From an uncultured bacterium (GTDB taxonomy: Bacteria; Bacillota_I; Bacilli_A; RFN20; CAG-826), in contig CASFQA010000001.1 in NCBI GenBank assembly GCA_949296775.1, forward strand, positions 1 through 64,000: a DNA stretch of 64,000 nucleotides, given 5' to 3'. Below are positions 1-64,000 of the stretch, one piece after another; within the stretch, counting starts at the first letter, position 1, and each line of letters starts with the position of its first letter. The translations under genes were made by a program, and so were the position numbers. Below the pieces are notes generated by a model. The model saw only the letters and a program-made list of their open reading frames with translations. It had not been told where the DNA came from and did no database searches.

Positions 1-85
1 ATGGCAGTTAGCCTCCTTTGTTGTTTGACCGAAAAAAGGATAGGGCGCTGACTTTTCTTTTAAAACCCCGGGGTCGACGCGACGC

Positions 86-121
86 GATTCTTGGGGAAGG
101 GCCGGCCATTACCCAAGAATC
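86..121. repeat. 10-bp inverted repeat (stem-loop)
   Basis: GATTCTTGGG at 86-95 is matched by CCCAAGAATC at 112-121, with a 16-base loop that contains the palindrome GGCCGGCC. The stem is perfect. There is no T-run after it, so it is not a plain terminator; it may be a leader or operator structure of a gene lying to the left of the window. Function unknown. Confidence 0.5.
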
Positions 122-169
122 CCGAGATCACATCTTTTACACATAATTTCTACCTAGTGCCATTCTATT

Positions 170-199
170 GGCCGCCTAGTTAAAACTTGGCGGCTTTTT
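170..199 (+). terminator. Rho-independent terminator
   Basis: GCCGCC-t-AGT at 171-180 pairs with ACTTGGCGGC at 185-194 and is followed by a T-run. It probably ends a transcript that enters from the left edge of the window. Confidence 0.75.
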
Positions 200-279
200 C
201 GTATAATTTTGTAGTCGTATCACTATATTATGTTAACTTTGAATCAATTAATGGTGAAGAGAAGTCGATGGAGTAATCG

Positions 280-1191
280 ATGATCTTGTTCGTTTCGGGC
301 CGTACGGATATTCCTGCCTACTATTCCAAATGGTTATTCCATCGATTCGAGGAAGGTTTCGTCGATACAAGGAACCCTTTTAATCGCAATCTCGTGAGTC
401 GGATATATTTTTCCGATGTCGATGCGATTCTTTTCTGCAGTAAACGGATCCATCCATTGCTGGAATACCTTCCGAAAATCAAAAATAGGTACCCTAGGAT
501 CGAGTTTGTCTTTCATTTGACTATTACGCCATACCATGCAGATATCGAGCCCTTAATGGCGAAATATAAGTCTGAGATGATCGATGATCTCCGTTTGCTT
601 TCTTTAAAATATGGGAAGGAGCGGATCTTCCTTCGTTACGACCCTATTTTGCTAAACTCCCGATACACCATTGATTACCATCAGGTTGCTTTCCGGCGGT
701 TAATGGACCTATGTGGTGCGGAAGTGGGCTACGTCGTGACTAGTTTCATCGATATTTACAAGAATACGCGGCGGAATATGGGGCAGCTTCGCCTGATACC
801 GTTTAACGCGGAGGATTACCAGGCAATTGGAGAATTCTTCAGTGAGGTGGCTCATGATTATGGAGCCAAGATATTTACCTGCGCTGAAAAGAACGATTTA
901 ACAGCTTTCGGGTTTGATTCAGGGGCTTGTTTAGAGGCCGAATATGTTAAAAATGTATTGGGGATTAGCGATAATATGAGCAAACAAACCTTTCGCAAAG
1001 GCCATAATTGCCAATGCGTCAAAATGGCCGACATCGGCGACTATAATTGCTGCCCTGGCAAATGCCTTTATTGCTATGCCAACTACGATGCGGATTCCAT
1101 AGGAAAAAGCGTGTGCGATCATGATGAGGATTCATCGCTTTTGTTGGGCCACTTAAGTCCCTCGGACAAGGTTATTAGGCGAAAGAAGTAG
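280..1191 (+). CDS. DUF1848 family protein
   Basis: A 303-residue protein recognised as DUF1848, a family without an assigned reaction. The diagnostic part is the C-terminal cysteine cluster around residues 244-268 (CQCVKMADIGDY, then CCPGKCLYCYAN), which looks like an iron-sulfur binding site and recalls radical-SAM-type cysteine motifs, although the order is not the classical CxxxCxxC at the N-terminus. The N-terminus (ILFVSGRTDIPAYY) is also typical of the family. ATG at 280 is preceded by GGAG at 270-273. It stands alone, with no partner gene nearby. Function cannot be stated beyond a probable Fe-S protein. Confidence 0.8.
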   Translation: MILFVSGRTDIPAYYSKWLFHRFEEGFVDTRNPFNRNLVSRIYFSDVDAILFCSKRIHPLLEYLPKIKNRYPRIEFVFHLTITPYHADIEPLMAKYKSEMIDDLRLLSLKYGKERIFLRYDPILLNSRYTIDYHQVAFRRLMDLCGAEVGYVVTSFIDIYKNTRRNMGQLRLIPFNAEDYQAIGEFFSEVAHDYGAKIFTCAEKNDLTAFGFDSGACLEAEYVKNVLGISDNMSKQTFRKGHNCQCVKMADIGDYNCCPGKCLYCYANYDADSIGKSVCDHDEDSSLLLGHLSPSDKVIRRKK

Positions 1192-2000
1192 GGTATAAGC
1201 TTCTATAAAACGAACAGCATGATGGTTATTTTTAAAAGCTCCGAGGCCTTACGTGTATTCTGTATCTTAGGTTTTGTTTTGCGTTATCGTTGACGGCATA
1301 GAAGACGGCCATGTAGGTTAAGTCAGGAACTTCATTTGCGAAAAACGCTTTAGCGTGAGGGATACTTTCGGGGCTATTTACCGGCAAAACGGAGCTTATA
1401 GAAGAAATGACCCATTTGCTTTTTCCTTCGAAAAAAGCGAACAGCCTATTAATCAACTTGGTTAAGCAAATTTTGATAAGCAAAAACCACTTATCAGTAT
1501 ATAGGACAAGCAGGAAATGCTTATCGGAAAACTATTAAAATTAAGAAAAAATATTGAACGAGCAAAATAAGAGATGAAAATAAAAGAAGGTCAATACTGG
1601 GGAAAACGTTAGAGAACGTAAGAATAGCATTTATGGAATACGCAATAAAAACGTATGGAACGACAACGCTAAAAATGCATTGAGCAAGATAAGCAAATAT
1701 ACGTCATTATTTGCTTACGGAAGCAAGTTAGCCATTTAACTTTGTTAAGTATATTCATCAATCCCATGCTCAAAATAGATGATCTGGACGATTCCAAATT
1801 TGACTGAACCAATTGTTAATACATGGAGCGCACTCCATGATTTTTTCTAATATAACGATTTTTTAGTTGACGTTGAAAAATGTTTTGATTTTTTTGATTT
1901 TTCCCTGTTTTTCTATTGTATGGGTAAATGGGCGATTATCTTTAAACTACAAAGCGTTGAAATAATAAATACCAGTTATACATTAGTATCAAAATATCCC
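1192..2000. other. AT-rich region without a convincing gene
   Basis: About 800 bases of clearly lower GC than the flanking genes. The only sizeable open frame is an 83-codon one on the minus strand (1232-1483) that has no recognisable domain, no ribosome binding site and codon use unlike the neighbours; it might be a gene remnant. Nothing else can be supported. Confidence 0.5.
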
Positions 2001-2031
2001 TTGACCTAGATATAACTTCAGGGTGTTGAAT
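2001..2031 (+). promoter_or_regulatory. MerR-type promoter/operator (19-bp spacer)
   Basis: TTGACC (2001-2006) and TTGAAT (2026-2031) are separated by 19 bases, the long spacer typical of promoters controlled by MerR-family regulators. The spacer carries an imperfect dyad with CCT at its left and AGG at its right end, as in SoxR/MerR operators. It lies directly in front of the MerR remnant, so autoregulation is the simplest reading. Confidence 0.6.
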
Positions 2032-2052
2032 TTGTTCAATAAAAGTAAAATT

Positions 2053-2395
2053 ATGGAGATTGGTGCAATCTCAGATCGATTAGGCCTCTCTCGAGATACC
2101 CCTCGTTTCTACGAAAAAATGGGCCTTTTAAAAACAAATAGGGCCGTATCGGGAATTCGGGAGTACAGCGAAGGCGATATAGCTCGGCTGAAACTCATCA
2201 TTTGCTTTAAAGAGTCTGGCATTCCGCTCGGAGATATAAAGCAGTATTTGAAGCTCGTCGATCAAGGACCTGGCAACGAAGACCAAAGGCTTGGCCATCC
2301 TCTTGAAATCAAAAGAAAGGTTGGAAGAAAGCCTTCGGAAAAATGAGCGCTCACTTGAGATGCTCAACGCCAAAATATTTCTTTGCCAAAATTAG
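2053..2395 (+). pseudogene. MerR-family transcriptional regulator, frameshifted
   Basis: From ATG 2053 the frame encodes a MerR-type winged helix (MEIGAISDRLGLSRDTPRFYEKMGLL, then GIREYSEGDIARLKLI, written here in parts). The frame runs out at 2346 with a non-MerR tail. In the +1 frame from about 2290 the sequence continues as a good MerR dimerisation helix (AILLKSKERLEESLRK... to LCQN) and stops at TAG 2393-2395. A single-base shift near 2285-2295 therefore splits the gene. An in-frame GTG at 2023 is an unlikely start because it sits inside the promoter. The helix contains the only cysteine, near the end. Target genes are unknown. A sequencing error is the alternative explanation. Confidence 0.75.
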
Positions 2396-2445
2396 ATTCA
2401 TTTGATCTATTTTCTTGGATTTTTGGGCCACTATATTCAATATAT

Positions 2446-2471
2446 CCCGATTTTATCGGGGTTTTATTTTT
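2446..2471 (+). terminator. Rho-independent terminator after the MerR gene
   Basis: CCCGAT (2446-2451), loop TTT, ATCGGG (2455-2460), then GTTTTATTTTT. It ends the MerR transcript. Confidence 0.75.
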
Positions 2472-2725
2472 ACGGTTTTATATTAATCAAAATATGTAAG
2501 GTCGTTGAAAGCGCCTTTATTCATTGATTAAGTTTCGGCACTTTTTAGGGTGATGGCGTTTTCTTGAATTTTCGCTTCCTTGGCTTCTATCATTATTGGC
2601 ATACCGATTTGTTTATTTTGAGATTTACCGAATAGTCTGGATTGAAAAGGTTCGATGAATAATGAGGTTTTTACAGTAAATTATAACCGGTAAGCCGGTA
2701 TCGGTAAAAGTTTACTTTTTAGGTG
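2472..2725. other. Intergenic region upstream of rex
   Basis: No gene is visible. The 10-mer GGTATCGGTA occurs at 2697-2706 and again at 2761-2770, flanking the rex promoter, which may be a regulatory repeat. I see no perfect Rex operator (TTGTGAA-type palindrome). Confidence 0.4.
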
Positions 2726-2754
2726 TTGACGGATTAGAAGCATTTTTGTATCCT
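2726..2754 (+). promoter_or_regulatory. Promoter of the rex-adhE operon
   Basis: TTGACG (2726-2731), 17-base spacer, TATCCT (2749-2754). Good match to the housekeeping sigma factor and 39 bases upstream of the rex start. Confidence 0.7.
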
Positions 2755-2793
2755 ATGCGCGGTATCGGTAGGACGATGCCGTAATAAAGGAAG

Positions 2794-3438
2794 ATGAAGA
2801 CTTACTCGCTCAATCAATTGGGCCGTTACCCAATCTACCTGAAATTACTTAAGGAATTTTTTGATGAAGGGACGAGGATCGTTTCCTCGCCTTTAATCGC
2901 CAAACGCCTTGGTTATTCAGAGGAGCAGGTACGAAAAGACCTTCAAAACGTCGCTTCCGAAGCCGGAAGGCCGAAGAAGGGGCGGGAGGTCAAGCAGCTC
3001 ATCGACGACATCGAGACATTCTTGGGTTACCGCGATTCAACCTCCGCCGTGATCATCGGCGTCGGGCATTTGGGCGCGGCCCTTTTGAATTTCCCCTCGT
3101 TTTCGGAGATGGGGCTCGAGATCTTGGCTGGCTTCGACAGCGATCCCAAGCTTCTTTGGACCCGCGTCGGGGGAAAAGAGATTTTCCCGGTCGCCATGCT
3201 TAAGGACATCCTCCCGCGCCTAAATGTCCATATCGTCATCATCGCCGTCCCGGCCAGCGCCGCCCAATCGGTCGCCGAACAGGCCGTGGCCTCGGGCGCC
3301 AAAGCGATATGGAACTTCGCCCCTACCCACCTTGACCTCCCCGATAACATCGTCGTCGAGGATGTCAACCTCGCCTCATCCCTAGCCGTGTTATCCCATC
3401 GGCTAAACGTCGCTCTTGCCAAGGAGGAAAAGAAATAA
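2794..3438 (+). CDS. rex: Redox-sensing transcriptional repressor Rex
   Basis: A 214-residue protein of the usual Rex length. The N-terminal winged helix (about residues 1-80) carries the recognition region SPLIAKRLGYSEEQVRKDL, and the C-terminal Rossmann domain starts with the nucleotide-binding motif VIIGVGHLGAAL. Rex binds NADH or NAD+ and represses fermentation genes when NADH is low. Here it directly precedes adhE (2 bases apart), so the regulator and its classical target share a transcript. AAGGAAG lies just before ATG 2794. Confidence 0.95.
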   Translation: MKTYSLNQLGRYPIYLKLLKEFFDEGTRIVSSPLIAKRLGYSEEQVRKDLQNVASEAGRPKKGREVKQLIDDIETFLGYRDSTSAVIIGVGHLGAALLNFPSFSEMGLEILAGFDSDPKLLWTRVGGKEIFPVAMLKDILPRLNVHIVIIAVPASAAQSVAEQAVASGAKAIWNFAPTHLDLPDNIVVEDVNLASSLAVLSHRLNVALAKEEKK

Positions 3439-3440
3439 TT

Positions 3441-6119
3441 ATGGCAACCGAAGAAAAGAAAACCGCCAAGAAGACGGAAGCGAAAGCCGAAGTCAAGGCG
3501 GAAATGACCCCGGAAGAGAAGAAAGCCGCGGCCGAACAAGAAGTCGACGGCCTCGTCCAAAAAGCCCTTAAGGCCCTTGACGAATTCGCTTCCTTCGACC
3601 AGGAAAAGATCGATTACATCGTCGCGAAGATGTCGGTCGCTGGCCTCGATCATCATGGTGATTTAGCCAAGAAAGCCATCGAAGAGACCAAGCGTGGCGT
3701 GTTCGAAGACAAAGCGACCAAGAACCTGTTCGCCTGCGAGTACATCGTCAACAACATGCGCCACCTCAAGACCGTCGGCATCATCAAAGATGACCCGGTT
3801 ACCGGCATCACCGAGATCGCTGAGCCGGTTGGCGTCGTCTGCGGCATCGTCCCGACCACCAACCCGACCTCGACCGTCATCTTCAAATCGCTCATCTCGA
3901 TGAAGACTCGGAACCCGATCATCTTCTCCTTCCACCCTGGGGCTCATAACTGCTCCAAAGCCGCCGCCATCGTCATGCGGGACGCCGCCATCGCGGCCGG
4001 CGCTCCGGAGAACTGCATCCAATGGATTGAGCACACCTCGATGGAGGCGACCTCGGCCTTGATGAACCATCCTGGCGTCGCCACCATCTTAGCCACCGGC
4101 GGAAACGCGATGGTCAAAGCCGCTTATTCCTGCGGGAAACCGGCGCTCGGCGTCGGGGCTGGCAACGTTCCTTGCTATATCGATCGCTCGGCCGATATCC
4201 CTCAGACCGTCAATGACGTCGTCCTCTCCAAAGCCTTCGATAACGGCATGATCTGCGCTTCCGAATCGGCCGTCTTCATCGATGAGGCGATCTATGACGA
4301 AACCATCGCGATGTTCAAGAAATACCGCGTCTATTTCGCCACCGAGGAAGAGACCCGGAAACTTGAGCAGTATATGTTCGGCGTCACCAAAGGCAGCGCC
4401 AACGTCGCCGAGGCCCGGCTCAATAGCAAAGTCGCCGGCATGTCGGCTAAAAACATCGCCGAGAATTCCGGCTTCTCGATCCCCGAAGGGACCCAAATCA
4501 TCGCCGTTTACTGCGATTCGGTCGGCGTCGAGGAACCGATGTCGCGCGAAAAGCTTTCCCCGGTCCTCGCCGTCTATAAAGTCTCGGGATTCGAAGAAGG
4601 GACTGAGCTTTGCGAGAAGATGCTCGAATTCGGCGGTCTTGGCCATACCGCGGCCATCCATTGCCATGACCAAGAGATGTCCGATAAGTTCGGCGACGTC
4701 GTCAAGGCCATCCGTATCGTTTGGAATTCGCCTTCGACCTTCGGCGGCATCGGCAACGTCTACAACTCCTTCATCCCGTCCTTGACCCTCGGCTGCGGCA
4801 CCTATGGCCACAACTCGGTCGCCGGCAACGTCTCAGCCGTCAACCTCCTCAACATCAAACGCGTCGGCAAAAGGAGAAACACTATGCAATGGTTCAAGGT
4901 TCCGCAAAAGATCTATTTCGAACGCAATTCGATCCAATACCTCCGTTCGGCCAAGAACATCGAGAAGGTGTTCATCGTCTGCGACCACTCGATGGTCCAG
5001 CTCGGCTTCCTCAACAAGATCATCGATGAGCTCATGGCTCGCCGCAACAAAGTGACCTATCAGCTCTTCGCCGAAGTCGAACCCGATCCGGATATCACCA
5101 CCGTCCGCCGCGGCTGCGAGCTCATGAAGGAGTTCCAGCCCGACACCATCATCGCCTTAGGCGGCGGCTCCCCAATGGACGCCGCGAAGGGCATGTGGAT
5201 CTTCTATGAGCACCCGGAAGTCAACTTCGACGACCTGAAGCAGAAGTTCATGGATATCCGGAAACGGGCCTTCAAGTATCCGGAACTCGGCCGCAAGACC
5301 AAGCTCATCTGCATCCCAACCACCTCGGGCACCGGCTCGGAAGTCACCCCGTTCGCCGTCATCTCCGATAAGGCCAACCTCAAGAAGTACCCGCTTACCG
5401 ACTACTCCTTGACCCCCTCGATCGCCATCGTCGATCCGGAGTTCACCACCAACATCCCGGCCCGTTCGACCGCTTACACCGGCATGGACGTCTTGACCCA
5501 CGCCATCGAAGCCTATACTTCGGTCATGGCGAGCGATTACACCGACGGCTTGGCCCTCAACGCCATCCGGTTGGTCTTCGAATACCTGCCGCGGTGCGTC
5601 CATAACGGCAAAAACGACCTCAAGGCCCGGGAGAAGATGCATAACGCCGCCACCATCGCCGGCATGGCCTTCGCCAACGCCTTCTTGGGCATCACCCACT
5701 CGATGGCCCACAAGATCGGCGCCGAATTCCATACCATCCACGGCCAAACCTGCGCCATCCTCCTCCCGCACGTCATCAAATACAACGGCACACAGCCGAC
5801 CAAACTCTCGGTTTGGCCGAAGTATGAGGAATACGATTGCGACGAGCGCTACCTCAACATCTGCAAGGTCATCGGCATCCCGGCCAATACCCCGGAAGAG
5901 GCGACCAAAGCCCTCTCGGATGCGGTCATGAACCTCGGCAAGGAGATCGGCATCGACATGAACTTCCAGTCGGTCATCCCCGATGAGGAGAACTACATGG
6001 CCCACCTTGAGCAACTCGGCTATCTCGCTTACGAGGATCAATGCACCCCGTGCAACCCGCGTGAGCCGATGGTCGCCGACATGATCCAAATCATGAAGGA
6101 CGCCTACAAAGGCAATTAA
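3441..6119 (+). CDS. adhE: Bifunctional acetaldehyde-CoA/alcohol dehydrogenase
   Basis: 892 residues, full-length AdhE. The N-terminal CoA-acylating aldehyde dehydrogenase domain has its catalytic cysteine at 272 in NGMICASES. The C-terminal iron-dependent alcohol dehydrogenase domain has the nucleotide motif GGGSPMDAAKGMW and the metal-site histidines in HSMAHKIGAEFHTIHG. It reduces acetyl-CoA to ethanol and regenerates NAD+. An extra N-terminal stretch of about 35 residues is rich in K, E and A and is not part of the usual fold. The ribosome binding site lies in the end of rex (AAGGAGG). Regulated, by family knowledge, by Rex. A Fe-S protein gene follows after one base. Confidence 0.96.
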   Translation: MATEEKKTAKKTEAKAEVKAEMTPEEKKAAAEQEVDGLVQKALKALDEFASFDQEKIDYIVAKMSVAGLDHHGDLAKKAIEETKRGVFEDKATKNLFACEYIVNNMRHLKTVGIIKDDPVTGITEIAEPVGVVCGIVPTTNPTSTVIFKSLISMKTRNPIIFSFHPGAHNCSKAAAIVMRDAAIAAGAPENCIQWIEHTSMEATSALMNHPGVATILATGGNAMVKAAYSCGKPALGVGAGNVPCYIDRSADIPQTVNDVVLSKAFDNGMICASESAVFIDEAIYDETIAMFKKYRVYFATEEETRKLEQYMFGVTKGSANVAEARLNSKVAGMSAKNIAENSGFSIPEGTQIIAVYCDSVGVEEPMSREKLSPVLAVYKVSGFEEGTELCEKMLEFGGLGHTAAIHCHDQEMSDKFGDVVKAIRIVWNSPSTFGGIGNVYNSFIPSLTLGCGTYGHNSVAGNVSAVNLLNIKRVGKRRNTMQWFKVPQKIYFERNSIQYLRSAKNIEKVFIVCDHSMVQLGFLNKIIDELMARRNKVTYQLFAEVEPDPDITTVRRGCELMKEFQPDTIIALGGGSPMDAAKGMWIFYEHPEVNFDDLKQKFMDIRKRAFKYPELGRKTKLICIPTTSGTGSEVTPFAVISDKANLKKYPLTDYSLTPSIAIVDPEFTTNIPARSTAYTGMDVLTHAIEAYTSVMASDYTDGLALNAIRLVFEYLPRCVHNGKNDLKAREKMHNAATIAGMAFANAFLGITHSMAHKIGAEFHTIHGQTCAILLPHVIKYNGTQPTKLSVWPKYEEYDCDERYLNICKVIGIPANTPEEATKALSDAVMNLGKEIGIDMNFQSVIPDEENYMAHLEQLGYLAYEDQCTPCNPREPMVADMIQIMKDAYKGN

Positions 6120-6120
6120 G

Positions 6121-6378
6121 ATGGATAAAGTCGAAGTTTCGATCTGCGTCGGGAGCTCTTGCCACCTCAAGGGCTCGCGCGACGTCATCGAGCAGGCCCG
6201 GAACGAGATTTCCCGTCTCCGCCTGCAGGATAAAGTCGAGCTCAAGGCAGCCTTCTGCTTTGGCCAATGCGGACACGACGGGGTCACCGTCAAGGTCAAC
6301 GACAAGATCATCCCCGGTTTGACGCCGGAGAAAATCGCTTCGCTTTTCGAAGAGGAAATCTTGCCCTTGACCAAATAG
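6121..6378 (+). CDS. Thioredoxin-like [2Fe-2S] protein (NuoE/HydC-like, short)
   Basis: An 85-residue protein with the cysteine pattern of the thioredoxin-like [2Fe-2S] ferredoxin family: C9-x4-C14 and C46-x3-C50 (ICVGSSCHLKG and FCFGQCGHDGV). Such domains form the small subunit of NADH-linked hydrogenases and NuoE. It starts one base after the adhE stop and stands ahead of the hydrogenase genes, so an electron-transfer role between NAD(H) and the Fe-S proteins next door is likely. There is no large flavin subunit (NuoF-like) in the window, so the direct partner is unclear. Confidence 0.85.
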   Translation: MDKVEVSICVGSSCHLKGSRDVIEQARNEISRLRLQDKVELKAAFCFGQCGHDGVTVKVNDKIIPGLTPEKIASLFEEEILPLTK

Positions 6379-6383
6379 CCTAT

Positions 6384-6421
6384 AAGGGGGCCTCTTTGCC
6401 GGGGCCCCCTAATTCATTTTC
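6384..6421 (+). terminator. GC-rich hairpin, probable terminator or attenuator
   Basis: GGGGGCC (6386-6392) pairs with GGCCCCC (6403-6409), followed by a broken T-rich run. It separates the rex-adhE part from the hydrogenase part and may allow partial read-through. Confidence 0.6.
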
Positions 6422-6432
6422 AGGAGGAGTCT

Positions 6433-8109
6433 ATGATCGCGCCGCTATATACCAGGGAAAACGATTGCCGCAGCTGCTATAAATGCATCCGCCATTGCCC
6501 GACCAAGTCGATTTCCTTTAAAGACGGGCAAGCCCGCATCATCACCAATGAATGCGTCCTGTGTGGGACTTGCTACGTCGTCTGCCCCCAAGGGGCGAAA
6601 GCCATCCGCGACGACAAAGAGAAGGCGAAGCAATTGCTTCTTTCCGGCCATTGCTATGCTTCCTTGGCTCCGTCCTATCTTTCCGAATTCCCCCGTTCCT
6701 CCTTCCCGAAAGTCAAAAAGGCCTTGCTGGAGCTTGGCTTTGCCGACGTCGAGGAGACGGCGGTGGGGGCGACGATCGTCAAACGGGAATACGATCGGCT
6801 TTGCGAGGAGAATCGGATGGACGTCATCATCTCCACCTGCTGCCATTCGGTCAACACCCTCATCGAGAAACATCATCCTTCCCTAACCGGCTGCTTAGCC
6901 CCGGTCCTTTCCCCGATGCAAGCCCACGCTCAGCATCTTAAGCGTCTCCATCCGGGCTGCTCGGTTATCTTCCTCGGCCCTTGCATCGCCAAGAAGGACG
7001 AGGTAGACCGCTATCCCGGCTATGACGATCTGGCTTTGACCTTCCTTGAGCTCGAAGAGCTTTTGGCGGAAAAAGGGATCGCGGTCGAAGAAGCGGAAGT
7101 CGATAGCCCGGTTCAATCCAAAGCCCGTCTTTTCCCGAGCGAAGGCGGCGTCTTGGCCACGATGGAGAGGAAAGCCGCGGGATACGATTACCTTTGCTTC
7201 TCCGGGATGGAGGATTGCCTTTCGGCGATCGAGGCCATCGAGCGGGGCGAGATCCACCGCGCCTTCATCGAGCTAAGCGCCTGCCGAGGGTCTTGCCTTA
7301 ATGGGCCGGCCATTCGGAAGAAGAAAGAAAGCGCCGTCTTGTCTTTGGTCAAAACCCGCCATTCGGCCGGAAAAGAGGATTTCGCGGTCGATGATAACGG
7401 CGCCTTGGCCAAATCTTTCTTCCCGGCGGAGGAGAAAAAGACCGTCTACAGCGAGGCGGCGATCGAGAACATCCTCCACGCCATCGGCAAATACGATAAG
7501 AAAGACGAACTCAACTGCGCCTCCTGCGGCTATCCGACTTGCCGGGAGAAGGCCAAAGCCGTCCTCGAGGGGAAGGCCTCGCTTGAGATGTGCTTACCCT
7601 ATCTCAGCGAGAAAGCCAGCAGCTTCGGCAACGACATCGTTGAAAACACCCCGAACGGCATCATCGTCGTCAGCGATGACTTCACGGTCCAGCTCATCAA
7701 TCCGGCTTTGGCGGGACTATTGAAAGTCAGCCCAAGCGAAGCGGTCGGGCAAAGCGTCGAGCAATTCCTCGACCTCAGCTATTTCGCCCTCTGCTTAGCC
7801 GGGGAGCCGATCCGGAACAAACACGTCCATTTGGAAAAATACGACCTTTATGTCGAGCTATCCTTAGTCCACGACGAGAAATACCATATCATCATCGGCA
7901 CCGTCCGCGATCGGACCCAAACCCATCTTGAGCATGAGAAGCAGGTCCATGACGCCAAGGCGACGGCCGAGATCACCAAAGACGTCATCGAGAAGAACAT
8001 GCGGGCGGTTCAGGAAATCGCCCAGCTTTTAGGCGAATCGGCCGCGAATACGAAGATCGCTCTTACCAATCTGCAAAGGACCATCGATCCCGACCATGGA
8101 AAAAAGTGA
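6433..8109 (+). CDS. PAS-domain [FeFe]-hydrogenase homologue, putative H2 sensor (group C type)
   Basis: 558 residues in this order: a two-[4Fe-4S] ferredoxin domain (residues about 13-55), an H-cluster domain (about 75-300), a small Fe-S domain (CASCGYPTC, about 360-390), a PAS domain (about 405-500) and a helical tail. The H-cluster cysteines are present: STCCHS (C136, C137), GPCIAKK (C184) and SACRGSC (C284, C288). This architecture is that of group C hydrogenases, thought to sense H2 rather than make it. The usual proline after the CC pair is His138 here. AGGAG precedes the ATG. The next gene, a PP2C phosphatase, overlaps by 14 bases, which suggests that the PAS domain signals to it. The H-cluster maturases HydEFG are not in the window. 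Confidence 0.88.
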   Translation: MIAPLYTRENDCRSCYKCIRHCPTKSISFKDGQARIITNECVLCGTCYVVCPQGAKAIRDDKEKAKQLLLSGHCYASLAPSYLSEFPRSSFPKVKKALLELGFADVEETAVGATIVKREYDRLCEENRMDVIISTCCHSVNTLIEKHHPSLTGCLAPVLSPMQAHAQHLKRLHPGCSVIFLGPCIAKKDEVDRYPGYDDLALTFLELEELLAEKGIAVEEAEVDSPVQSKARLFPSEGGVLATMERKAAGYDYLCFSGMEDCLSAIEAIERGEIHRAFIELSACRGSCLNGPAIRKKKESAVLSLVKTRHSAGKEDFAVDDNGALAKSFFPAEEKKTVYSEAAIENILHAIGKYDKKDELNCASCGYPTCREKAKAVLEGKASLEMCLPYLSEKASSFGNDIVENTPNGIIVVSDDFTVQLINPALAGLLKVSPSEAVGQSVEQFLDLSYFALCLAGEPIRNKHVHLEKYDLYVELSLVHDEKYHIIIGTVRDRTQTHLEHEKQVHDAKATAEITKDVIEKNMRAVQEIAQLLGESAANTKIALTNLQRTIDPDHGKK

Positions 8110-9283
8110 TTTCACCGAACTCGAATCCGGTTTTCTCTCGGTCAACCACAAAGGCGAGGAGCTTTGCGGCGACCACGTCCAGATCGTCACCGGGGCCGAG
8201 GATGGGTCGACGACGTTGGTTTTAGCCGACGGCCTTGGGTCCGGGGTCGTGGCCTCGATCCTTTCGACTTTGACCAGCTCCATGCTCTCGCGGATGGCCG
8301 AAGCCGGGCTTTCGATCGAAGACGGGGTCGAGACCTTGGTCAAGACGCTGCCGATCGCCCGCGACCGGGGAAACGTCGCCTATTCGACTTTCACCGTCTG
8401 CCGGATCGAGAAGGACTACACCGCCTATATCTACAACTTCGATAACCCCGAACCGGTGTTCCTTCGGGACGGGAAGGAGAAGAAACTCAGTTACGAAACC
8501 TTGACGGTTGAGGGGAAGCTGATCAAGAAAGCCAAATGCTATTTCGACGTCAACGACTGCCTGGTCATGTTCAGCGATGGGGCGGTTTACGCCGGTGTGG
8601 GGGAGACCTTGAACTTCGGCTGGACCCGGGAGGAGATCTCCGCTTACCTCGAAGGGCTCTTCGATCCCTCGATTTCGGCGAAAAACATCGCGACTTTATT
8701 AGTCGACCACTGCGACTTATTGTATAATCGTCGCCCGGGGGATGACACGACCGCTTTAGCGGTCAGGCGCCGGGAGAGGAAAAAATGCAACCTGATGGTC
8801 GGGCCACCGACCAATCCAAGCGACGACGAAAAGGTCCTATCGGCTTTCTTCGGCTTGGAAGGGCCCCATATCGTTTCCGGGGGCACGACTTGCAAAATCG
8901 CCGCCCGTTACCTCGGCTCACCGATCGAGGGATCGCTCGATTACCTCGATCCGGAGGTGCCGCCGATCTCCTACATCAAAGGGGTCGACCTCGCGACCGA
9001 GGGCATCATCACCCTCAATAAGGTCGTCTCGCTCTCGCGGGATTACCAAGGGCAGAACAAAGCTTACTTCGATTGGAGTTTCCGCCAAGACGGGGCGAGC
9101 CAAATCGCCAAATTGCTCTTCGAGGAGGCGACCGACATCACCTTCTACGTCGGCTGCGCCGTCAACCCGGCTCACCAAGATCCCGAGTACCACATCGACA
9201 TCAAGATGAAGATGCAGATCATCGACAACCTCGCCCAGGAACTCAAGAACATGGGCAAACACATCAACGTCACTTATTTCTAA
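8096..9283 (+). CDS. SpoIIE/PP2C-type serine phosphatase
   Basis: 395 residues. The first about 230 form a SpoIIE-like PP2C phosphatase with the metal-binding motifs LADGLGSG, FSDGAV and GDDTTALAVR. The last about 150 residues (from KCNLMVGPP) are an additional conserved-looking domain I cannot name. No kinase, anti-sigma factor or anti-sigma antagonist is adjacent. It overlaps the PAS-hydrogenase gene by 14 bases and its stop overlaps the ribosome binding site of the following hydrogenase, so the three are translationally linked. The likely role is to relay the hydrogenase-sensor signal by dephosphorylating an unknown protein. The domain call is firm; the role is inference. Confidence 0.85.
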   Translation: MEKSDFTELESGFLSVNHKGEELCGDHVQIVTGAEDGSTTLVLADGLGSGVVASILSTLTSSMLSRMAEAGLSIEDGVETLVKTLPIARDRGNVAYSTFTVCRIEKDYTAYIYNFDNPEPVFLRDGKEKKLSYETLTVEGKLIKKAKCYFDVNDCLVMFSDGAVYAGVGETLNFGWTREEISAYLEGLFDPSISAKNIATLLVDHCDLLYNRRPGDDTTALAVRRRERKKCNLMVGPPTNPSDDEKVLSAFFGLEGPHIVSGGTTCKIAARYLGSPIEGSLDYLDPEVPPISYIKGVDLATEGIITLNKVVSLSRDYQGQNKAYFDWSFRQDGASQIAKLLFEEATDITFYVGCAVNPAHQDPEYHIDIKMKMQIIDNLAQELKNMGKHINVTYF

Positions 9284-9294
9284 GGAGAGAAAAA

Positions 9295-10749
9295 ATGGCC
9301 GTAGCAAAATTCGACACCCTCGTCCAACAGCTCAAATACCGCGTCTTGAAAGAAGTCGCCAAAGACTATTGGGACGGGACTTTGGACGAAAAGATCAACG
9401 ACATCCCCAAGGTCATCGCCCCCGGCCCGAAAGCCAGCATGCGCTGCTGCGTCTATAAGGAAAGAGCCATTGCCGCCGATCGGGTTAAGCTCGCCCTTGG
9501 CGGGGATAAGAACAACCCCAATCTGCTCGAGGTCATCGAGGCCGCCTGCGACGAGTGCCCCTTCGGCGGGATCACCGTCACCAGCGACTGCCGGGGCTGC
9601 CTCGCCCATCGCTGCGCCCAGGCTTGCCGGCTCAATTGCATCAGCTTCGGCGACGATTTAAGGGCCCACATCAACAAAGACAAGTGCGTCAACTGCGGCC
9701 TTTGCATGAAGGCTTGCCAATTCGGGGCCATCATCAACCGCCGCCGGCCTTGCGAAGCGAGCTGCAAAATCGGGGCCATCCACGCCCGGGAGGACGGGAT
9801 CACCGAGATCGACGAGGAAAAGTGCACCCGGTGCGGCCAGTGCTCCTATGCCTGCCCGTTCGGGGCCATCATGGATAAGAGCTACATCACCAAATGCATC
9901 GATATCATCAAAGGGGCCGAAGGCGGGAAGAACTACAAAGCCTATATGATCGTCGCCCCCTCGATCTCGAGCCAATTCCATTACGCGAAGCTCGGCCAAG
10001 TCATCACCGGCATCAAGGCCCTGGGCTTCACCGATGTCATCGAGGCGGCCTTAGGGGCCGACATGGTCGCGCTTAACGAGGCGAAGGATCTTTCGGAAGA
10101 AGGGTTCTGCACCTCCTCTTGCTGCCCGGCCTTCGTCCGTTACGTCAAGACCGCTTTCCCCGAACTGGCTGAGAAAGTATCGAATAACCTCTCGCCGATG
10201 GCGGCGATCGCCAAATACGTCAAGCAGATCGATCCGAGCGCCAAAACCGTCTTCGTCGGTCCCTGCATCGCGAAGAAGATGGAGGTCACCCGCCCCGACA
10301 GCGCCCCCTTCGTCGACTGCGTCATCACCTTCGAGGAACTGCAGGCTTTGATCGACGCCCGGGGCATCGATCTCCCCTCGCTTGAGGAGAAGCCGCTCGA
10401 TAACGCCTCCTACTATGGCCGGATCTTTGCCCGCAGCGGCGGCCTTTCCGATGCCGTTAAGCAGGCGTTGAAGGAACAAAACATCGATTTCGAGGTCAAA
10501 CCGGTCGCTTGCTCCGGGCTCGATCAATGCAAAAACGCCCTCATGCAGGCCAAGCGGGGCGTTTTGCCGGGCAACTTCATCGAAGGGATGGCTTGCCCGG
10601 GTGGGTGCATCGGCGGACCGGCTTGCCTAACCCACGAAGTCCGCGACGCGGCTTCGGTCGATAAGTACGGGCACGAGTCGAAAGAGACGACGATGCTCGG
10701 CGCGGTCAATACCGTCATGGCCGATCCGAAGATCGCCTCCACCAAATAG
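9295..10749 (+). CDS. [FeFe]-hydrogenase, monomeric, group B-like
   Basis: 484 residues. The start is ATG 9295, with AAGGAG overlapping the previous stop; an open frame extends further upstream but lies inside the phosphatase gene. A cysteine-rich N-terminal part (CDECPFGG, CRGCLAHRCAQAC) is followed by two [4Fe-4S] motifs (CVNCGLCMKAC, CTRCGQCSYAC) and the H-cluster domain with CTSSCCPAF (C276, C277), GPCIAKK and MACPGGCIGG. All H-cluster ligands are present, so it should be active. The PAF variant of the first motif points to group B, common in Bacillota and poorly characterised, rather than the well-known group A. It probably exchanges electrons with ferredoxin. A terminator follows. Confidence 0.9.
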   Translation: MAVAKFDTLVQQLKYRVLKEVAKDYWDGTLDEKINDIPKVIAPGPKASMRCCVYKERAIAADRVKLALGGDKNNPNLLEVIEAACDECPFGGITVTSDCRGCLAHRCAQACRLNCISFGDDLRAHINKDKCVNCGLCMKACQFGAIINRRRPCEASCKIGAIHAREDGITEIDEEKCTRCGQCSYACPFGAIMDKSYITKCIDIIKGAEGGKNYKAYMIVAPSISSQFHYAKLGQVITGIKALGFTDVIEAALGADMVALNEAKDLSEEGFCTSSCCPAFVRYVKTAFPELAEKVSNNLSPMAAIAKYVKQIDPSAKTVFVGPCIAKKMEVTRPDSAPFVDCVITFEELQALIDARGIDLPSLEEKPLDNASYYGRIFARSGGLSDAVKQALKEQNIDFEVKPVACSGLDQCKNALMQAKRGVLPGNFIEGMACPGGCIGGPACLTHEVRDAASVDKYGHESKETTMLGAVNTVMADPKIASTK

Positions 10750-10763
10750 CCGTTATCGTCATT

Positions 10764-10793
10764 TCGGCGGCTGGGCAACCGGCCGCCTTTTTC
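10764..10793 (+). terminator. Terminator of the hydrogenase operon
   Basis: GGCGGC (10766-10771) pairs with GCCGCC (10782-10787), then TTTTT. It touches the end of the opposing phosphatase gene and could serve both. Confidence 0.8.
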
Positions 10794-11611
10794 AATCCTC
10801 GAACCGGTAAACGTTGATGCGGTCCGACAAGACGGTGCAGGCATCAAGGCCGACTAAGGAGCCGTTGTCGAACAAGGGGGAATCGCTATATGTGGTTCCC
10901 TCCGCCGGGTGGTTGTCCAATTGGCGGTGGGGGGTCTAGGAAGTCGAAAAGCAGATGGGTATGGAAATGCCCGATGACTACTTTCTTATGCTCAGCCCAA
11001 ATGGGGCGGTAGACGTTATGCCGATATTCCTCGATCGGATTGCACCAACGGGCTTGAAACCACGAGGCCTCATCGGCTTTTCGCCAAGAAGGCGTCAAGG
11101 GGATGCTCGAATGGATGATGACGTGGTGGGTCGTTTGGTAGTAATTGAGGAACTTCTCGTTGATCCAGGCGACGACTTCTTGGACCCGAGGGTTGGCTGA
11201 CGCTTCCTCGAACGGCTTTAATTGTTCGTTGTCTCCGGCAAAGCCGTTAAGGGGCAGCCGGCCGGCGAGGTCAAAAGCTTCATCGTAACTGGCCCCTGTC
11301 AGTTGAAAGAGGGTCTCGATGGTTTTGTTTTGGAAGTCGTAGGGCTTTGGATAGCCGCGTTTAAGCATCTGAAGGAGACAGTCCTCGTGGTTGCCTTTGA
11401 CTAAGATGAGCCGGGGAAGGCTTTTGAGGTATTGATAAAGTCCATATGGCTCAGGACCGCGATCGAAAAGGTCGCCGGCGACGATGAGGCAATGATTAGG
11501 ATTAATTGGATCAAAGCCGGCTGATTTAAGCCCTTCAAGGACTGGTCGAAGGCAACCATGGGGGTCGGAGAAGGCAAAGTATGCAGTAGCGTTTGAGCGG
11601 GCCTTCGGCAT
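10792..11611 (-). pseudogene. Metallophosphoesterase (serine/threonine phosphatase-like), C-terminus frameshifted
   Basis: The frame from ATG 11611 gives about 241 residues of a calcineurin-like phosphoesterase: FAFSDPHGCL, VAGDLFDRG, VKGNHEDCL and GHFHTHLLFD supply the metal ligands. It then ends in a proline/glycine-rich tail and TAG at 10886. In the neighbouring frame the expected family ending reads on (EGTTYSDSPLFDNG, then GLDACTVLSDRINVYRFED) to TGA 10792-10794. The shift lies near a run of six C around 10935. It may be a homopolymer sequencing error or a recent frameshift; all catalytic motifs lie before it. No clear ribosome binding site precedes ATG 11611. Confidence 0.75.
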
Positions 11612-12122
11612 AACAAAAATATATCATATTGATTATATAAAAAAGAATATAAGTATTGTTTTCTACAATTGTTTTGAAACCCTCTTCTTTACTATATAGC
11701 CGGTCAAATTTTGCTACGATTGCCTTTGTTTCGGCAAACGAAAGGGGATGGGCGATTCCTACTTGCCTGCTCGCTTGCGAGGCGTACTAGTATTGATTTG
11801 TAAAAGAGCATTCTTCTATTGCGCGGTCTTTTCTGGAAGTAGGCGTATTTAAATGGAGGGCAAGTGCATTGTTTGAGGACTCGTTTCCGTTAACTTCATT
11901 GATAAGCGGAGGTGCTAGAGGCGGTTTGCCGCATTCCGTTGCCGGCATCCGTCTGGGCTTCCCGTCTAACCTTGCGACCGTTTCCTTCCCCATTTCCGAA
12001 GGCGAGTGGGCAACGATCTATCGGCTGGTGGTCCCCCTATTCGTTTGCCTACGTTTCGGCCGAGGGTTTCCATCGCGCCGAATCTCGATCGGGCCGATGG
12101 ACGTTTATTTCCGGCAGGAGGC
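11612..12122. other. Region without a recognisable gene
   Basis: About 510 bases. Short overlapping open frames occur on both strands (for example 11869-12126) but none has a recognisable sequence or a convincing start. The right end carries the ribosome binding site AGGAGG (12116-12121) of the broken lipoprotein gene. Confidence 0.45.
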
Positions 12123-12714
12123 ATGAATGTGTTCAGGTGGGTTTTCGGTTTCGCGGCAATGATGGCCGTTGAGGCCTTGGCTCTTTCCTCTTGCGTGGGG
12201 CAAGGCGATCCGCTCGCCCGCGGATACGGATTCGACTTGCAAACCGGCGAAGTCGAATTGGCATACCGCGTGCCGCGGAAGACGTTTTCCTTAAGCGAGG
12301 ATATCCCAATTGCGGTATCCTTCGGCCATATGGAAGAGTGAAGCACCTTGGTTACCATGGTGCAAGCCCGCCTTTTTTGGAATTGCGTTCCGATAAGGCG
12401 GCGCAGACGGTTTCGAAAGCTACGGTCTTTGCATCATACCGATAGACGAATTCAAGACCGACAAATACGTTTATCGGAACAGCCGCTTCACAGGAAAGAC
12501 CTTCACCTATACGGAGAACTACGCTATCCCCAAATGGATTTCGCAGGAAGAGTACGAGGAAGACGCTTATATCGAATTTACTATCTATTTGTTTCTCGAG
12601 CGTCGCGATTGGGACGCCCAAGGGAACCCGATCGGCGACTTGGTCATGAGCGGGTTTGCCTACGAACTCATAACATTCAGGTATATCGACGAAAATACGG
12701 TGGAATTCCGGTGA
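12123..12714 (+). pseudogene. Lipoprotein gene broken by two frameshifts
   Basis: From ATG 12123 the frame gives a lipoprotein signal peptide ending in a lipobox (ALSSC) and a short mature part ending at TGA 12339. The adjacent frame then carries HLGYHGASPPFLELRS to about 12405. A third frame carries a coherent protein from FESYGLCIIPIDEFKTD through ENYAIPKWISQEE to NTVEFR, stopping at TGA 12712-12714. Read together they make one secreted protein of about 195 residues with two single-base shifts (near 12338 and 12405). The family is not recognised. It is either an inactivated gene or two sequence errors close together. Confidence 0.65.
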
Positions 12715-12843
12715 ATGCTGGCCGGCGATTCGATTTGAGCTTCGATGGATTGGGAATTCGGTGGTCGGAGCAGCTTTTTAAGCATTGAGACAATGATCAC
12801 ATCGCCTGATTTTCTTTAAAAATAAGGTTTAAACGCTTTTCAT

Positions 12844-14154
12844 TTAAAAGATTAACCCTTGAATGCCGATGATCGTTAGCCCAGCGGTCAAAGATAAGAT
12901 GGCGACTAAGGAGCCATAGAGCGAGAACTTGGCGAAGCTGAGATCGACATCCCCTTCGTGAACGAGGCGAAGGAACATCAATCCGGCCAAAGCGCCAAGC
13001 GGAGTCAAGTAAGCGGCGATATTCGACGATAGGGCCACGGCTAGGACGTCGGATAGGGCGAAGGCGCCGACGTCGGCGAATATCTCTTCGTATAGGACCG
13101 ACATCGGGATGTTGTTCACTAAGTTGGCGGCGAGCAACGAGCTATAGCCATAGCCCCAGATCGAACCTGGTCCCGCAAGCGAATCCCCAATGGCTTTGGT
13201 GATGCCATATTGCCTTAAGGCCAAGACGATGACGAACATCCCAAGCAGCAACGGGAGCAACGAATAGGGGAGGCGTTTGATGGTTTTGAAAGGGATGGCG
13301 GCCCGCTTAACGAAAACCCCGCGGATCAAAGCGAAGAGGAAAAGGGATAGGGCCCCGGCTAAGCAGCAAAGATAGGAAGGCAGGTTAAAGAAAGAGGAAA
13401 GGGCGCAGCATACGATGCAGAAGAAGAGGCAAAACAAAGCGAAGAAGACGGTCGGCTTATCGGCGAGTCGGCGTTCTTCGGCCTCCGCTTTCTCCATTTT
13501 CTGGCTAAGCGGTTTATGGAATAGCAACAGCAGAGTGAGATAAGCGAGTAAGCCGGATGATAACGCCGGCAAAGCCATGTAGGCGAGGTAATCGAAGAAA
13601 GAAATGCCGAGAGCCGAGGTCAAATAGATGTTGGTCGGGTTTCCGACTGGCAAGAGGGCGGAGAAAGTATTCGCGGCCACGAACTCGCCCAATAGATAAG
13701 GGAGAGGATTGATATGGGCGTTCTTGCAGAAGCCGAGCAGGAACGGGGTGAAGGTCAAGACGATGATGTCATTGGAGGTGAAGACGGTGAGCGCGGAGAC
13801 GAAAAGATAAAGGATGGTGAAGAGGCCAATCTGCTTCTCTCCGGCTATCCGGAGGGCGAGATTCGCCAAATAGGCAAAGAACCCTTCTTCGTCAAGCAAC
13901 AGGGAAATGAAAACCATTGAGAAGAAAAGAACGAGGATTTGCAGGGGATTCACCGCGGAATCGCTGGTCAAGACCTCAAAGACGGCCCGTCCATCGACCA
14001 AGCCAAAGGCTAGGAGGATGATGGCCCCGATAAGGGGAAAGAAGCAATAGAGGGTGAAGTGGATATGCTTCTTCAGTTTCACCTCGGGTAGGAAGATGGC
14101 GGATAAGGCCATCCCCAGGCAAGAGATTATCGATACGGTTAACCCAGCGATCAT
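12844..14154 (-). CDS. ArsB/NhaD-type ion transporter
   Basis: A polytopic membrane protein of about 436 residues with roughly ten or more hydrophobic segments. It belongs to the ArsB/NhaD (ion transporter) superfamily, shown by the conserved FTSNDIIVLTFTPF and LPVGNPTNIYL segments in the first half and NNIPMSVLYEE plus NIAAYLTPLGALAG in the second half. The substrate cannot be told; arsenite, Na+/H+ or carboxylate are the family options, and no arsenic genes are adjacent. An ATG at 14166 lies inside a perfect TATAAT, so the start is more likely ATG 14154 (MIAGLTVS), with a very short or absent leader. Confidence 0.8.
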   Translation of the reverse strand: MIAGLTVSIISCLGMALSAIFLPEVKLKKHIHFTLYCFFPLIGAIILLAFGLVDGRAVFEVLTSDSAVNPLQILVLFFSMVFISLLLDEEGFFAYLANLALRIAGEKQIGLFTILYLFVSALTVFTSNDIIVLTFTPFLLGFCKNAHINPLPYLLGEFVAANTFSALLPVGNPTNIYLTSALGISFFDYLAYMALPALSSGLLAYLTLLLLFHKPLSQKMEKAEAEERRLADKPTVFFALFCLFFCIVCCALSSFFNLPSYLCCLAGALSLFLFALIRGVFVKRAAIPFKTIKRLPYSLLPLLLGMFVIVLALRQYGITKAIGDSLAGPGSIWGYGYSSLLAANLVNNIPMSVLYEEIFADVGAFALSDVLAVALSSNIAAYLTPLGALAGLMFLRLVHEGDVDLSFAKFSLYGSLVAILSLTAGLTIIGIQGLIF

Positions 14155-14164
14155 AACGGGGCGC

Positions 14165-14170
14165 ATTATA
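14165..14170 (-). promoter_or_regulatory. -10 box of the ArsB/NhaD-type gene
   Basis: TATAAT on the minus strand, 10 bases before ATG 14154. The -35 region is poor. Confidence 0.5.
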
Positions 14171-14194
14171 GGCGCGTTCGTTTGGCGGGTGAGG

Positions 14195-14233
14195 ATGTAA
14201 GCGCTTTTACTTTGGAGGCGGCGAGCCTATAAT
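14195..14233 (+). promoter_or_regulatory. Sugar symporter promoter with cre-like operator
   Basis: TTTTAC (14205-14210), 17-base spacer, TATAAT (14228-14233). The -35 box overlaps TGTAAGCGCTTTTA (14196-14209), one mismatch from the CcpA/LacI-family cre consensus. Carbon control of the transporter is therefore plausible. Confidence 0.55.
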
Positions 14234-14254
14234 TCCCCCGAATAGGAGAAAACC

Positions 14255-15892
14255 ATGTCCAAAGACAAAGCTAAGAAAACGCGGGGGGTCGCCTTTTTCG
14301 CCCAGACTTACGAGGGGGACGTCATTCCGAAAAAGACCAAATGGATCTTCTCCATCGCCGCCGCCTTCCGCGATGGGTCCTACCAATTGATATCTTCCTT
14401 CCTTTTGACCTTCATGATGTACGCCGGGGTGTTGGGGACCGGAGGGGCCGATTATTCGCAGCAGATCGTCGCCATCAACATCATCTTCGTCGCCTGCTTG
14501 ATTTGGGATGGGCTCAACGACCCGATAATGGGGGTCATCATCGAGAAGATAAGGTTCAAATCCGGCAAATACAAGCCCTGGATCCTTATCGGCGGCATCG
14601 GCAATAGCATCGTCATGCTCTGCCTGTTCCTGCTTAAGCCGACCGGCTGGGCCTACGTCGCCACCTTCGGCGTCTTCTATTTCCTTTGGGACTTCGTCTT
14701 TACCATGAATGACTGCGCCTATTGGGCGATGGTCCCCTCGATGACCAGCGAAGAGAAAGAAAGAAACAACATCACCTTCTTGGTGTCGCTTTTCATCTCG
14801 ATCGGGACCTTCGCGATGTATGGGGTCTGCTCGATCATCCCCAACGCCGCGAATTCCTATTACGTCTACGGGGTCATCGCCATCGTTTCCTCGATCCTCT
14901 TCCTCGCTTCCCAGCTCGCCATCTTCTTCTTCTGCCAGGAGAAGCGGATCGATCCCGGGCAGGAAAAGGTCAGCGAGCAGACTAAGCTCGGCGACATGTT
15001 CAAGATGGTCGGGAAGAATCGCCAGCTGCTCATCGTCGTCCTCTCGATCTTCCTCTATTACGCCGCCGCTTCCTTGGTCGTGAGCTTCGGCTCCAACTAT
15101 TTCTACCTTTGCTTCGGCTATGGCGGGAATGCCGGCGGGGCCATCATGCTGGTTTTCACCGTCATGTACGCCATCGGGACGGTCTTATCCCAGGTCTTGT
15201 TCAAGCCGTTGATAAACCGCTTCTCCCGTCAGAGTCTTATGACCGCCTGTTTCTTCATCGCCTTAGCCGCCTATTTGGTCTTGTTCTTAATCGGCTTCCC
15301 GTTATTCGGCGATAAGCCGCTCGCCTATAACGACGCCGTCCCCTCGGGGCTATTGTGGGCATTCGGCGGGACCCTTTCCTTGCTCTATATCCCGCCGATC
15401 TTCTTCTTCGGGGCCCAGGGCATCTTCTATATGATCCTATTGGTCGACTTGCAAAACTGCATCGAATACAACGAATGGAAGCATGGGGAACGGAAAGAGG
15501 CGGTCGCCTCCTCTTGGCGCCCTTTCACCGCCAAACTCTCCTCGGCTTTGCAGAAAGGGCTGATCCTCGTCTCCTTCTTAACCGCCGGGATCTATGACGT
15601 CACCCAGCAGATCAGCGACGTCCAAAACGATTTGGCTTCCCAAGTGGCGGCCGATCCGGATAAAGAAGCGGAGTTCACCGAGCAGGCGATGGTCAAAGTC
15701 GACGCCATCATAAGCGGGGTGGCGACGACGCCTAAAGTCGTCATGGGCATCTGGATGGTCGGTTCTTGCCTTGCCTTCCTGATCGCCGCCTATTGCCTGA
15801 TGCGGTTTGGGTTCAAGATCGACGAAAAAACCTACGCTCAGATCGAATCCGACCTTAAGCAGCGGCGTCTAACGGACGCGGAAGCTAATTGA
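14255..15892 (+). CDS. GPH-family sugar:cation symporter
   Basis: 545 residues with about twelve membrane segments, of the glycoside-pentoside-hexuronide:cation symporter family (MelB-like, MFS superfamily). Family hallmarks include the N-terminal WDGLNDPIMG segment and, late in the protein, NCIEYNEWKHGERKEA. It starts with AGGAG 12 bases before the ATG. The last 24 bases overlap the end of the convergent GH2 gene. A glycosidase next to the transporter suggests uptake of a galactoside, glucuronide or similar, which the cytoplasmic GH2 enzyme then cleaves. The exact sugar cannot be told. Confidence 0.88.
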   Translation: MSKDKAKKTRGVAFFAQTYEGDVIPKKTKWIFSIAAAFRDGSYQLISSFLLTFMMYAGVLGTGGADYSQQIVAINIIFVACLIWDGLNDPIMGVIIEKIRFKSGKYKPWILIGGIGNSIVMLCLFLLKPTGWAYVATFGVFYFLWDFVFTMNDCAYWAMVPSMTSEEKERNNITFLVSLFISIGTFAMYGVCSIIPNAANSYYVYGVIAIVSSILFLASQLAIFFFCQEKRIDPGQEKVSEQTKLGDMFKMVGKNRQLLIVVLSIFLYYAAASLVVSFGSNYFYLCFGYGGNAGGAIMLVFTVMYAIGTVLSQVLFKPLINRFSRQSLMTACFFIALAAYLVLFLIGFPLFGDKPLAYNDAVPSGLLWAFGGTLSLLYIPPIFFFGAQGIFYMILLVDLQNCIEYNEWKHGERKEAVASSWRPFTAKLSSALQKGLILVSFLTAGIYDVTQQISDVQNDLASQVAADPDKEAEFTEQAMVKVDAIISGVATTPKVVMGIWMVGSCLAFLIAAYCLMRFGFKIDEKTYAQIESDLKQRRLTDAEAN

Positions 15893-18166
15893 ATATTCCG
15901 TCCCCTCGCTATCGATATGGAGGCTCGCTTCCCCGGCCTCCTTTTCTTTTGAGGCGACGTATACCGAGATCATCCCGCCTTCGAGGGCGACATTCGCGGG
16001 GGACAATAAGCGGATCGGGCCGCTGGTCCGGAGTTTCAAGACGTCGTTCCCGTATTGGCAGAGGTTGCCGTAGTTATCGACCTTCCTTATTTCGATCCGC
16101 GCCGAATCAAAGGTATCGCCGTTCAATAGATCGCTTTGGCTGGCTTTAATGTCCAAACTGGTGTAGAGGGCCGGCCCTTTGACGATTGAATTGACGATGT
16201 TCCCGCCCCTTACGAAGTCGAAACGGTAGTTCTTCTTCTCGTTTCCCCAGATCCCGACCGATTGGGTGTAGATGTCGGCGATCTCCGGGAAGGAGAGGCG
16301 ATAACGCTTCATGACGTAGAACAAAAGCAGCTTATGGCGCAGCTTGATGTTGGCTAGGCCGTGGGCCGCGGCATAGGTGAAGGCTTTCTTGATGACCTTC
16401 CTTATCCACCCTTTGAAGCAGGAGGGCAGATGGGTATCGGAAATCCAGTTGTCGATGTAAATCGGGGGGTGGGGGAGGTGGGGGAAGCGTTTTCTATCCG
16501 GGCGGAATTCCCCGATTTTCTCCTCCCCGCGATAAAGGATGAGGTAATCGGCGTTGGTGAAGACGGGGAAGGGCGAGGGGATATTGGTCGCCGAGTAATC
16601 GCCTAAATCCAAGTGATAGGGGATATAGGCGACGTTCTCTTTGCTGAATTGGCTCATGTAGGCATAAGCCGCCGGCTTTAGGTTGCGGAATATGGTCATG
16701 ACCCCGTGATAGCAGATATGGTCGCCGGAGCCGAAGTCCTGGTGGGTGCCGTAATCGAAGGCGCACCAGGCGATGGTGCCGGCAAGACTTTCGTACTTAT
16801 AGGCGTCGTCGATGACTTTTAAGTGGCGGAGGGCCTGCTCGACTTGCCTTTCCGGACGGTCGGTGGCTTTGGTCGGGAACATATGGCCGTTATTCTCGCT
16901 CACCAAACGGGCCTTATTTTGGTCACCGTAAGTCTTCGGGTCGTCGAGGCCATGACGCAACGAAGAACAGGAGAAATCGTTATAGCCGTAGATGTCCTCT
17001 AGCTGTTCTGAGCCTTTGAAGTTCCTTACCCCGATCGAGGCTCTGGTCGGGTCGAGCCGTTTTTGAATCGCCTCGATTTGGCTATAGAAGGCGTGGTCGT
17101 CCCTCGATTCGTCGATTCTTAGCCCATAGGCGATAAGGCAGGGATGGTTCCGCTCCTTCTTGATCATCCGGGCGGTGAAATCCAGCAAGGTCGCCTTCCA
17201 ATCCTCACCTCCGATATGCTGCCAGCCCGGGATCTCGTCGATGACCAATAAGCCTAAGCGGTCGCACTCGTCGAGGAAGGCCTCGCTTTGCGGATAATGG
17301 GAGGTCCGGACGACGTTGGTCCCAAGCCGCTTGAGCAGCCGGGCATCGTCTTGCTGGATTGAGGCGGAGGCGGCGGCTCCGAAATAGGGATAGGTCTGGT
17401 GGCGGTTCAGCCCGATGAGCTTGGTTTTCTTCCCGTTCAGATAGAAGCCATCCTTTCGCCATTCCGCATCGCGGAAGCCGACCGTCGTTTGGTATTCTTC
17501 CCCGTTATAGGAAATAAGCAGGCGATAGAGAGTCGGCTGCTCCAAGGTGTAGGTTTCGATGTTTTGGAGTTGGTTTTGCGCCCCTTTCCATTCGGCGACC
17601 ACTTGGTCATCTAGACAGAGTTTGCATTCGATATCCTCCCTTTTTGCACCCTTTTCGTCTTCGGCTTCGACTTCGATTTTCCCGGATGAGCGAGCTTTGA
17701 CGAAGATATCGGAAAGGTAATGCTCCTTATGGGAAAGCAGGCTGACCGGACGATAGAGTCCGGCGTAGGTCAAATAGTCGACGACGTTGCCGAAAGGGGG
17801 GATGTTCTTGTCTTCTAGCGAATCGATTAAAAGCAGGAGGCGGTTGCCTTTCTTCTTGACTAGGCCGGTCAAATCGAAGTCGACGGGAAGATAGCCGGAC
17901 ACCTTCTCGCCTAAATCGGCGTCATTGAAGTAACAATGCACTTTGAGCATCGCCCCTTCGAGGTGAAGGATCTTGACCGGGAGCTCGTTATGCTCATCGT
18001 CGAAGGATAAGCCATAGGAGAAGACCCCTTGGTAATCGCCTTCCGAGTAGTAATGGTGGGGGAGGCTGATGGCCGGGTGGGGCAGGCTTACCTCACCTTT
18101 CTTCCCGAGGAGGTCCATCTTTTTCCCGATGGCGAAGGAATAATGGTCATTCAATGGTTGTTTCAT
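15869..18166 (-). CDS. Glycoside hydrolase family 2 (beta-galactosidase/beta-glucuronidase-like)
   Basis: 765 residues without a signal peptide, so cytoplasmic. Sugar-binding and immunoglobulin-like domains occupy residues 1 to about 250, the TIM barrel about 250-530, and a C-terminal beta domain the rest. Barrel motifs are GLNRHQTYPYFG, VVRTSHYPQSEAF and VIDEIPGWQH. The probable acid/base glutamate is in GLRIDESRDD and the probable nucleophile in LVSENNGHMFP. In most GH2 enzymes the residue before the acid/base is Asn; here it is Asp. A -10 box lies six bases before the ATG. Paired with the GPH symporter. Substrate uncertain. Confidence 0.85.
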   Translation of the reverse strand: MKQPLNDHYSFAIGKKMDLLGKKGEVSLPHPAISLPHHYYSEGDYQGVFSYGLSFDDEHNELPVKILHLEGAMLKVHCYFNDADLGEKVSGYLPVDFDLTGLVKKKGNRLLLLIDSLEDKNIPPFGNVVDYLTYAGLYRPVSLLSHKEHYLSDIFVKARSSGKIEVEAEDEKGAKREDIECKLCLDDQVVAEWKGAQNQLQNIETYTLEQPTLYRLLISYNGEEYQTTVGFRDAEWRKDGFYLNGKKTKLIGLNRHQTYPYFGAAASASIQQDDARLLKRLGTNVVRTSHYPQSEAFLDECDRLGLLVIDEIPGWQHIGGEDWKATLLDFTARMIKKERNHPCLIAYGLRIDESRDDHAFYSQIEAIQKRLDPTRASIGVRNFKGSEQLEDIYGYNDFSCSSLRHGLDDPKTYGDQNKARLVSENNGHMFPTKATDRPERQVEQALRHLKVIDDAYKYESLAGTIAWCAFDYGTHQDFGSGDHICYHGVMTIFRNLKPAAYAYMSQFSKENVAYIPYHLDLGDYSATNIPSPFPVFTNADYLILYRGEEKIGEFRPDRKRFPHLPHPPIYIDNWISDTHLPSCFKGWIRKVIKKAFTYAAAHGLANIKLRHKLLLFYVMKRYRLSFPEIADIYTQSVGIWGNEKKNYRFDFVRGGNIVNSIVKGPALYTSLDIKASQSDLLNGDTFDSARIEIRKVDNYGNLCQYGNDVLKLRTSGPIRLLSPANVALEGGMISVYVASKEKEAGEASLHIDSEGTEYSISFRVR

Positions 18167-18172
18167 CTTTTT

Positions 18173-18200
18173 ATCCTAACACCGAAGTCGGGGTGGACAA
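18173..18200 (-). promoter_or_regulatory. Promoter of the GH2 gene, near-leaderless
   Basis: On the minus strand TTGTCC (18200-18195), 16-base spacer, TAGGAT (18178-18173), then six bases to ATG 18166. Transcription would begin at or next to the start codon. Confidence 0.5.
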
Positions 18201-18231
18201 AAGAAGGGGGAGAAGGAAGAATATAGCTATT

Positions 18232-19347
18232 ATGGATAAACGTTATGATTATTTGATCGTCGGCAGCGGGCTTTCCGGCGCGACTTTCGCCCGGCTGGCC
18301 TTAGACCGGGGGAAGTCGGTTTTGGTCATCGAGAAGCGTTCCTCCTTAGGCGGGAACATCGCCACCTCCGATGTCATGGGCATCCCGGTCCATCTCTATG
18401 GCCCCCATATCTTCCATACCGATTCGAAGGAAGCCTATGTTTTCTTCACCTCCCACGTCGAGTCATATCCTTTCGTCAACTCCCCTTTGGCTTTTTATAA
18501 AGGGAAGTACTATCACATGCCCTTCAACATGAATACCTTCCATGAGCTTTGGGGGGTTCGAAGCGCTGAGGAAGCGAAGCGTAAGATCGATGAGGAAGTG
18601 GCGAAGGAAGGGATTGAGGAACCCCATAACCTGGAGGAACAGGCCCTCTCCTTAGTCGGGCGGACCATCTTCGAGACCTTGGTCAAAGGCTATACCGAGA
18701 AGCAATGGGGGCGTGATTGCCGCGACCTCCCCTCCTCGATAATCAAGCGGCTCCCCCTCCGCTTCACCTATGACAACAATTACTTCAATGACCCCTACCA
18801 ATGCCTGCCGAAGGGCGGTTACTCGAAACTAATCGATAACCTCCTTTCCGGAGCTGAGGTCCGGCTGGGCCTCGATTACCTTTCCCATAAAGACGAGCTG
18901 CGCCCTTTGGCCGATAAAGTCATCTATACCGGGGCGCTGGACGAATATTTCGCCTATCGGTTAGGGGAATTGGAATGGCGGTCGCTCCGTTTTGAGACCG
19001 CGGTTTTGCCGCTTGCTTCCTTCCAAAACAACCCGGTGGTGAACTATACCGACAAAGAGCCATCCTATACCCGGGTTTGCGAGCATAAGATGTTTGATGA
19101 GCGGCTAAAGCCATTGCCCTATACCGTCGTGACTTACGAATACCCCGATTCCTTTGAAAAGGGCAAGATCCCTTATTATCCGATCAACGATGAACGCAAC
19201 TCTTCCTTAGCCAAGTCGTATCAGGAATTGGCCGAAAAGGAAGAGGGGGTCTACTTCCTCGGCCGGCTGGCCAACTACGCCTATTTCGACATGGATGACA
19301 CCATTCTTAAGGCGATGGAACTATTCGCTTCCCTAGAGGGAAACTAA
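18232..19347 (+). CDS. glf: UDP-galactopyranose mutase
   Basis: 371 residues. FAD-binding GxGxxG motif at the N-terminus (YLIVGSGLSGATFARLA), followed by family segments YGPHIFHT, YTEKQWG and the C-terminal FLGRLANYAYFDMDD. The enzyme interconverts UDP-galactopyranose and UDP-galactofuranose in the cytoplasm, supplying galactofuranose for surface polysaccharides or glycolipids. Start ATG 18232 has GAAGGAAG about 12 bases upstream; upstream in-frame codons lie in the divergent promoter region. No galactofuranosyl transferase is adjacent. Confidence 0.95.
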   Translation: MDKRYDYLIVGSGLSGATFARLALDRGKSVLVIEKRSSLGGNIATSDVMGIPVHLYGPHIFHTDSKEAYVFFTSHVESYPFVNSPLAFYKGKYYHMPFNMNTFHELWGVRSAEEAKRKIDEEVAKEGIEEPHNLEEQALSLVGRTIFETLVKGYTEKQWGRDCRDLPSSIIKRLPLRFTYDNNYFNDPYQCLPKGGYSKLIDNLLSGAEVRLGLDYLSHKDELRPLADKVIYTGALDEYFAYRLGELEWRSLRFETAVLPLASFQNNPVVNYTDKEPSYTRVCEHKMFDERLKPLPYTVVTYEYPDSFEKGKIPYYPINDERNSSLAKSYQELAEKEEGVYFLGRLANYAYFDMDDTILKAMELFASLEGN

Positions 19348-19354
19348 ATTTCGC

Positions 19355-19383
19355 TTGCATCATTTTTCCAAGGGGTCTATAGT
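19355..19383 (+). promoter_or_regulatory. Promoter of tRNA-fMet
   Basis: TTGCAT (19355-19360), 17-base spacer, TATAGT (19378-19383), 25 bases before the tRNA. Confidence 0.75.
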
Positions 19384-19407
19384 TACCGAGCCGAGAAAAG
19401 GCGATAT

Positions 19408-19484
19408 CGCGGGGTAGAGCAGCCCGGTAGCTTGCCAGGCCCATAACCTGGAGGTCGGTGGTTCAAATCCATCCCCCGCAACCA
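19408..19484 (+). tRNA. Initiator tRNA-fMet (CAT)
   Basis: Folds as a complete cloverleaf of 77 bases with encoded CCA. The anticodon loop is CCCATAA. Two initiator marks are visible: an unpaired C1-A72 at the top of the acceptor stem (CGCGGGG against CCCCGCA) and A11-U24 in the D stem. The anticodon stem is CCAGG/CCTGG, so the usual three consecutive G:C pairs are reduced to two plus an A29:U41. Confidence 0.95.
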
Positions 19485-19492
19485 AAGACATC

Positions 19493-19517
19493 AACGCCGG
19501 TTCGCCGGCGTTTTTTC
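19493..19517 (+). terminator. Terminator after tRNA-fMet
   Basis: AACGCCGG, loop TTCG, CCGGCGTT, then further Ts. Confidence 0.9.
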
Positions 19518-19822
19518 TTGTCCTCTTGGTTTATCGTCGAAGACGGAGCTTATCGGCTCGGCGGCCGTCGGGTTGTAGACCCATCTCCGGAGGCTGCGCG
19601 CATGCTTCTTGGGACATCCGGCGCAGACAACGGGCAGCGTTGGGTCTTCTTGCATCCGACCATCTGGGACTCGATGCTTGTTGGCCGAACCTCTAACGGC
19701 GGTGGCTTTCGGGAACGGCGCCGATGAAATTTCCGACTTGGCGATGAGCTTTAAAAAACACATAATGGTTGAAAGACTCCATTTGTTAGCCCTATCTAAA
19801 AGGTTTTTTGCTATATAAAATA
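19518..19822. other. Region without a recognisable gene
   Basis: Open frames here (19458-19727 plus, 19491-19829 minus) run into the tRNA or terminator and have no recognisable sequence. No gene can be supported. Confidence 0.5.
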
Positions 19823-19851
19823 TTAACATCTATTAACAATCAGTCTATTAT
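19823..19851 (+). promoter_or_regulatory. Promoter of feoAB
   Basis: TTAACA (19823-19828), 17-base spacer, TATTAT (19846-19851). TTAACA is repeated at 19833. The AT-rich stretch is a plausible site for an iron regulator, but I see no clear Fur box. Confidence 0.6.
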
Positions 19852-19866
19852 ATCGCCGATTGAAAG

Positions 19867-20091
19867 ATGAAACTCTCAGAATTGAAGATTGGCGAAAAAT
19901 GGAAAATAACCAAAGTCGGCGGAGTCGGCGTGATGCGCCACCGCTTGCTGGAAATGGGCATCACCCCCGGAACGATGGTCGCCATCACCAAACGGGCTCC
20001 GCTCGGTGATCCCATCCAAATCCATATCCGCGGTTATGAGTTAAGCATCCGGAAGGAGGATGCCGAGCTTATTGAAGTGGGGGAGGAATAA
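19867..20091 (+). CDS. feoA: Ferrous iron transport protein A
   Basis: 74 residues, the SH3-like FeoA domain (family pattern LLEMGITPGTMVAI and the closing ELSIRKEDAELI). It associates with FeoB on the cytoplasmic face and is needed for Fe2+ uptake. It lies two bases ahead of feoB. The start ATG 19867 follows a weak GAAAG ribosome binding site. Confidence 0.93.
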   Translation: MKLSELKIGEKWKITKVGGVGVMRHRLLEMGITPGTMVAITKRAPLGDPIQIHIRGYELSIRKEDAELIEVGEE

Positions 20092-20093
20092 CG

Positions 20094-22250
20094 ATGCTCG
20101 TCGCCTTAGTCGGAAACCAGAACTGCGGCAAGACCACTTTGTTCAATGCCCTTACTGGGGCCAATCAACGGGTCGGCAATTTCCCCGGCGTCACCGTCGA
20201 TTCGAAGATCGGCGCCGTCCGGGGGGTCAAGGACAAAATTGAGATCGTCGACCTCCCTGGCATCTACTCCCTATCCCCTTATTCCAACGAGGAAGTGGTG
20301 ACCCGGGATTTCATTCTCAACAAAAACCCCGATCTTATCCTTAACATCATCGATGCCACGAACATCGAAAGGAATCTTTACCTGACCCTCCAATTGATGG
20401 AACTCGGCAAGCCGATGCTCATCGCCGCCAATATGATGGACGAGGTCCGGAAAGCCGGCAACTCGATCGATCAAAACAAACTCGAAGAGCTTTTGGGCAT
20501 CGAAGTCTGCTCCATCTCGGCCGCCAAAGGGGAGGGGATCGGCGAACTGATTGAGCATATCCAACGGATTGGAGCGGAACACACTTTGCCGGTTAAGCAG
20601 GATTTTTGCCCGACCAATTCCCCTGTCCATTCGGCGATCCACGCCACCATGCACCTTCTTTCCGACCACTCGGAGCGCTATCACCTGCCGATTCGCTTCC
20701 TGGCCAGCCGGATCATCGAAGGCGATTCGATTTTGGAAGAGCAGGCAATGCTCAACGACAACGAGAAGGACATGATCGGCCATATCGTCAAGGAGATGGA
20801 AAAAGACGCCGGGATGGACCGAGAGGCGGCCATCGCCTCGATGCGCTACGACTTCATCGACCATCTTTGTTCCCAATGCGTCCACCGGGTCAATCAGCTG
20901 ACCGAGTCGCAGAAACGGAGCAACGCCATCGATAAGATATTGACCAACAAATGGCTGGCCTTCCCGATTTTCATCCTCATCATGGGGACGGTGTTCGGCA
21001 TCACCTTCGGGCTGGTCAACAATTACGTCAGCGAATACCTCGGGCTGGGGATCGATTACCTGGTCGAGATCGTCCGGGAGGCGATGGTCGGGGCCAAAGT
21101 CAACTTGGTCGTCACCTCTTTGGTGTGCGATGGGGTGATGAACGGGATCGGCTCGGTCCTCTCTTTCATCCCGACCATCGTCGCTTTATTCTTCTTCCTC
21201 TCTTTGCTTGAGGACTCCGGCTATATGGCCCGGGTGGCTTTCATCATGGACAAGCCTTTGCGAAAACTCGGCCTGTCGGGGCGGAGCTTCGTCCCGATGC
21301 TCGTCGGCTTCGGCTGCTCGGTCCCGGCCGTGATGGCCGCCCGCACCTTGACTAGCGATCGCGACAAAAAACTGACCATCTTCCTCATCCCCTTCATGTC
21401 CTGTTCGGCCAAATTGCCGGTTTTCACCTTGCTGACGGCCGCCTTTTTCGGGGTTTGGTCGCCGTTAGCGATGATCGGGTTATACCTTATCGGCATAGCG
21501 GTGGCCGTTCTTTCCTCGGCCGCGGCCAAAGCCCTCGTCAATGGCAAGCCCTCGCCTTTTATGATGGAGTTGCCGACTTATCGGATGCCGGGGGCCAAGA
21601 CGACTTTGATGCTCATGTGGGAAAAAGCCAAGGATTTCATCAAGAAGGCCTTCACCATCATCTTCGTCGCCACCGTCGTCATCTGGTTCTTGCAGTCGTT
21701 CGACTACCATTTGAATTTCGTGACCGACAACGAGCAATCGCTTCTTGCCTACATCGGCCGCTTCCTGACCCCGATCTTCTATCCGCTTGGGGTCACCGAC
21801 TGGCGGGTGACCTCGGCGATCTTGACCGGGCTCTCGGCCAAGGAATCGATCGTCTCGACCCTCAATGTTTTAGTGGGGGATGAGGCGAGCATCTCCATGG
21901 TCATGAGCGGGCTGCAGGCTTTCAGCGTCCTTATCTTCGTCTTGCTTTACATGCCCTGCGTCGCCACCTTCGCCGCCGAGAAACGGGAACTCGGCTCGAC
22001 CGCTTTGGCGGTTGGGAACATGGCTTTGCAAACCCTGATCGCCTATTTGCTCGCGACCCTGGTGTATCAGCTTGGCAACCTCTTCCTCTCCCCCGACTGG
22101 CTCGATTATCTGATCCTTTCGATCGTCTTGCTCCTGTTTGTGGCCGCGATCGTCTATTTGATCGTCAAAGGCGGCTGCCGGAGCGCGGAATGCGCCGGGT
22201 GCGCCTTCTCCGCCTCCTGCCGGAAAAAAGGGAAAAAGAAACGGAAGTAG
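20094..22250 (+). CDS. feoB: Ferrous iron transporter FeoB
   Basis: 718 residues. The N-terminal G domain has GNQNCGKTT (G1), VDLPGIYSLSPYS (G3) and NMMDE (G4, about residues 119-123). A linker of about 110 residues leads to the membrane part with two Gate repeats (YMARVAFIMD and TGLSAKESIVSTL regions). The C-terminus ends in a cysteine- and lysine-rich tail (GGCRSAECAGC) as in many Bacillota FeoB. It imports Fe2+ under anaerobic conditions, which fits the many iron-sulfur enzymes here. Operon with feoA; no FeoC is visible. Confidence 0.96.
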   Translation: MLVALVGNQNCGKTTLFNALTGANQRVGNFPGVTVDSKIGAVRGVKDKIEIVDLPGIYSLSPYSNEEVVTRDFILNKNPDLILNIIDATNIERNLYLTLQLMELGKPMLIAANMMDEVRKAGNSIDQNKLEELLGIEVCSISAAKGEGIGELIEHIQRIGAEHTLPVKQDFCPTNSPVHSAIHATMHLLSDHSERYHLPIRFLASRIIEGDSILEEQAMLNDNEKDMIGHIVKEMEKDAGMDREAAIASMRYDFIDHLCSQCVHRVNQLTESQKRSNAIDKILTNKWLAFPIFILIMGTVFGITFGLVNNYVSEYLGLGIDYLVEIVREAMVGAKVNLVVTSLVCDGVMNGIGSVLSFIPTIVALFFFLSLLEDSGYMARVAFIMDKPLRKLGLSGRSFVPMLVGFGCSVPAVMAARTLTSDRDKKLTIFLIPFMSCSAKLPVFTLLTAAFFGVWSPLAMIGLYLIGIAVAVLSSAAAKALVNGKPSPFMMELPTYRMPGAKTTLMLMWEKAKDFIKKAFTIIFVATVVIWFLQSFDYHLNFVTDNEQSLLAYIGRFLTPIFYPLGVTDWRVTSAILTGLSAKESIVSTLNVLVGDEASISMVMSGLQAFSVLIFVLLYMPCVATFAAEKRELGSTALAVGNMALQTLIAYLLATLVYQLGNLFLSPDWLDYLILSIVLLLFVAAIVYLIVKGGCRSAECAGCAFSASCRKKGKKKRK

Positions 22251-22443
22251 AGAATTCTATTGTCAAGAGAATCAGTCTATTTCGCTTGTTTGCCCCTCGG
22301 ATAATAGGGACGCAAAAAGCCGTGCAAAATTTCTTGCAGGAAATTGCTAAAACGCGCAAATTCGCCTTATTCGATATATAAAATATGCTGGGATTTTTCG
22401 GCGATAGCAGGGTTTTGAGGGTTTTTTGGATTCATTTATCGTC

Positions 22444-22471
22444 TTGACTACCTAGTCGGGGTTGCTAAAAT
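22444..22471 (+). promoter_or_regulatory. Promoter of the glycosyltransferase/acyltransferase operon
   Basis: TTGACT (22444-22449), 16-base spacer, TAAAAT (22466-22471), 28 bases before the first ATG. The transcript leader shows no ribosome binding site. The 190 bases between feoB and this promoter hold no gene or clear terminator. Confidence 0.7.
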
Positions 22472-22499
22472 CAACCCGGGCCAAGCCCCAAACAAAACT

Positions 22500-23684
22500 A
22501 TGGTCATTACCTTCGTCTGCGATGTCTTAGGACAAGAAAACAACGGCACCACGATCGCCACCATGAACGTCATCCGCTCCCTCCGGGCCAAAGGGCACGA
22601 GGTCCGGATCGTCTGTCCCGATCAAGATAAGATCGGACAACCCGGCTATTACGTGGTCCCGGCCATCAATTTCGGCATCTTCTCCCATTACGTCGCCTCC
22701 AACGGCGTTTGCCCGGCCTCGGGCAAGGACCTCGCCCCTTTGAAGGAAGCCCTCCAGGGGTGCGACATCGTCCATTTCAATTTCTGCGGCATGCTTTCGG
22801 GCAAAGCCTGCGACTTCGCCCATTCCCTTGGCCTCCCCTGCACGGCCTCCCTCCATACCCAAGCCGAGAACTTCACCAACCACCTCAAGCTCGAGAATTT
22901 CTACCCGGCCAACAAGCTGGTCTATACCTGGCTCTACCGTTCCCTTTTCTCCAAGGTCGACGCCATCCATTATCCCTCGAAATTCATCCATGACCTTTTC
23001 GAGAGGGTCAATCATTTCCATTCCAAGTCCTACGTCATCTCCAACGGTATCCAGCGCTCGTTCAAAAGGGAAGCGGTTGAGCGGCCAAGCGAATATAAGG
23101 ATAAGTTCATCGTCGTCTACACCGCCCGTTACTCGACCGAGAAAGCCCATAAGCAGTTGCTGAAGGCGATGAAGTATTCCGCCCACCGGGACGATATCCT
23201 CTTAATCCTCCCCGGCGCCGGCCCTTTAGAGGGGAAGTTGAGGAAAGAGGCGAGGAAGTGGTGCGCCAATCAGCCGGTGTTCGGCTTCCATTCGCGCGAA
23301 GAGATGGTCAAGATCCTCAATTGCGCCGACCTCTATTGCCATGTGGGGACCGTCGATATTGAGCCGGTTTCCTTCTTGGAGGCCATCTCCGTCGGCATTT
23401 GCCCGGTTTTAACCGATTCCCCCCGTTCGGCGGTTTCCGGGTTCGCCCTTGATGAGCGCAACGTCTTTGACCATCGCTCGGCCAAGGATTTGGCAAAGCG
23501 GATCGATTATTGGTACGAACATCCCTCCGAAAGGAAGCAAAACGCCGATTCCTATTTAGGCTATGCCGACAAATTCGATTTCCAACGCTCGATGGACGCG
23601 ATGGAGAAAATGTTCCTCGAGACCATCGATGAGTACCGCCGTTCGCATCGCAAAGCCGTCGAGTTAAAGGAAAAAGAAGCCTAA
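22500..23684 (+). CDS. GT4-family glycosyltransferase, probably glycolipid-forming
   Basis: 394 residues with the two Rossmann domains of GT-B enzymes. The C-terminal half has the family motif E-x7-E within DIEPVSFLEAISVG and the nucleotide-sugar region VVYTARYSTEK. The N-terminus (ITFVCDVLGQENNGTT) resembles diacylglycerol glucosyltransferases of Bacillota and Mollicutes. The following gene, a PlsC-type acyltransferase, overlaps its stop codon, supporting a role in membrane lipid synthesis. Substrates are inference. No ribosome binding site is visible upstream of ATG 22500. Confidence 0.8.
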   Translation: MVITFVCDVLGQENNGTTIATMNVIRSLRAKGHEVRIVCPDQDKIGQPGYYVVPAINFGIFSHYVASNGVCPASGKDLAPLKEALQGCDIVHFNFCGMLSGKACDFAHSLGLPCTASLHTQAENFTNHLKLENFYPANKLVYTWLYRSLFSKVDAIHYPSKFIHDLFERVNHFHSKSYVISNGIQRSFKREAVERPSEYKDKFIVVYTARYSTEKAHKQLLKAMKYSAHRDDILLILPGAGPLEGKLRKEARKWCANQPVFGFHSREEMVKILNCADLYCHVGTVDIEPVSFLEAISVGICPVLTDSPRSAVSGFALDERNVFDHRSAKDLAKRIDYWYEHPSERKQNADSYLGYADKFDFQRSMDAMEKMFLETIDEYRRSHRKAVELKEKEA

Positions 23685-24478
23685 TGAAACCCGTCAAGAC
23701 CGTTTACTATACCGATCCTTTGAATGACGAGTTCTCCGGCAATAAAATAGAGCATCGGCCCTTGCCCGCGGATTATAAATACATCCACAAAAACCCTTTT
23801 TATCGGGCGACTGCTTGGTTTCTCTATTACCTGATCCTCTATCCGATAGCCTGGATCGCCTATAAGGTGTTTTTGGGTTATCGCGTAAAAGGGAACAAAC
23901 GGATCAAGGGCATCATGCGCAAGCCGGTGTTCTTCTATGGCAACCATACCTCCTGGCTCGACGCCGGGATCGCCCAGTTCTTGGTATCTCGGGGCAAAAG
24001 GACCTACATCATCACCAATCAAGACACCACCTCCATCAAAGGGATCCGGGGCCTGGTCTCGATGATCGGGGCCATCCCCACCCCGCTTACGCCCGAGGAA
24101 AGGGAGAAATTCGTCGATTGCATTCGCTTCCGGGCCAAGCAAAAATGCGGGATCTCGATATTCCCCGAGGCCCATATTTGGCCTTATAGCACCCATATCC
24201 GGCCATTCAAAGACGATGCCTTCGTCTATCCGGCCGAGTTTGGAGCCCCGGTGGTCGCCATGTGCGTCACCTATCGGGAACGGAAGTTCCGCAAGTCCAA
24301 ACCCCCGTTGCCGGTGGTCCACGTCTCAAAACCGTTTTTCCCCGATATGGACAAGTCGCTGACCGAAAGGAAAAGGGAACTCCGTCAGGCGGTATACGAT
24401 TATTTGGTCGAGACCGCGGCATCCGAAGAAAACGTCGAATATATTTCCTATCGGCCAATCGAGGAGAAACATCAGTAA
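23684..24478 (+). CDS. plsC: 1-acyl-glycerol-3-phosphate acyltransferase-like protein
   Basis: 264 residues with one membrane segment near residues 45-70. PlsC motifs are present: HX4D in YGNHTSWLDAG and the FPE motif in ISIFPEAHIWPY. These enzymes add the second acyl chain to lysophosphatidic acid at the membrane. The start overlaps the stop of the glycosyltransferase by one base. A second, larger PlsC-type gene lies at 46513, so the exact substrate of each is open. Confidence 0.85.
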   Translation: MKPVKTVYYTDPLNDEFSGNKIEHRPLPADYKYIHKNPFYRATAWFLYYLILYPIAWIAYKVFLGYRVKGNKRIKGIMRKPVFFYGNHTSWLDAGIAQFLVSRGKRTYIITNQDTTSIKGIRGLVSMIGAIPTPLTPEEREKFVDCIRFRAKQKCGISIFPEAHIWPYSTHIRPFKDDAFVYPAEFGAPVVAMCVTYRERKFRKSKPPLPVVHVSKPFFPDMDKSLTERKRELRQAVYDYLVETAASEENVEYISYRPIEEKHQ

Positions 24479-24547
24479 GCGTTTCCCTTATATATTGTTT
24501 CCACATCGCTTATAATTAAGCCATTCCAAAGGAAAGGACATAATTCA

Positions 24548-25087
24548 ATGGAACTCAAAGGATCAAAAACCGAAAAATGCCTGATGGAAGCCTTCGCCGG
24601 CGAATCGCAGGCCCGCAACAAGTACACCTACTTCGCCTCGAAAGCCAAGAAGGAAGGCTATGAGCAAATCGCCGCCATCTTCCAGGAAACCGCCGACAAC
24701 GAGAAAGAGCACGCCAAGCTTTGGTTCAAATACCTTGAAGGCGGGGCGGTCAAATCGACTGCCGAAAACCTCGAAGCCGCCGCGGGGGGCGAATACTACG
24801 AATGGACCGAGATGTACCCCTCCTTCGCCAAGATCGCCGAAGAGGAAGGGTTCAAAGAAATCGCCGCCAAGTTCCGCATGGTCGCCGAAATCGAGAAGCA
24901 CCATGAGGAGCGGTATAAGAAACTATTGGAAAACGTCAAGGGCGGAACCGTCTTCGTCGGTGATGACCTCGCGGTTTGGAAATGCCGGAACTGCGGCCAC
25001 ATCGTCGTCGGGAAATACGCTCCCGAGGTTTGCCCGGTCTGCAATCACCCGAAGGCTTATTTCGAGCTCTCAGTCAAGAATTATTAA
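24548..25087 (+). CDS. rbr: Rubrerythrin
   Basis: 179 residues. The N-terminal ferritin-like di-iron domain (residues about 1-140) carries the ExxH motifs in [11 protein letters not shown] and [10 protein letters not shown]; the C-terminal rubredoxin domain has the two CxxC pairs CRNCGH and CPVCNH. It reduces hydrogen peroxide in anaerobes. AAGGA lies about ten bases before the ATG, and a perfect TATAAT (24511-24516) serves as -10 box with a weak -35. It is monocistronic with its own terminator. Confidence 0.95.
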
Positions 25088-25105
25088 TTGTTCGCTAGGG
25101 CACTT

Positions 25106-25128
25106 AGAGGGTCTTTGACCCTCTTTTT
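25106..25128 (+). terminator. Terminator of rubrerythrin
   Basis: AGAGGGTC, loop TTT, GACCCTCT, then TTTT. Confidence 0.85.
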
Positions 25129-25159
25129 CTTTGCTTTGTTGCGCAAGGAGTTTAAACTT

Positions 25160-26473
25160 TTGGCCATGGATATTATTTTTTGGGTCCTCACCGCCTTGAT
25201 TCTGCTCGTTCTTCTTTGGGTCGTCTTCCTGCTCAGTTTTCAATTCGTGTTCATCCTCTGCGGTTTCTTGAAGCCCAAGGTCTTCCCCAAAGCCCAGGTT
25301 TTAAGGAAATTCGCCATCATCATCCCGGCCCATAACGAATCATCGGTCATCGGCGATTCGGTTAAGTATTTGCTGCATGAGCTCGATTACCCCAAAGATC
25401 TATATGACGTCTATGTCTGCGCCGACAATTGCACCGACGATACCTTTGCCCTTGCTGAGCAGGCGGGGGCAAAAGTCTATGAAAGGCATTGCGATGACCC
25501 GGACAAGAAGCGGGCCGCCTTTCCGATTAAATTATTGATCGATGAGGTTATGAAATCGGATAAAGGATATGATGCGGTCATCAAGTTCGATGCCGACAAC
25601 ATCCCAAGCCGGAATTACCTCCACGCGATGAACAACGCCCTTGAGGCTGGAGTGACCATCGCCCGGGCCCATGAAGCCCCCTCGAACATGGGGCAGAACC
25701 TTTGGACCAGCGTCTCGGCTTGCTACTATGCAAGGGATTCCCGCCTAGCCTGCAACTTCCGGGAACGGGTCAATTGGAACTCGATGCTTTCCGGGGCTGG
25801 CATGATGGTGAGCCTGGCGGTCTTAAAGGACACCGGGGGTTGGGATGCGATGGGGGGCATCGACGATGCCGAATTCACCGTCAAGCGGCTGCTCGAGGGG
25901 AGGCACGTCAATTACGTGAGCGACGCCATCGTTTACGAGGATCAGCCTTCTTCCCGGGCCGATTCGGCCGCGAGGAATGCCCGGATGGCCAATGGATTGG
26001 CCAAACTGTACAAACAGTCAGCTTGGGATTTGCTAAAGATGTTCTTCAAAACCGGCAATCTATCCTATTTGGACATGTTCGCCCAATTATCCTTCGTGCC
26101 CTTGCCGATGGTCTTGGGCATCAGCATCCCCCTCTATGCCGTTTTCTTCTTTTTGACCTTAGGGCTCGATGCCGGTGGCATCAACGTTTATTCGATGTTC
26201 ACCCCCGGATGGGACGGGTCGGCCTTTTCTACGATGGCCTGGGTCCTCATCGGCGGCCTTATCGCCCTTGTTTTCTATTACGTTCTTTGGACTTACCAAT
26301 CTTGGCTGGGGGTATACCTCGACCGCGATATCCTCGATAAGGACTGGTATAAGCAAGCGAAAAAAGGCATTTGGCTCGGGGCTTTTGCCATGATCGTCTA
26401 CGGCAGTTCGGTTTCTAGCGGGACAAGAAAGAAGAGAGTCGCCTGGAAAGAGATAAAACGAAATAAGAAGTAA
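25160..26473 (+). CDS. Membrane glycosyltransferase family 2
   Basis: About 437 residues. A membrane segment at the N-terminus (IIFWVLTALILLVLLWVV) is followed by a GT2 catalytic domain with IIIPAHNES, FDADN (the DxD metal motif) and DDAEFTVKR, and then by further membrane segments near residues 300-400. It resembles processive or polyprenol-linked GT2 enzymes. The frame is open from 25088, but that part is the rubrerythrin terminator. TTG 25160 stands nine bases after AAGGAG (25145-25150) and is the best start; ATG 25166 is the alternative. The sugar and acceptor are unknown. Confidence 0.8.
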   Translation: MAMDIIFWVLTALILLVLLWVVFLLSFQFVFILCGFLKPKVFPKAQVLRKFAIIIPAHNESSVIGDSVKYLLHELDYPKDLYDVYVCADNCTDDTFALAEQAGAKVYERHCDDPDKKRAAFPIKLLIDEVMKSDKGYDAVIKFDADNIPSRNYLHAMNNALEAGVTIARAHEAPSNMGQNLWTSVSACYYARDSRLACNFRERVNWNSMLSGAGMMVSLAVLKDTGGWDAMGGIDDAEFTVKRLLEGRHVNYVSDAIVYEDQPSSRADSAARNARMANGLAKLYKQSAWDLLKMFFKTGNLSYLDMFAQLSFVPLPMVLGISIPLYAVFFFLTLGLDAGGINVYSMFTPGWDGSAFSTMAWVLIGGLIALVFYYVLWTYQSWLGVYLDRDILDKDWYKQAKKGIWLGAFAMIVYGSSVSSGTRKKRVAWKEIKRNKK

Positions 26474-26789
26474 GGGCCGAATTCGGGAGCCTTATGGCCA
26501 AACTTTAAAAATACGTTCGCCAATTTCGAAATTCACCTTCGCCTTTTTCGAAATATTATTCTGCCATAATTCAAATTTTATCCGTCCGTTTTTAAAAAAT
26601 ACTATATAAAATTGAAAAGTTTGGAATTGCGTTATCTTTTTGGCATGGAAAGAAAATACTTTGTCGATTAATAGAAAAAGCGGTTGCGCGGAAGCTCCGG
26701 AATAGCGGGGCGGTTACGGCTTTTAGACCTTCGTTTAAAACACGGACGGGATATTCGTCTTCCCGATAACCCAATTAAAAGACTGACGA
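26474..26789. other. AT-rich intergenic region between convergent genes
   Basis: No gene is visible. Contains repeated TTTCGAAAT-like palindromes around 26520-26565 but no standard terminator. Confidence 0.4.
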
Positions 26790-28058
26790 TTAATTTGGCT
26801 TTTGCGGCGTTTCCGCTTCTTCGAGTTCGGCTATCTGGGCTTCCAATTCCTTTTTTCGCGCCTCGATGGATTTGGCGTCCATCCGAACCCCGGCTTGGAA
26901 TTTCGACTCGAAGATGATGACGGTTATCAAGCTTAGGATCAATACGAAATAGAAGGTCAGCATCCGCCAGAGCAAGGCGATGACGGTGGCCCGGGCATAC
27001 TCGACGCCGATGGCCCCTAAGCAGATGGCGAAGGCGAACTCGATGCCGCCGGTTCCTCCAGGGGTTGGGATCCAACAGACCGCCCCCGAGGCGAAGGCGC
27101 TTAGGAAACCGACCTCAGCGTATTCGCTCCAAGGAGTCGGTTCCCCGACGGCCCGTAAAAGGAAATAGGGCAAGGAGAAGTAGATCATGTAAGCTACCAG
27201 CTTGAAGAGGAAGGAAACCGCTACCGAGCCTTTATGGGCGAAAAGGGCCTTCATCGTCGATTGGACGTTTTCGCAATACATCTCAAAGGATGGGATTCTT
27301 TTGGCTAGGAACTTATTGATCCAACGGAAACGGCAAAACCATTTGGCGATCCCGACCAGCCAATTGGCCAACCTCTTCGAAACGCCTAAGGCGATGATGA
27401 AGAAAAGGAAGCCAAGGTTGAATACATAACCGAGGATCGCCAAAGCCCAGGTCCAGTAATAGGCGGTCAGGTTCCCGGTTTCCGGATCGACCGTGAAGTT
27501 ATAAATGGCCTCATTGATATCGCCGATGTAAAAGAAGGCGAAGACCTCCAATAAGTTCAAGGCGATGAGATAAATGACGAAGTTAGTCAGCACCAACCCG
27601 GTGGCGGTGCCGCTTTTCATCCCCTTTTTGGTGAAGTCGTACATTTGGATTGGCTGCCCGCCGGCGGCGAAAGGGGTGACGCCGTTGAAGAAATGCTCGC
27701 TGGCCCCGATCAAATAGGCATCGGTGGTCGAGGTGCTTTTGTCGAAGGATTTGGCGAGGATGACTAGCGATATGGGGAAAATGATGAAGAAGACGAGCGT
27801 CATGCCGATGGCCGCCAATAACCAAAGGTAATTTTGCCCGCTGGCGATGTCGGAGAAGGTTTTGGCGATGTCGGATATCTCGGAGGTGTTGAGGATGACG
27901 GTCACGACGATGATGGCCATCATTATCATGAAGATGATGCCGGAGATAAGCGTCTTCTTATTGGTTTTCCCCGCTTTGCCCGCCAGCAAGTTCAATTCCT
28001 CTTGCAGGGCTTTCTTTTTCTCTTCCTTGGTTTGGGTGGGGTTTTGCGATTCGTTCAT
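26790..28058 (-). CDS. Flippase-like membrane protein (AglD/MprF N-domain family)
   Basis: 422 residues with a charged N-terminus (about 35 residues), eight or so membrane segments and a charged helical C-terminus. The family mark is HFFNGVTPFAAGGQPIQMYDF together with IPTPGGTGGIEFAFA, as in the lysylphosphatidylglycerol synthase transmembrane family. Members move lipid-linked substrates or accompany glycolipid synthesis. It lies opposite the GT2 gene and near the GT4/PlsC pair, which suits a glycolipid role, but the substrate is not known. Confidence 0.82.
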   Translation of the reverse strand: MNESQNPTQTKEEKKKALQEELNLLAGKAGKTNKKTLISGIIFMIMMAIIVVTVILNTSEISDIAKTFSDIASGQNYLWLLAAIGMTLVFFIIFPISLVILAKSFDKSTSTTDAYLIGASEHFFNGVTPFAAGGQPIQMYDFTKKGMKSGTATGLVLTNFVIYLIALNLLEVFAFFYIGDINEAIYNFTVDPETGNLTAYYWTWALAILGYVFNLGFLFFIIALGVSKRLANWLVGIAKWFCRFRWINKFLAKRIPSFEMYCENVQSTMKALFAHKGSVAVSFLFKLVAYMIYFSLPYFLLRAVGEPTPWSEYAEVGFLSAFASGAVCWIPTPGGTGGIEFAFAICLGAIGVEYARATVIALLWRMLTFYFVLILSLITVIIFESKFQAGVRMDAKSIEARKKELEAQIAELEEAETPQKPN

Positions 28059-28183
28059 ATGGATACCGGGCGCATTCTACCTTATATCGGCTCGCTTGTC
28101 CTTATCCTTTTCTTCCGATTTTGGCCTCGATTTCCTCGCAGGCGCTCATTCGCGAGGGCGCGCCTACGAGAAAATCCGCGCAA

Positions 28184-28253
28184 TTTTACGTTCTTATTAC
28201 CGAGTTTTACCTTCCCTTAGTGGAACTGCCGCTTCTTTTGCCTTCAATATAAT
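28184..28253 (+). promoter_or_regulatory. Pst promoter with three Pho-box-like repeats
   Basis: TTTTAC (28184), TATTAC (28195) and TTTTAC (28205) are spaced 11 and 10 bases apart, like the tandem hexamers bound by PhoP/PhoB. A perfect TATAAT follows at 28248-28253 with no usable -35, as expected for an activator-dependent promoter. The PhoB-type regulator is encoded in the same operon. Confidence 0.6.
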
Positions 28254-28286
28254 GCCGTTGCGAAAAACTAGGAAAAGAGAAAAAGA

Positions 28287-29165
28287 ATGAAAAACAAATC
28301 GCTCAAAACCCCGTTCCTCCTGCTCGCCGGTTTGGCTTTGGCGGGCTGCGCCGGGGACTTCGATCCCGCGACCCCGATCACGGTCGTGACTAGGGAGGAT
28401 GGCTCCGGCACCAAAAGCGCCTTCATGGAGATCATCGGATTGAAAGGGAAAGCCGACGTCGAGGAGAACATCGTCGTCGCCTCCTCGACCGCCGCCGTCT
28501 TGACCGAGGTCGAGAACAATCCCTACGCCATCGCCTATGACTCCTTAGGCTATCTGGATGACACCGTTAAGATCCTAACTGTCGATGGGGTGGAAGCCAC
28601 CACCGAAAACATTCAGGATGGGTCGTACGCCATCTCCCGCCCCCTCAACGTCATTTATCAGGAAGCGAGGATCGAGGCGAGCCCGTTATTGACCGATTAT
28701 TTGGGTTTCCTTTCCTCCTCGACGGCTCAACAGACCATCGCTGGCAACGGTTACGTGAGCATCGTCGCCGAGGTTGAGGATTACGCCGCCCCTGCCTCGC
28801 CTTTAACCGGGGAGATCGACATCTCCGGCTCGACCTCTTTGCAGCCGCTTATGACGATTTTGGCCGAGGAATATGAAGCCCTTAACGAAGGGGTGACCAT
28901 CAATGTCTCCGGCGGTGGCTCGGGGACTGGCTATGAGAACGGGCAAAACGGCATCTCCGATTTCGGGATGATTTCCGAGGAATTCAACCAAAGCAAAGCC
29001 GATAAATGCGTGCATCGGACCGTCGCCAAAGACGGGATCGGAATAATCGTCAATAAAGACAACCCCCTAACCGACATCAGCAAGGCCGACCTAAAAACCA
29101 TCTACGATGTCGATGCCGATCCGGGATTCCAGTCATGGAGCGAGCTGCTCGAAAAAGCCGAATAA
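28287..29165 (+). CDS. pstS: Phosphate-binding lipoprotein PstS, circularly permuted order
   Basis: 292 residues with a lipoprotein signal (lipobox LAGC, Cys21). The mature part begins with what is normally the second half of PstS: ITVVTREDGSGTKSAF (the phosphate-loop arginine and SGT), and continues to about residue 160. From about residue 170 comes what is normally the first half: EIDISGSTSLQPLM, VSGGGSGTGYENGQ, DFGMISEEF and finally ISKADLKTIY and SWSEL, which usually lead into the GSGT segment. The halves are therefore swapped at the lobe boundary. It binds phosphate outside the membrane and hands it to PstCA. First gene of the pst operon. Confidence 0.85.
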   Translation: MKNKSLKTPFLLLAGLALAGCAGDFDPATPITVVTREDGSGTKSAFMEIIGLKGKADVEENIVVASSTAAVLTEVENNPYAIAYDSLGYLDDTVKILTVDGVEATTENIQDGSYAISRPLNVIYQEARIEASPLLTDYLGFLSSSTAQQTIAGNGYVSIVAEVEDYAAPASPLTGEIDISGSTSLQPLMTILAEEYEALNEGVTINVSGGGSGTGYENGQNGISDFGMISEEFNQSKADKCVHRTVAKDGIGIIVNKDNPLTDISKADLKTIYDVDADPGFQSWSELLEKAE

Positions 29166-30019
29166 AGGAAGAGATTGTCAAATGGGCGCTGTTTGGATGC
29201 GCCCTTTTCGGCGTCTTGGCCGTCGTTTCGATCGCCGTTTTCCTTTTCGCCACCGGCCTCCCTTTCATCGCGGAAAAGGGTTTTGGCTCGTTTTTCCTTT
29301 CCGCCACCTGGCGCCCGACCGCCAATAGCCCGGAGTATGGCCTATTGGCCTTATTCTGCACGACTTTGGCCGTAACGGTTTTCTCAACCGCCCTCGGCGG
29401 GCTGCTTGGGTTAACGACGGCGATGTGCTTATTCCGCTTCGTGCCCAAGCGATGCAAAAGGCCCTTGTCGTTTCTTATCTCCATCCTTTCGGGCATCCCT
29501 TCGGTGATCTACGGCCTATTCGGGGTCAACGTCATCGTTCCTTTCCTCCGCGATTATGTCTCCCCGACCGGCATGGGCTATGGGATATTGGCCGCGACGC
29601 TGGTACTATCGATCATGATCCTCCCGACGATGGTAAGCTTTACCCTCGATTCCCTAGAAGCGGTGAACCCTTCCTATTACGAAGGGGCTTTGGCCCTCGG
29701 GGCGAGCCGAGAGATGGCTTGCTTCAAAGTCGTCATGCCCGCCGCCAAAAGCGGCATCTTCGCCGCCTTGGTCCTTTCCAGCGGACGGGCGATGGGGGAG
29801 ACGATGGCCGTCATCATGGTCATCGGCTCAAGGGCCTCGATGCCGACCGGTTTATTTCAAAGCACCCTGACCTTGACCGGGGCCATCGCTTTGGGGGCCA
29901 CCGAATATAGCGGCGATGCCAAAACGTCCTTGATCGCGGTCGGGGTCGTGCTTTTCGTCTTGACCTTGCTTATCAATATCGCCTTCGCCTTGATCAAGGG
30001 AAAGGGGGCAAGATGCTAA
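29135..30019 (+). CDS. pstC: Phosphate ABC transporter permease PstC
   Basis: 294 residues, about six membrane segments. The permease EAA-type loop reads YYEGALALGASREMACFKVVMPAAKSG in sequence (positions about 187-213), and ILSGIPSVIYGLFG is typical of PstC/PstA. The frame overlaps the end of pstS by 31 bases. An AAAGGAAG ribosome binding sequence lies at 29165-29172, inside this frame, so the true start may be a rarer codon slightly downstream of ATG 29135. Confidence 0.92.
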   Translation: MERAARKSRIKEEIVKWALFGCALFGVLAVVSIAVFLFATGLPFIAEKGFGSFFLSATWRPTANSPEYGLLALFCTTLAVTVFSTALGGLLGLTTAMCLFRFVPKRCKRPLSFLISILSGIPSVIYGLFGVNVIVPFLRDYVSPTGMGYGILAATLVLSIMILPTMVSFTLDSLEAVNPSYYEGALALGASREMACFKVVMPAAKSGIFAALVLSSGRAMGETMAVIMVIGSRASMPTGLFQSTLTLTGAIALGATEYSGDAKTSLIAVGVVLFVLTLLINIAFALIKGKGARC

Positions 30020-30870
30020 GCGAAAGCTCTTTCCGCCGTCATCGGGCGCTGTACTTGGGCTATCGGGGTGGGGCCTATCTTGGGATGGGGATCTCGGTTT
30101 TGGCGTTGGTCGGATTAGTGGCTTATATCCTATTCAAAGGAGCCCCCTATCTATCATTCGATTTGCTTTTTGGGGATTATTCCTTCCGTTCCGTCTCCCT
30201 TCTTCCGGCCTTCATCGGGACGGGCTATCTTATCCTGATATCTTTGGGCATCGCCGCCCCGATCGGGATTTTGGCCGCCCTCTTCTTAAGCGAATACGCC
30301 ATCGCCGGAAAGAGAATCGTCGGGGTTATCCGGGTTGGGATCGAAACCTTATCGGGGATACCCTCCATCGTCTATGGCTTGTTCGGTTATCTCCTTTTCG
30401 TCTTTTATTTGGGGTGGGGGTATAGCCTGCTCGGCGGGGGAATGACCTTGGCTTTGATGGTTTTGCCGACCATCATCCGGGGAGTCGAGGAGAGTTTGCA
30501 TTCGGTCCCTAAGTCGCTTCGGGAAGCGAGTTTTGCCCTCGGGGCCGGAAAGGCGGCCACCACCTTCAAGATCGTTTTGCCTTGCGCGGCCCCCGGCATC
30601 TTGACCTCGCTCATCCTTTCGATCGGCCGGGTATTAAGCGAATCGGCGGTTCTGCTTGTGACCATCGGGATGGTGGTCAACAAGAACCCACCGACCCCTT
30701 TGAGCCCCGGGACTTCTTTGGCTCTCGATATCTACTACTTCTCCTCCTATGGTTACCGGGAGGAAGCGGCCGCGACGGCGGTGGTGCTGCTTCTATTGGT
30801 CCTCTTCCTCGACGGAATGGCTTTGTTGGTGACCAAATTGCTTTCGAAAGGAAAAGGCTATGGAAAATAA
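30013..30870 (+). CDS. pstA: Phosphate ABC transporter permease PstA
   Basis: 285 residues with six membrane segments. Family motifs are [16 protein letters not shown] and the cytoplasmic loop [19 protein letters not shown]. It overlaps pstC by seven bases and pstB by eleven, so translation is coupled. Forms the channel with PstC. Confidence 0.94.
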
Positions 30871-31618
30871 GATCGTCTCCGTCTCCCACCTTAATCTTTT
30901 CTATGGGGAACAGCAGGCCCTCAAAGACATCAATCTCGATATCTACGATAAGCAGGCGTTGGCCCTGATCGGCCCCTCCGGCTGCGGGAAATCGACTTTT
31001 CTCCGTTGCCTGAACCGGATGAACGATTTAATCGACGATTGCCGTATCGACGGCAGCGTTCTTTTTGGATCGGAAGAGGTTCTAAGCAAAAAGATCGACG
31101 TCAATATCCTCCGGAAAAGGGTTGGGATGGTCTTTCAGCGGCCCAACCCCTTCCCGACCTCGATCTTCGACAACATCGCCTTCGCCCCTCGCCTATTCGG
31201 GGTGAGGAAAAAGGACGAGCTGAACGCCATCGTCGTCAAAAGCCTTCAGCGGGCCTCGATTTACGATGAGGTCAAGGACCGGCTCAAAACCCCGGCCCTC
31301 TCCCTTTCCGGCGGCCAGCAGCAACGGCTTTGCATCGCCCGGGCCCTGGCGGTGGAGCCCGAGGTGTTGTTAATGGATGAGCCGACGAGCGCTTTAGACC
31401 CGATCTCGACCGCGAAAATCGAGGAACTGATCGTCGAGCTGAAGAAGGAGATCCCCATCGTCATCGTCACCCACAACATGCAGCAGGCGACCCGGGTCGC
31501 CGACCGGACCGCTTTCTTCTTAATGGGGGAGATGATTGAGGACGGTCCGACTGAAAGGCTGTTCGCCACGCCTAAAGATAAGCGAACGCTTAATTACATT
31601 ACCGGCCGTTTCGGGTAG
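30860..31618 (+). CDS. pstB: Phosphate ABC transporter ATP-binding protein PstB
   Basis: 252 residues, complete ABC ATPase. Walker [11 protein letters not shown]-loop [11 protein letters not shown] (the FP-rich form is typical of PstB), signature [15 protein letters not shown], Walker [13 protein letters not shown] and the H-loop VTHNMQQA. It powers phosphate import through PstCA. Confidence 0.97.
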
Positions 31619-31633
31619 AATAGGAGAGCACGT

Positions 31634-32278
31634 ATGGAAAACCGTGTTGAACGAACAATCGATGGGATCCGGGATCAAGTGACCCGCCTCTCCTTTTTAT
31701 CGTTAAAAGCCATCGAGAAGGCGATGCGGAGCTTGAAGGAGAAAGACAAGGGGAAAGCCAAGGAGGTCATGGCCGATGACGCCGTTATCGACGAGGCTTA
31801 TTCCTCAATCGAGAAGGAATGCTTCTCCGTCCTCCTCCTCGATTCCCCTTTCGCCTGCGATTTCCTTTTCATCTCCTCGGCCTTGAAGATGATAACCGAC
31901 TTGGAGCGGATCGGCGATTATGCCGCCGACATCGCCGAGGAAGTGACTTATCTGCCGTCATCGTCGCGCTTGAACATCCCGGATTTATTCGCTCTCAGCG
32001 ACTGCGTCATCGCTTTGCTCAGGGAAGCGGTTGACGCTTTTTTGAATTCCGACGTCGGGAAAGCCCGTAATTTGGCGAAACAAGACGATCGGATCGATGA
32101 GCTTTTCCTAAAAGTCCGTTCCGATGTGGCGCACGACATCGATTCCCATGCCTTATCTCCGGAGGAGGGGATCGTTGCCGCCCTCATTTCCAAATATTTG
32201 GAACGGATCGCCGATCACGGGGTCAACCTCGGGGAATGGGTGGATTACGCGTTGACCGGAGAACATGGTCTTTCATAA
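31634..32278 (+). CDS. phoU: Phosphate-signalling protein PhoU
   Basis: 214 residues, two PhoU helical repeats with the acidic metal motifs (DLERIGDYAADIAEE and LERIADHGVNLGEW). PhoU connects the transporter to the PhoR kinase and represses the regulon when phosphate is plentiful. AGGAG lies nine bases before ATG 31634. Confidence 0.95.
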   Translation: MENRVERTIDGIRDQVTRLSFLSLKAIEKAMRSLKEKDKGKAKEVMADDAVIDEAYSSIEKECFSVLLLDSPFACDFLFISSALKMITDLERIGDYAADIAEEVTYLPSSSRLNIPDLFALSDCVIALLREAVDAFLNSDVGKARNLAKQDDRIDELFLKVRSDVAHDIDSHALSPEEGIVAALISKYLERIADHGVNLGEWVDYALTGEHGLS

Positions 32279-32291
32279 GGAGGGTTGATCC

Positions 32292-32963
32292 ATGGAGGAA
32301 TATTCCAATCTCGTTTACTGCGTCGATGACGACATCGCCATCCGTGAACTCTATGGGTGCGCCTTCGCCCTCGGCGGCTTCCTCTATCGGGCTTTGGCCT
32401 CGGGGAAGGAGCTCTTCGCTGAACTCAATAAGCGGAAACCCGACCTCATCGTCTTGGATTTGATGTTGCCGGGGGAAGATGGCTTCGACATTTTGAAGTC
32501 CCTCAAATCCGATACCCGTTACGTCGATATCCCAGTCATCATCGTCTCGGCCAAATCCGGGGAGAGCGATAAAGTCAAAGGGCTCGATATGGGGGCCGAC
32601 GATTACATGGATAAGCCTTTCAAGGTCATGGAGTTCTTGGCTCGGGTCAAAGCCAATATCCGAAAAACCCAGCCGGCCAATATTCCCTTTAAGGGATTGA
32701 AGTACGACGTTAATAAGAAAATCTTCTTCCTCAACGGAGCGGTGATGAAGTTGACCAACAAAGAGACCCAGCTGCTGAAGCTGCTTTTGGAAAACAGAGA
32801 GAAACTCATTGAGAAGGAAGCGCTGATCGCCGCCGTTTGGCCGGACGCGATCGATATCGAGACCCGGACCGTCGACGTCCACCTTTCGATGCTTAGGAAA
32901 AAACTCGCCCCGGCGGGGATTGAGCTCAAAACCGTGAGGGGCGTCGGCTATATCCTTGAATGA
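32292..32963 (+). CDS. phoB: Phosphate-regulon response regulator (PhoB/PhoP type)
   Basis: 223 residues. Receiver domain with acidic pocket YCVDDDIAI, phosphorylation Asp in [13 protein letters not shown] and Lys in YMDKPF; OmpR-type winged helix in the C-terminal 95 residues ([31 protein letters not shown]). Ends in TGA that overlaps the ATG of the kinase gene. It should bind the hexamer repeats ahead of pstS. Confidence 0.93.
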
Positions 32964-34612
32964 GGAAGCGCCTCGTCCTCTTCGTCTCATCCCTTATTTT
33001 CCTCGCGGTGGCGGCGGTTTTCGGTTTTTCGGTGTATTTCTTCACCTCATCGACCCTTTCCCAGGGCCGAGCCGAAGCCCGTCATCTGGCGTCTTTCTTC
33101 GCCAGCGCCTTCGAGGATGGGCAAACGATCGACAGCGGATTTTCCCCCGATAATTTCGCTTTGGCCATTTTTGACGAGGAAGGGGATTTGGTCTATGAAG
33201 CCGGCACCGACCTCCCTCCCTCCTACCTTTCCCTACCCGAGGTAAAGACCGCGATGGCGGAGGGCGAAGGGGAAGCGGTTAGGGATTACGATGGCGTTTC
33301 CCGCATCGCCGCCTGCTGCCTTCGGACCCAAAATCAAAAAGGTGAGACCTATTATCTATATTGCCAAATCGGGGTCGAGCTATATGGGCATAGCTTCGTC
33401 AATTTCTGCGTCTCGAGCGCCCTGGTCTCGGCTTTGATCATCGCCATCGGCATATTGCTCGCTTACTTCCTTTCCGCTCTATCCTTTAAGCCGATCGAAG
33501 CCAGCAAAGTCCGTTTTCACGAACTGGTCGATGGCCGCCCCCTGACGGCTTTCCCCAAGCCCCACGATAAGGCGAGCCAGGAGTATTACCGGGAAGTCGA
33601 CGATGCCTCGACCGCCTTATTGGCCGCTCGGAAAGCCCTTAACGACGAAAAGGAGGGGATTAGGAAGATCCTCGACTCGGTCAGCGACCTCATCATCTTG
33701 ATGGGGGAGGGGGAGGATATCGCCTTCCTCAACGAAGCGGCCGCGAAAGCTTTCCGCCTCGATGTCTTTAAATTCCATACTCTTTCCAGCTTAGGCTTTC
33801 CCCCGGGTGTCGAGGCGAACCTTCGGGAAAGGAAGAAGGTGGAGCAGGTTTACGATTTCAATCGCAAAACCTATGCTTTGCGGGGTTATTCGACATCCGG
33901 CGGCTATGTCATCGCTTTGGCCGATATCTCTTTTGAGGTCAACGGGGAGAAACTTCGTTCCTCGTTTTTCTCGGCCGCCTCCCACGAGCTGAAGACCCCG
34001 CTTACCTCGATCATGGGGCAAGCGGAGATCCTTTCTTTGACCCCCCATCCCGATGAACTCGACCCTTCGATCGAATCGATCGAGAAAGCCTCAAACCGGA
34101 TGTATCGGCTGATCGAGGACATGCTTTCGCTCTCCCGGATCGAGTTCGGCCATCGGGAAGTGAAAGGGGCGGTCAGCCTTGCGAAAGCGGCCGAAGAGGC
34201 GAGATCCGCTTTGTCTTTCCTGATGGAGGAAAAAGGGGTCGAGGTCATCATTCAGGGCGATTTCGTTTACCCGATCAATTACGATGACGGCTATTCTTTG
34301 ATCAAAAACCTGCTGGAGAACGGGATCCGTTATGGCCATAAGGGGGGCCATGTATGGCTGAATTTCCTTCCCGATGGCTTTGAGGTCAAAGACGATGGCC
34401 CAGGGATTGGGGAAGAAGACAAAAATCGGGTATTCGAACGCTTCTATCGGGTTGAGAAAAGCCGGGATAAAGCCAGTGGGGGAACCGGCCTCGGGCTCGC
34501 CATCGTCAAGCACACCATGCTTTCCTACGGGGGGAAGGTGACCCTAAGTTCCATATTGGGGGAAGGCAGCGTGTTCACCTGTTGTTTCCCCAGCAAGAAA
34601 AAGGGGAAATAA
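32960..34612 (+). CDS. phoR: Phosphate-regulon sensor histidine kinase (PhoR type)
   Basis: 550 residues. Membrane segment at about 5-27, an extracytoplasmic region, a second membrane segment at about 148-172, a PAS-like region (about 225-320), HisKA with the phosphate-accepting His in [14 protein letters not shown] and the ATPase domain with [10 protein letters not shown] (N box), [11 protein letters not shown] and [10 protein letters not shown]. Start overlaps the regulator stop (ATGA). With the five upstream genes it completes a self-contained phosphate regulon. Confidence 0.94.
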
Positions 34613-34639
34613 ACGGGCTCTTTTAGTTGTATTTTCCTC

Positions 34640-34668
34640 TTGCATTAGCTCCCTTTGGTGTGGATAAT
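34640..34668 (+). promoter_or_regulatory. Promoter of tRNA-Asp/tRNA-Phe
   Basis: TTGCAT (34640-34645), 17-base spacer, GATAAT (34663-34668). Same -35 sequence as the tRNA-fMet promoter. Confidence 0.75.
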
Positions 34669-34687
34669 GTACGAGCGCTTCCAGCGT

Positions 34688-34764
34688 GGACCATTGGTGT
34701 AGCGGCCTAACATGCTTCCCTGTCACGGAAGAGACCACGGGTTCGAATCCCGTATGGTCCGCCA
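34688..34764 (+). tRNA. tRNA-Asp (GTC)
   Basis: Acceptor stem GGACCAT/ATGGTCC, anticodon loop CTGTCAC with GTC, T-loop TTCGAAT and encoded GCCA end. Complete cloverleaf. Confidence 0.95.
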
Positions 34765-34767
34765 CTT

Positions 34768-34843
34768 GCCTCGGTAGCTCAGTCGGTAGAGCAAGGGACT
34801 GAAAATCCCTGTGTCGGCGGTTCGATTCCGCCCTGAGGCACCA
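34768..34843 (+). tRNA. tRNA-Phe (GAA)
   Basis: Acceptor stem GCCTCGG/CTGAGGC, anticodon loop CTGAAAA with GAA, T-loop TTCGATT and encoded ACCA end. Three bases after tRNA-Asp, same transcript. Confidence 0.95.
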
Positions 34844-34853
34844 GAAGCGTATT

Positions 34854-34880
34854 CCCCGGATTTGAGTCCGGGTTTTCTTT
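34854..34880 (+). terminator. Terminator after the tRNA pair
   Basis: CCCGGA, loop TTTGAG, TCCGGG (to 34872), then TTTTCTTT. Confidence 0.85.
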
Positions 34881-34994
34881 TGCATTGCGTTTAAGGTTTC
34901 AGGATAACCGCGACAATTCCCGAGATTCGAATATTAACGAATGCAAGATAGTGTAACCATGGCCGGTTCTATGCCTTCCCATTCCTTTTAAGCC

Positions 34995-35023
34995 TTAGAC
35001 ATCTTCCGTTTCCGTTCTATCCT
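34995..35023 (+). promoter_or_regulatory. Promoter with -10 box touching the reading frame
   Basis: TTAGAC (34995-35000), 17-base spacer, TATCCT (35018-35023). ATG 35030 is seven bases after the -10 box, where transcription should begin. No ribosome binding site exists, so the mRNA is probably leaderless. Confidence 0.6.
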
Positions 35024-35029
35024 ATGCTC

Positions 35030-35353
35030 ATGCTAGTCATCAATATCTATTACTCGGGAAACAACGGGGCCGCCAAAGCCTTCGCGAAGGAGATGGAGGA
35101 AAGCGGCCTCGCTTCTTTAATCCGACAAGAGGCCGGCAATCTCGGCTATGAGTATTTCTATCCTTTCGTTGACGATGAAACCATCCTCCTCATCGACAAA
35201 TGGACCGATCAAAAGGCTTTGGACGCCCATCATCAAACCCCGATGATGGGGCAAATCGCTAAGTTAAGGAGCAAGTACGATTTAAATATGAAGGTCGAAC
35301 GGTATCTTTCTCTGCCGGATAACCCTTCCGATGACGTTTTCATCCGTCATTGA
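35030..35353 (+). CDS. Antibiotic biosynthesis monooxygenase-domain (YgiN-like) protein
   Basis: About 107 residues from ATG 35030 (an ATG at 35024 is directly behind the -10 box and less likely). It has the ABM ferredoxin-like fold: INIYYSGNNGAAKAFAKEM, then EYFYPFVDDETILLIDKWTD and ALDAHHQTPMM, matching small quinol monooxygenase-like proteins. Substrate unknown. The stop TGA abuts the stop of the convergent membrane gene, the palindrome TGATCA serving both strands. Confidence 0.75.
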   Translation: MLVINIYYSGNNGAAKAFAKEMEESGLASLIRQEAGNLGYEYFYPFVDDETILLIDKWTDQKALDAHHQTPMMGQIAKLRSKYDLNMKVERYLSLPDNPSDDVFIRH

Positions 35354-36736
35354 TCACGCTTGTCTAGATAGGCGGCGACGAGTTCGACTCACCAAGAGCT
35401 GGAAGCCAAAGAAAATAAAGAACAAGCCAATGTATACCGCGTAAAGGCCAAGAAGGTATAAGGGGTTGACCTCGCAGTTCCCGATATGGAAATTCAGCCA
35501 TCCGGGGACTTCGATCGGCAGGGGGTTGACCTGGGTGAAGGCGAAGTTTAGATACAATAGCTCCGGTAAGTGGTTCCCCTCGGCGTCGACCCAAGTGGAC
35601 GAAGCGTTGGTGATGAGGACCGAGACCCCGGTGGCGATGAGGATGACCACCCCATAATAGGCGATGGGAATCAGGCAGTTTTTCAATCGGAATCCGCTAT
35701 GACCGAGCATGATTGGCAAGACGGAAAGAAGAAAAAGCAATAAGTGGGTCGAGGTGAAATAAAGGAAGGAATAATCAAAGACCGAACCGAAGTTCTGGAT
35801 TCTCCCGAAATAGAAGAAGACGGTCAAAGCCCCGGCCGAGTGGACGAAGAAGGCGATGTCATAGAGGATCTTTTTCCGCAAGGTAACCGAGAGTAAGACG
35901 ATGATTTTGCCGATGTCGCAGATGAAGAGGGGGATACTCGACAAGACGATGTTATAGATGTTATAGCCATCCCCGATCAGCATCGAGTCCTTGCCGGCGA
36001 AATGGATGGTCAAGACGATGGCCATGGCCCGGAGGTAAAAGACTTGTTTGTCCTTATCCGCCTTTTTCAATAGGAAGTAGGCGAGCCAAGTGAAGAAGAT
36101 GACCAGACCGAACATCAGGAAATGCCAAACGGTGAAATTGTCGAAATGGGTTGCTTGCTGGAACCATTCCGGGCTATGGGATATCGGTTCGGAAAGAATA
36201 TTGAGCGGGATGGTGATCAAGACGAAAAGAGGGAAATAGGCTAGCGACTTCCAGTCGGAAGGGCGATACTTATTGCCAAGAAGGTAATATAAGCCGATGC
36301 TTAGCAATAAGGCGGCTTGGAAGACGAACATAGCCAAGATGGCGAAACGGGGCATGAAAAGGTTGATCGAATCGTAAATCGCCATCGTCACCGCATCGAG
36401 GTTGTTCCGATTCGGGGTGTTGAGGCTGGTTTTGGTCATCCCGGCGTATTCGAATAGGCAAAGGAAAGAGAGCAAAGAAAACAAAGGATAGAGCAGTTTG
36501 AGGATATCCTGGCTTTTCTTGTGATGGAGGTAAACCGCCAATGGGACGAGCAGATAAGCGGCCATCTTCGCCAATTCCGTCAAAACGAGCCAAAACGAGA
36601 AGTCGCTCATCCTCGAAAAGACATGGAATTGGTTGAAGGTAAAAGACTGGAGCAGGCCGAAAAGCAAATATAGTCCCGCCCCGACTTTTAAGGCGATATC
36701 CCAATATTTCCCGAATGGTTTTTCTTGAATTTGCAT
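35354..36736 (-). CDS. Polytopic membrane protein, YwaF-like C-terminal part
   Basis: 460 residues with about twelve hydrophobic segments and no catalytic motif. The second half (LSSIPLFICDIGKIIVLLSV, the HSAGALTVFFYFG segment and the GWLNFH region) resembles the YwaF/TIGR02206 family of conserved integral membrane proteins with unknown function. It starts 17 bases after the glnN stop, so it is probably co-transcribed with glutamine synthetase; whether this has meaning for nitrogen metabolism is unknown. Confidence 0.65.
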   Translation of the reverse strand: MQIQEKPFGKYWDIALKVGAGLYLLFGLLQSFTFNQFHVFSRMSDFSFWLVLTELAKMAAYLLVPLAVYLHHKKSQDILKLLYPLFSLLSFLCLFEYAGMTKTSLNTPNRNNLDAVTMAIYDSINLFMPRFAILAMFVFQAALLLSIGLYYLLGNKYRPSDWKSLAYFPLFVLITIPLNILSEPISHSPEWFQQATHFDNFTVWHFLMFGLVIFFTWLAYFLLKKADKDKQVFYLRAMAIVLTIHFAGKDSMLIGDGYNIYNIVLSSIPLFICDIGKIIVLLSVTLRKKILYDIAFFVHSAGALTVFFYFGRIQNFGSVFDYSFLYFTSTHLLLFLLSVLPIMLGHSGFRLKNCLIPIAYYGVVILIATGVSVLITNASSTWVDAEGNHLPELLYLNFAFTQVNPLPIEVPGWLNFHIGNCEVNPLYLLGLYAVYIGLFFIFFGFQLLVSRTRRRLSRQA

Positions 36737-36753
36737 CGGTTTTTGCGGTCTTT

Positions 36754-38847
36754 TCAGTTAGTGTGGAACAATAAATCCCCGTAAGAAGGGATCGGCCAAT
36801 AGGACTTATCGACCAAGCATTCAAGCTTATCAAGCGGCGAGCGGACTTTCTTCATGTCCATCAATAGGGAGTCGCGGGAGAAAAAGGCGAGCTCATGGCC
36901 TTTCAGCCCCTTGGCTTTCGCGATGTCGACATCAAGGGCAATGACCGCCTCGAAGGCCTCGTCGATGAGCTTGCTTACTTCCTCAAGGGTCTTGTTGGCG
37001 TAAGTTGAGCCGGTATATTGCTCGGTCTCCTTAACTAGCAACGTCAAATAACGATTGGCGGCTGGCAAAAGCGACTTATGGGCCATATGCGATAAGGTTT
37101 TGGCGTCGATCAAAGCCGCCGAACCGTAATTGGCGAATTTGATCTCCTGCCTCGAGGTCAGCTCGGATTCGCTTAGGACGTGGGAGGCGCGGTAAAGCTC
37201 TTTTACCGATTCCGAGCCGAGGGCTTCGATGGCCTCGACCGCGGTTTTTAACTCGGTTAACCCCCTGTTTTTGGCTTCCTCGCGCCATTGCTCGGAATAG
37301 CCGTCACCGGAGAAAATTATCCGGCGGTGGGCTCGCAGTGTTTTTTGAATCCATTCCTTGATGGCGGCCTCCTTATCGGTCCGCTTTTCGACGAAATCGG
37401 CGAATTTGGACAGTTCATAGCCGACCGCCGTATTGATGACGGTGCTCGATTCGGAGATGTTTTGGTTGGAACCGACCATCCGGAACTCGAATTTGTTGCC
37501 GGTGAAGGCGAAGGGGGAGGTTCGGTTCCGGTCGGTGTTGTCTTTGTAAAGGATTGGCAGCGTTTTGGCCCCGGTATCGATTATCGACCGGTCGTTATGG
37601 GTTGGGTCCTTCCCTTCGCTGAGCCTTTCGACCAAGAGCTCGAGATCCTGGCCAAGGAAAATCGAGACGATGGCCGGCGGGGCCTCGTCGCCTCCAAGCC
37701 GGAAGTCGTTGGCGTAGCTGGCGCTGCATTCCCTTAGCAAAGGGGCGAACTCGTCGGCGGAGGCCACGACGGCGGTGAGGAAGACCTGGAAGATCAGGTT
37801 GTTCTCCGGTTCTTTCCCCGGTTTTAGGAGGTTGACCCCCTTATCGGTCCCGATCGACCAATTGTTATGCTTCCCCGACCCATTGATTTGGGCGAAAGGC
37901 TTTTCGTCGAGCAAACAGACCAAGCCATGCCGCTTGGCGGTCCGCTTGAGGACCAGCATGATCAGTTGGTTTTGGTCGGCGGCGATGTTGCAGGGGGCAT
38001 AGATGGGGGCGAGTTCGTGTTGGGAGGGGGCGACCTCGTTATGCTCGGTCCGGGCTGGGACCCCTAAGCGCCACAAGGTTCGATTGACGTCATTCATGAA
38101 GGAGGCGACTTGGGTCCGAATCGGGCCGAAATAATGATCCTCCAGCTCTTGGCCTTTCGGGGCGCTCGCGCCGACTAAGGTCCGGCCGGTGTAGGCCAAA
38201 TCCTTCCGCTTGGCAAATCGCTGCCCATCGATAAGGAAGTATTCCTGCTCGGCTCCGGCATAAGCGATGACTCGGTCGGTTTGCTCGTCGCCTAATAGGC
38301 GGAGAGAGCGGACCGCTTGCTCGGACAAATAGTCCATCGAGCGAAGCAAAGGGGTCTTCTCATCGAGGGCTTCGTTGGTATAGGAGCAAAAGGCGGTCGG
38401 GAGGAAAAGGACGCAGCCGTTCTCGTCTTTGTATAGGAAAGCGGGGGAAGTGCAGTCGTAGGCGGTATAACCGCGGGCTTCGAAAGTGGCCCGGAGGCCG
38501 CCGGAAGGGAAAGAGGAGGCGTCGGGTTCGCTTTTGATGAGCTCTTTGCCCGAGAAAGAAAGGATCGGGGAACCGTCATCTTCGACTCCGGATAGGAAGG
38601 AATCATGCTTTTCGGCGGTTAGGCCGTTCAAAGGCTGGAACCAGTGGGTGTAATGGGTGGCCCCGTTATCCAAGGCCCAGGTTTTCAAGGCCACGGCTAA
38701 TTTCTCGGCCAAGGGGCCATCGAGGGCGATCCGCTTTTCCTTGACTTCCTTCAAGGCGCGGAAGCTATCTTCGTCGAGGTAGCGTTTGGCGGTCGCGTCA
38801 TTGAATACCAAACAGCCGAATTCATCTTTCAGGTAATTGTTTTCCAT
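36754..38847 (-). CDS. glnN: Glutamine synthetase type III
   Basis: 697 residues, the long GSIII form. Recognisable parts are THYTHWFQPL near the N-terminus, the ATP/metal segments QEYFLIDG, RTEHNEVAPSQHELAPI and FAQINGSGKHNNWS, and NRTSPFAFTGNKFEFR. It makes glutamine from glutamate, ammonia and ATP in the cytoplasm. GGGGAGAC lies just before ATG 38847. Its -10 box (TATAAT, minus strand 38878-38873) overlaps the -10 box of the divergent aldehyde dehydrogenase gene. I see no convincing GlnR box. Confidence 0.95.
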   Translation of the reverse strand: MENNYLKDEFGCLVFNDATAKRYLDEDSFRALKEVKEKRIALDGPLAEKLAVALKTWALDNGATHYTHWFQPLNGLTAEKHDSFLSGVEDDGSPILSFSGKELIKSEPDASSFPSGGLRATFEARGYTAYDCTSPAFLYKDENGCVLFLPTAFCSYTNEALDEKTPLLRSMDYLSEQAVRSLRLLGDEQTDRVIAYAGAEQEYFLIDGQRFAKRKDLAYTGRTLVGASAPKGQELEDHYFGPIRTQVASFMNDVNRTLWRLGVPARTEHNEVAPSQHELAPIYAPCNIAADQNQLIMLVLKRTAKRHGLVCLLDEKPFAQINGSGKHNNWSIGTDKGVNLLKPGKEPENNLIFQVFLTAVVASADEFAPLLRECSASYANDFRLGGDEAPPAIVSIFLGQDLELLVERLSEGKDPTHNDRSIIDTGAKTLPILYKDNTDRNRTSPFAFTGNKFEFRMVGSNQNISESSTVINTAVGYELSKFADFVEKRTDKEAAIKEWIQKTLRAHRRIIFSGDGYSEQWREEAKNRGLTELKTAVEAIEALGSESVKELYRASHVLSESELTSRQEIKFANYGSAALIDAKTLSHMAHKSLLPAANRYLTLLVKETEQYTGSTYANKTLEEVSKLIDEAFEAVIALDVDIAKAKGLKGHELAFFSRDSLLMDMKKVRSPLDKLECLVDKSYWPIPSYGDLLFHTN

Positions 38848-38871
38848 TGTCTCCCCTCTTTCGGTTCGGCC

Positions 38872-38878
38872 TATTATA
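38872..38878. promoter_or_regulatory. Overlapping divergent -10 boxes
   Basis: TATTATA reads TATTAT on the plus strand (aldehyde dehydrogenase; possible -35 TTGTCT at 38847-38852, 19-base spacer) and TATAAT on the minus strand (glnN). RNA polymerase could not occupy both at once. Confidence 0.5.
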
Positions 38879-38906
38879 GGGCAAAAGAGGGGGATTCGGT
38901 GTTAAA

Positions 38907-40259
38907 ATGTCATCCGTGGACGTCCGAAGTTTGTTTCTTTCCCTTTCCCAAGCGCCTTGCTTAAGCATAGAAGAGTCGAAGGCGGCTTTGCTTTCGCTTA
39001 GGAAAGCGATCGTCTCTTATGAGGAGGAGCTGCTCTCGGCCCTCTACCTGGATTTAGGGAAGCCCCGGCAAGAGGCCTATATGTGCGAACTCGGCCTTAT
39101 ATATAAGGAAATCGATTATTACGCCTCCCATTTGGCCCGTTTCCGAAAACCCAAGCGGAAAAGAGGCGGGCTTGCTTCTTTCCCTTCCAAAGCCTATGTC
39201 GAGGCTCGCCCTTGGGGCACCTGTTTGATCCTTTCCCCATGGAATTATCCTCTTCTATTAAGCCTTGATCCCCTGGCGGCCTGCCTATCGATGGGCAATA
39301 AGGCGGTGCTGAAGCCAAGCGAATATTGCCCCCACGTGAGCCAGTTGATCCAGCGAATTGTCAATGAGGCGTTGTCGGATAAACAAGCGCTATGCGTCTT
39401 GGGGCCGAAGGAAACGGCTGAGCAATTGACAGCCCTGCCTTTCGATTTCGTTTTCTTCACCGGCTCAAGCAAGGTGGGGCGGGAAGTCTATAAGGCCGCG
39501 AGCGAGAACCTAACCCCCTGCGTCTTGGAGCTCGGCGGGAAATCGCCTTGCCTAGTAAGCGAGCACGCCGATCTCCGCCTAGCCGCCCGGCGGATCGTCT
39601 TCGGCAAATGCCTTAACGGCGGGCAGACCTGCGTCGCCCCGGATTACGTCCTCGTCGATAAGCGGGTGAAGGAGCCGTTCGTCTCAATGCTTAAAGAGGC
39701 GGTTGATGAGCTTTATCCTAATGGGATGCTTGGAAATGCTGATTATGGGAAAATCGTCTCTTCCGCCCACCTTCGCCGATTGCTTTCCCTTATCGATCGG
39801 CCGGTGCTATTGGGCGGAAAACATAACGACAGCCAATTGGAATTCACGGTCATTGAGGCCGATTTTGCGTCCTTATCGATGCAAGAGGAAATATTCGGCC
39901 CCCTTTTGCCGGTGATCGAATACGAGGATTTAGACGGGGCGATAAAGGCGATCTCCGACCGAGCGATCCCGCTTTCGCTTTATGTTTTCACCAAGAGCAG
40001 AAGCGAAGCCAAGTCGATCCTTTCCTCCCTCGATTTCGGTGGGGCGGTCGTCAATGACACCTTAATGCACCTAACCGTCCCCACCTTGCCTTTCGGCGGG
40101 AAAGGCGCCTCGGGACTAGGCTCTTACCATGGCCCTTATTCGTTAGCTTGCTTCAGCCGGGAGACCCCGGTTCTGCATCGAGGCAAAATTGACGTAAAGC
40201 TCCGCTACCCGCCGTTTTCTTCGAAGAAAGAAAAGCTTATTCGCAAAATCTTTCGTTGA
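38907..40259 (+). CDS. NAD(P)-dependent aldehyde dehydrogenase (ALDH3-like)
   Basis: 450 residues, the short form without N-terminal extension, as in class 3 enzymes. WNYPLLLSLDPLAACLSMGNKAVLKPSE, split here as segments around residues 110-137, forms the cofactor site. FTGSSKVGREV is the Rossmann turn, LELGGKSPC the glutamate region and GGQTCVAPDYV contains the catalytic cysteine. PFGGKGASGLGSYHG ends the fold. It oxidises a long-chain or medium aldehyde to the acid; natural substrate unknown. A basic, possibly membrane-associating tail follows. The ribosome binding site is weak. Confidence 0.88.
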   Translation: MSSVDVRSLFLSLSQAPCLSIEESKAALLSLRKAIVSYEEELLSALYLDLGKPRQEAYMCELGLIYKEIDYYASHLARFRKPKRKRGGLASFPSKAYVEARPWGTCLILSPWNYPLLLSLDPLAACLSMGNKAVLKPSEYCPHVSQLIQRIVNEALSDKQALCVLGPKETAEQLTALPFDFVFFTGSSKVGREVYKAASENLTPCVLELGGKSPCLVSEHADLRLAARRIVFGKCLNGGQTCVAPDYVLVDKRVKEPFVSMLKEAVDELYPNGMLGNADYGKIVSSAHLRRLLSLIDRPVLLGGKHNDSQLEFTVIEADFASLSMQEEIFGPLLPVIEYEDLDGAIKAISDRAIPLSLYVFTKSRSEAKSILSSLDFGGAVVNDTLMHLTVPTLPFGGKGASGLGSYHGPYSLACFSRETPVLHRGKIDVKLRYPPFSSKKEKLIRKIFR

Positions 40260-40300
40260 ACCTTCTTCCAATAAAGGTATGATTTAGGAGGGCAAGCCAC

Positions 40301-40317
40301 TTAGTATTGAATACTAG
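40301..40317 (+). promoter_or_regulatory. 15-bp perfect palindrome ahead of degV (FapR-box-like)
   Basis: TAGTATTGAATACTA at 40302-40316 is a perfect inverted repeat around a central G. With its flanks it resembles the FapR operator (TTAGTA-n5-TACTAA). It lies 33 bases before the degV start and would cover a promoter region. Assignment to FapR is inference. Confidence 0.5.
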
Positions 40318-40348
40318 ATAACTGTATATAAGCTTAAGGAGTAAAGAA

Positions 40349-41176
40349 ATGCGCAGAATCATCGTTGATTCCGGCTCATCGATCAAGCCGGACGAAGCCA
40401 AGGAATTGGGGATCGACGTCATCCCCATCCGGATCCTGATCGGCGGGACCGAGTATAGCGACGGGGTCGACATCGACTCATCGAAGCTTTATAAGCTGAT
40501 GGAGGAAACCAAGGAATTCCCCAAGACCTCTTTGCCTCATTTAGACGTGGTCGAGGGATTGGTCGATAAGTATCTTTCCCAAGGCGACGAAGTGCTGATC
40601 ATTTCCCTTTCCAGCGGGTTATCGAGCACCTATTCCGCCATCGCCTCGATGCTATTGGACAAAAAAGGGGTCACCGTATTCGACAGCAAAAACGCGGCCG
40701 GGGGCATGCGGATCTTGGTTTTGGAGGCCTTGAAGATGGCCGATAAGCCGATTGAGGAAGTGGTGGCGAGGCTAGGCGAAGTCCGGAGCAAAATCAGGCT
40801 GGTCTCCTTAACCGCCACCCTCGATTACCTGCTTAAAGGCGGAAGGCTTAAGAAAAGCGCCTGGATGGTCGGGACGTTGCTTCGCATCCTGCCGGTCATT
40901 TCCTTAACCCCAGAGGGGACGGTCGACTCGATCGCCAAAGTCCGCGGGGTCCACGGCGGCGTCAAATGGCTAAGCGAAAAGCCTTTCGAGGATGGTAATA
41001 TCGACCTCTCGATGCCGATCGTCGCCTCCTATACCCGAAGCCGCGTCAACCTCGACAAGGTGATGGAAGGGTTCGCCGCGAAAGGGGTTAAGCCGACCGA
41101 CTACGACGATCTTACCGCGACTTTGGCCGCCCACTGGGGGCCTGATGCCTTCGGCGTCTTCTATTGCGTCAAATAG
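40349..41176 (+). CDS. DegV/FakB-type fatty-acid-binding protein
   Basis: 275 residues of the DegV family: IIVDSGSSIKPDEA at the start, TSLPHLDV and SLSSGLSSTYSAI in the fatty-acid head-group region, and LKGGRLKKSAWMVGTLLRILPVI split over residues 163-185. FakB members bind a fatty acid so that FakA can phosphorylate it for phospholipid synthesis; no FakA is in the window. AAGGAG lies ten bases before ATG 40349. The palindrome upstream fits control by a fatty-acid-synthesis repressor. Confidence 0.87.
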   Translation: MRRIIVDSGSSIKPDEAKELGIDVIPIRILIGGTEYSDGVDIDSSKLYKLMEETKEFPKTSLPHLDVVEGLVDKYLSQGDEVLIISLSSGLSSTYSAIASMLLDKKGVTVFDSKNAAGGMRILVLEALKMADKPIEEVVARLGEVRSKIRLVSLTATLDYLLKGGRLKKSAWMVGTLLRILPVISLTPEGTVDSIAKVRGVHGGVKWLSEKPFEDGNIDLSMPIVASYTRSRVNLDKVMEGFAAKGVKPTDYDDLTATLAAHWGPDAFGVFYCVK

Positions 41177-41876
41177 CCTTGCTCAGCTCGTATAAGCCGA
41201 TGGAGACGGCGTTGTCGAGGTTAAGCGAATCCAATTCGCCGGATATCTTGATCAAAACCGGTTCCCCGACTTCAAGGTAGGAGCGGTCCAATCCTTTGGC
41301 CTCGTTGCCGAATATCAAGGTGGCGGGGCTTTTGAATTTGGTTTCGCTTAAATATTTTTTGGCCTGAAGCATAAAGGGGTAAAGATTATGCTCTGGATAG
41401 GCTTTCCGATACTCTTCGAAAGCGGAGAAATGGGCGATCCGCAGCCGGAAGAAAGCCCCCATCGATCCCCTAATGACCTTCGGGTCGAAGCAATCGGCGG
41501 CCGGCTTCACGATGGCTAAGTCCTTGACGCCGAAGGCGAGGCAACTTCGGATTATGGTGCCCATATTGCCCATGTTCATCGGGTTGACCAATAAGCAATG
41601 GGGAGAAGACGGGTCGAGCTTTTCGTCTTGCTTGAGGAATTCGGCGATGGCCATGACGTTGTCTTTGCCAGAAAGGGATTTGAAGATCTTCTGGTTATTG
41701 ACGATGACCGGGATGTTTTTCTTTTTCGCCATTTCTATGAGCCGAGAAGCCGTCTCCCCGGTTTTGAGTTCGGGGGAAAGATAAAGCTTGCTGACAGTGC
41801 CGAATTCCATTGCCTCGAAGCAGACGGTCAGCCCGATGGCGAAGGAAGTCGGGCTCTTTTTGTCGTATTTATCCAT
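41169..41876 (-). CDS. SpoU/TrmH-family RNA 2'-O-methyltransferase
   Basis: 235 residues. The SPOUT knot motifs are clear: NPMNMGNMGTIIRSC (motif 1), LIFGNEAKGLDRSY (motif 2) and LDSLNLDNAVSIGLYEL (motif 3). The N-terminal part (about 100 residues) is a short substrate-binding domain. It should methylate a ribose in rRNA or tRNA with S-adenosylmethionine; the target cannot be told. The last eight bases overlap the end of degV on the other strand. Confidence 0.88.
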   Translation of the reverse strand: MDKYDKKSPTSFAIGLTVCFEAMEFGTVSKLYLSPELKTGETASRLIEMAKKKNIPVIVNNQKIFKSLSGKDNVMAIAEFLKQDEKLDPSSPHCLLVNPMNMGNMGTIIRSCLAFGVKDLAIVKPAADCFDPKVIRGSMGAFFRLRIAHFSAFEEYRKAYPEHNLYPFMLQAKKYLSETKFKSPATLIFGNEAKGLDRSYLEVGEPVLIKISGELDSLNLDNAVSIGLYELSKAI

Positions 41877-41936
41877 GTTTGCTTAGCCGATTCGCTTTTC
41901 CTTGCCTACTTATTCAGTAGGGACGGTGGATATTCT

Positions 41937-42341
41937 ATGGCAAAAGAAACGAGTTTGCGAATCGGGCGGCTTGATAAAAGGAAGCTGGAGGCGCTTGGCC
42001 TATCCTTGGCTTTCGATCCGAGCCTGCATTTAGGGGCGGAGGTGCTTTCTCGGTTGGTGGAAACCGACCCGGACGGATACTTGAAGCGGATCGAGTTGAT
42101 CAAACGGATCGTTCATGACCCGGATTACCTTACCTGCCAAGGGAAACAATGCGTCGGCTTCGCCAAGTATTTCCCTTTGGAAGACGGGGGCTCGATGTTT
42201 GTTTGCTTCTTTGAGCTCAAAGGAAAGCCGAAACGTTATTTCCTGGCCCGTTTTCAGCTTCTCCAGCGGATCAAGCTTAACGGATTCGTCCGGATGGCAA
42301 AGAAGCGAAGCGCTGCTTGTAAAGCGACAAAGCCGAATTGA
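41937..42341 (+). CDS. Small protein of unknown function, possibly PBECR-like nuclease fold
   Basis: 134 residues from ATG 41937, preceded by GGTGGAT. The middle (YLKRIELIKRIVHDPDYL, then FAKYFPLEDGGSMFVCFFELKG and KRYFLARFQLL) recalls the phage-type barnase/EndoU-like PBECR proteins, in which a helix is followed by a four-stranded sheet. That match is a memory-based impression and weak. No immunity-type partner is obvious. The last 65 bases overlap the 3' end of the opposing membrane gene. Confidence 0.5.
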   Translation: MAKETSLRIGRLDKRKLEALGLSLAFDPSLHLGAEVLSRLVETDPDGYLKRIELIKRIVHDPDYLTCQGKQCVGFAKYFPLEDGGSMFVCFFELKGKPKRYFLARFQLLQRIKLNGFVRMAKKRSAACKATKPN

Positions 42342-42942
42342 TCCAAACGTAAAGGAGGACCAGTAGGTAGCTGAAGAGGAGAAAAAGGAAGATGTAGAGC
42401 CAGGTCAAGGCAGAGTCGGGGGCGAAAAACCAATAAGGATAGGCGGTGCCATTGGAGAAGATCGATTCGGGGAAGATGTAGGGGCGGATGTAGATGAAGA
42501 GCAAGTAAATGATGGGGTAGCATAAGGAAGAGAAGGCGGTGTAATAACGGACGGTCCCTTTCTCCTCAAAGCACATCCATTCCAAAATCGGGACCCCGAA
42601 CATAAGCGAATGGAAGAGGACGGCGTCTAGCGAAGGGTCGGTCGGCAAGCCGAAGATGAAATAAAGCAAGGAGCCGAGCATGCAAAAGGCGAAGACCGGC
42701 AACGCCAACCGCATATACATCCCGGCGGCGATCCCCTTTATCCCCCGGCGCAGATCGATGATGTTGGCGACGATGACGACGAAAAGGAAAAGGAGGAAAA
42801 CCAGGCAGGATTGGGTGGATATGAGGCAGAAGGCTTGACCGAAGGAGGGGGTTTGGCTAAGAAAGATGGCCAAACCTGATGAGAGCAAGGCGAATTCGAC
42901 GATTCGGGCGAGCAGGGCGATAAGACGGTTCCTTACGATCAT
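42277..42942 (-). CDS. Pr6Pr-like integral membrane protein
   Basis: 221 residues from ATG 42942 with six hydrophobic segments. The open frame extends further upstream but only over the divergent Nudix gene. The features LISTQSCLVFLLFLF, FHSLMFGVPILEW, YTAFSSLCYPIIYLLF and YPYWFF match the pattern of Pr6Pr (FAR-17a/AIG1-like) proteins, whose function is not settled; some members of the wider family hydrolyse fatty-acid esters. TATCCT lies 11 bases before the start. Confidence 0.65.
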   Translation of the reverse strand: MIVRNRLIALLARIVEFALLSSGLAIFLSQTPSFGQAFCLISTQSCLVFLLFLFVVIVANIIDLRRGIKGIAAGMYMRLALPVFAFCMLGSLLYFIFGLPTDPSLDAVLFHSLMFGVPILEWMCFEEKGTVRYYTAFSSLCYPIIYLLFIYIRPYIFPESIFSNGTAYPYWFFAPDSALTWLYIFLFLLFSYLLVLLYVWINSALSLYKQRFASLPSGRIR

Positions 42943-42947
42943 AGGCA

Positions 42948-42990
42948 AAGCAAGGATACCACTGAATAGAGAAAAAGCGTATCCTTGCTT
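42948..42990. repeat. 12-bp inverted repeat between divergent genes
   Basis: AAGCAAGGATAC (42948-42959) and GTATCCTTGCTT (42979-42990) are perfect inverted copies around a 19-base loop. Each copy places a TATCCT -10-like box a few bases ahead of one of the two start codons (42942 minus, 42994 plus). It may be a symmetric promoter/operator. Confidence 0.65.
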
Positions 42991-42993
42991 ACG

Positions 42994-43521
42994 ATGAAAA
43001 TATCCTTGATCCTTCAAGACGACCAATATCCCTTTGCTGGCTTCCGCGATACCCGAAAGGTGGCGCGGGCGATTATCTTCAACGCGAAAGGGGAAGTGGC
43101 GGTCCATCATATTTACCGCGACGATCAATTCGGGAAGCAGGCGTACCTCGAGACCCCGGGCGGGGGAGTGGACGAGGGCGAATCCTACGAAATGGCCCTT
43201 GAGCGGGAAGTCAAAGAAGAGCTTGGGGCCCACGTGCAGGTTTTGGAGTGCCTCGGGAGCTGTGAGGACGCCTATAACCTCATCGGGCGGAAGAACCTCA
43301 ACAAATTCTACTTATGCCGTCTGAAGGATCTCGACGCAGCCAAGCATTTGGTCTCGCGAGGCGATCGATTGATCCAGCATAGCGAGTGGTTGCCTCTTGA
43401 TACCGTTTTAGAGGAATACGCCAAAATGCCCGATGAGGGGGTTTCGGTTTTGGTGAAAAGGCGGGAAACCCCGTTTCTGAAGCTGGCTAAGGGCCGGATC
43501 GCTTACTATCTTAAACAGTAA
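42994..43521 (+). CDS. Nudix hydrolase (ADP-ribose pyrophosphatase-like)
   Basis: 175 residues from ATG 42994. A complete Nudix box is present: GGGVDEGESYEMALEREVKE followed by ELG, with the catalytic glutamates. The preceding segment (ARAIIFNAKGEVAVHHIYR) and the box position match ADP-sugar pyrophosphatases. No ribosome binding site is visible; TATCCT ends eight bases before the ATG, so the mRNA is likely leaderless or nearly so. Substrate not known. Confidence 0.85.
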   Translation: MKISLILQDDQYPFAGFRDTRKVARAIIFNAKGEVAVHHIYRDDQFGKQAYLETPGGGVDEGESYEMALEREVKEELGAHVQVLECLGSCEDAYNLIGRKNLNKFYLCRLKDLDAAKHLVSRGDRLIQHSEWLPLDTVLEEYAKMPDEGVSVLVKRRETPFLKLAKGRIAYYLKQ

Positions 43522-43544
43522 ATTTAAATTGCAATAAAAAACAT

Positions 43545-43573
43545 TTGCTTAACCTAGGGGCGAAGTATATATT
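43545..43573 (+). promoter_or_regulatory. Promoter of tRNA-His
   Basis: TTGCTT (43545-43550), 17-base spacer, TATATT (43568-43573), 12 bases before the tRNA. Confidence 0.7.
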
Positions 43574-43584
43574 TATGTGGCCGT

Positions 43585-43661
43585 GGCGTGATTGGTGAAA
43601 CGGTGAACACATCCGGCTGTGAACCGGACATGAACGGGTTCGACTCCCGTATCACGCCCCA
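43585..43661 (+). tRNA. tRNA-His (GTG)
   Basis: Extra G at -1 (43585) opposite C73, as in tRNA-His; acceptor GCGTGAT/ATCACGC; anticodon loop CTGTGAA with GTG; T-loop TTCGACT; encoded CCA. Confidence 0.95.
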
Positions 43662-43671
43662 GTTCTGAGGA

Positions 43672-43708
43672 ACACCTATAATGTATATGCATTATAGGTT
43701 CTTTTTTT
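43672..43708 (+). terminator. Terminator after tRNA-His
   Basis: CCTATAATG (43675-43683) pairs with CATTATAGG (43690-43698), then TTCTTTTTTT. Confidence 0.85.
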
Positions 43709-43800
43709 ACCAAATCTTACCAATTCGTGCTCATTATGGCGTATCGTAAAAATTTAGGGTCCTGTCACAGCAAGTAAAAACAGTCGAAATACCTCAAAAA

Positions 43801-43835
43801 GTTCGAACCACCGCAATAGCACTTCGGGTTCGAAC
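43801..43835. repeat. 9-bp inverted repeat
   Basis: GTTCGAACC (43801-43809) and GGTTCGAAC (43827-43835), each itself nearly palindromic. Both contain the T-loop core sequence GGTTCGAA, so they may be remnants of a tRNA-targeting element next to tRNA-His. Function unknown. Confidence 0.45.
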
Positions 43836-43861
43836 ATTCGCAATTATATGTCTTTTCTTAA

Positions 43862-44127
43862 TATTTCATCGATGTAGTAATCCCGTTTAATAGAGAAGGT
43901 TTTGGTAAAACAACCAGAAAAACAACCACAATACAACCAGAAAACACAGAAGAGGAAATAATTCTATTAATTAAAAATAACGAAAAGATCTCAAGAAAAG
44001 ATATAGCTATTGTTTTGCATAAAACAGAGGGAAGCATTAGACACCGTTTAAAAAAATGCAAAAAAAGGTTATCAAGCATTCAGGACCAGACAAAGGTGGA
44101 TACTGGGAAATAATCAAATCAAAATAA
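43862..44127 (+). pseudogene. 3' fragment of an AlbA_2-type (RecG-like) ATP-binding regulator
   Basis: Without a start codon, the frame from 43862 reads PFNREGFGKTTRKTTT, then EEEIILLIKNNEKISRKDIA and IVLHKTEGSIRHRLKK, which is the C-terminal winged helix of the widespread AlbA_2/putative DNA-binding family. A shift in the A-rich stretch near 44055-44065 moves the ending (VIKHSGPDKGGYWEIIKSK) into the next frame, stopping at TAA 44125-44127. The N-terminal AlbA_2 domain is missing. AT-rich codon use differs from the neighbours, suggesting acquired DNA. It lies just behind tRNA-His, a common integration site. Confidence 0.7.
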
Positions 44128-44218
44128 GAATAGAAGGCTTTTGCCGAAACATTAAAGGCGTTCGCTTATCGATTTCGAGGGCATTTAAGGCGTTTTCCAA
44201 GCACATTTCAAGGAAGTT

Positions 44219-44250
44219 ACCTCTAATGCGAATGCGTTAGAGGTTTTTTT
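44219..44250 (+). terminator. Rho-independent terminator
   Basis: CCTCTAA (44220-44226) pairs with TTAGAGG (44237-44243), with an inner pairing TGCG/CGCA-like loop, then TTTTTTT. It follows the winged-helix fragment. Confidence 0.75.
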
Positions 44251-44722
44251 CTATCCGTTTACGCGGTTGTTCGACTAGGCGCGCTAAGATTCAGCGGGAA
44301 TACCCCCGATAAATGCGGTCATTAGGAAATTGCTGAAAAACAAGGGGGATTAGATCGCCAAGGGCCGCATCAAGGTATTTGGCTTCTCTATCGAAACTAC
44401 TAGACCTTGAGGATTCATTCTTCAACGTCTTATCGTTGTTTCCCTTAGCCCGAACTTCATATAGCGATGAAAGATTGTGGAAAGCGTGCTTAAAACTTCT
44501 TTGCCGGTGGGGACGGCGGTTATTGCGTTTCACAAGGCCGATTTGACAAAAAACTTTTGGCAACGTGTGAACAATCGGCTAAAAGCCTTCAAAACGAAAG
44601 ACTGCGTTTATCCACTTCATCAGTAACTGGCGGTAAACAAAATTCGTCGGCACATTGCAAACTGTCCCCTGATAAAAATAGTCAGAAAATTAATAATTCT
44701 GCTCTGCCGAGCGTTAAAGGTA
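44251..44722. other. Region without a recognisable gene
   Basis: About 470 bases. The longest frame (44291-44563, minus) has no recognisable sequence or ribosome binding site. Probably decayed DNA. Confidence 0.45.
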
Positions 44723-44751
44723 TTCGCAGTATCGAATTCTTTTAGTAAAAT
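44723..44751 (+). promoter_or_regulatory. Promoter placed directly before the start codon
   Basis: TTCGCA (44723-44728), 17-base spacer, TAAAAT (44746-44751), six bases, then ATG 44758. Leaderless transcription is expected. Confidence 0.5.
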
Positions 44752-44757
44752 TGGGCT

Positions 44758-45660
44758 ATGTTCCGCTCCTTGATTGATTTTTCCGAAGATAGCAACTGGT
44801 GTTATGTTTTGATTGTCTATCCTTTGCTTTTGGCTCTCCTTTGCCTATTCCCTATTTTGGATTATTTCGGGGTTTATAACTTCGCTGACGATTTCTTGGG
44901 AATGTTCGATAACATGGCGCTTATCGAGTCGTTCGTTAAAGGGATTTTCTTTTGGGGTATCGTCCTAGCGGCCGGGATTTTCTTTGCGATTCTCGTCTAT
45001 ATTGGCACCTTTGCCCGGGACCGCAGCGAGTTCGCGTTCAGCGACTGTTGGATCGATATATTCAATCTGCTCTGCATGGGCTCGCTTACCGCCGGAACCA
45101 TCACGATGATTTGCTTAGCCAAGCTGCGCGGCTACGAACCGATCGACGTCCGGATTTTCTATTTTTGCTGCATATTCGAGGGGTGTTTGATTCCTTGCCT
45201 GATTTATAGCCTTTATCGGATTTTCGCCTGCACGCCCTTGCTGAAGACGTTGATCCGGCCTTTGCTGGTCTTGATAGACTTGATCTCCGGCTCTTTCTCC
45301 AAAGCCTTCCATTATTCCTCCTCTGGAACTCACAAAGAGATCCGCGACGATGCCGATTACGAGCTAGAATCCTATCAATACACGACGACGAGGACCGAAA
45401 GCCGAAGCGAGACCACCTATCATGATGCCTTCGTAAAAGACGAATACCAAAACGCCAAGCGGATCCGCGTCAAGGTGGATTCCCATTATGAGGTTCCGGT
45501 GACCGAAACCCATACGGGATATAGAAGGAAGGATTATCATCAGAAAAGGGAGTATACGGTCGAACAAGGGCAAAAAACTTCGAAAAGAACCGGCAAAACC
45601 TATTCCTATTCCCGAGTAGTAGGGCGGAAAAACGTCGGCAAAAAACGTTACGACGATTAA
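44758..45660 (+). CDS. Unknown membrane protein with charged tyrosine-rich tail
   Basis: 300 residues, not recognised. The first about 185 contain four hydrophobic segments (near 18-40, 60-85, 105-122 and 133-185). From about residue 186 comes a cytoplasmic or exposed tail of about 115 residues rich in Y, T, K, R, E and D, with YELESYQYTTTRTESRSETT, VTETHTGYRRKDYHQKREYT and a basic end. The alternating pattern suggests beta strands or an extended region. No ribosome binding site; a -10 box ends six bases before the ATG. It sits between degraded genes and has no obvious partner. Confidence 0.6.
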   Translation: MFRSLIDFSEDSNWCYVLIVYPLLLALLCLFPILDYFGVYNFADDFLGMFDNMALIESFVKGIFFWGIVLAAGIFFAILVYIGTFARDRSEFAFSDCWIDIFNLLCMGSLTAGTITMICLAKLRGYEPIDVRIFYFCCIFEGCLIPCLIYSLYRIFACTPLLKTLIRPLLVLIDLISGSFSKAFHYSSSGTHKEIRDDADYELESYQYTTTRTESRSETTYHDAFVKDEYQNAKRIRVKVDSHYEVPVTETHTGYRRKDYHQKREYTVEQGQKTSKRTGKTYSYSRVVGRKNVGKKRYDD

Positions 45661-45759
45661 ATATGGACTATGGGATGGACGCTGGTTGATGTTCGGCTAG
45701 GCTCGGTTTCGAATTGTCTAGCCGAAAAAGGGGATTTCGATTAGACTGGCTCGGTGGTT

Positions 45760-46176
45760 ATGCTTAGGAAAATCAATCTTGACGATTACGAGTTCGCCGT
45801 GAGGCTGCTGCCGAGGCTGAAGAAAAGCGACCTCTCGGTTTACGCATTGGGATCGATGTCCTTCGTGATTGAAGACGATGGCCAAGCGGTGGGGATTTTG
45901 CTTTCGAGCTTGCTTTGGGAAAGAATCCCCTTCTTGCAGCATTTGGTCGTCGCCGAAGGATCAAGGGGCCGGGGAATCGGCAGCTAAGCCCTAAAGGATT
46001 TCGAAGCTTTTCTTAAGGAAAACGGCTATCCTCTGCTTCTGCTATCGACCCAAGCCGATGAAAAGGCCCAGCATTTATATCGCAGGCTAGGCTATACCGA
46101 TAATGGGGCTTTGTTTCTCGCCAATACCCCCTATCCCCAGCCAGCGGAGATCTTCCTTTGCAAAAACCTTTTCTAA
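45760..46176 (+). pseudogene. GNAT acetyltransferase with an internal stop codon
   Basis: From ATG 45760 the frame reads MLRKINLDDYEFAVRL, SFVIEDDGQAVGILLS and LVVAEGSRGRGIGS, the acetyl-CoA loop of GNAT enzymes, then TAA at 45985-45987 (codon 76). In the same frame it continues as ALKDFEAFLKENGYPLLLLS, HLYRRLGYTDNGALFL and AEIFLCKNLF to TAA 46174-46176, which is the rest of a normal GNAT domain (about 138 residues in total). A single base change accounts for the stop. Unless the codon is read through, the enzyme is inactive. Substrate unknown. Confidence 0.8.
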
Positions 46177-46454
46177 AATCGGCATCGCTTTCCTTTCGTC
46201 CGCCTTTTGGGTCAACAGGTCAACTTCGAGCCAGCAAAGCCCATAAGCGAAGGAAGAAAATTATTTTTTGGAGCGAATCCAAATTCTCAAGAAAAATCAT
46301 AAACAATGAACGCCGATTTGTATTTTATAACGGAAATAATATCGATAGCTTCTAATTTTTTGCCGAAATAATCGTACAGGGTATAAGCTTAAGTAAACTT
46401 ATAGACCGATGTCGAATATCATTAATAAGCGCTTTGGCTTATGTTTTCGCCCTC
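46177..46454. other. Intergenic region
   Basis: AT-rich, no gene or clear terminator seen. Confidence 0.4.
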
Positions 46455-46483
46455 TTGTAACCGGTTTTGTAAGGAAGTATGCT
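46455..46483 (+). promoter_or_regulatory. Promoter of the PlsC-zinc ribbon gene
   Basis: TTGTAA (46455-46460), 17-base spacer, TATGCT (46478-46483), about 30 bases before ATG 46513. Confidence 0.6.
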
Positions 46484-46512
46484 AAGCCCGCAATCAAAGA
46501 TTGAGGGACATT

Positions 46513-47814
46513 ATGAAGAAGACGTTGCAGCAAAAAGCCGCGGAACGGAAATTCCATCGGCCGAACAAATTGCTTTATACCCTTCTTTACCATATCGCGA
46601 TCCAAAAGATCCTAGCCCCGAAATACAATCCCCATTACCAAATCGTCGATAATATCAACGATTGCAAAGGGCCCTGTTTCTTGGTCTATAACCATCAATC
46701 GCGGATCGATTACGTTTGGTTGGTGGGGGCGACTTATCCCCGCCGGCTCAACTTCTTAGTCGGCTACAATGAATTTTTCCGTTCCCATCTGGCCTTCATC
46801 CTCAAGCTGATGAACGTCATCCCGAAGAAAAACTTCACCCTCGACGTCCCAGCTATGCAAGGGATCAACTCGATCATCAAGCAAGGGGGGACCGTCTGCT
46901 TCTCCCCTGAGGGGATGAGCTCGATTTCCGGCCACAACCAGCCGGTCGTCTCCGGCACCGGGACCTTTTTGAAGCATTACGGCATCCCCGTCTACGTCGT
47001 CAATATGGCCGGGGCCTATTTGACCAACACCAAGTTTTGCCTCGACGAACGGAAAGGGCGGATCGACGCCAAAATCTCTTTGCTCTTCACCCCGGAATAT
47101 CTGAAGGGGCACGATGCCGAGACCATTGAGGCCGAACTGAACAAAGCCATCTATCACGATGACTTCGAATGGAATAAGAAGGAGCAGATAGCTTATTCGA
47201 ATTTATCCGGGAAAGCCGCGACCAACCTCCACTATATGCTCTATAAGTGCCCCCATTGCGGGTCGGAGTTCCATATGAAGGAGGACGGCGACCGGCTTTA
47301 TTGCCCCGACTGCGGCTTCTCCGTCACCATCGACGATAAGTATAACCTCCATCCCGCCCAGGGCTTTTCCTGCCCGGAGACCATCACCAAATGGTTCGAC
47401 TTAGAACGCCGCGATGTCTATCGCGCCATCAAAGCCAACCCGGAGATGGTATTCACCGCCAAATGCAAGTTAGGCAAATTGCCGCCTTACCATACGGTTA
47501 AGAACATGGCCACCAGCGAGCCTTGCGGCGAAGGGACGGTGACCCTCGACAAAGAGGGGTTCACCTTCGAAGGCCAAGTCGATGGGGCGATGACCTCAAT
47601 GCATTTGACCTACAACGAGATCCCGACCTTCGGGATGCCGGTCGATACCTCTTACTTAGCTTTCTATTACCAAGGGAACTATTATGATCTTTTCCCCGAA
47701 GGCGGGGTTTCGATCAAGATGCTGCATATCCTTGAGGAGTTCCAGCGTTTCACCGTCTCCAAGTGGAAAGCCTTGCCCCAAGAAAGCTGGATTTACGAAG
47801 ACGACGGGCAATAA
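46513..47814 (+). CDS. PlsC-type acyltransferase with C-terminal zinc ribbon
   Basis: 433 residues. The acyltransferase domain (about 25-240) has HX4D in VYNHQSRIDYVW and the PEG motif in CFSPEGMSSISG. At about 250-285 there is a zinc ribbon (YKCPHCGSEF and LYCPDCGFSV), then an uncharacterised domain of about 150 residues with beta-rich character. ATG 46513 follows GAGGGA; a TTG at 46501 is less likely. The enzyme probably acylates a glycerophospholipid intermediate at the membrane; the role of the zinc ribbon part is unknown. Confidence 0.82.
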   Translation: MKKTLQQKAAERKFHRPNKLLYTLLYHIAIQKILAPKYNPHYQIVDNINDCKGPCFLVYNHQSRIDYVWLVGATYPRRLNFLVGYNEFFRSHLAFILKLMNVIPKKNFTLDVPAMQGINSIIKQGGTVCFSPEGMSSISGHNQPVVSGTGTFLKHYGIPVYVVNMAGAYLTNTKFCLDERKGRIDAKISLLFTPEYLKGHDAETIEAELNKAIYHDDFEWNKKEQIAYSNLSGKAATNLHYMLYKCPHCGSEFHMKEDGDRLYCPDCGFSVTIDDKYNLHPAQGFSCPETITKWFDLERRDVYRAIKANPEMVFTAKCKLGKLPPYHTVKNMATSEPCGEGTVTLDKEGFTFEGQVDGAMTSMHLTYNEIPTFGMPVDTSYLAFYYQGNYYDLFPEGGVSIKMLHILEEFQRFTVSKWKALPQESWIYEDDGQ

Positions 47815-47821
47815 GACCGAT

Positions 47822-47845
47822 AAAAAAAGGCCGCAAGCGGCGGCC
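47822..47845 (-). terminator. Terminator of the cbpB-mrp operon
   Basis: On the minus strand GGCCGC (47845-47840) pairs with GCGGCC (47834-47829), followed by seven Ts (47828-47822). Confidence 0.8.
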
Positions 47846-47863
47846 AAAATACGCAAAAGCTTA

Positions 47864-48703
47864 TTATTTTTTCTCTTTCGCGGGGCAGGCTTCGATGGCT
47901 TTGCTTATCTTATCGAGGTAGCGGCCTTGGTAGGTTTCGATCGCTCCGCGGTCGCAAAGCTCGCCTAGCTTCGGCTCAATCGGGAGCTCATCGACGACCT
48001 CGATACCGTATTTTTCCGATAAAGCCGCGTGCTCGATTTTCCCGAAAGGATAAAGCCGTTTTTGACAATGGGGGCAATCTAGATAAGCCATGTTGGTGAC
48101 GAGCCCGATGATCGGGACGTTCATCATCTTGGCCATCCTCAACGCCTTTTCGACGATCAAGGAGACGAGGTCGCTGGGGCTGGTGACGATGACGATGCCA
48201 TCGATCGGGAGCGATTGGAAGACGGTGAGGGGGACATCGCCGGTTCCCGGGGGCATATCGACGTAAAGCTCATCGACGTCGCCGTAGATGGTATCGGTCC
48301 AAAATTGCTTGATTAGGCCAGAGACGACCGGTCCGCGCCAAATGACCGGGTCGGCCGGGTCTTCGGTCAATAGGTTAAGCGACATCACCTCGATGCCGGT
48401 TTGGGTTTTGATCGGATACATCCCGTCTTCCGACCCGGTGACCAATTCCTTGAGCCCGAAGATGGTCGGGATCGAGGGGCCGGTGACGTCGGCGTCGATG
48501 ATGGCGGTTTTCTTGCCATCGCGGGCGGCGTTGACCGCCAGTAAGGAGGTGGTGAGCGATTTGCCGACCCCGCCTTTGCCGGAGACGACGGCGATCATTT
48601 TCCTAACCTGGCTATAAGGATGGGACTTGGCGATGAAAGAGTCGGGGTCCCGCTCGGCGCAGGCTTCGCTGCAGTTGCTGCAGTCGTGGTTGCAATCTGG
48701 CAT
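47864..48703 (-). CDS. mrp: Mrp/NBP35-type Fe-S cluster carrier ATPase
   Basis: 279 residues. An N-terminal cysteine group (C4, C8, C11, C15 in CNHDCSNCSEAC) precedes a P-loop ATPase with the deviant Walker A SGKGGVGKS, DADVTGPSIP and DMPPGTGD, and the CPHC motif (about residue 217-220) that holds the shared cluster. It delivers Fe-S clusters to apo-proteins in the cytoplasm. The N-terminal cysteines make it like eukaryotic and archaeal NBP35. It starts just after the CBS gene stop. Confidence 0.92.
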   Translation of the reverse strand: MPDCNHDCSNCSEACAERDPDSFIAKSHPYSQVRKMIAVVSGKGGVGKSLTTSLLAVNAARDGKKTAIIDADVTGPSIPTIFGLKELVTGSEDGMYPIKTQTGIEVMSLNLLTEDPADPVIWRGPVVSGLIKQFWTDTIYGDVDELYVDMPPGTGDVPLTVFQSLPIDGIVIVTSPSDLVSLIVEKALRMAKMMNVPIIGLVTNMAYLDCPHCQKRLYPFGKIEHAALSEKYGIEVVDELPIEPKLGELCDRGAIETYQGRYLDKISKAIEACPAKEKK

Positions 48704-48704
48704 G

Positions 48705-49118
48705 TTATCGATCGTTCCTTCTGTCTAATTCGCCAAGGAGGCGGAAGATCAGGTTTTTCCGGGTGACGATCCCGACGAAAACCCCTTTTTCGTCGACTAA
48801 AGGCACATAGTTTTGGTTGGCGACCAAATCGGCGATCGAGCTGAGCTCGGCGTTTTCCTGACAGGGGGCGATGAGCCGGGTGAGCGAAAGGGCCGATAAG
48901 GGGGTTTGCTTGGCCTCATCGATATGATGCCCATCGGCGACCCAGTTCAAGACGTCGGTGGCGGTGATCGAGTAAAGGTAACGGTCGCTTTCCCTCTCCA
49001 ATACCGGGATCATCGAGTAGGAGGATTTGGCAAAGGCCAAAACCGCTTCCTGGAGCGTCGAATCGGCATAGACGTAGGTGATCTTCTTTTTGTTGATGAC
49101 TAGTTCCTTGGCTTTCAT
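48705..49118 (-). CDS. cbpB: CBS-pair protein, CbpB/DarB-like
   Basis: 137 residues, two CBS motifs in tandem (TYVYADSTLQEAVLAFAKS and APCQENAELSSIADLVANQ), then VGIVTRKNLIFRLLGEL. Length and layout match the Bacillota CbpB/DarB proteins, which bind cyclic di-AMP or AMP and act on the stringent response; the ligand here is inference. The true start is ATG 49118; upstream in-frame codons overlap the -35 box. TTGCCT-17-GATAAT ends seven bases before the ATG, so the mRNA is probably leaderless. Operon with mrp. Confidence 0.75.
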   Translation of the reverse strand: MKAKELVINKKKITYVYADSTLQEAVLAFAKSSYSMIPVLERESDRYLYSITATDVLNWVADGHHIDEAKQTPLSALSLTRLIAPCQENAELSSIADLVANQNYVPLVDEKGVFVGIVTRKNLIFRLLGELDRRNDR

Positions 49119-49125
49119 GTGGGTA

Positions 49126-49154
49126 ATTATCAATCCTCGGTTGCCTAAAGGCAA
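49126..49154 (-). promoter_or_regulatory. Leaderless-type promoter of the CBS-mrp operon
   Basis: On the minus strand TTGCCT (49154-49149), 17-base spacer, GATAAT (49131-49126), seven bases, then ATG 49118. Confidence 0.6.
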
Positions 49155-49185
49155 GACTTGACAAGGAGTGTATCATACCTCCGTT

Positions 49186-50055
49186 ATGTTTGATGTCTTC
49201 CTCGATAGCCTGTTAGATTCCCTCCGGGTCTTAGCCTTCGTCTTCCTCTTCCACTTCCTCCTTTCCTTTTTTGAGGGGAAGATCGCCCGTTTTTTGGAAG
49301 GGAAAAACAAGGCGGCCCCGGTCCTGGGCTCGGCGTTCGGGCTCATCCCCGAATGCGGGACCTCGGTCGTGGCCTCGGACTTATTTTTGAAAGGGCATCT
49401 TACCATCGGGACTTTAGTCGCCGTCTTCTTGGCCTGCAGCGACGAGGCTTTGCCGATCCTTTTCTCCGACGACGGGGGAAGATGGTACGTCGGCTTCGTG
49501 GTGCTGGGGCTTAAGTTCTTGATCGGGGCCCTCGTCGGGGTCATCGTCGATTGCCTTTTCGTCAAAGCCAACCAGGCGGTTGAGCATCACCTTCGCGATT
49601 GCGAAGGGGAGGAAAGCGTTCACCATGGCTGCTGCGGCCATGAAGTCGAGGAGGATAACCCTTGGAAGGCTCATCTCCTCCACCCGCTTATCCATTCACT
49701 GAAGATTTTTCTCTACGTCTTCGCCATCACTTTCCTTTTCGGACTTTTGGTCTATTATCTCGGAGAGGGGCGGATCGAGTCCTTCCTTGCGAGCAATCGC
49801 TGCCTCTCGCCTTTGCTCGGGGTGGCGGTGGGGCTTATCCCCAACTGCGCCGCCTCGGTTTTGCTCTCGACCTTCTACCTCGATTCCTCCTTGCCCTTCG
49901 CCGGCTTGCTCGCTGGCTTATTGATGAACGCCGGGCTTGGGATGTACATGCTATTCAAAAGCAAAAAGAGCCTAAAGAAGGCTCTGTTGGTGCTGCTTAT
50001 CTGCCTAGTGTGCTCAATCGGCTTCGGCTACGCTTTCCTGCCTTTATCAATTTAA
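49186..50055 (+). CDS. Putative manganese/arsenic efflux-type membrane transporter
   Basis: 289 residues with eight to ten hydrophobic segments in two related halves, each with a proline-cysteine motif: GLIPECGTSVVASDLFLKG and GLIPNCAASVLLSTFYL. LVAVFLACSDEALPILF completes the family signature I associate with putative manganese transporters, also labelled arsenic efflux proteins. A loop between the halves is rich in His, Cys and acidic residues (HHGCCGHEVEED), probably metal-binding. ATG 49186 is the start; AAGGAG lies 17 bases upstream, rather far. Substrate uncertain. Confidence 0.7.
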   Translation: MFDVFLDSLLDSLRVLAFVFLFHFLLSFFEGKIARFLEGKNKAAPVLGSAFGLIPECGTSVVASDLFLKGHLTIGTLVAVFLACSDEALPILFSDDGGRWYVGFVVLGLKFLIGALVGVIVDCLFVKANQAVEHHLRDCEGEESVHHGCCGHEVEEDNPWKAHLLHPLIHSLKIFLYVFAITFLFGLLVYYLGEGRIESFLASNRCLSPLLGVAVGLIPNCAASVLLSTFYLDSSLPFAGLLAGLLMNAGLGMYMLFKSKKSLKKALLVLLICLVCSIGFGYAFLPLSI

Positions 50056-50595
50056 GCCCAATTGGCCGGAATAGATAAGGGAGGAGGCTTCTTCGCCCGA
50101 TTCGAGTTTCACGATGGCGTGGGCGAAGTCGATCGAATAGCCCATCGAGCGGGCGGTGACGGTATTTTGGCTGGTGACGACCGGGGCCTTGATCCAAATG
50201 GCCTCCCCAATCTCAAAGCCTGGGAAGCAGGTGGCCTGCTTGCCTTTCAAGAACCCGATCCGGCCCAGGATCGAAGGGGCGGCGCAGATGGCGTGGACGT
50301 GTTTGCCAAGCTCAATGGCTCTTTTGATGAGCGAGATCGCCCTTATTGACCCATAGAGCCCCTCGACTCCGGCTTTGCCGCCGGGGAGGATGAGGAAATC
50401 ATAATCCTCGGCCTTGACGTCTTTGATGGCTTTGGTGGCGTTGACGCTTACTTGGCAGGAGCTATCGACCGTCAACCCATCCATATCCGAAAGCAGGTCG
50501 ATGGCGAAGCAATGGCTTCGAGAAAGGATATCGTAGGTCGCGAGGGCCTCGACTAACTCGAACCCGTCGTGAAGCAAGATGGCGCATCTTTTCAT
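50047..50595 (-). CDS. DJ-1/PfpI family protein
   Basis: 182 residues. DJ-1 fold with the nucleophile-elbow cysteine in HAICAAPSILG and the acidic residue in DGFELVEALATYDIL. Members are glyoxalases/deglycase-like or stress proteins. AAGGAG (minus strand 50608-50603) is seven bases from ATG 50595, which favours this start over ATG 50601. Its end overlaps the end of the transporter gene by nine bases. Confidence 0.9.
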   Translation of the reverse strand: MKRCAILLHDGFELVEALATYDILSRSHCFAIDLLSDMDGLTVDSSCQVSVNATKAIKDVKAEDYDFLILPGGKAGVEGLYGSIRAISLIKRAIELGKHVHAICAAPSILGRIGFLKGKQATCFPGFEIGEAIWIKAPVVTSQNTVTARSMGYSIDFAHAIVKLESGEEASSLIYSGQLGLN

Positions 50596-50631
50596 AAACA
50601 TTCTCCTTACGCGGACTTAATATTAATCCAT

Positions 50632-50790
50632 ATGGCCACTTACCGTCACCCTAAATACCGTAAATGGTATCGGAAGAAAGAAAACCCCGCCGAGCGCAAG
50701 GGCGAGGATTTCGAGATGCTCCACGAGAGGAAAGGAAGCGGCTTCGCTTCGTCTTCCGATGCCTATAAAGACGACATCGACGGGGCTTAG
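50632..50790 (+). CDS. Small basic protein, unknown
   Basis: 52 residues with a strongly basic, aromatic N-terminus (RHPKYRKWYRKKE) and an acidic, serine-rich C-terminus. Codon use matches the neighbours (C-ending codons), which supports it as a real gene. No ribosome binding site; the palindrome TTAATATTAA lies just upstream and could be a divergent promoter shared with the DJ-1 gene. Not recognised. Confidence 0.55.
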   Translation: MATYRHPKYRKWYRKKENPAERKGEDFEMLHERKGSGFASSSDAYKDDIDGA

Positions 50791-51326
50791 AGACCGGCGA
50801 TGTAGCTTTCGGCCAATAGGGCGACGGTCAAGGTTTCCTTAATCGGGTGGTCCTCATCAAGCGGGACGTGGATAAGCAGGGTATGGGGATGCTCCTTTAA
50901 GCAGCGGTAGTAGCACTCGTTGGCCACGAACCGGCCGGGATCGAGGCCGATGGCGGCTTCCTCCCCTTCCCGGATAAGCGACTGGGAGAGGGAACTGACC
51001 TCAAGGTCGGTGGTCCGGGAGGCCGGTCCGTCTTTTTCGATCGCCTCCTTGGTTTTGACGACCTTTTTATTGTCGGCCTGGACCGAGTCGCGCTCGTTAT
51101 AGGCGTAACGCTCGAGGACCGGTTCTTTGGCGTAGGGGGAGAGGGCGAGGATGATGATGGCGTCATAACCATTGGCCTTCTTCATCAGCGCGTCGCCGTC
51201 TGCGTGGTAGACGACGTCAAGCAAGAGGGTGTCTTTGCCTTTTTCCTTGAGCAAAGAAAGGATTTGCTCGCTCGGGTTGATGGGATGCTGAGCGAATTTC
51301 CTAAAGCCGACATAGAGAGTTTTCAT
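50787..51326 (-). CDS. Pyroglutamyl-peptidase I homologue lacking the catalytic cysteine
   Basis: 179 residues with the C15 peptidase layout: LYVGFRKFAQHPINPSE at the start, the glutamate region EPVLERYAYNERDS (E72) and the histidine region LIHVPLDEDHP (H153). The cysteine motif normally reads GxxVCN; here it is GRFVANECYY with Ala135 in the nucleophile position. Other cysteines follow at 138 and 142. It is therefore probably not a peptidase, or uses a shifted nucleophile. AAGGAG lies eight bases before ATG 51326. Two TGTAAACGC repeats stand in the upstream region. Confidence 0.75.
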   Translation of the reverse strand: MKTLYVGFRKFAQHPINPSEQILSLLKEKGKDTLLLDVVYHADGDALMKKANGYDAIIILALSPYAKEPVLERYAYNERDSVQADNKKVVKTKEAIEKDGPASRTTDLEVSSLSQSLIREGEEAAIGLDPGRFVANECYYRCLKEHPHTLLIHVPLDEDHPIKETLTVALLAESYIAGL

Positions 51327-51355
51327 TCACTGATCTCCTTGTGCGTGTGGCTTTA

Positions 51356-51391
51356 GTGTAAACGCGAGAAAAAGGAATGTAAACGCTTTAG
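51356..51391 (-). promoter_or_regulatory. Two TGTAAACGC repeats, LacI/CcpA-like half-sites
   Basis: TGTAAACGC occurs at 51357-51365 and 51378-51386, exactly 21 bases apart. The second copy (TGTAAACGCTTTA) resembles a cre site with one mismatch. They lie 30-60 bases upstream of the pyroglutamyl-peptidase homologue. Confidence 0.45.
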
Positions 51392-52179
51392 ATGATGGCC
51401 AAGTTATAAAATCTTCGGGCGTTGAGGTAGAACAAATGTTCTTCCTCTATCCCCGTTAAGCCGTTATTCGGCGCGAAATACTCGCGGTAGAGCGGATTAG
51501 CCAAGGTAAAGGCCCCATCGATCGGGTTATCGGTCCCAAACATTATCCGGTTCAAGCCGATTTCCCGCAGGACCCTCTTGGCGATATCCAAGGGCACCCA
51601 AGCGCAGTCGGCGTACATATTGGGGCAGCGCCGCATGGTCTCTAAGCAATAGAGGTTATCGGTGCAAAGCTCCATATGGGCGGCGACGAAGTTCAAGTCG
51701 GGGTAAGCCAAGCAGACGTTCTCCAAATGCTTGATTGATGAGTATTCGTCGATGGCGGTATGGACGAGGAGTGGGAAACGGAAGCGTTTTGCTAAGTCGA
51801 GCCAAGCCTCTAAACGGGGGTCATCGATCGGGAGGCGTTCCCCGTATGGGTGGAATTTCATCCCGACGATGTCTTTTCGATGGGTTTTGATGTAGCGGAT
51901 GAGCTCTTGGCTCGGCTGCTCCTGCTGGGGGCGGATCCATAACAAGGCGCCGATTTGGTCGGGGTGGGCTAAATGAAAGGCCACCGTCTGCTTAAGTATT
52001 TCGAGAGTGGGCTTGTTTTTGGGGGTCAAGTCGCCAACGGAAGGGAATTCCGCCCCGTCGGTATTCGAGACCAGGCTATAGGCGATCCCGTACTTTTCCA
52101 TCGAGGAAAGAATCAGCTGTTTCGAGGCGGCTAAAGTCGGGAAAGAACCGATATGGGCGTGGGCGTCGATTATTTTCAT
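51388..52179 (-). CDS. Amidohydrolase family 2 metal-dependent hydrolase
   Basis: 263 residues. TIM-barrel amidohydrolase with the N-terminal metal motif IDAHAHIGS, a histidine in GMKFHPYGER, another in LLVHTAIDE and in FVAAHMELCT, and the final aspartate in IMFGTDNPIDG. The substrate is unknown. ATG 52179 overlaps the stop of the uridine kinase gene (TGATG), so the two are translationally coupled, though no metabolic link is evident. Confidence 0.85.
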   Translation of the reverse strand: MKIIDAHAHIGSFPTLAASKQLILSSMEKYGIAYSLVSNTDGAEFPSVGDLTPKNKPTLEILKQTVAFHLAHPDQIGALLWIRPQQEQPSQELIRYIKTHRKDIVGMKFHPYGERLPIDDPRLEAWLDLAKRFRFPLLVHTAIDEYSSIKHLENVCLAYPDLNFVAAHMELCTDNLYCLETMRRCPNMYADCAWVPLDIAKRVLREIGLNRIMFGTDNPIDGAFTLANPLYREYFAPNNGLTGIEEEHLFYLNARRFYNLAII

Positions 52180-52793
52180 CAATGGATCAGCTTGGCTTTG
52201 AGGTCGCGGAGGAGGGCCGCCATCTGCTTTTCGTCGAGGCCGTCGTTCTCGTCGTTATGGAAAACGAAATCGGCCTTTCCTTTGGCGGGCTCGACGTATT
52301 TTAAGTGCATCGGCTTGACTGAGGAAAGGTATTGCTTGATGACCCCCTCGGCGGTCCTTCCCCGCTGGGTCAGGTCGCGTTGGAGCCGCCTAGCAAGGCG
52401 GACGTCGGGCTCGGCGTCGACGTAGATGACGTAATCGTAGGTTTCCTTGGGCAATTGCATGACCATGATCCCCTCGACGAAGACGATGTCCTTGGGGGCG
52501 AAAGGGCGGGTGACCTTCATTCGGGTGTGGGAAGCGAAATCGTATTGCGGGATATCGATGCTTTCCCCGTTTCGGAGCTTGGTCAAATGGGTCAGGAGCA
52601 GCTCCTCGTCGAGCATGGCCGGGTCATCGTAATTCAATAAGTCCCGTTCCTCGCTCGGCAGATGGCCTTGGTCCCGATAATAGGAATCGTAGGAAAGGAT
52701 GGCGCTCGGGCAGCGCAAATTGTCGCGGAGCGCCCGCGAGATGAAAGTCTTGCCTGAGCCGGAACCCCCACAGATAGCGATTAGATGGGTCAT
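52179..52793 (-). CDS. udk: Uridine kinase
   Basis: 204 residues from ATG 52793, which has GGAGG about nine bases upstream; the open frame continues upstream but over the promoter and tRNA region. P-loop ICGGSGSGKTFIS, then ILSYDSYYRDQ and VFVEGIMVM and the lid arginines RLQRDLTQRGRT match the uridine/cytidine kinase family. It phosphorylates uridine or cytidine for pyrimidine salvage. Confidence 0.9.
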   Translation of the reverse strand: MTHLIAICGGSGSGKTFISRALRDNLRCPSAILSYDSYYRDQGHLPSEERDLLNYDDPAMLDEELLLTHLTKLRNGESIDIPQYDFASHTRMKVTRPFAPKDIVFVEGIMVMQLPKETYDYVIYVDAEPDVRLARRLQRDLTQRGRTAEGVIKQYLSSVKPMHLKYVEPAKGKADFVFHNDENDGLDEKQMAALLRDLKAKLIH

Positions 52794-52867
52794 CGGTTTT
52801 TTCCTCCGGAAAGCCATTCTATACCAGCCTATTGTTTCTTTCCATCGTCTATAGACGAAAGAAACAC

Positions 52868-52895
52868 TTGAATTTGGAGTCGGGTTGGGTACAAT
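52868..52895 (+). promoter_or_regulatory. Promoter of tRNA-Gln
   Basis: TTGAAT (52868-52873), 16-base spacer, TACAAT (52890-52895), 14 bases before the tRNA. Confidence 0.65.
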
Positions 52896-52908
52896 AACCC
52901 TCGCACCT

Positions 52909-52983
52909 TGGGGTGTAGCCAAGTGGTAAGGCATCGGACTCTGAATCCGAGACGCGCTGGTCCGATCCCAGCCACCCCAGCCA
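52909..52983 (+). tRNA. tRNA-Gln (CTG) with unusual T-loop
   Basis: Acceptor TGGGGTG/CACCCCA, D-loop with GG, anticodon loop CTCTGAA with CTG, encoded GCCA. The T arm is GCTGG-TCCGATC-CCAGC, so position 55, almost always U, is C. Confidence 0.88.
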
Positions 52984-52995
52984 GTGTGAGACTTG

Positions 52996-53023
52996 ACCGG
53001 TTAGTTGACTAACCGGTTTTTTC
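52996..53023 (+). terminator. Terminator after tRNA-Gln
   Basis: ACCGGTTAG, loop TTGA, CTAACCGGT, then TTTTT. Confidence 0.9.
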
Positions 53024-53240
53024 GTGGCAGGCCGAATATTAACGCAAAACCTGCTTATAATTCTTAAAAATCGAATGATAACCGGTTTATTTGCGACGGG
53101 CTATTGCGCTTTTTTATGGCAAACGAAAGTTTTCTTTTGGCTATAGGCGATTCCGAAAAGCCGGATGTCGGCGATTCCCTCTCGACGAAGTATTTCCGGG
53201 TAATCTTGGTTCTCTATTTGCGATTGCCGACGGCGCAGAG
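53024..53240. other. Intergenic region left of the TTCCA array
   Basis: No recognisable gene. Short frames on both strands have no domain or ribosome binding site. Confidence 0.4.
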
Positions 53241-53310
53241 GATTCCATCCGCTTCCATATACTTCCAATGATTTCCAATCGCTTCCAACGTCTTCCAATC
53301 ATTTCCAAAA
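53241..53310. repeat. Seven TTCCA units with strict 10-bp period
   Basis: TTCCA starts at 53243, 53253, 53263, 53273, 53283, 53293 and 53303, each exactly ten bases after the last (complement TGGAA). The five bases between units vary. The spacing equals about one helical turn, so all units face the same side of the DNA. It lies between two terminators and outside any gene. Binding array or small RNA are possible; nothing similar is seen elsewhere in the window. Confidence 0.85.
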
Positions 53311-53327
53311 CGGTAATCGATGATAAG

Positions 53328-53349
53328 AAAAAAAGAGCCTTTCGGCCCT
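53328..53349 (-). terminator. Terminator of pepT
   Basis: On the minus strand AGGGCC, loop GAAA, GGCTCT, followed by six or more Ts (53333-53328). Confidence 0.8.
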
Positions 53350-53361
53350 TTGGTTTGGCGT

Positions 53362-54564
53362 TTAGTCGATAGCCATGATGGCCTTGACGATTTCAATCAT
53401 CAGGTTGAATTCCTTGACTGAGAGGAATTCGTAACGGCCATGGTGGTTGTAGGAACCGGTGCCCAGGTTGGGGGTGGGGCAGCCTTTGAAGGAGAAGGTG
53501 GCTCCGTCGGTCCCGCCGCGGATCGGGGGGAAGGTGGGGGTGAGGCCGAGCTTATTGAAGGCTTTGACGGCGGTGTTGATGGCTTCCGGATGCTCGTCGA
53601 TGACCTCTTTCATGTTCCGATATTGATCCTCGACCTGCATTCTGACTTGGCAGCCGGGATAACGGGCCTCGCATTCCTTGACCGCGGTCTCGAACTCTTT
53701 CTTTTGCTCATCGAGCTTCTTTTTGTCGTGGTTGCGGAGGATGTAATGCAAATGGGCTTCGGCGACGTTGCCTTCGATGCCGATGAGGTGGTTGAACCCT
53801 TCCCGCCCCTCGGTGTATTCCGGCCGCTTGGTCGCCGGCAACAGCCGATCGAACTTGAAGGCGCAGGTGCAGGCGTTGACCATTTTGTTCTTCGCCTCGC
53901 CCGGATGGATGGCTTTGCCAAGGATGGTCACCTCGACTTTGGCGGCGTTGAAGGTCTCGTAAGCGATTTCGTAGGGATCGCCCCCGTCGATGGTGTAGGC
54001 GTATTTGGCTCCGAACTTCTTCGCGTCGAAGTGGTCGGCCCCCCGGCCGATTTCCTCATCGGGGGTGAAGCAGAAGCAAATCGGGTGATGCTTGACTTCC
54101 GGATGGGAGACGAAATAGTCGAGGACGGCCATGATGATGGCGACCCCGGCTTTGTCATCGGCCCCTAAAAGGGTGTCGCCGCTGGTGACGATGAGATCCT
54201 CGCCGATATGGGAGGAGAGGATGGGGAATTCCTTTGGGTCGAGGGAATAAAAGTCGTTTAGCCTGATTGTTTTCCCGTCGTAACCCTCAATGTATTGGGG
54301 CTTCACGTCTTTGCCCGATTCCTCGGAGGCGGTGTCGACGTGGGCGTTGAGGCCGATCGGCTCGCTCCCTTCTTCCCCGTCGAGGCGACCATAGAGGATG
54401 CCGAACTCATCGATGTAAGCCTCAATCCCCATTTCTTTGACCTGCTTTAGGAGCAATTTGGTCAGGTTCAGCTCTTTGGCGGCCGAGGGGACGGTGGAAC
54501 TCGACTCGTCGCTTTGGGTGTCGATCTTGACGTATTCGAGGAATCTTTCGATTGCTTTGTCCAT
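53362..54564 (-). CDS. pepT: Peptidase T (tripeptide aminopeptidase)
   Basis: 400 residues, M20 family. Metal motifs NAHVDTA, LLGADDKAGVAI, FTPDEEIGRG and TIDGGDPYE, and the final metal histidine in YNHHGRYEFLS. IRGGTDGATFSFKG is typical of PepT. It removes the N-terminal residue from tripeptides in the cytoplasm. The ribosome binding site is a weak A/G-rich stretch (AAAGAAAG). Together with pepC on the other strand it indicates peptide use. Confidence 0.95.
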   Translation of the reverse strand: MDKAIERFLEYVKIDTQSDESSSTVPSAAKELNLTKLLLKQVKEMGIEAYIDEFGILYGRLDGEEGSEPIGLNAHVDTASEESGKDVKPQYIEGYDGKTIRLNDFYSLDPKEFPILSSHIGEDLIVTSGDTLLGADDKAGVAIIMAVLDYFVSHPEVKHHPICFCFTPDEEIGRGADHFDAKKFGAKYAYTIDGGDPYEIAYETFNAAKVEVTILGKAIHPGEAKNKMVNACTCAFKFDRLLPATKRPEYTEGREGFNHLIGIEGNVAEAHLHYILRNHDKKKLDEQKKEFETAVKECEARYPGCQVRMQVEDQYRNMKEVIDEHPEAINTAVKAFNKLGLTPTFPPIRGGTDGATFSFKGCPTPNLGTGSYNHHGRYEFLSVKEFNLMIEIVKAIMAID

Positions 54565-54728
54565 ATGTCTTTCTTTTCTCTTTTTCTCTAAATTAATTTG
54601 TATACGGCGGCATTCTACTTTTCCTTTTTGCCTAAAGCAACGGACTTGACCTTCTATTTACATTCCTTCGTTTCCTCTATCGCGGCTACCGATTGGGTCC
54701 TTTTTCGCCCTTAACGAAGACTAAGAAG

Positions 54729-54756
54729 TTGAAAAGCGCCTGCCAATTGCTAGAAT
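54729..54756 (+). promoter_or_regulatory. Promoter of pepC
   Basis: TTGAAA (54729-54734), 16-base spacer, TAGAAT (54751-54756). AAGGAG (54771-54776) then leads to ATG 54786. Confidence 0.7.
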
Positions 54757-54785
54757 AGCACCTTGCATTTAAGGAGCCTATCTGA

Positions 54786-56120
54786 ATGAAGGAACAAGCG
54801 TTAAGCCAAGAGTATTTGCAGAAAACGGCCGATCAAGCCAAAAACGACGGGAAGTTATCCCTCCTCCGCCACGCCTTGTCGCGGACCCCTTTGACCGCGG
54901 TCATCTACCGAAATGAGTCGCGGCTATCCCCCGAGCATAGCCTCGAGGTCAAGACCATGAGCGTCTGCGACCAAAAAGCCAGCGGGAGGTGCTGGATATT
55001 CGCCGGGCTTAATCTGCTCCGGGAGATCATCGCCAAGAAGCTAGACGCGGCGAACTTCGAGCTGAGCCAAAATTACCTCGCCTTGTTCGATAAGGTCGAG
55101 AAGAGCAATTTCGCCCTCTGCTCCATCCTTTCCTTGCTTGAGGAGGGGAAAGAGCCCAACGAGCGGGTGTTCATGCACGTTTTGACTGAGCCGGTCGGCG
55201 ACGGGGGCCAATGGGATATGTTCGTGAACCTCGTCACGAAATACGGCTTGCTGCCGAAAGCCGCTTTCCCGGAAACCTACCAATCCTCCAATACCCGGGA
55301 ATCGGATTTCCTGGTCAATGAGGCCATCCGCGGCTTTGCCGCCCAAGCTCATAAGCTGTTCAAATCCAACCGGAAGCAAGAGGCCTACCGGCTTAAGGAA
55401 GAGACCATCGATAAGATCTATAAGCTTTTCCTCTCTTGCTTCGGGGTCCCGCCGGAAAGCTTCGACTTGGTCTATGTCGATAAGAAGGGGGAATACCATC
55501 GGGAAGCCGACCTAACCCCCTCGTCGTTCTTCGAGAAATACATCGGGGCCGAATACCTTTGCGCCTTCCAGTCGCTTATCAATTCCCCGACCGAGGATAA
55601 GCCTTTCTTCCATAACTTCACCGTCGACTACCTAGGCAACGTCATCGAAGGGCGGCCCATCAACCACCTCAACGTCCCGATGGATAGGATGGAGGAAGCC
55701 ATCATCGCCCAGCTTAAGGACGGATTGCCGGTTTGGTTCGGGAGCGACGTCAGCTTCAACCGCGACCGCGAATTGCCCTATTGGAGCGACCAATCCCACG
55801 ATTACCAAGGGGCGTTTGGGCTCGACATCGCCTTCGACAAAGCCGATATGCTCGATTTCCGGGGCTCAGCCATGAACCACGCCATGCTCATCACCGGGGT
55901 CGATTTGAAAGACGATAAGCCAGTCAGCTGGAAGATCGAGAACTCCTGGGGCGATAAAAACGGCGACAAAGGGTATTACTACATGTCCGAATCCTGGTTC
56001 AGCCATTTCGTCTATCAAGCGGTGGTGAGTTCCCGTTACCTCAATGAAGCGGAAAAGAAAGCCGCCGCGGCCGAGCCGACCCATCTTCCCCCCTGGGACC
56101 CGATGGGGACCCTCGCCTAA
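54786..56120 (+). CDS. pepC: Aminopeptidase C (bleomycin hydrolase family, C1B)
   Basis: 444 residues. The papain-like triad is visible: Cys69 in QKASGRCWIFAG, His in SAMNHAMLITGVD and Asn in WKIENSWGDKNGDKGYY. The length is that of cytoplasmic PepC, which forms a hexameric barrel and trims peptides from the N-terminus. The C-terminus (THLPPWDPMGTLA) is of the usual type that reaches into the active site. Confidence 0.95.
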   Translation: MKEQALSQEYLQKTADQAKNDGKLSLLRHALSRTPLTAVIYRNESRLSPEHSLEVKTMSVCDQKASGRCWIFAGLNLLREIIAKKLDAANFELSQNYLALFDKVEKSNFALCSILSLLEEGKEPNERVFMHVLTEPVGDGGQWDMFVNLVTKYGLLPKAAFPETYQSSNTRESDFLVNEAIRGFAAQAHKLFKSNRKQEAYRLKEETIDKIYKLFLSCFGVPPESFDLVYVDKKGEYHREADLTPSSFFEKYIGAEYLCAFQSLINSPTEDKPFFHNFTVDYLGNVIEGRPINHLNVPMDRMEEAIIAQLKDGLPVWFGSDVSFNRDRELPYWSDQSHDYQGAFGLDIAFDKADMLDFRGSAMNHAMLITGVDLKDDKPVSWKIENSWGDKNGDKGYYYMSESWFSHFVYQAVVSSRYLNEAEKKAAAAEPTHLPPWDPMGTLA

Positions 56121-56166
56121 ATTGCCTTTTAGGCAAAAACCATATCCCAAAGCTTTTCGACTGCGG

Positions 56167-56172
56167 TAAAAT
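56167..56172 (+). promoter_or_regulatory. -10 box seven bases before a GTG start
   Basis: TAAAAT at 56167-56172, then seven bases, then GTG 56180. The -35 region is poor and no ribosome binding site exists, so transcription probably begins at the GTG. Confidence 0.5.
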
Positions 56173-56179
56173 TCGCCCG

Positions 56180-58636
56180 GTGAAAAGCTTTTTCTCTTTG
56201 CTCAATAAGAAACGGGCCCGGAATCTGCTCGGCAACTTCCAGCAGTTCATCTCCATCATTTTGATGGGCGGGATCGCCATGACCTTGTTCGTGGGGCTGT
56301 TTTCCAATTCCGACTCTTTGTCCTCTAGGGTCGAGCAGGCTTATGAAGAAGGCGACTTCCCTTCCTTGTATTTATTCACTTCCGAAGGGCGGATGGAGGA
56401 CGAGAACCGCCTTATCCGCCTCCTTGATGATGACGATGTCCTCGACAGTCGGCTTGAAGTCACCGCCTCTTTCGGGGGCCGTCCCGTCTATTTGGCCGTC
56501 ACCGACGGGATGCCGGAGCTCAGCCACCCCTATGAAATCGAAGGGGAGTTCGACGAGGAGCGTTTCTTCTTCATCGATTCCTCTTTAGGCGGGGATACCT
56601 CTTCTTTGCTCGGAACCATCGCCGTCGATAAGCCGGCTGAACTCGAGATATCGATGGCCGCCTTCTCCGCCTATTTAGAGGGGATCGACCAATCGATAAA
56701 AGATCTTCTGGAGGCTTCCTTATTGCCCGATAAAACCAACCCATTAGAAGCCGATAACCTGGTTTTGACCCTGACCCCGACCAATTACATGCGCCATCCG
56801 GAGAATATCTCGATGGCCGCATACTCGACCTCGACCATCCTTATATCCCGCGACTATTTCTTCTCCGCCCTCGAGCAGATGCTTTCTTCCTTTTTCCTTC
56901 AGGGGACCGCCGATATCATCGCCTCGATGCTGCCGGGGATGATCGAAGATAACCTTTATCTGATCAAGACCGACCGGGCGGCGGAATTGAAGGAAAGGAT
57001 AACCGCGGAGTTTGAGGGGAAGGATAACTTCCTTTATTGCGTCGAGTCGACCGAAGCCCCTTGGAGCGCCGCCATCCAAGTCGAGCTGACCGAAGCCACC
57101 TCCTTGACCTATCTATTCCCCTTCGTCTTCTTCTTCGTCGCCTTGCTCGTCATCCTCACCACCTTTGCCGAGCTCATCATGAAGGAACGGATCGAGATCG
57201 GGACGCTGAAGGCCTTAGGGCTAAGTAGCGCCGAGATCATCTCCCATTACGTTTTCTTGATCATGGCCTTATTGACCGTCTCCTCGGTCTTGGGCTTCGT
57301 CATCGGCCCGTTATCGATCCCCATCATCATGGGGCAAAAGTACGACATCCTCTATTCGCTGCCCTCGCGGACCATGTTCGTCTTCCCGGCTTTGCCGGCC
57401 CTTTTGTCGTTTTTCGCCTTCTTGTTGGCTGGCGGAATATGCGCCTATTTGGTGGCTAGGAAGCAATTGAGGCTCTTGCCATCCGAATGCATGCGCCCGG
57501 AATCGCGGTCCTTCCGCGGGCGAAGCGGGGAAGAGAAGGCCAAGCGGCCCTCGGCCTTCGCTTTGGCCTGCAAGATGGCTTTCCGCTCGATGCGGTCAGG
57601 GCTATTCAAATCGGTGATGGTCGTGGTCGGGGTGGCCGGGTGCACCGCCTTGCTTTTATGCGGCTTCGGGATCGAGGATACCCTCGACAAGGGGATTGAG
57701 GTCGATACCGAATTGGCCTATGGGTCCTCGCTTCGGGGCAATTACGCCTATAACAGCTATGAACGTTACCCATCCTATTTCGGAGTCGCGGGGATCGCGA
57801 CCGCCAATCAGATGTATAGCGAGGCGACGAACATCAGCTTCGGCAGCAAGTCGAATCTGTCGCAGGCGATGCTGCTGGAGGAAAGCCATGAGCTGGTCAA
57901 GGTGAGGACTGAAAAAGGCAAGGTATCCTTGGCTTTGCAAACCGCGGAGCAGCTTGGGGCTGAAGTGGGGGATGTGGTCTCTTTCTCGGTATTAGGGAAG
58001 CCCTTTGAGATGGAGGTCGCGGCGATCTACGAGACTTTCTCCTTTAACGGGGTGGTCGGGATAATCGACGATTTCGCCGCCTCGCCGGTTTATAACGCCG
58101 TCTTCCTTTCGGTCGAAGAGGGGGTGAGCCCTTCGACGGTCAAAAAGCAGATCGAAGAGGCCGCCCCCGACCTTTTCTCCTCCTTGCAGACGAAGGAGGA
58201 AACCTTAGAGCAGGTCCGCTCCATCGTCTCCGGCATCTCGGTGATGACCAACGCGGTCAAGGTGTTCGCGATCCTTTTGGCGTTGGTGGTTTTGTATAAC
58301 CTAGCCTTGCTAAGCTTCCGGACCCGCTTCCGGGAGATCGCGACCTTGAAGGTATTGGGCTTCTCCTTCGTCGAGATCGGGGTCAGCTTGATTTTAGAGG
58401 CGTTGCTGTTGTCCGCGATCGGCTTTTCTCTCGGGTGCTTATTCGGCTTCCCCTTCATGTACGCGACCTTGAAAGTCAACGAGGTCAGTTTAGTCCGCTT
58501 CCTTTATACCCTAAGCCCCTTAAGCTACGTTTATGCTTTCCTATTGACCTTCGGGGTTTCCTTCGTGGTTAACCTATATACTTCCTTCTTGGCGAGGAAG
58601 GTCAGGATGGTCGAGAGCTTGAAGTCGGTTGAGTAG
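56180..58636 (+). CDS. FtsX-family ABC transporter permease
   Basis: 818 residues. A membrane segment after a short basic N-terminus (FISIILMGGIAMTLFVGLF), a large extracytoplasmic domain (about 45-310), then three membrane segments (about 315-430), a second extracytoplasmic domain (about 500-690) and three final membrane segments. Two FtsX domains (ERIEIGTLKALGLSSAEI and FREIATLKVLGFSFVEIG) mark the family, which includes lipoprotein- and peptide-exporting or regulatory permeases. No ABC ATPase or MacA-like partner is encoded beside it. Start GTG 56180 appears leaderless. Confidence 0.85.
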   Translation: MKSFFSLLNKKRARNLLGNFQQFISIILMGGIAMTLFVGLFSNSDSLSSRVEQAYEEGDFPSLYLFTSEGRMEDENRLIRLLDDDDVLDSRLEVTASFGGRPVYLAVTDGMPELSHPYEIEGEFDEERFFFIDSSLGGDTSSLLGTIAVDKPAELEISMAAFSAYLEGIDQSIKDLLEASLLPDKTNPLEADNLVLTLTPTNYMRHPENISMAAYSTSTILISRDYFFSALEQMLSSFFLQGTADIIASMLPGMIEDNLYLIKTDRAAELKERITAEFEGKDNFLYCVESTEAPWSAAIQVELTEATSLTYLFPFVFFFVALLVILTTFAELIMKERIEIGTLKALGLSSAEIISHYVFLIMALLTVSSVLGFVIGPLSIPIIMGQKYDILYSLPSRTMFVFPALPALLSFFAFLLAGGICAYLVARKQLRLLPSECMRPESRSFRGRSGEEKAKRPSAFALACKMAFRSMRSGLFKSVMVVVGVAGCTALLLCGFGIEDTLDKGIEVDTELAYGSSLRGNYAYNSYERYPSYFGVAGIATANQMYSEATNISFGSKSNLSQAMLLEESHELVKVRTEKGKVSLALQTAEQLGAEVGDVVSFSVLGKPFEMEVAAIYETFSFNGVVGIIDDFAASPVYNAVFLSVEEGVSPSTVKKQIEEAAPDLFSSLQTKEETLEQVRSIVSGISVMTNAVKVFAILLALVVLYNLALLSFRTRFREIATLKVLGFSFVEIGVSLILEALLLSAIGFSLGCLFGFPFMYATLKVNEVSLVRFLYTLSPLSYVYAFLLTFGVSFVVNLYTSFLARKVRMVESLKSVE

Positions 58637-58762
58637 TCGGGATTTGCCGCTTTATCCATTGTTTTCCCTTCGATAAATCATTTTCGTTTTATATCGTCGG
58701 GAACGTGGGGTTATCTTGCACGAAACCGACGAAAATGTTGTTCTTTTTCCGGAGGAAAAGGA

Positions 58763-59265
58763 ATGCTTGGTTATCTTCAATTCAAGTCTTATCGAATGTT
58801 CGAGGGGATATCATCGCTTTCTTGTTATGCCGATTGCCGGAGCAAACGCCTGCTATGCAACGCGACCGAGAAGGACGGGCGAATGGTGCTTAAATCGTTG
58901 GGAATCTACGGGTTAACAATTCTGGCAAAACCGGCATCATCGATTTGTTCGCCATTTTGAAATCGATCTTCGACGACCAATGGGCGCGGCTGCGCTTCAA
59001 CGAGGCCATTTTCGGCGACGATGAGACGACTGAGATTGAGGTCGAATGGAGCGACGACGCCTTAGGTTGGCTCCGATATGGTTTTGCCTATTCGCGGTCC
59101 GGCGGGTTTATGAAAGAGTGCCTTTCCTTAGTCCGTTACTACGTTTCGGGGAAGGCGAGAGTCGATAACGTGTTGTTCGTCGATCGGGCCAAGAAAGAAT
59201 TCCGCCTTTTCGGCGATAAGCCGACGGCGGATATATCCATCATCTCCCCCGCCAGGCCTTTATGA
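58763..59265 (+). pseudogene. Remnant of an AAA ATPase (AbiLi/AAA15-like)
   Basis: GGAGGAAAAGGA stands before ATG 58763. The frame reads MLGYLQFKSYRMFEG and MVLKSLGIYG, then a missing base near 58911 shifts the Walker A (GVNNSGKTGIIDLF) into the next frame, which continues as IFDDQWARLRFNEAIF, EIEVEWSDDALGWLRYGF and RAKKEFRLFGD to TGA 59263-59265. This is the N-terminal part of an AAA15-type ATPase (about 160 residues); the rest, with Walker B and signature, is missing. Probably a decayed defence gene, joined by a deletion to the next fragment. Confidence 0.65.
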
Positions 59266-59746
59266 TTTCGTTTTCTGCGTCTATGACGTCGATGAGGGAA
59301 TCGATGATCCGAAGTCACCATTCTATGAAGCGCGACGATTGCTGCTTTTAACGTTGGGAACGGAGGAGGCGGTCGATAACGTAAGCCTCTGCACCAATCC
59401 AAACATCCTTCAATTGATTCTCCTTTGCTGCCGAGGACTTGATGAGGTTGGCTTGCATTCGACCTCCAAGCTAACCAATACCCCGATTGTCCATATTTGC
59501 TTCCCCTCAATTGACCGGGAGCGAGACTACGATGCGACAAAATGGCAACTTCGCATTATCTCGGATGCCTTTGGATATGGAACCTATCGCTTCGAGGATA
59601 TTCTGACTTATGGCGCTTCTTCGTCTTCCGATTATCGTGATCTTCCCGGCAGCAACTGGATTCCTCTTTTGCGGATTCTGTTGGGGAATGACGTAAAAGG
59701 GTTTCTCAGGCGTTATCCGCTTTTTACCAATCGGGCAAACGAATGA
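59255..59746 (+). pseudogene. Remnant of a TOPRIM/RloB-like protein
   Basis: Without a start codon the frame opens with LYDFVFCVYDVDEGIDD, which resembles the DxD metal motif of TOPRIM/RloB domains, followed by LCTNPNILQLILLCC, the place where RloB has its SNPxFExWL motif, and continues to NRANE with TGA 59744-59746. About 164 residues remain. In AbiL-type systems a RloB-like gene follows the AAA15 ATPase gene, which is the order seen here. Similarity is from memory and moderate. Confidence 0.5.
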
Positions 59747-59753
59747 TTTCATC

Positions 59754-60557
59754 CTAATTAATTGGGTTTTGCAGGAATTCTCTGATATCGGCGATGGCTT
59801 GCTCGTATTCCTCATTTTGTTCTTTGACGGTTTTCTTGCTGGTTAGGAAGCTGACTTTGTTCCGGCCGTCCGAGACCACTTCGATGAAGCCATGACGGGC
59901 CAAAGGATACCGATTCAATTTGACCGGAACCCCGGCTCGCTTCAATAAGTCAAAGAACCTCTCGCCGTCGATTTGGAGGGAGTCTTGGCCGCTAGTGAGG
60001 ATGAAAGTCGGGGGCAAGGCTTTCGCTTGCTCCTCGCTAAGGTAAATTGGGGAAGCGAGGTAAGTCTTCCTTAATTCAGGATCAGGGCAATAACGTCGGC
60101 CGAACCAGGCCAAGCCGATCGAGGGGATGGCCATGGGGTAATGCTTCCTCTTGGTCTTGTTTAAGTCTAACCAAGGGTAATCGACGACTAAGGCTTGAAC
60201 TGGGATCTGCAAGGCGACCTGGATGGCGAGGTTGGCGCCGGCGCTATGGCCGAGGAGATAAAGACGGGTACGGTCAAAGCTTAGCCGGCGATCCTCGAGC
60301 AGGCATTTCACGAGGTCAACGCAGTCGTCGATGGCGGCAGGTATTTTATATTCAGGCGATAGCCGATAATCCAAGGAGGCGAGGTTATAGCCGGTTTCCT
60401 TGGATAGCCGATTCATCAGCCCGATGTCATCGGCGGCTTCCCCAAAGCCGAAGCCCCCGCCATGGATATCGACGATAAGCGGTTGGTTGGGTTCTTCGGA
60501 TTCCAGATAGAAGCAGTGGAGGTAACGGTTGTTTCGGCAATAGTTATATTCGTTCAT
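59754..60557 (-). CDS. Alpha/beta hydrolase, esterase/lipase (HSL-like)
   Basis: 267 residues, intact. Oxyanion motif DIHGGGFGFG, nucleophile elbow LLGHSAGANLAI, acid in LTSGQDSLQIDGE and base in ARHGFIE identify a hormone-sensitive-lipase-type carboxylesterase. Substrate unknown. TATCCT lies six bases before ATG 60557 and no ribosome binding site is seen, so the mRNA is probably leaderless. It is the only intact gene in a tract of pseudogenes. Confidence 0.88.
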   Translation of the reverse strand: MNEYNYCRNNRYLHCFYLESEEPNQPLIVDIHGGGFGFGEAADDIGLMNRLSKETGYNLASLDYRLSPEYKIPAAIDDCVDLVKCLLEDRRLSFDRTRLYLLGHSAGANLAIQVALQIPVQALVVDYPWLDLNKTKRKHYPMAIPSIGLAWFGRRYCPDPELRKTYLASPIYLSEEQAKALPPTFILTSGQDSLQIDGERFFDLLKRAGVPVKLNRYPLARHGFIEVVSDGRNKVSFLTSKKTVKEQNEEYEQAIADIREFLQNPIN

Positions 60558-60563
60558 GCCGAT

Positions 60564-60569
60564 AGGATA
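60564..60569 (-). promoter_or_regulatory. -10 box of the esterase gene
   Basis: TATCCT on the minus strand six bases before ATG 60557; the -35 region is weak. Confidence 0.45.
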
Positions 60570-60574
60570 CGCTT

Positions 60575-61000
60575 TTATCGTTTCTTTGTCGTTGGATCAG
60601 GCGGGATTTCGATCAGCTCATCCAACGGATAGTTTTTTAATGCATCCGGTTCGGGGAAGGAAAACCAAGTCCTTTTGTTCAGCGAAAGCATAAATTTTCC
60701 GTCATGATGTTTCTTGTACATTATTTTGCATGCAAAATGCCTCCCGTTATAATCGGCGACCTGGCTTTTGCCGTTATCAGCCAAAAACCATCTCTTTCAT
60801 CGCTACGGCGACGATGCTGCGGGCGAGTACGTAAAAGACGCCTGGAATATTGGCGTAAAGAATTGTCGCCTCGATGAATCCGATCGATCCGGGCGAGATC
60901 CAGTTGTTGCCGTTATAACGAAGGTAAAACCCCCAGCCCAGCCCTAGGCCAACGACGGGCAAGAGCAATAGCGCCGTCGCGTCTTTCTATCCGGATTCAT
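60575..61000 (-). pseudogene. Small membrane protein gene, frameshifted
   Basis: ATG 61000 has a perfect AAGGAG seven bases upstream but the frame (MNPDRK...) ends after about 20 codons. One base along, the frame reads ALLLLPVVGLGLGWGFYL, a second hydrophobic segment (ATILYANIPGVFYVLA) and VAVAMKEMVFG, stopping at 60777. Another shift at a T-run near 60787 would extend it with DNGKSQVADYNGRHFACK to PTTKKR (stop at 60575). As one protein it would be about 140 residues with two membrane segments. The last part could instead be a small separate gene starting at TTG 60784. Not recognised. Confidence 0.55.
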
Positions 61001-61002
61001 GA

Positions 61003-61781
61003 CTAACTCCTTAGGAAACGATTGAGTTCGCTTTCATCGCTGAATCCGTGGACTTTCCCGTCGATTGGACTGCCTTGGATTTGGTAGTTTATCGATGATT
61101 GGTTGTATCGGTTGGTAAAGGACGCGCGGCAAAGCGGGGACCAGTTAAGGCAGTCAGTGTCCTCAAAATGGTAACGATATTTAATCGTGATTATTTCGTT
61201 GTCGTTGCTTCCGACCCCGATTTCGAAAGCGGCTTTGAGGTTGATGAGGTAGTTGATTAGGTTAATCTTGTTGGTGTTGACGAAGGGGCCTAAAACAAAG
61301 GAAGCGACAAGCGATCCTATCGATAAGGCGAGACTGGCGGCGCCCAATTCGATCCCTGCTAAGTTCAGCAAATCGATCGCGATACCCGCCGCTCCACCGA
61401 CCAATGAGGTGGAAACAAGGGCCACTCCTATACTTGCCACGGCTATCGCCAGCTTAGCGGCACTTAACTCGACGCTATCCGATTGGCTGGAATTATCGTC
61501 CCAATCCAATGGTAGATTTGATTTATCATTTCGGAGACGACGCCGTAAATAGACGATCGCGTCGCCGCGTCCCAAACATAAACTACGGCGTAATTTCTAT
61601 CGTTGCTCTCGCCCTAAATTTCCTCAAGATGATTGATCATCGGGTGTTGGTAATAGGCTGGAATATGCTCTCTTGCTGAATCGTTGCTAATCGTTATCGG
61701 CGTTATGCCCCTTGGCTTGGAATCGCTCGGCAGGGCACATAAACTCAAAGCTATTGCCGTCAATATCGGGGTGATCTTCAT
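61003..61781 (-). pseudogene. Secreted or membrane protein gene with stop and frameshift
   Basis: ATG 61781 (GGGAGG eight bases upstream) begins a signal-like sequence (MKITPILTAIALSLCALPS), followed by about 35 residues and an in-frame TAG. After the stop the frame continues (NYAVVYVWDAA) and a shift near 61575 leads into the main remnant: DAIVYLRRRLRNDKSN, a long Gly/Ala/Ile-rich hydrophobic stretch (AIAVASIGVALVSTSLVGG, IGSLVASFVLGP) and a polar C-terminus (KVHGFSDESELNRFLRS) ending at 61003. About 255 residues in all. The family is unknown; the hydrophobic part recalls glycine-zipper-like repeats. Upstream neighbour of the broken membrane gene, probably one operon. Confidence 0.6.
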
Positions 61782-62014
61782 TGTTGTCGCCTCCCTAACG
61801 GTTTTCCCGCCCCGTTGCCCCCGATTTCATAGGCCGAAGCGGGAGTTGAGACAAGCCTTTATAAACGGATGTATAAAACCAAACACAGTCTAGACCTTAC
61901 CCCGTCTTTGCGATTAATGGATCTTTGCCAAAAAAGCGAAATTGCGAACTTCTTCTTTCGAAATGGTTTTCGGCGGCATTTAACCAAAACGACTAAATTA
62001 GACGAGCATAAGAT
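61782..62014. other. Intergenic region
   Basis: No gene supported. It carries the ribosome binding site of the broken minus-strand gene at its left end. Confidence 0.4.
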
Positions 62015-62042
62015 TTGCTTTCTTTCGGTGGGCCAGTATAGT
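62015..62042 (+). promoter_or_regulatory. Promoter of the rubredoxin-like gene and ldh
   Basis: TTGCTT (62015-62020), 16-base spacer, TATAGT (62037-62042). Confidence 0.7.
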
Positions 62043-62067
62043 TAAAGCGAAAGGAAGGTTACCCACC

Positions 62068-62208
62068 ATGGCAGAACAGAAATACCGTTGCCTTCTCTGC
62101 GGGGCCATCGTCGTTCCCAACCCCGACGGCACCTGCCCCATCTGCGGCGCCGGACCGGATATGCTGGTCCCGGTCGACGAAGACGGCAACGACATCGAGA
62201 CCAAATAA
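62068..62208 (+). CDS. Rubredoxin-like mini-protein
   Basis: 46 residues from ATG 62068, with AAGGAAGG about nine bases upstream. C8-x2-C11 and C23-x2-C26 (YRCLLCGA and CPICGAGPDMLV) form a rubredoxin-type iron or zinc knot, with the aspartate- and glutamate-rich tail of rubredoxins. The spacing between the two cysteine pairs (11 residues) is much shorter than in classical rubredoxin (about 29), so it is a trimmed version such as those fused to rubrerythrin. It probably carries electrons or binds zinc. A terminator-like hairpin separates it from ldh. Confidence 0.85.
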   Translation: MAEQKYRCLLCGAIVVPNPDGTCPICGAGPDMLVPVDEDGNDIETK

Positions 62209-62212
62209 GGTG

Positions 62213-62236
62213 GGGGCCAATCGGCCCCTTTCTTTC
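62213..62236 (+). terminator. Hairpin terminator between the rubredoxin-like gene and ldh
   Basis: GGGGCC (62213-62218), loop AATC, GGCCCC (62223-62228), then TTTCTTT. It may be partial, because no other promoter for ldh is evident. Confidence 0.65.
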
Positions 62237-62259
62237 GTTAATAGGAGGTAACTTCATTT

Positions 62260-63213
62260 ATGATAAACCCACGGAAAGTCGTCGTTATCGGCGATGGGGC
62301 GGTCGGTTCCTCGATCGCCTTCACTTTAGCCAACGGCCACGCGGTCAACGAGATCGTCATCGTCGACGTCAACAAGGATAAAGCCGAGGGCGATGTCCTC
62401 GATATCGCCGACGGCATGAGCTTCCTCTCGGTCCCCAAGCTCATCAAGGCCGGGGGATATGAGGACGCCAAAGACGCCCACATAATCATCATCACCGCCG
62501 GGGCGGCCCAAAAACCGGGCGAGACCAGATTGGATCTGCTCCATAAAAACGCCGCCATCATGACCTCGATCGTCGAGAGTCTAAAACCCCATCTTGATCC
62601 CGAGGCCATCGTCATCGTCGTCTCCAATCCCTGCGACGTTTTGTCTTACCTCGCTTATAAGAAGCTCGGGCTGCCCTCTTCCCAAGTATTTGGGTCCGGC
62701 ACTGTCTTGGATACCTCAAGGCTTAAAACCGCCATCTCCGAGGATACCGGGATCGACCCCCGAAACGTCCACACCTTCGTAGTCGGGGAGCATGGCGATT
62801 CCGAGGTCGCCGTCTGGAGCGCAACCTCGATCGGCGGCCTTTCGATCCTTGATTACTCGACCCAATGCCCGGAATGCAATCTTTCCCATTTGGATGAACT
62901 CCACGATAAAGTCCGGGATGCCGCTTATCAGATAATCGCCAAGAAAGGCGCGACCAATTACGCGGTGGCTTTGGCCGTCTCGCGGATCGTCTCAGCCGTC
63001 TTGAACGACGAGAACAGCGTCCTCACCGTCTCCACCTATATCGAAAGCGAGTTCGGCGGGGCCTTATCCGATATCTATCTCTCCCTTCCCTGCGTCGTCG
63101 GCTCGAAAGGGGTCAAGTCGATCCTCCATCCTTCCTATTCCAAGAAGGAACAGCTGGCCATCGTCGATTCCGGCAGCCAGCTTAAGGAAAAGATCGCCGA
63201 GCTCGGATTGTAA
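62260..63213 (+). CDS. ldh: L-lactate dehydrogenase
   Basis: 317 residues. NAD-binding motif VVVIGDGAVGSSIAF, the active-site loop with QKPGETRLDLL (substrate arginines), and the catalytic histidine in VVGEHGDSEVAVW. It reduces pyruvate to L-lactate and regenerates NAD+, an alternative to AdhE and the hydrogenases. A strong AGGAGGT lies about nine bases before ATG 62260. Confidence 0.95.
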   Translation: MINPRKVVVIGDGAVGSSIAFTLANGHAVNEIVIVDVNKDKAEGDVLDIADGMSFLSVPKLIKAGGYEDAKDAHIIIITAGAAQKPGETRLDLLHKNAAIMTSIVESLKPHLDPEAIVIVVSNPCDVLSYLAYKKLGLPSSQVFGSGTVLDTSRLKTAISEDTGIDPRNVHTFVVGEHGDSEVAVWSATSIGGLSILDYSTQCPECNLSHLDELHDKVRDAAYQIIAKKGATNYAVALAVSRIVSAVLNDENSVLTVSTYIESEFGGALSDIYLSLPCVVGSKGVKSILHPSYSKKEQLAIVDSGSQLKEKIAELGL

Positions 63214-63245
63214 AATAGCGTCATCCCCTCTTTTAGCCTTTAATC

Positions 63246-63274
63246 GCCGATCGGCCCGATGCCGTCGGCTTTTC
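63246..63274 (+). terminator. Terminator of ldh
   Basis: GCCGAtCGG pairs with CCGtCGGC (ending 63269), then TTTTCTTTT. Confidence 0.75.
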
Positions 63275-63321
63275 TTTTCCTTAATCGGGTTGCCGCCCGG
63301 TAAAAAGGGACAAACCTCAAC

Positions 63322-63350
63322 TTGATTCTCTCTCTCTCTCTCTCTATGAT
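63322..63350 (+). promoter_or_regulatory. Promoter whose 17-bp spacer is a (TC)9 repeat
   Basis: TTGATT (63322-63327) and TATGAT (63345-63350) are separated by 17 bases made entirely of alternating C and T (dinucleotide run 63327-63344). Changes in repeat number by slippage would change the spacer by two bases per unit and switch the promoter between strong and weak. The gene it would drive encodes a large exported protein. Confidence 0.7.
63327..63344. repeat. (TC)9 dinucleotide microsatellite
   Basis: Nine uninterrupted TC units, the only such tract in the window. Confidence 0.95.
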
Positions 63351-63446
63351 GAGTGGCGAACCGATGGGAAAGGCCAGGGAAAAGTCCGCTCGATCGTCAA
63401 GATGAGGGGGTTTTTCGCCATTTTTTCCCCAAAGGGTTCGACAATG

Positions 63447-63466
63447 GCGCGTTATTTAGAACGCGC
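63447..63466 (+). other. Leader hairpin just before the secreted-protein gene
   Basis: GCGCGTT, loop ATTTAG, AACGCGC. The perfect 7-bp stem ends a few bases before the purine-rich ribosome binding region of the next gene, inside a leader of about 130 bases. No T-run follows, so it may stabilise the mRNA or affect translation. Confidence 0.5.
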
Positions 63467-63485
63467 GAAAGGAAAGGGAATGTCT

Positions 63486-64000
63486 ATGAAGAGAGCATCA
63501 TCTCGTCTGCTCCTCGGGCTCCTCGGCGTCGCCACGTCCGCCGGGCTGGTCCTTGAGGGGGCGGCGGAGGTAAACGCGGCCGAAGCGGTAGAGAAACTAT
63601 CAGCCACTTTTTCGTCTGACGAAGTTGTTACCAGCGCCGGCTACAGTAAATATGAAAACGATGACTGGGGCATTACTTTCGGCGGAAACAACAAATCAAT
63701 CGGAACAAATTCTGGTAACCGCAGCAAATGTGTTTTGACTGGCGATAACGCGAAATTTGCAGTCTCTCCAATTACTTCCAGTATGACCGCGACCGCCTTC
63801 TATTCGAAAGCGCCGCTTTCGTCAATTTCCAAGGTAACAATGAGCTACGGCGGCGGAAGTAACGCCAATCGTGCCCACTCTTATCTTCTTTCATCAACCG
63901 ATGGAGATAAATATTCATTGGTCGATATAAACGGAGCCTTATCCCAAGGTTCGAATATCAATTCAACAAATACTGAGTACTCATTTGAATTTGATTCCCT
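63486..64000 (+). CDS. Large secreted/surface protein, N-terminal part (cut by window end)
   Basis: The frame is open from ATG 63486 to the end of the window (171 codons). It begins with a basic signal peptide (MKRASSRLLLGLLGVATSAG) with probable cleavage near residue 30-38 (VNAAEA). The mature part is rich in S, T, N and G with beta-strand pattern (DWGITFGGNNKSIGTNSG, TMSYGGGSNANRAHSYLL), like the carbohydrate- or ligand-binding beta-sandwich modules of large surface proteins in gut Bacillota. Purine-rich GGAAAGGGAA precedes the start. The controlling promoter contains the (TC)9 tract. Confidence 0.8.
   Translation, partial: MKRASSRLLLGLLGVATSAGLVLEGAAEVNAAEAVEKLSATFSSDEVVTSAGYSKYENDDWGITFGGNNKSIGTNSGNRSKCVLTGDNAKFAVSPITSSMTATAFYSKAPLSSISKVTMSYGGGSNANRAHSYLLSSTDGDKYSLVDINGALSQGSNINSTNTEYSFEFDS

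Follow-up and report, generated by a model that had tools for sequence, protein, structure and literature searches.

The tRNA-Gln–pepT locus

The window, that is, the whole 64,000-nucleotide stretch of DNA that was analyzed (genome G000), carries the convergent genes tRNA-Gln and pepT, between whose terminators lies an array of short direct repeats, as the original prediction had placed it. The features are as follows, in coordinates of the window.

52909–52983, plus strand: tRNA-Gln (CTG), neighbour and likely landing site of a lost insert
52995–53018, plus strand: tRNA-Gln terminator
53101–53103, minus strand: stop codon of a gene remnant; intact homologues also end there
53110–53220, minus strand: remnant, the final ~37 codons of a gene of the AAA-ATPase_like/PD-(D/E)XK type (PF09820, 'DUF1703'), from a family-tail HMM and phmmer
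53221–53242, minus strand: approximate position of a presumed deletion junction, where the −10 box, the start codon and about 515 codons would be missing
53243–53308, minus strand: array of seven TGGAA cores in 10-bp steps, five of them TTGGAA (TTCCA on the plus strand)
53332–53351, minus strand: pepT terminator (read from 53351 to 53332)
53362–54564, minus strand: pepT (tripeptide aminopeptidase), listed as the 3′ neighbour

Seven exact TTCCA pentamers start at 53243, 53253, 53263, 53273, 53283, 53293 and 53303, in steps of exactly 10 bp, and the predicted variation of the bases between them was likewise confirmed, with nearly random spacers and a perfect core in all seven units. By searching the window for three in-phase units with at most one mismatch, 5 matches were obtained, every one within the array; 100 dinucleotide shuffles of the window gave a mean of 0.03 such matches and never reached 5. 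TTGGAA-N4 on the minus strand describes the repeat unit better than TTCCA, in that TTGGAA occurs in the five units nearest pepT and TGGAA is common to all seven. Elsewhere in G000 neither a second 3-unit TTCCA array nor another TTGGAA pair was found.

The original prediction had also held that this is not a coding repeat, which stood for the array itself but overlooked a coding remnant beside it, downstream on the minus strand, in a frame ending '...QIENQDYPEILRREGIADIRLFGIAYSQKKTFVCHKKAQ*'. A family-tail HMM, built on 22 tail sequences of PF09820-family proteins from the genus and run against all six frames of the window, matched 53104–53298 (minus strand) with an E value of 2.3e-9 (next match, 0.8). 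By phmmer, the remnant aligned to the extreme C-termini of intact PF09820-family proteins of the genus (best, residues 523–560 of 562), and like the PF09820/PDDEXK_9 proteins it has a C-terminal nuclease-domain tail that ends at the stop codon. The Pfam scan of the remnant ORF gave no match, the family link being drawn from phmmer and the family-tail HMM, and its short length of 37 residues was counted against reading it as a decayed gene. Since no PF09820 domain was matched in G000, the locus is regarded as a remnant and not as a member gene.

Comparison was then extended to those congeners with a readable stretch downstream of pepT. Most of them had pepT directly beside tRNA-Gln with a short gap and no array; the array together with a longer gap was found only in G009 (251 bp), G028 (271 bp) and G000 (376 bp), suggesting that an insert arrived in their common ancestor. 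G009 and G028 are the closest relatives (PepT 92% identical). The original prediction had proposed a search for further TTCCA/TGGAA arrays and had named absence from close relatives, together with no binding or transcript, as a sign of a chance or neutral duplication. The outcome on relatives was mixed: arrays were found in the two closest ones, though not in the rest of the own genome at the 3-unit level, and the other readable congeners had no array at this place. No remnant was detectable with the family-tail HMM in G028 or G009, so that for these two species it is the shared array that links the locus to a PF09820 gene. On visual inspection, G014 (L269) and G013 (L270) have DUF4143-type ATPase genes at the equivalent place downstream of pepT, which gives the 3′ side of pepT the look of an insertion hotspot.

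Between G000 and G028, the TGGAA positions were identical at 35/35, compared to 14/31 at the other array positions (Fisher p 1e-7) and 95/151 at fourfold sites in pepT, indicating that the core was under selection for much of the time separating them. The lengths of the G028 and G009 arrays are exactly two units apart, with the phase kept. These two loci (L371 and L372) are 98–99% identical over tRNA-Gln, the array and the end of pepT (about −350 to +250), as against mostly 76–95% nearby outside that tract, which may reflect either a recombination tract or constraint. Because the tract takes in the tRNA and the pepT end, recombination can explain it, and this identity was therefore set aside as proof of constraint.

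Intact counterparts and gene-specific arrays

Directly upstream of an intact PF09820 gene, the congener G023 has an eight-unit array of the TTGGAA type, whose last TTGGAA is the −35 box, at 17 bp from TAAAAT. At a second PF09820-family gene of G023, TTGGAA repeats are followed by TATAAT at 18 bp, and an SLFN_AlbA_2 gene of G003 is laid out in the same way, with TATAAT exactly 17 bp away. Like PF09820 promoters of the order, the window array has a gene-specific short motif at 10-bp steps, but it does not share the use of the last repeat as a −35 box 17–18 bp from a −10: no −10-like hexamer was present 16–18 bp from the array in G000 or G028, and no promoter-like site was found on the minus strand of the array region. 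In the window, the expected −10 position coincides with the presumed deletion junction. With neither a −10 there nor a gene behind it, the array is probably a relic and not an active site.

Upstream of 30 PF09820 genes of the order, whose starts were called by script so that some upstream stretches are possibly misplaced, identical 5-mers recurred at lags of 10, 20, 30 and 40 bp 141, 146, 96 and 46 times, respectively, compared to about 4–5 times in shuffles (z = 47, 54, 34 and 16). In-phase repeats were present in 24/30 of these genes and in 9/68 control ORFs (p 2e-10), the latter showing no excess at lags 10–40. The motif is private to each gene (TGTTG, TTGGAA, GGTAAC, TTGGTAAT, TGGTG, GCACC, AGTAGG and others) and only the period is common, which does not support DNA bending in general, one of the functions originally suggested. 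The other suggestion, a helically phased array bound by protein, holds as regulatory-site phasing by analogy with the promoter arrays of relatives, with binding by a protein as its conjectural part.

SLFN_AlbA_2 genes of the genus also have gene-specific arrays, at 10–12-bp steps. Arrays upstream of SLFN_AlbA_2/HATPase_c_4 genes (e.g. TTGAA, AGTTGCTCTAA, TTCCGACATTTA) were seen at L460 (11062–11123; G000:C3:56062), L388, L379, L397, L410 and others. Additional phased arrays of G000 (ACTTC, AGTGT) occur at L451 (19619–19659), L459 (8662–8701) and L449 (7145–7180); at L451 and L459 no gene is evident behind the array, and both may be orphans too.

Beyond the order, PF09820 genes (from other families of the class and from plasmids of Bacteroidota, Fusobacteriota and Clostridia) were mostly without arrays, indicating that arrays are not inherent to the ATPase family. 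When the surroundings of TTCCA arrays from beyond the genus were searched for the ATPase and AlbA_2 families, only the G023 gene appeared among the matches listed, as would be expected if the motif is gene-specific; the genome-wide 4-unit scan across bacteria gives 'at least' counts.

Similar motifs were also encountered elsewhere. Arrays of up to 7 TTCCAA units with variable spacers adjoin tyrosine integrase genes in viral and Prevotella-type contigs (L028, with PF00589, L040, L142, L144, L159, L164, L204 and L205) and are perhaps integrase arm sites or operators. In one Phaeodactylibacter MAG, long 10-bp arrays with TTCCAYRYAT-like units are numerous and spread over different contigs (L033, L066, L078, L092, L101, L108, L112, L123 and L124).

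Origin of the array and competing readings

The window array is not a housekeeping site of the host. We consider it probable that it is the orphaned promoter/operator array of a PF09820-type gene, since deleted, that was inserted between tRNA-Gln and pepT in the common ancestor of three closely related species. Such a gene would have encoded a STAND-like ATPase with a winged helix and a C-terminal PD-(D/E)XK nuclease. In intact relatives a short gene-specific motif recurs in 10-bp steps and in several cases extends into the −35 box, so that a protein lined up along one helical face would block or determine the binding of RNA polymerase, possibly as autorepression by the gene product. A later deletion would have left the array and, in the species of the window, also the last ~37 codons, with loss of function at the array.

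An array still in use without its gene appears unlikely to us, although it is the strongest of the competing readings. A protein from elsewhere, e.g. an SLFN_AlbA_2 paralogue, would bind it as a decoy or for control of a short inter-terminator transcript. Continued use would agree with a TGGAA core that has stayed perfect though G000, G009 and G028 all lack the gene here, with the contrast between core and other positions in G000 and G028, with the two-unit difference with intact phase in G028 and G009, and with eight SLFN_AlbA_2 matches in the own genome. Such a reading is opposed by the lack of any further 3-unit TTCCA array or TTGGAA pair in that genome and of a −10 or minus-strand promoter-like site at the array, and the near-identity of G028 and G009, since it also spans the tRNA and the end of pepT, may stem from recombination.

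A neutral minisatellite, i.e. a functionless 10-bp tandem duplication, is a still poorer candidate. TRF did report the array as a tandem repeat (period 10/20/30) and copy number varies among relatives, but neutral duplication does not agree with a perfect core between nearly random spacers, with the different conservation of the two (p 1e-7), or with independent loci that have the same layout at promoters.

MraZ recognizes short direct repeats with a 10-bp step, and the MraZ boxes of E. coli are TGGG-type repeats; those of Mollicutes are AAAGTG[T/G] direct repeats (PMC8475190). In Lentisphaeria and in many Bacteroidales, the matches listed include TGGAA-N5 arrays of four or more units that precede mraZ by about 40 bp (L024, L036, L038, L046, L056, L049, L090 and others; PF02381 confirmed for L038 and L049), and these are probably the MraZ box of those groups. 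An MraZ box was thus the first strong lead for the window array, but it was dropped after the mraZ promoters of the own genome and its family were read: the single mraZ of G000, like those of relatives, has AAGTGGG-type repeats at the start codon in place of TGGAA, and the array is not near the dcw cluster, so that we hold this identity to be very improbable. The least credible reading, a minus-strand transcript whose GGA every 10 nt acts as a sponge that titrates CsrA, was ruled out, as CsrA is encoded neither in the own genome nor in 30 relatives, in which positive controls were matched.

The nearest known counterparts of the array are MraZ boxes, RptR operators and TAACTGA repeats, each of which is apart in a defining feature. 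MraZ boxes share the short one-turn direct repeats and overlap an autoregulated promoter, but belong to the dcw cluster and differ in motif; the present arrays stand before ATPase-nuclease genes, each with a motif of its own. The RptR operator of a phage-defence island is likewise a direct-repeat promoter array, at genes of the defence type; a separate small repressor binds it cooperatively, and it has three 9-bp repeats each with the palindrome TAGCTA (PMC12255303). Such repeats are not found in the window array, and the present arrays have non-palindromic cores, a 10-bp step and up to 8 copies, with no separate repressor seen. The TAACTGA direct repeats of Beggiatoaceae are also short arrays upstream of genes with an obscure binder, but they are 7-bp units of one genome-wide motif beside start codons (PMC4679880), unlike the 10-bp step, the motif per gene and the position at −35 described here.

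The DUF1703 family (AAA-ATPase_like plus PDDEXK_9), which takes in both the remnant and the intact genes with arrays, expands and recombines and has an undetermined role (PMC6387759); the words 'upstream' and 'promoter' are absent from the main text of that paper. In our search of open-licence papers, no account of gene-specific 10-bp arrays on PF09820-type promoters was found.

Candidate binder and implications

As the motifs are gene-specific, the gene's own product would be the simplest binder and is our leading guess. An AF2 model of the G023 protein (L312, 556 aa; mean pLDDT 87) matched winged-helix ATPases over residues 2–405 (e.g. 2qen, Z 17.8), its nearest structures being 2qen and 2fna along with STAND proteins, followed by a domain resembling the CidB nuclease domain; a DNA-binding domain in this predicted structure is plausible. 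By sequence, no PDB chain matched the PF09820-type family. A Mantel comparison of motif and protein similarity gave r of about 0 and was counted against self-recognition.

It is possible, though we propose it tentatively, that in this order every STAND-like ATPase-nuclease gene and every SLFN_AlbA_2 gene reads its own rapidly changing pentamer or hexamer code, repeated once per helical turn on its promoter. This would amount to self-addressed regulation or self-marking with a specificity that diversifies like that of restriction enzymes, and the window array would be a fossil of such a code. ATPase-nuclease and Schlafen/AlbA_2 proteins form large families with obscure roles, for which a gene-specific promoter code would provide a handle on targets and control; orphan arrays could be used as fossils of past insertions, and the many pairs of a protein and its candidate DNA site would be on offer for learning a recognition code.
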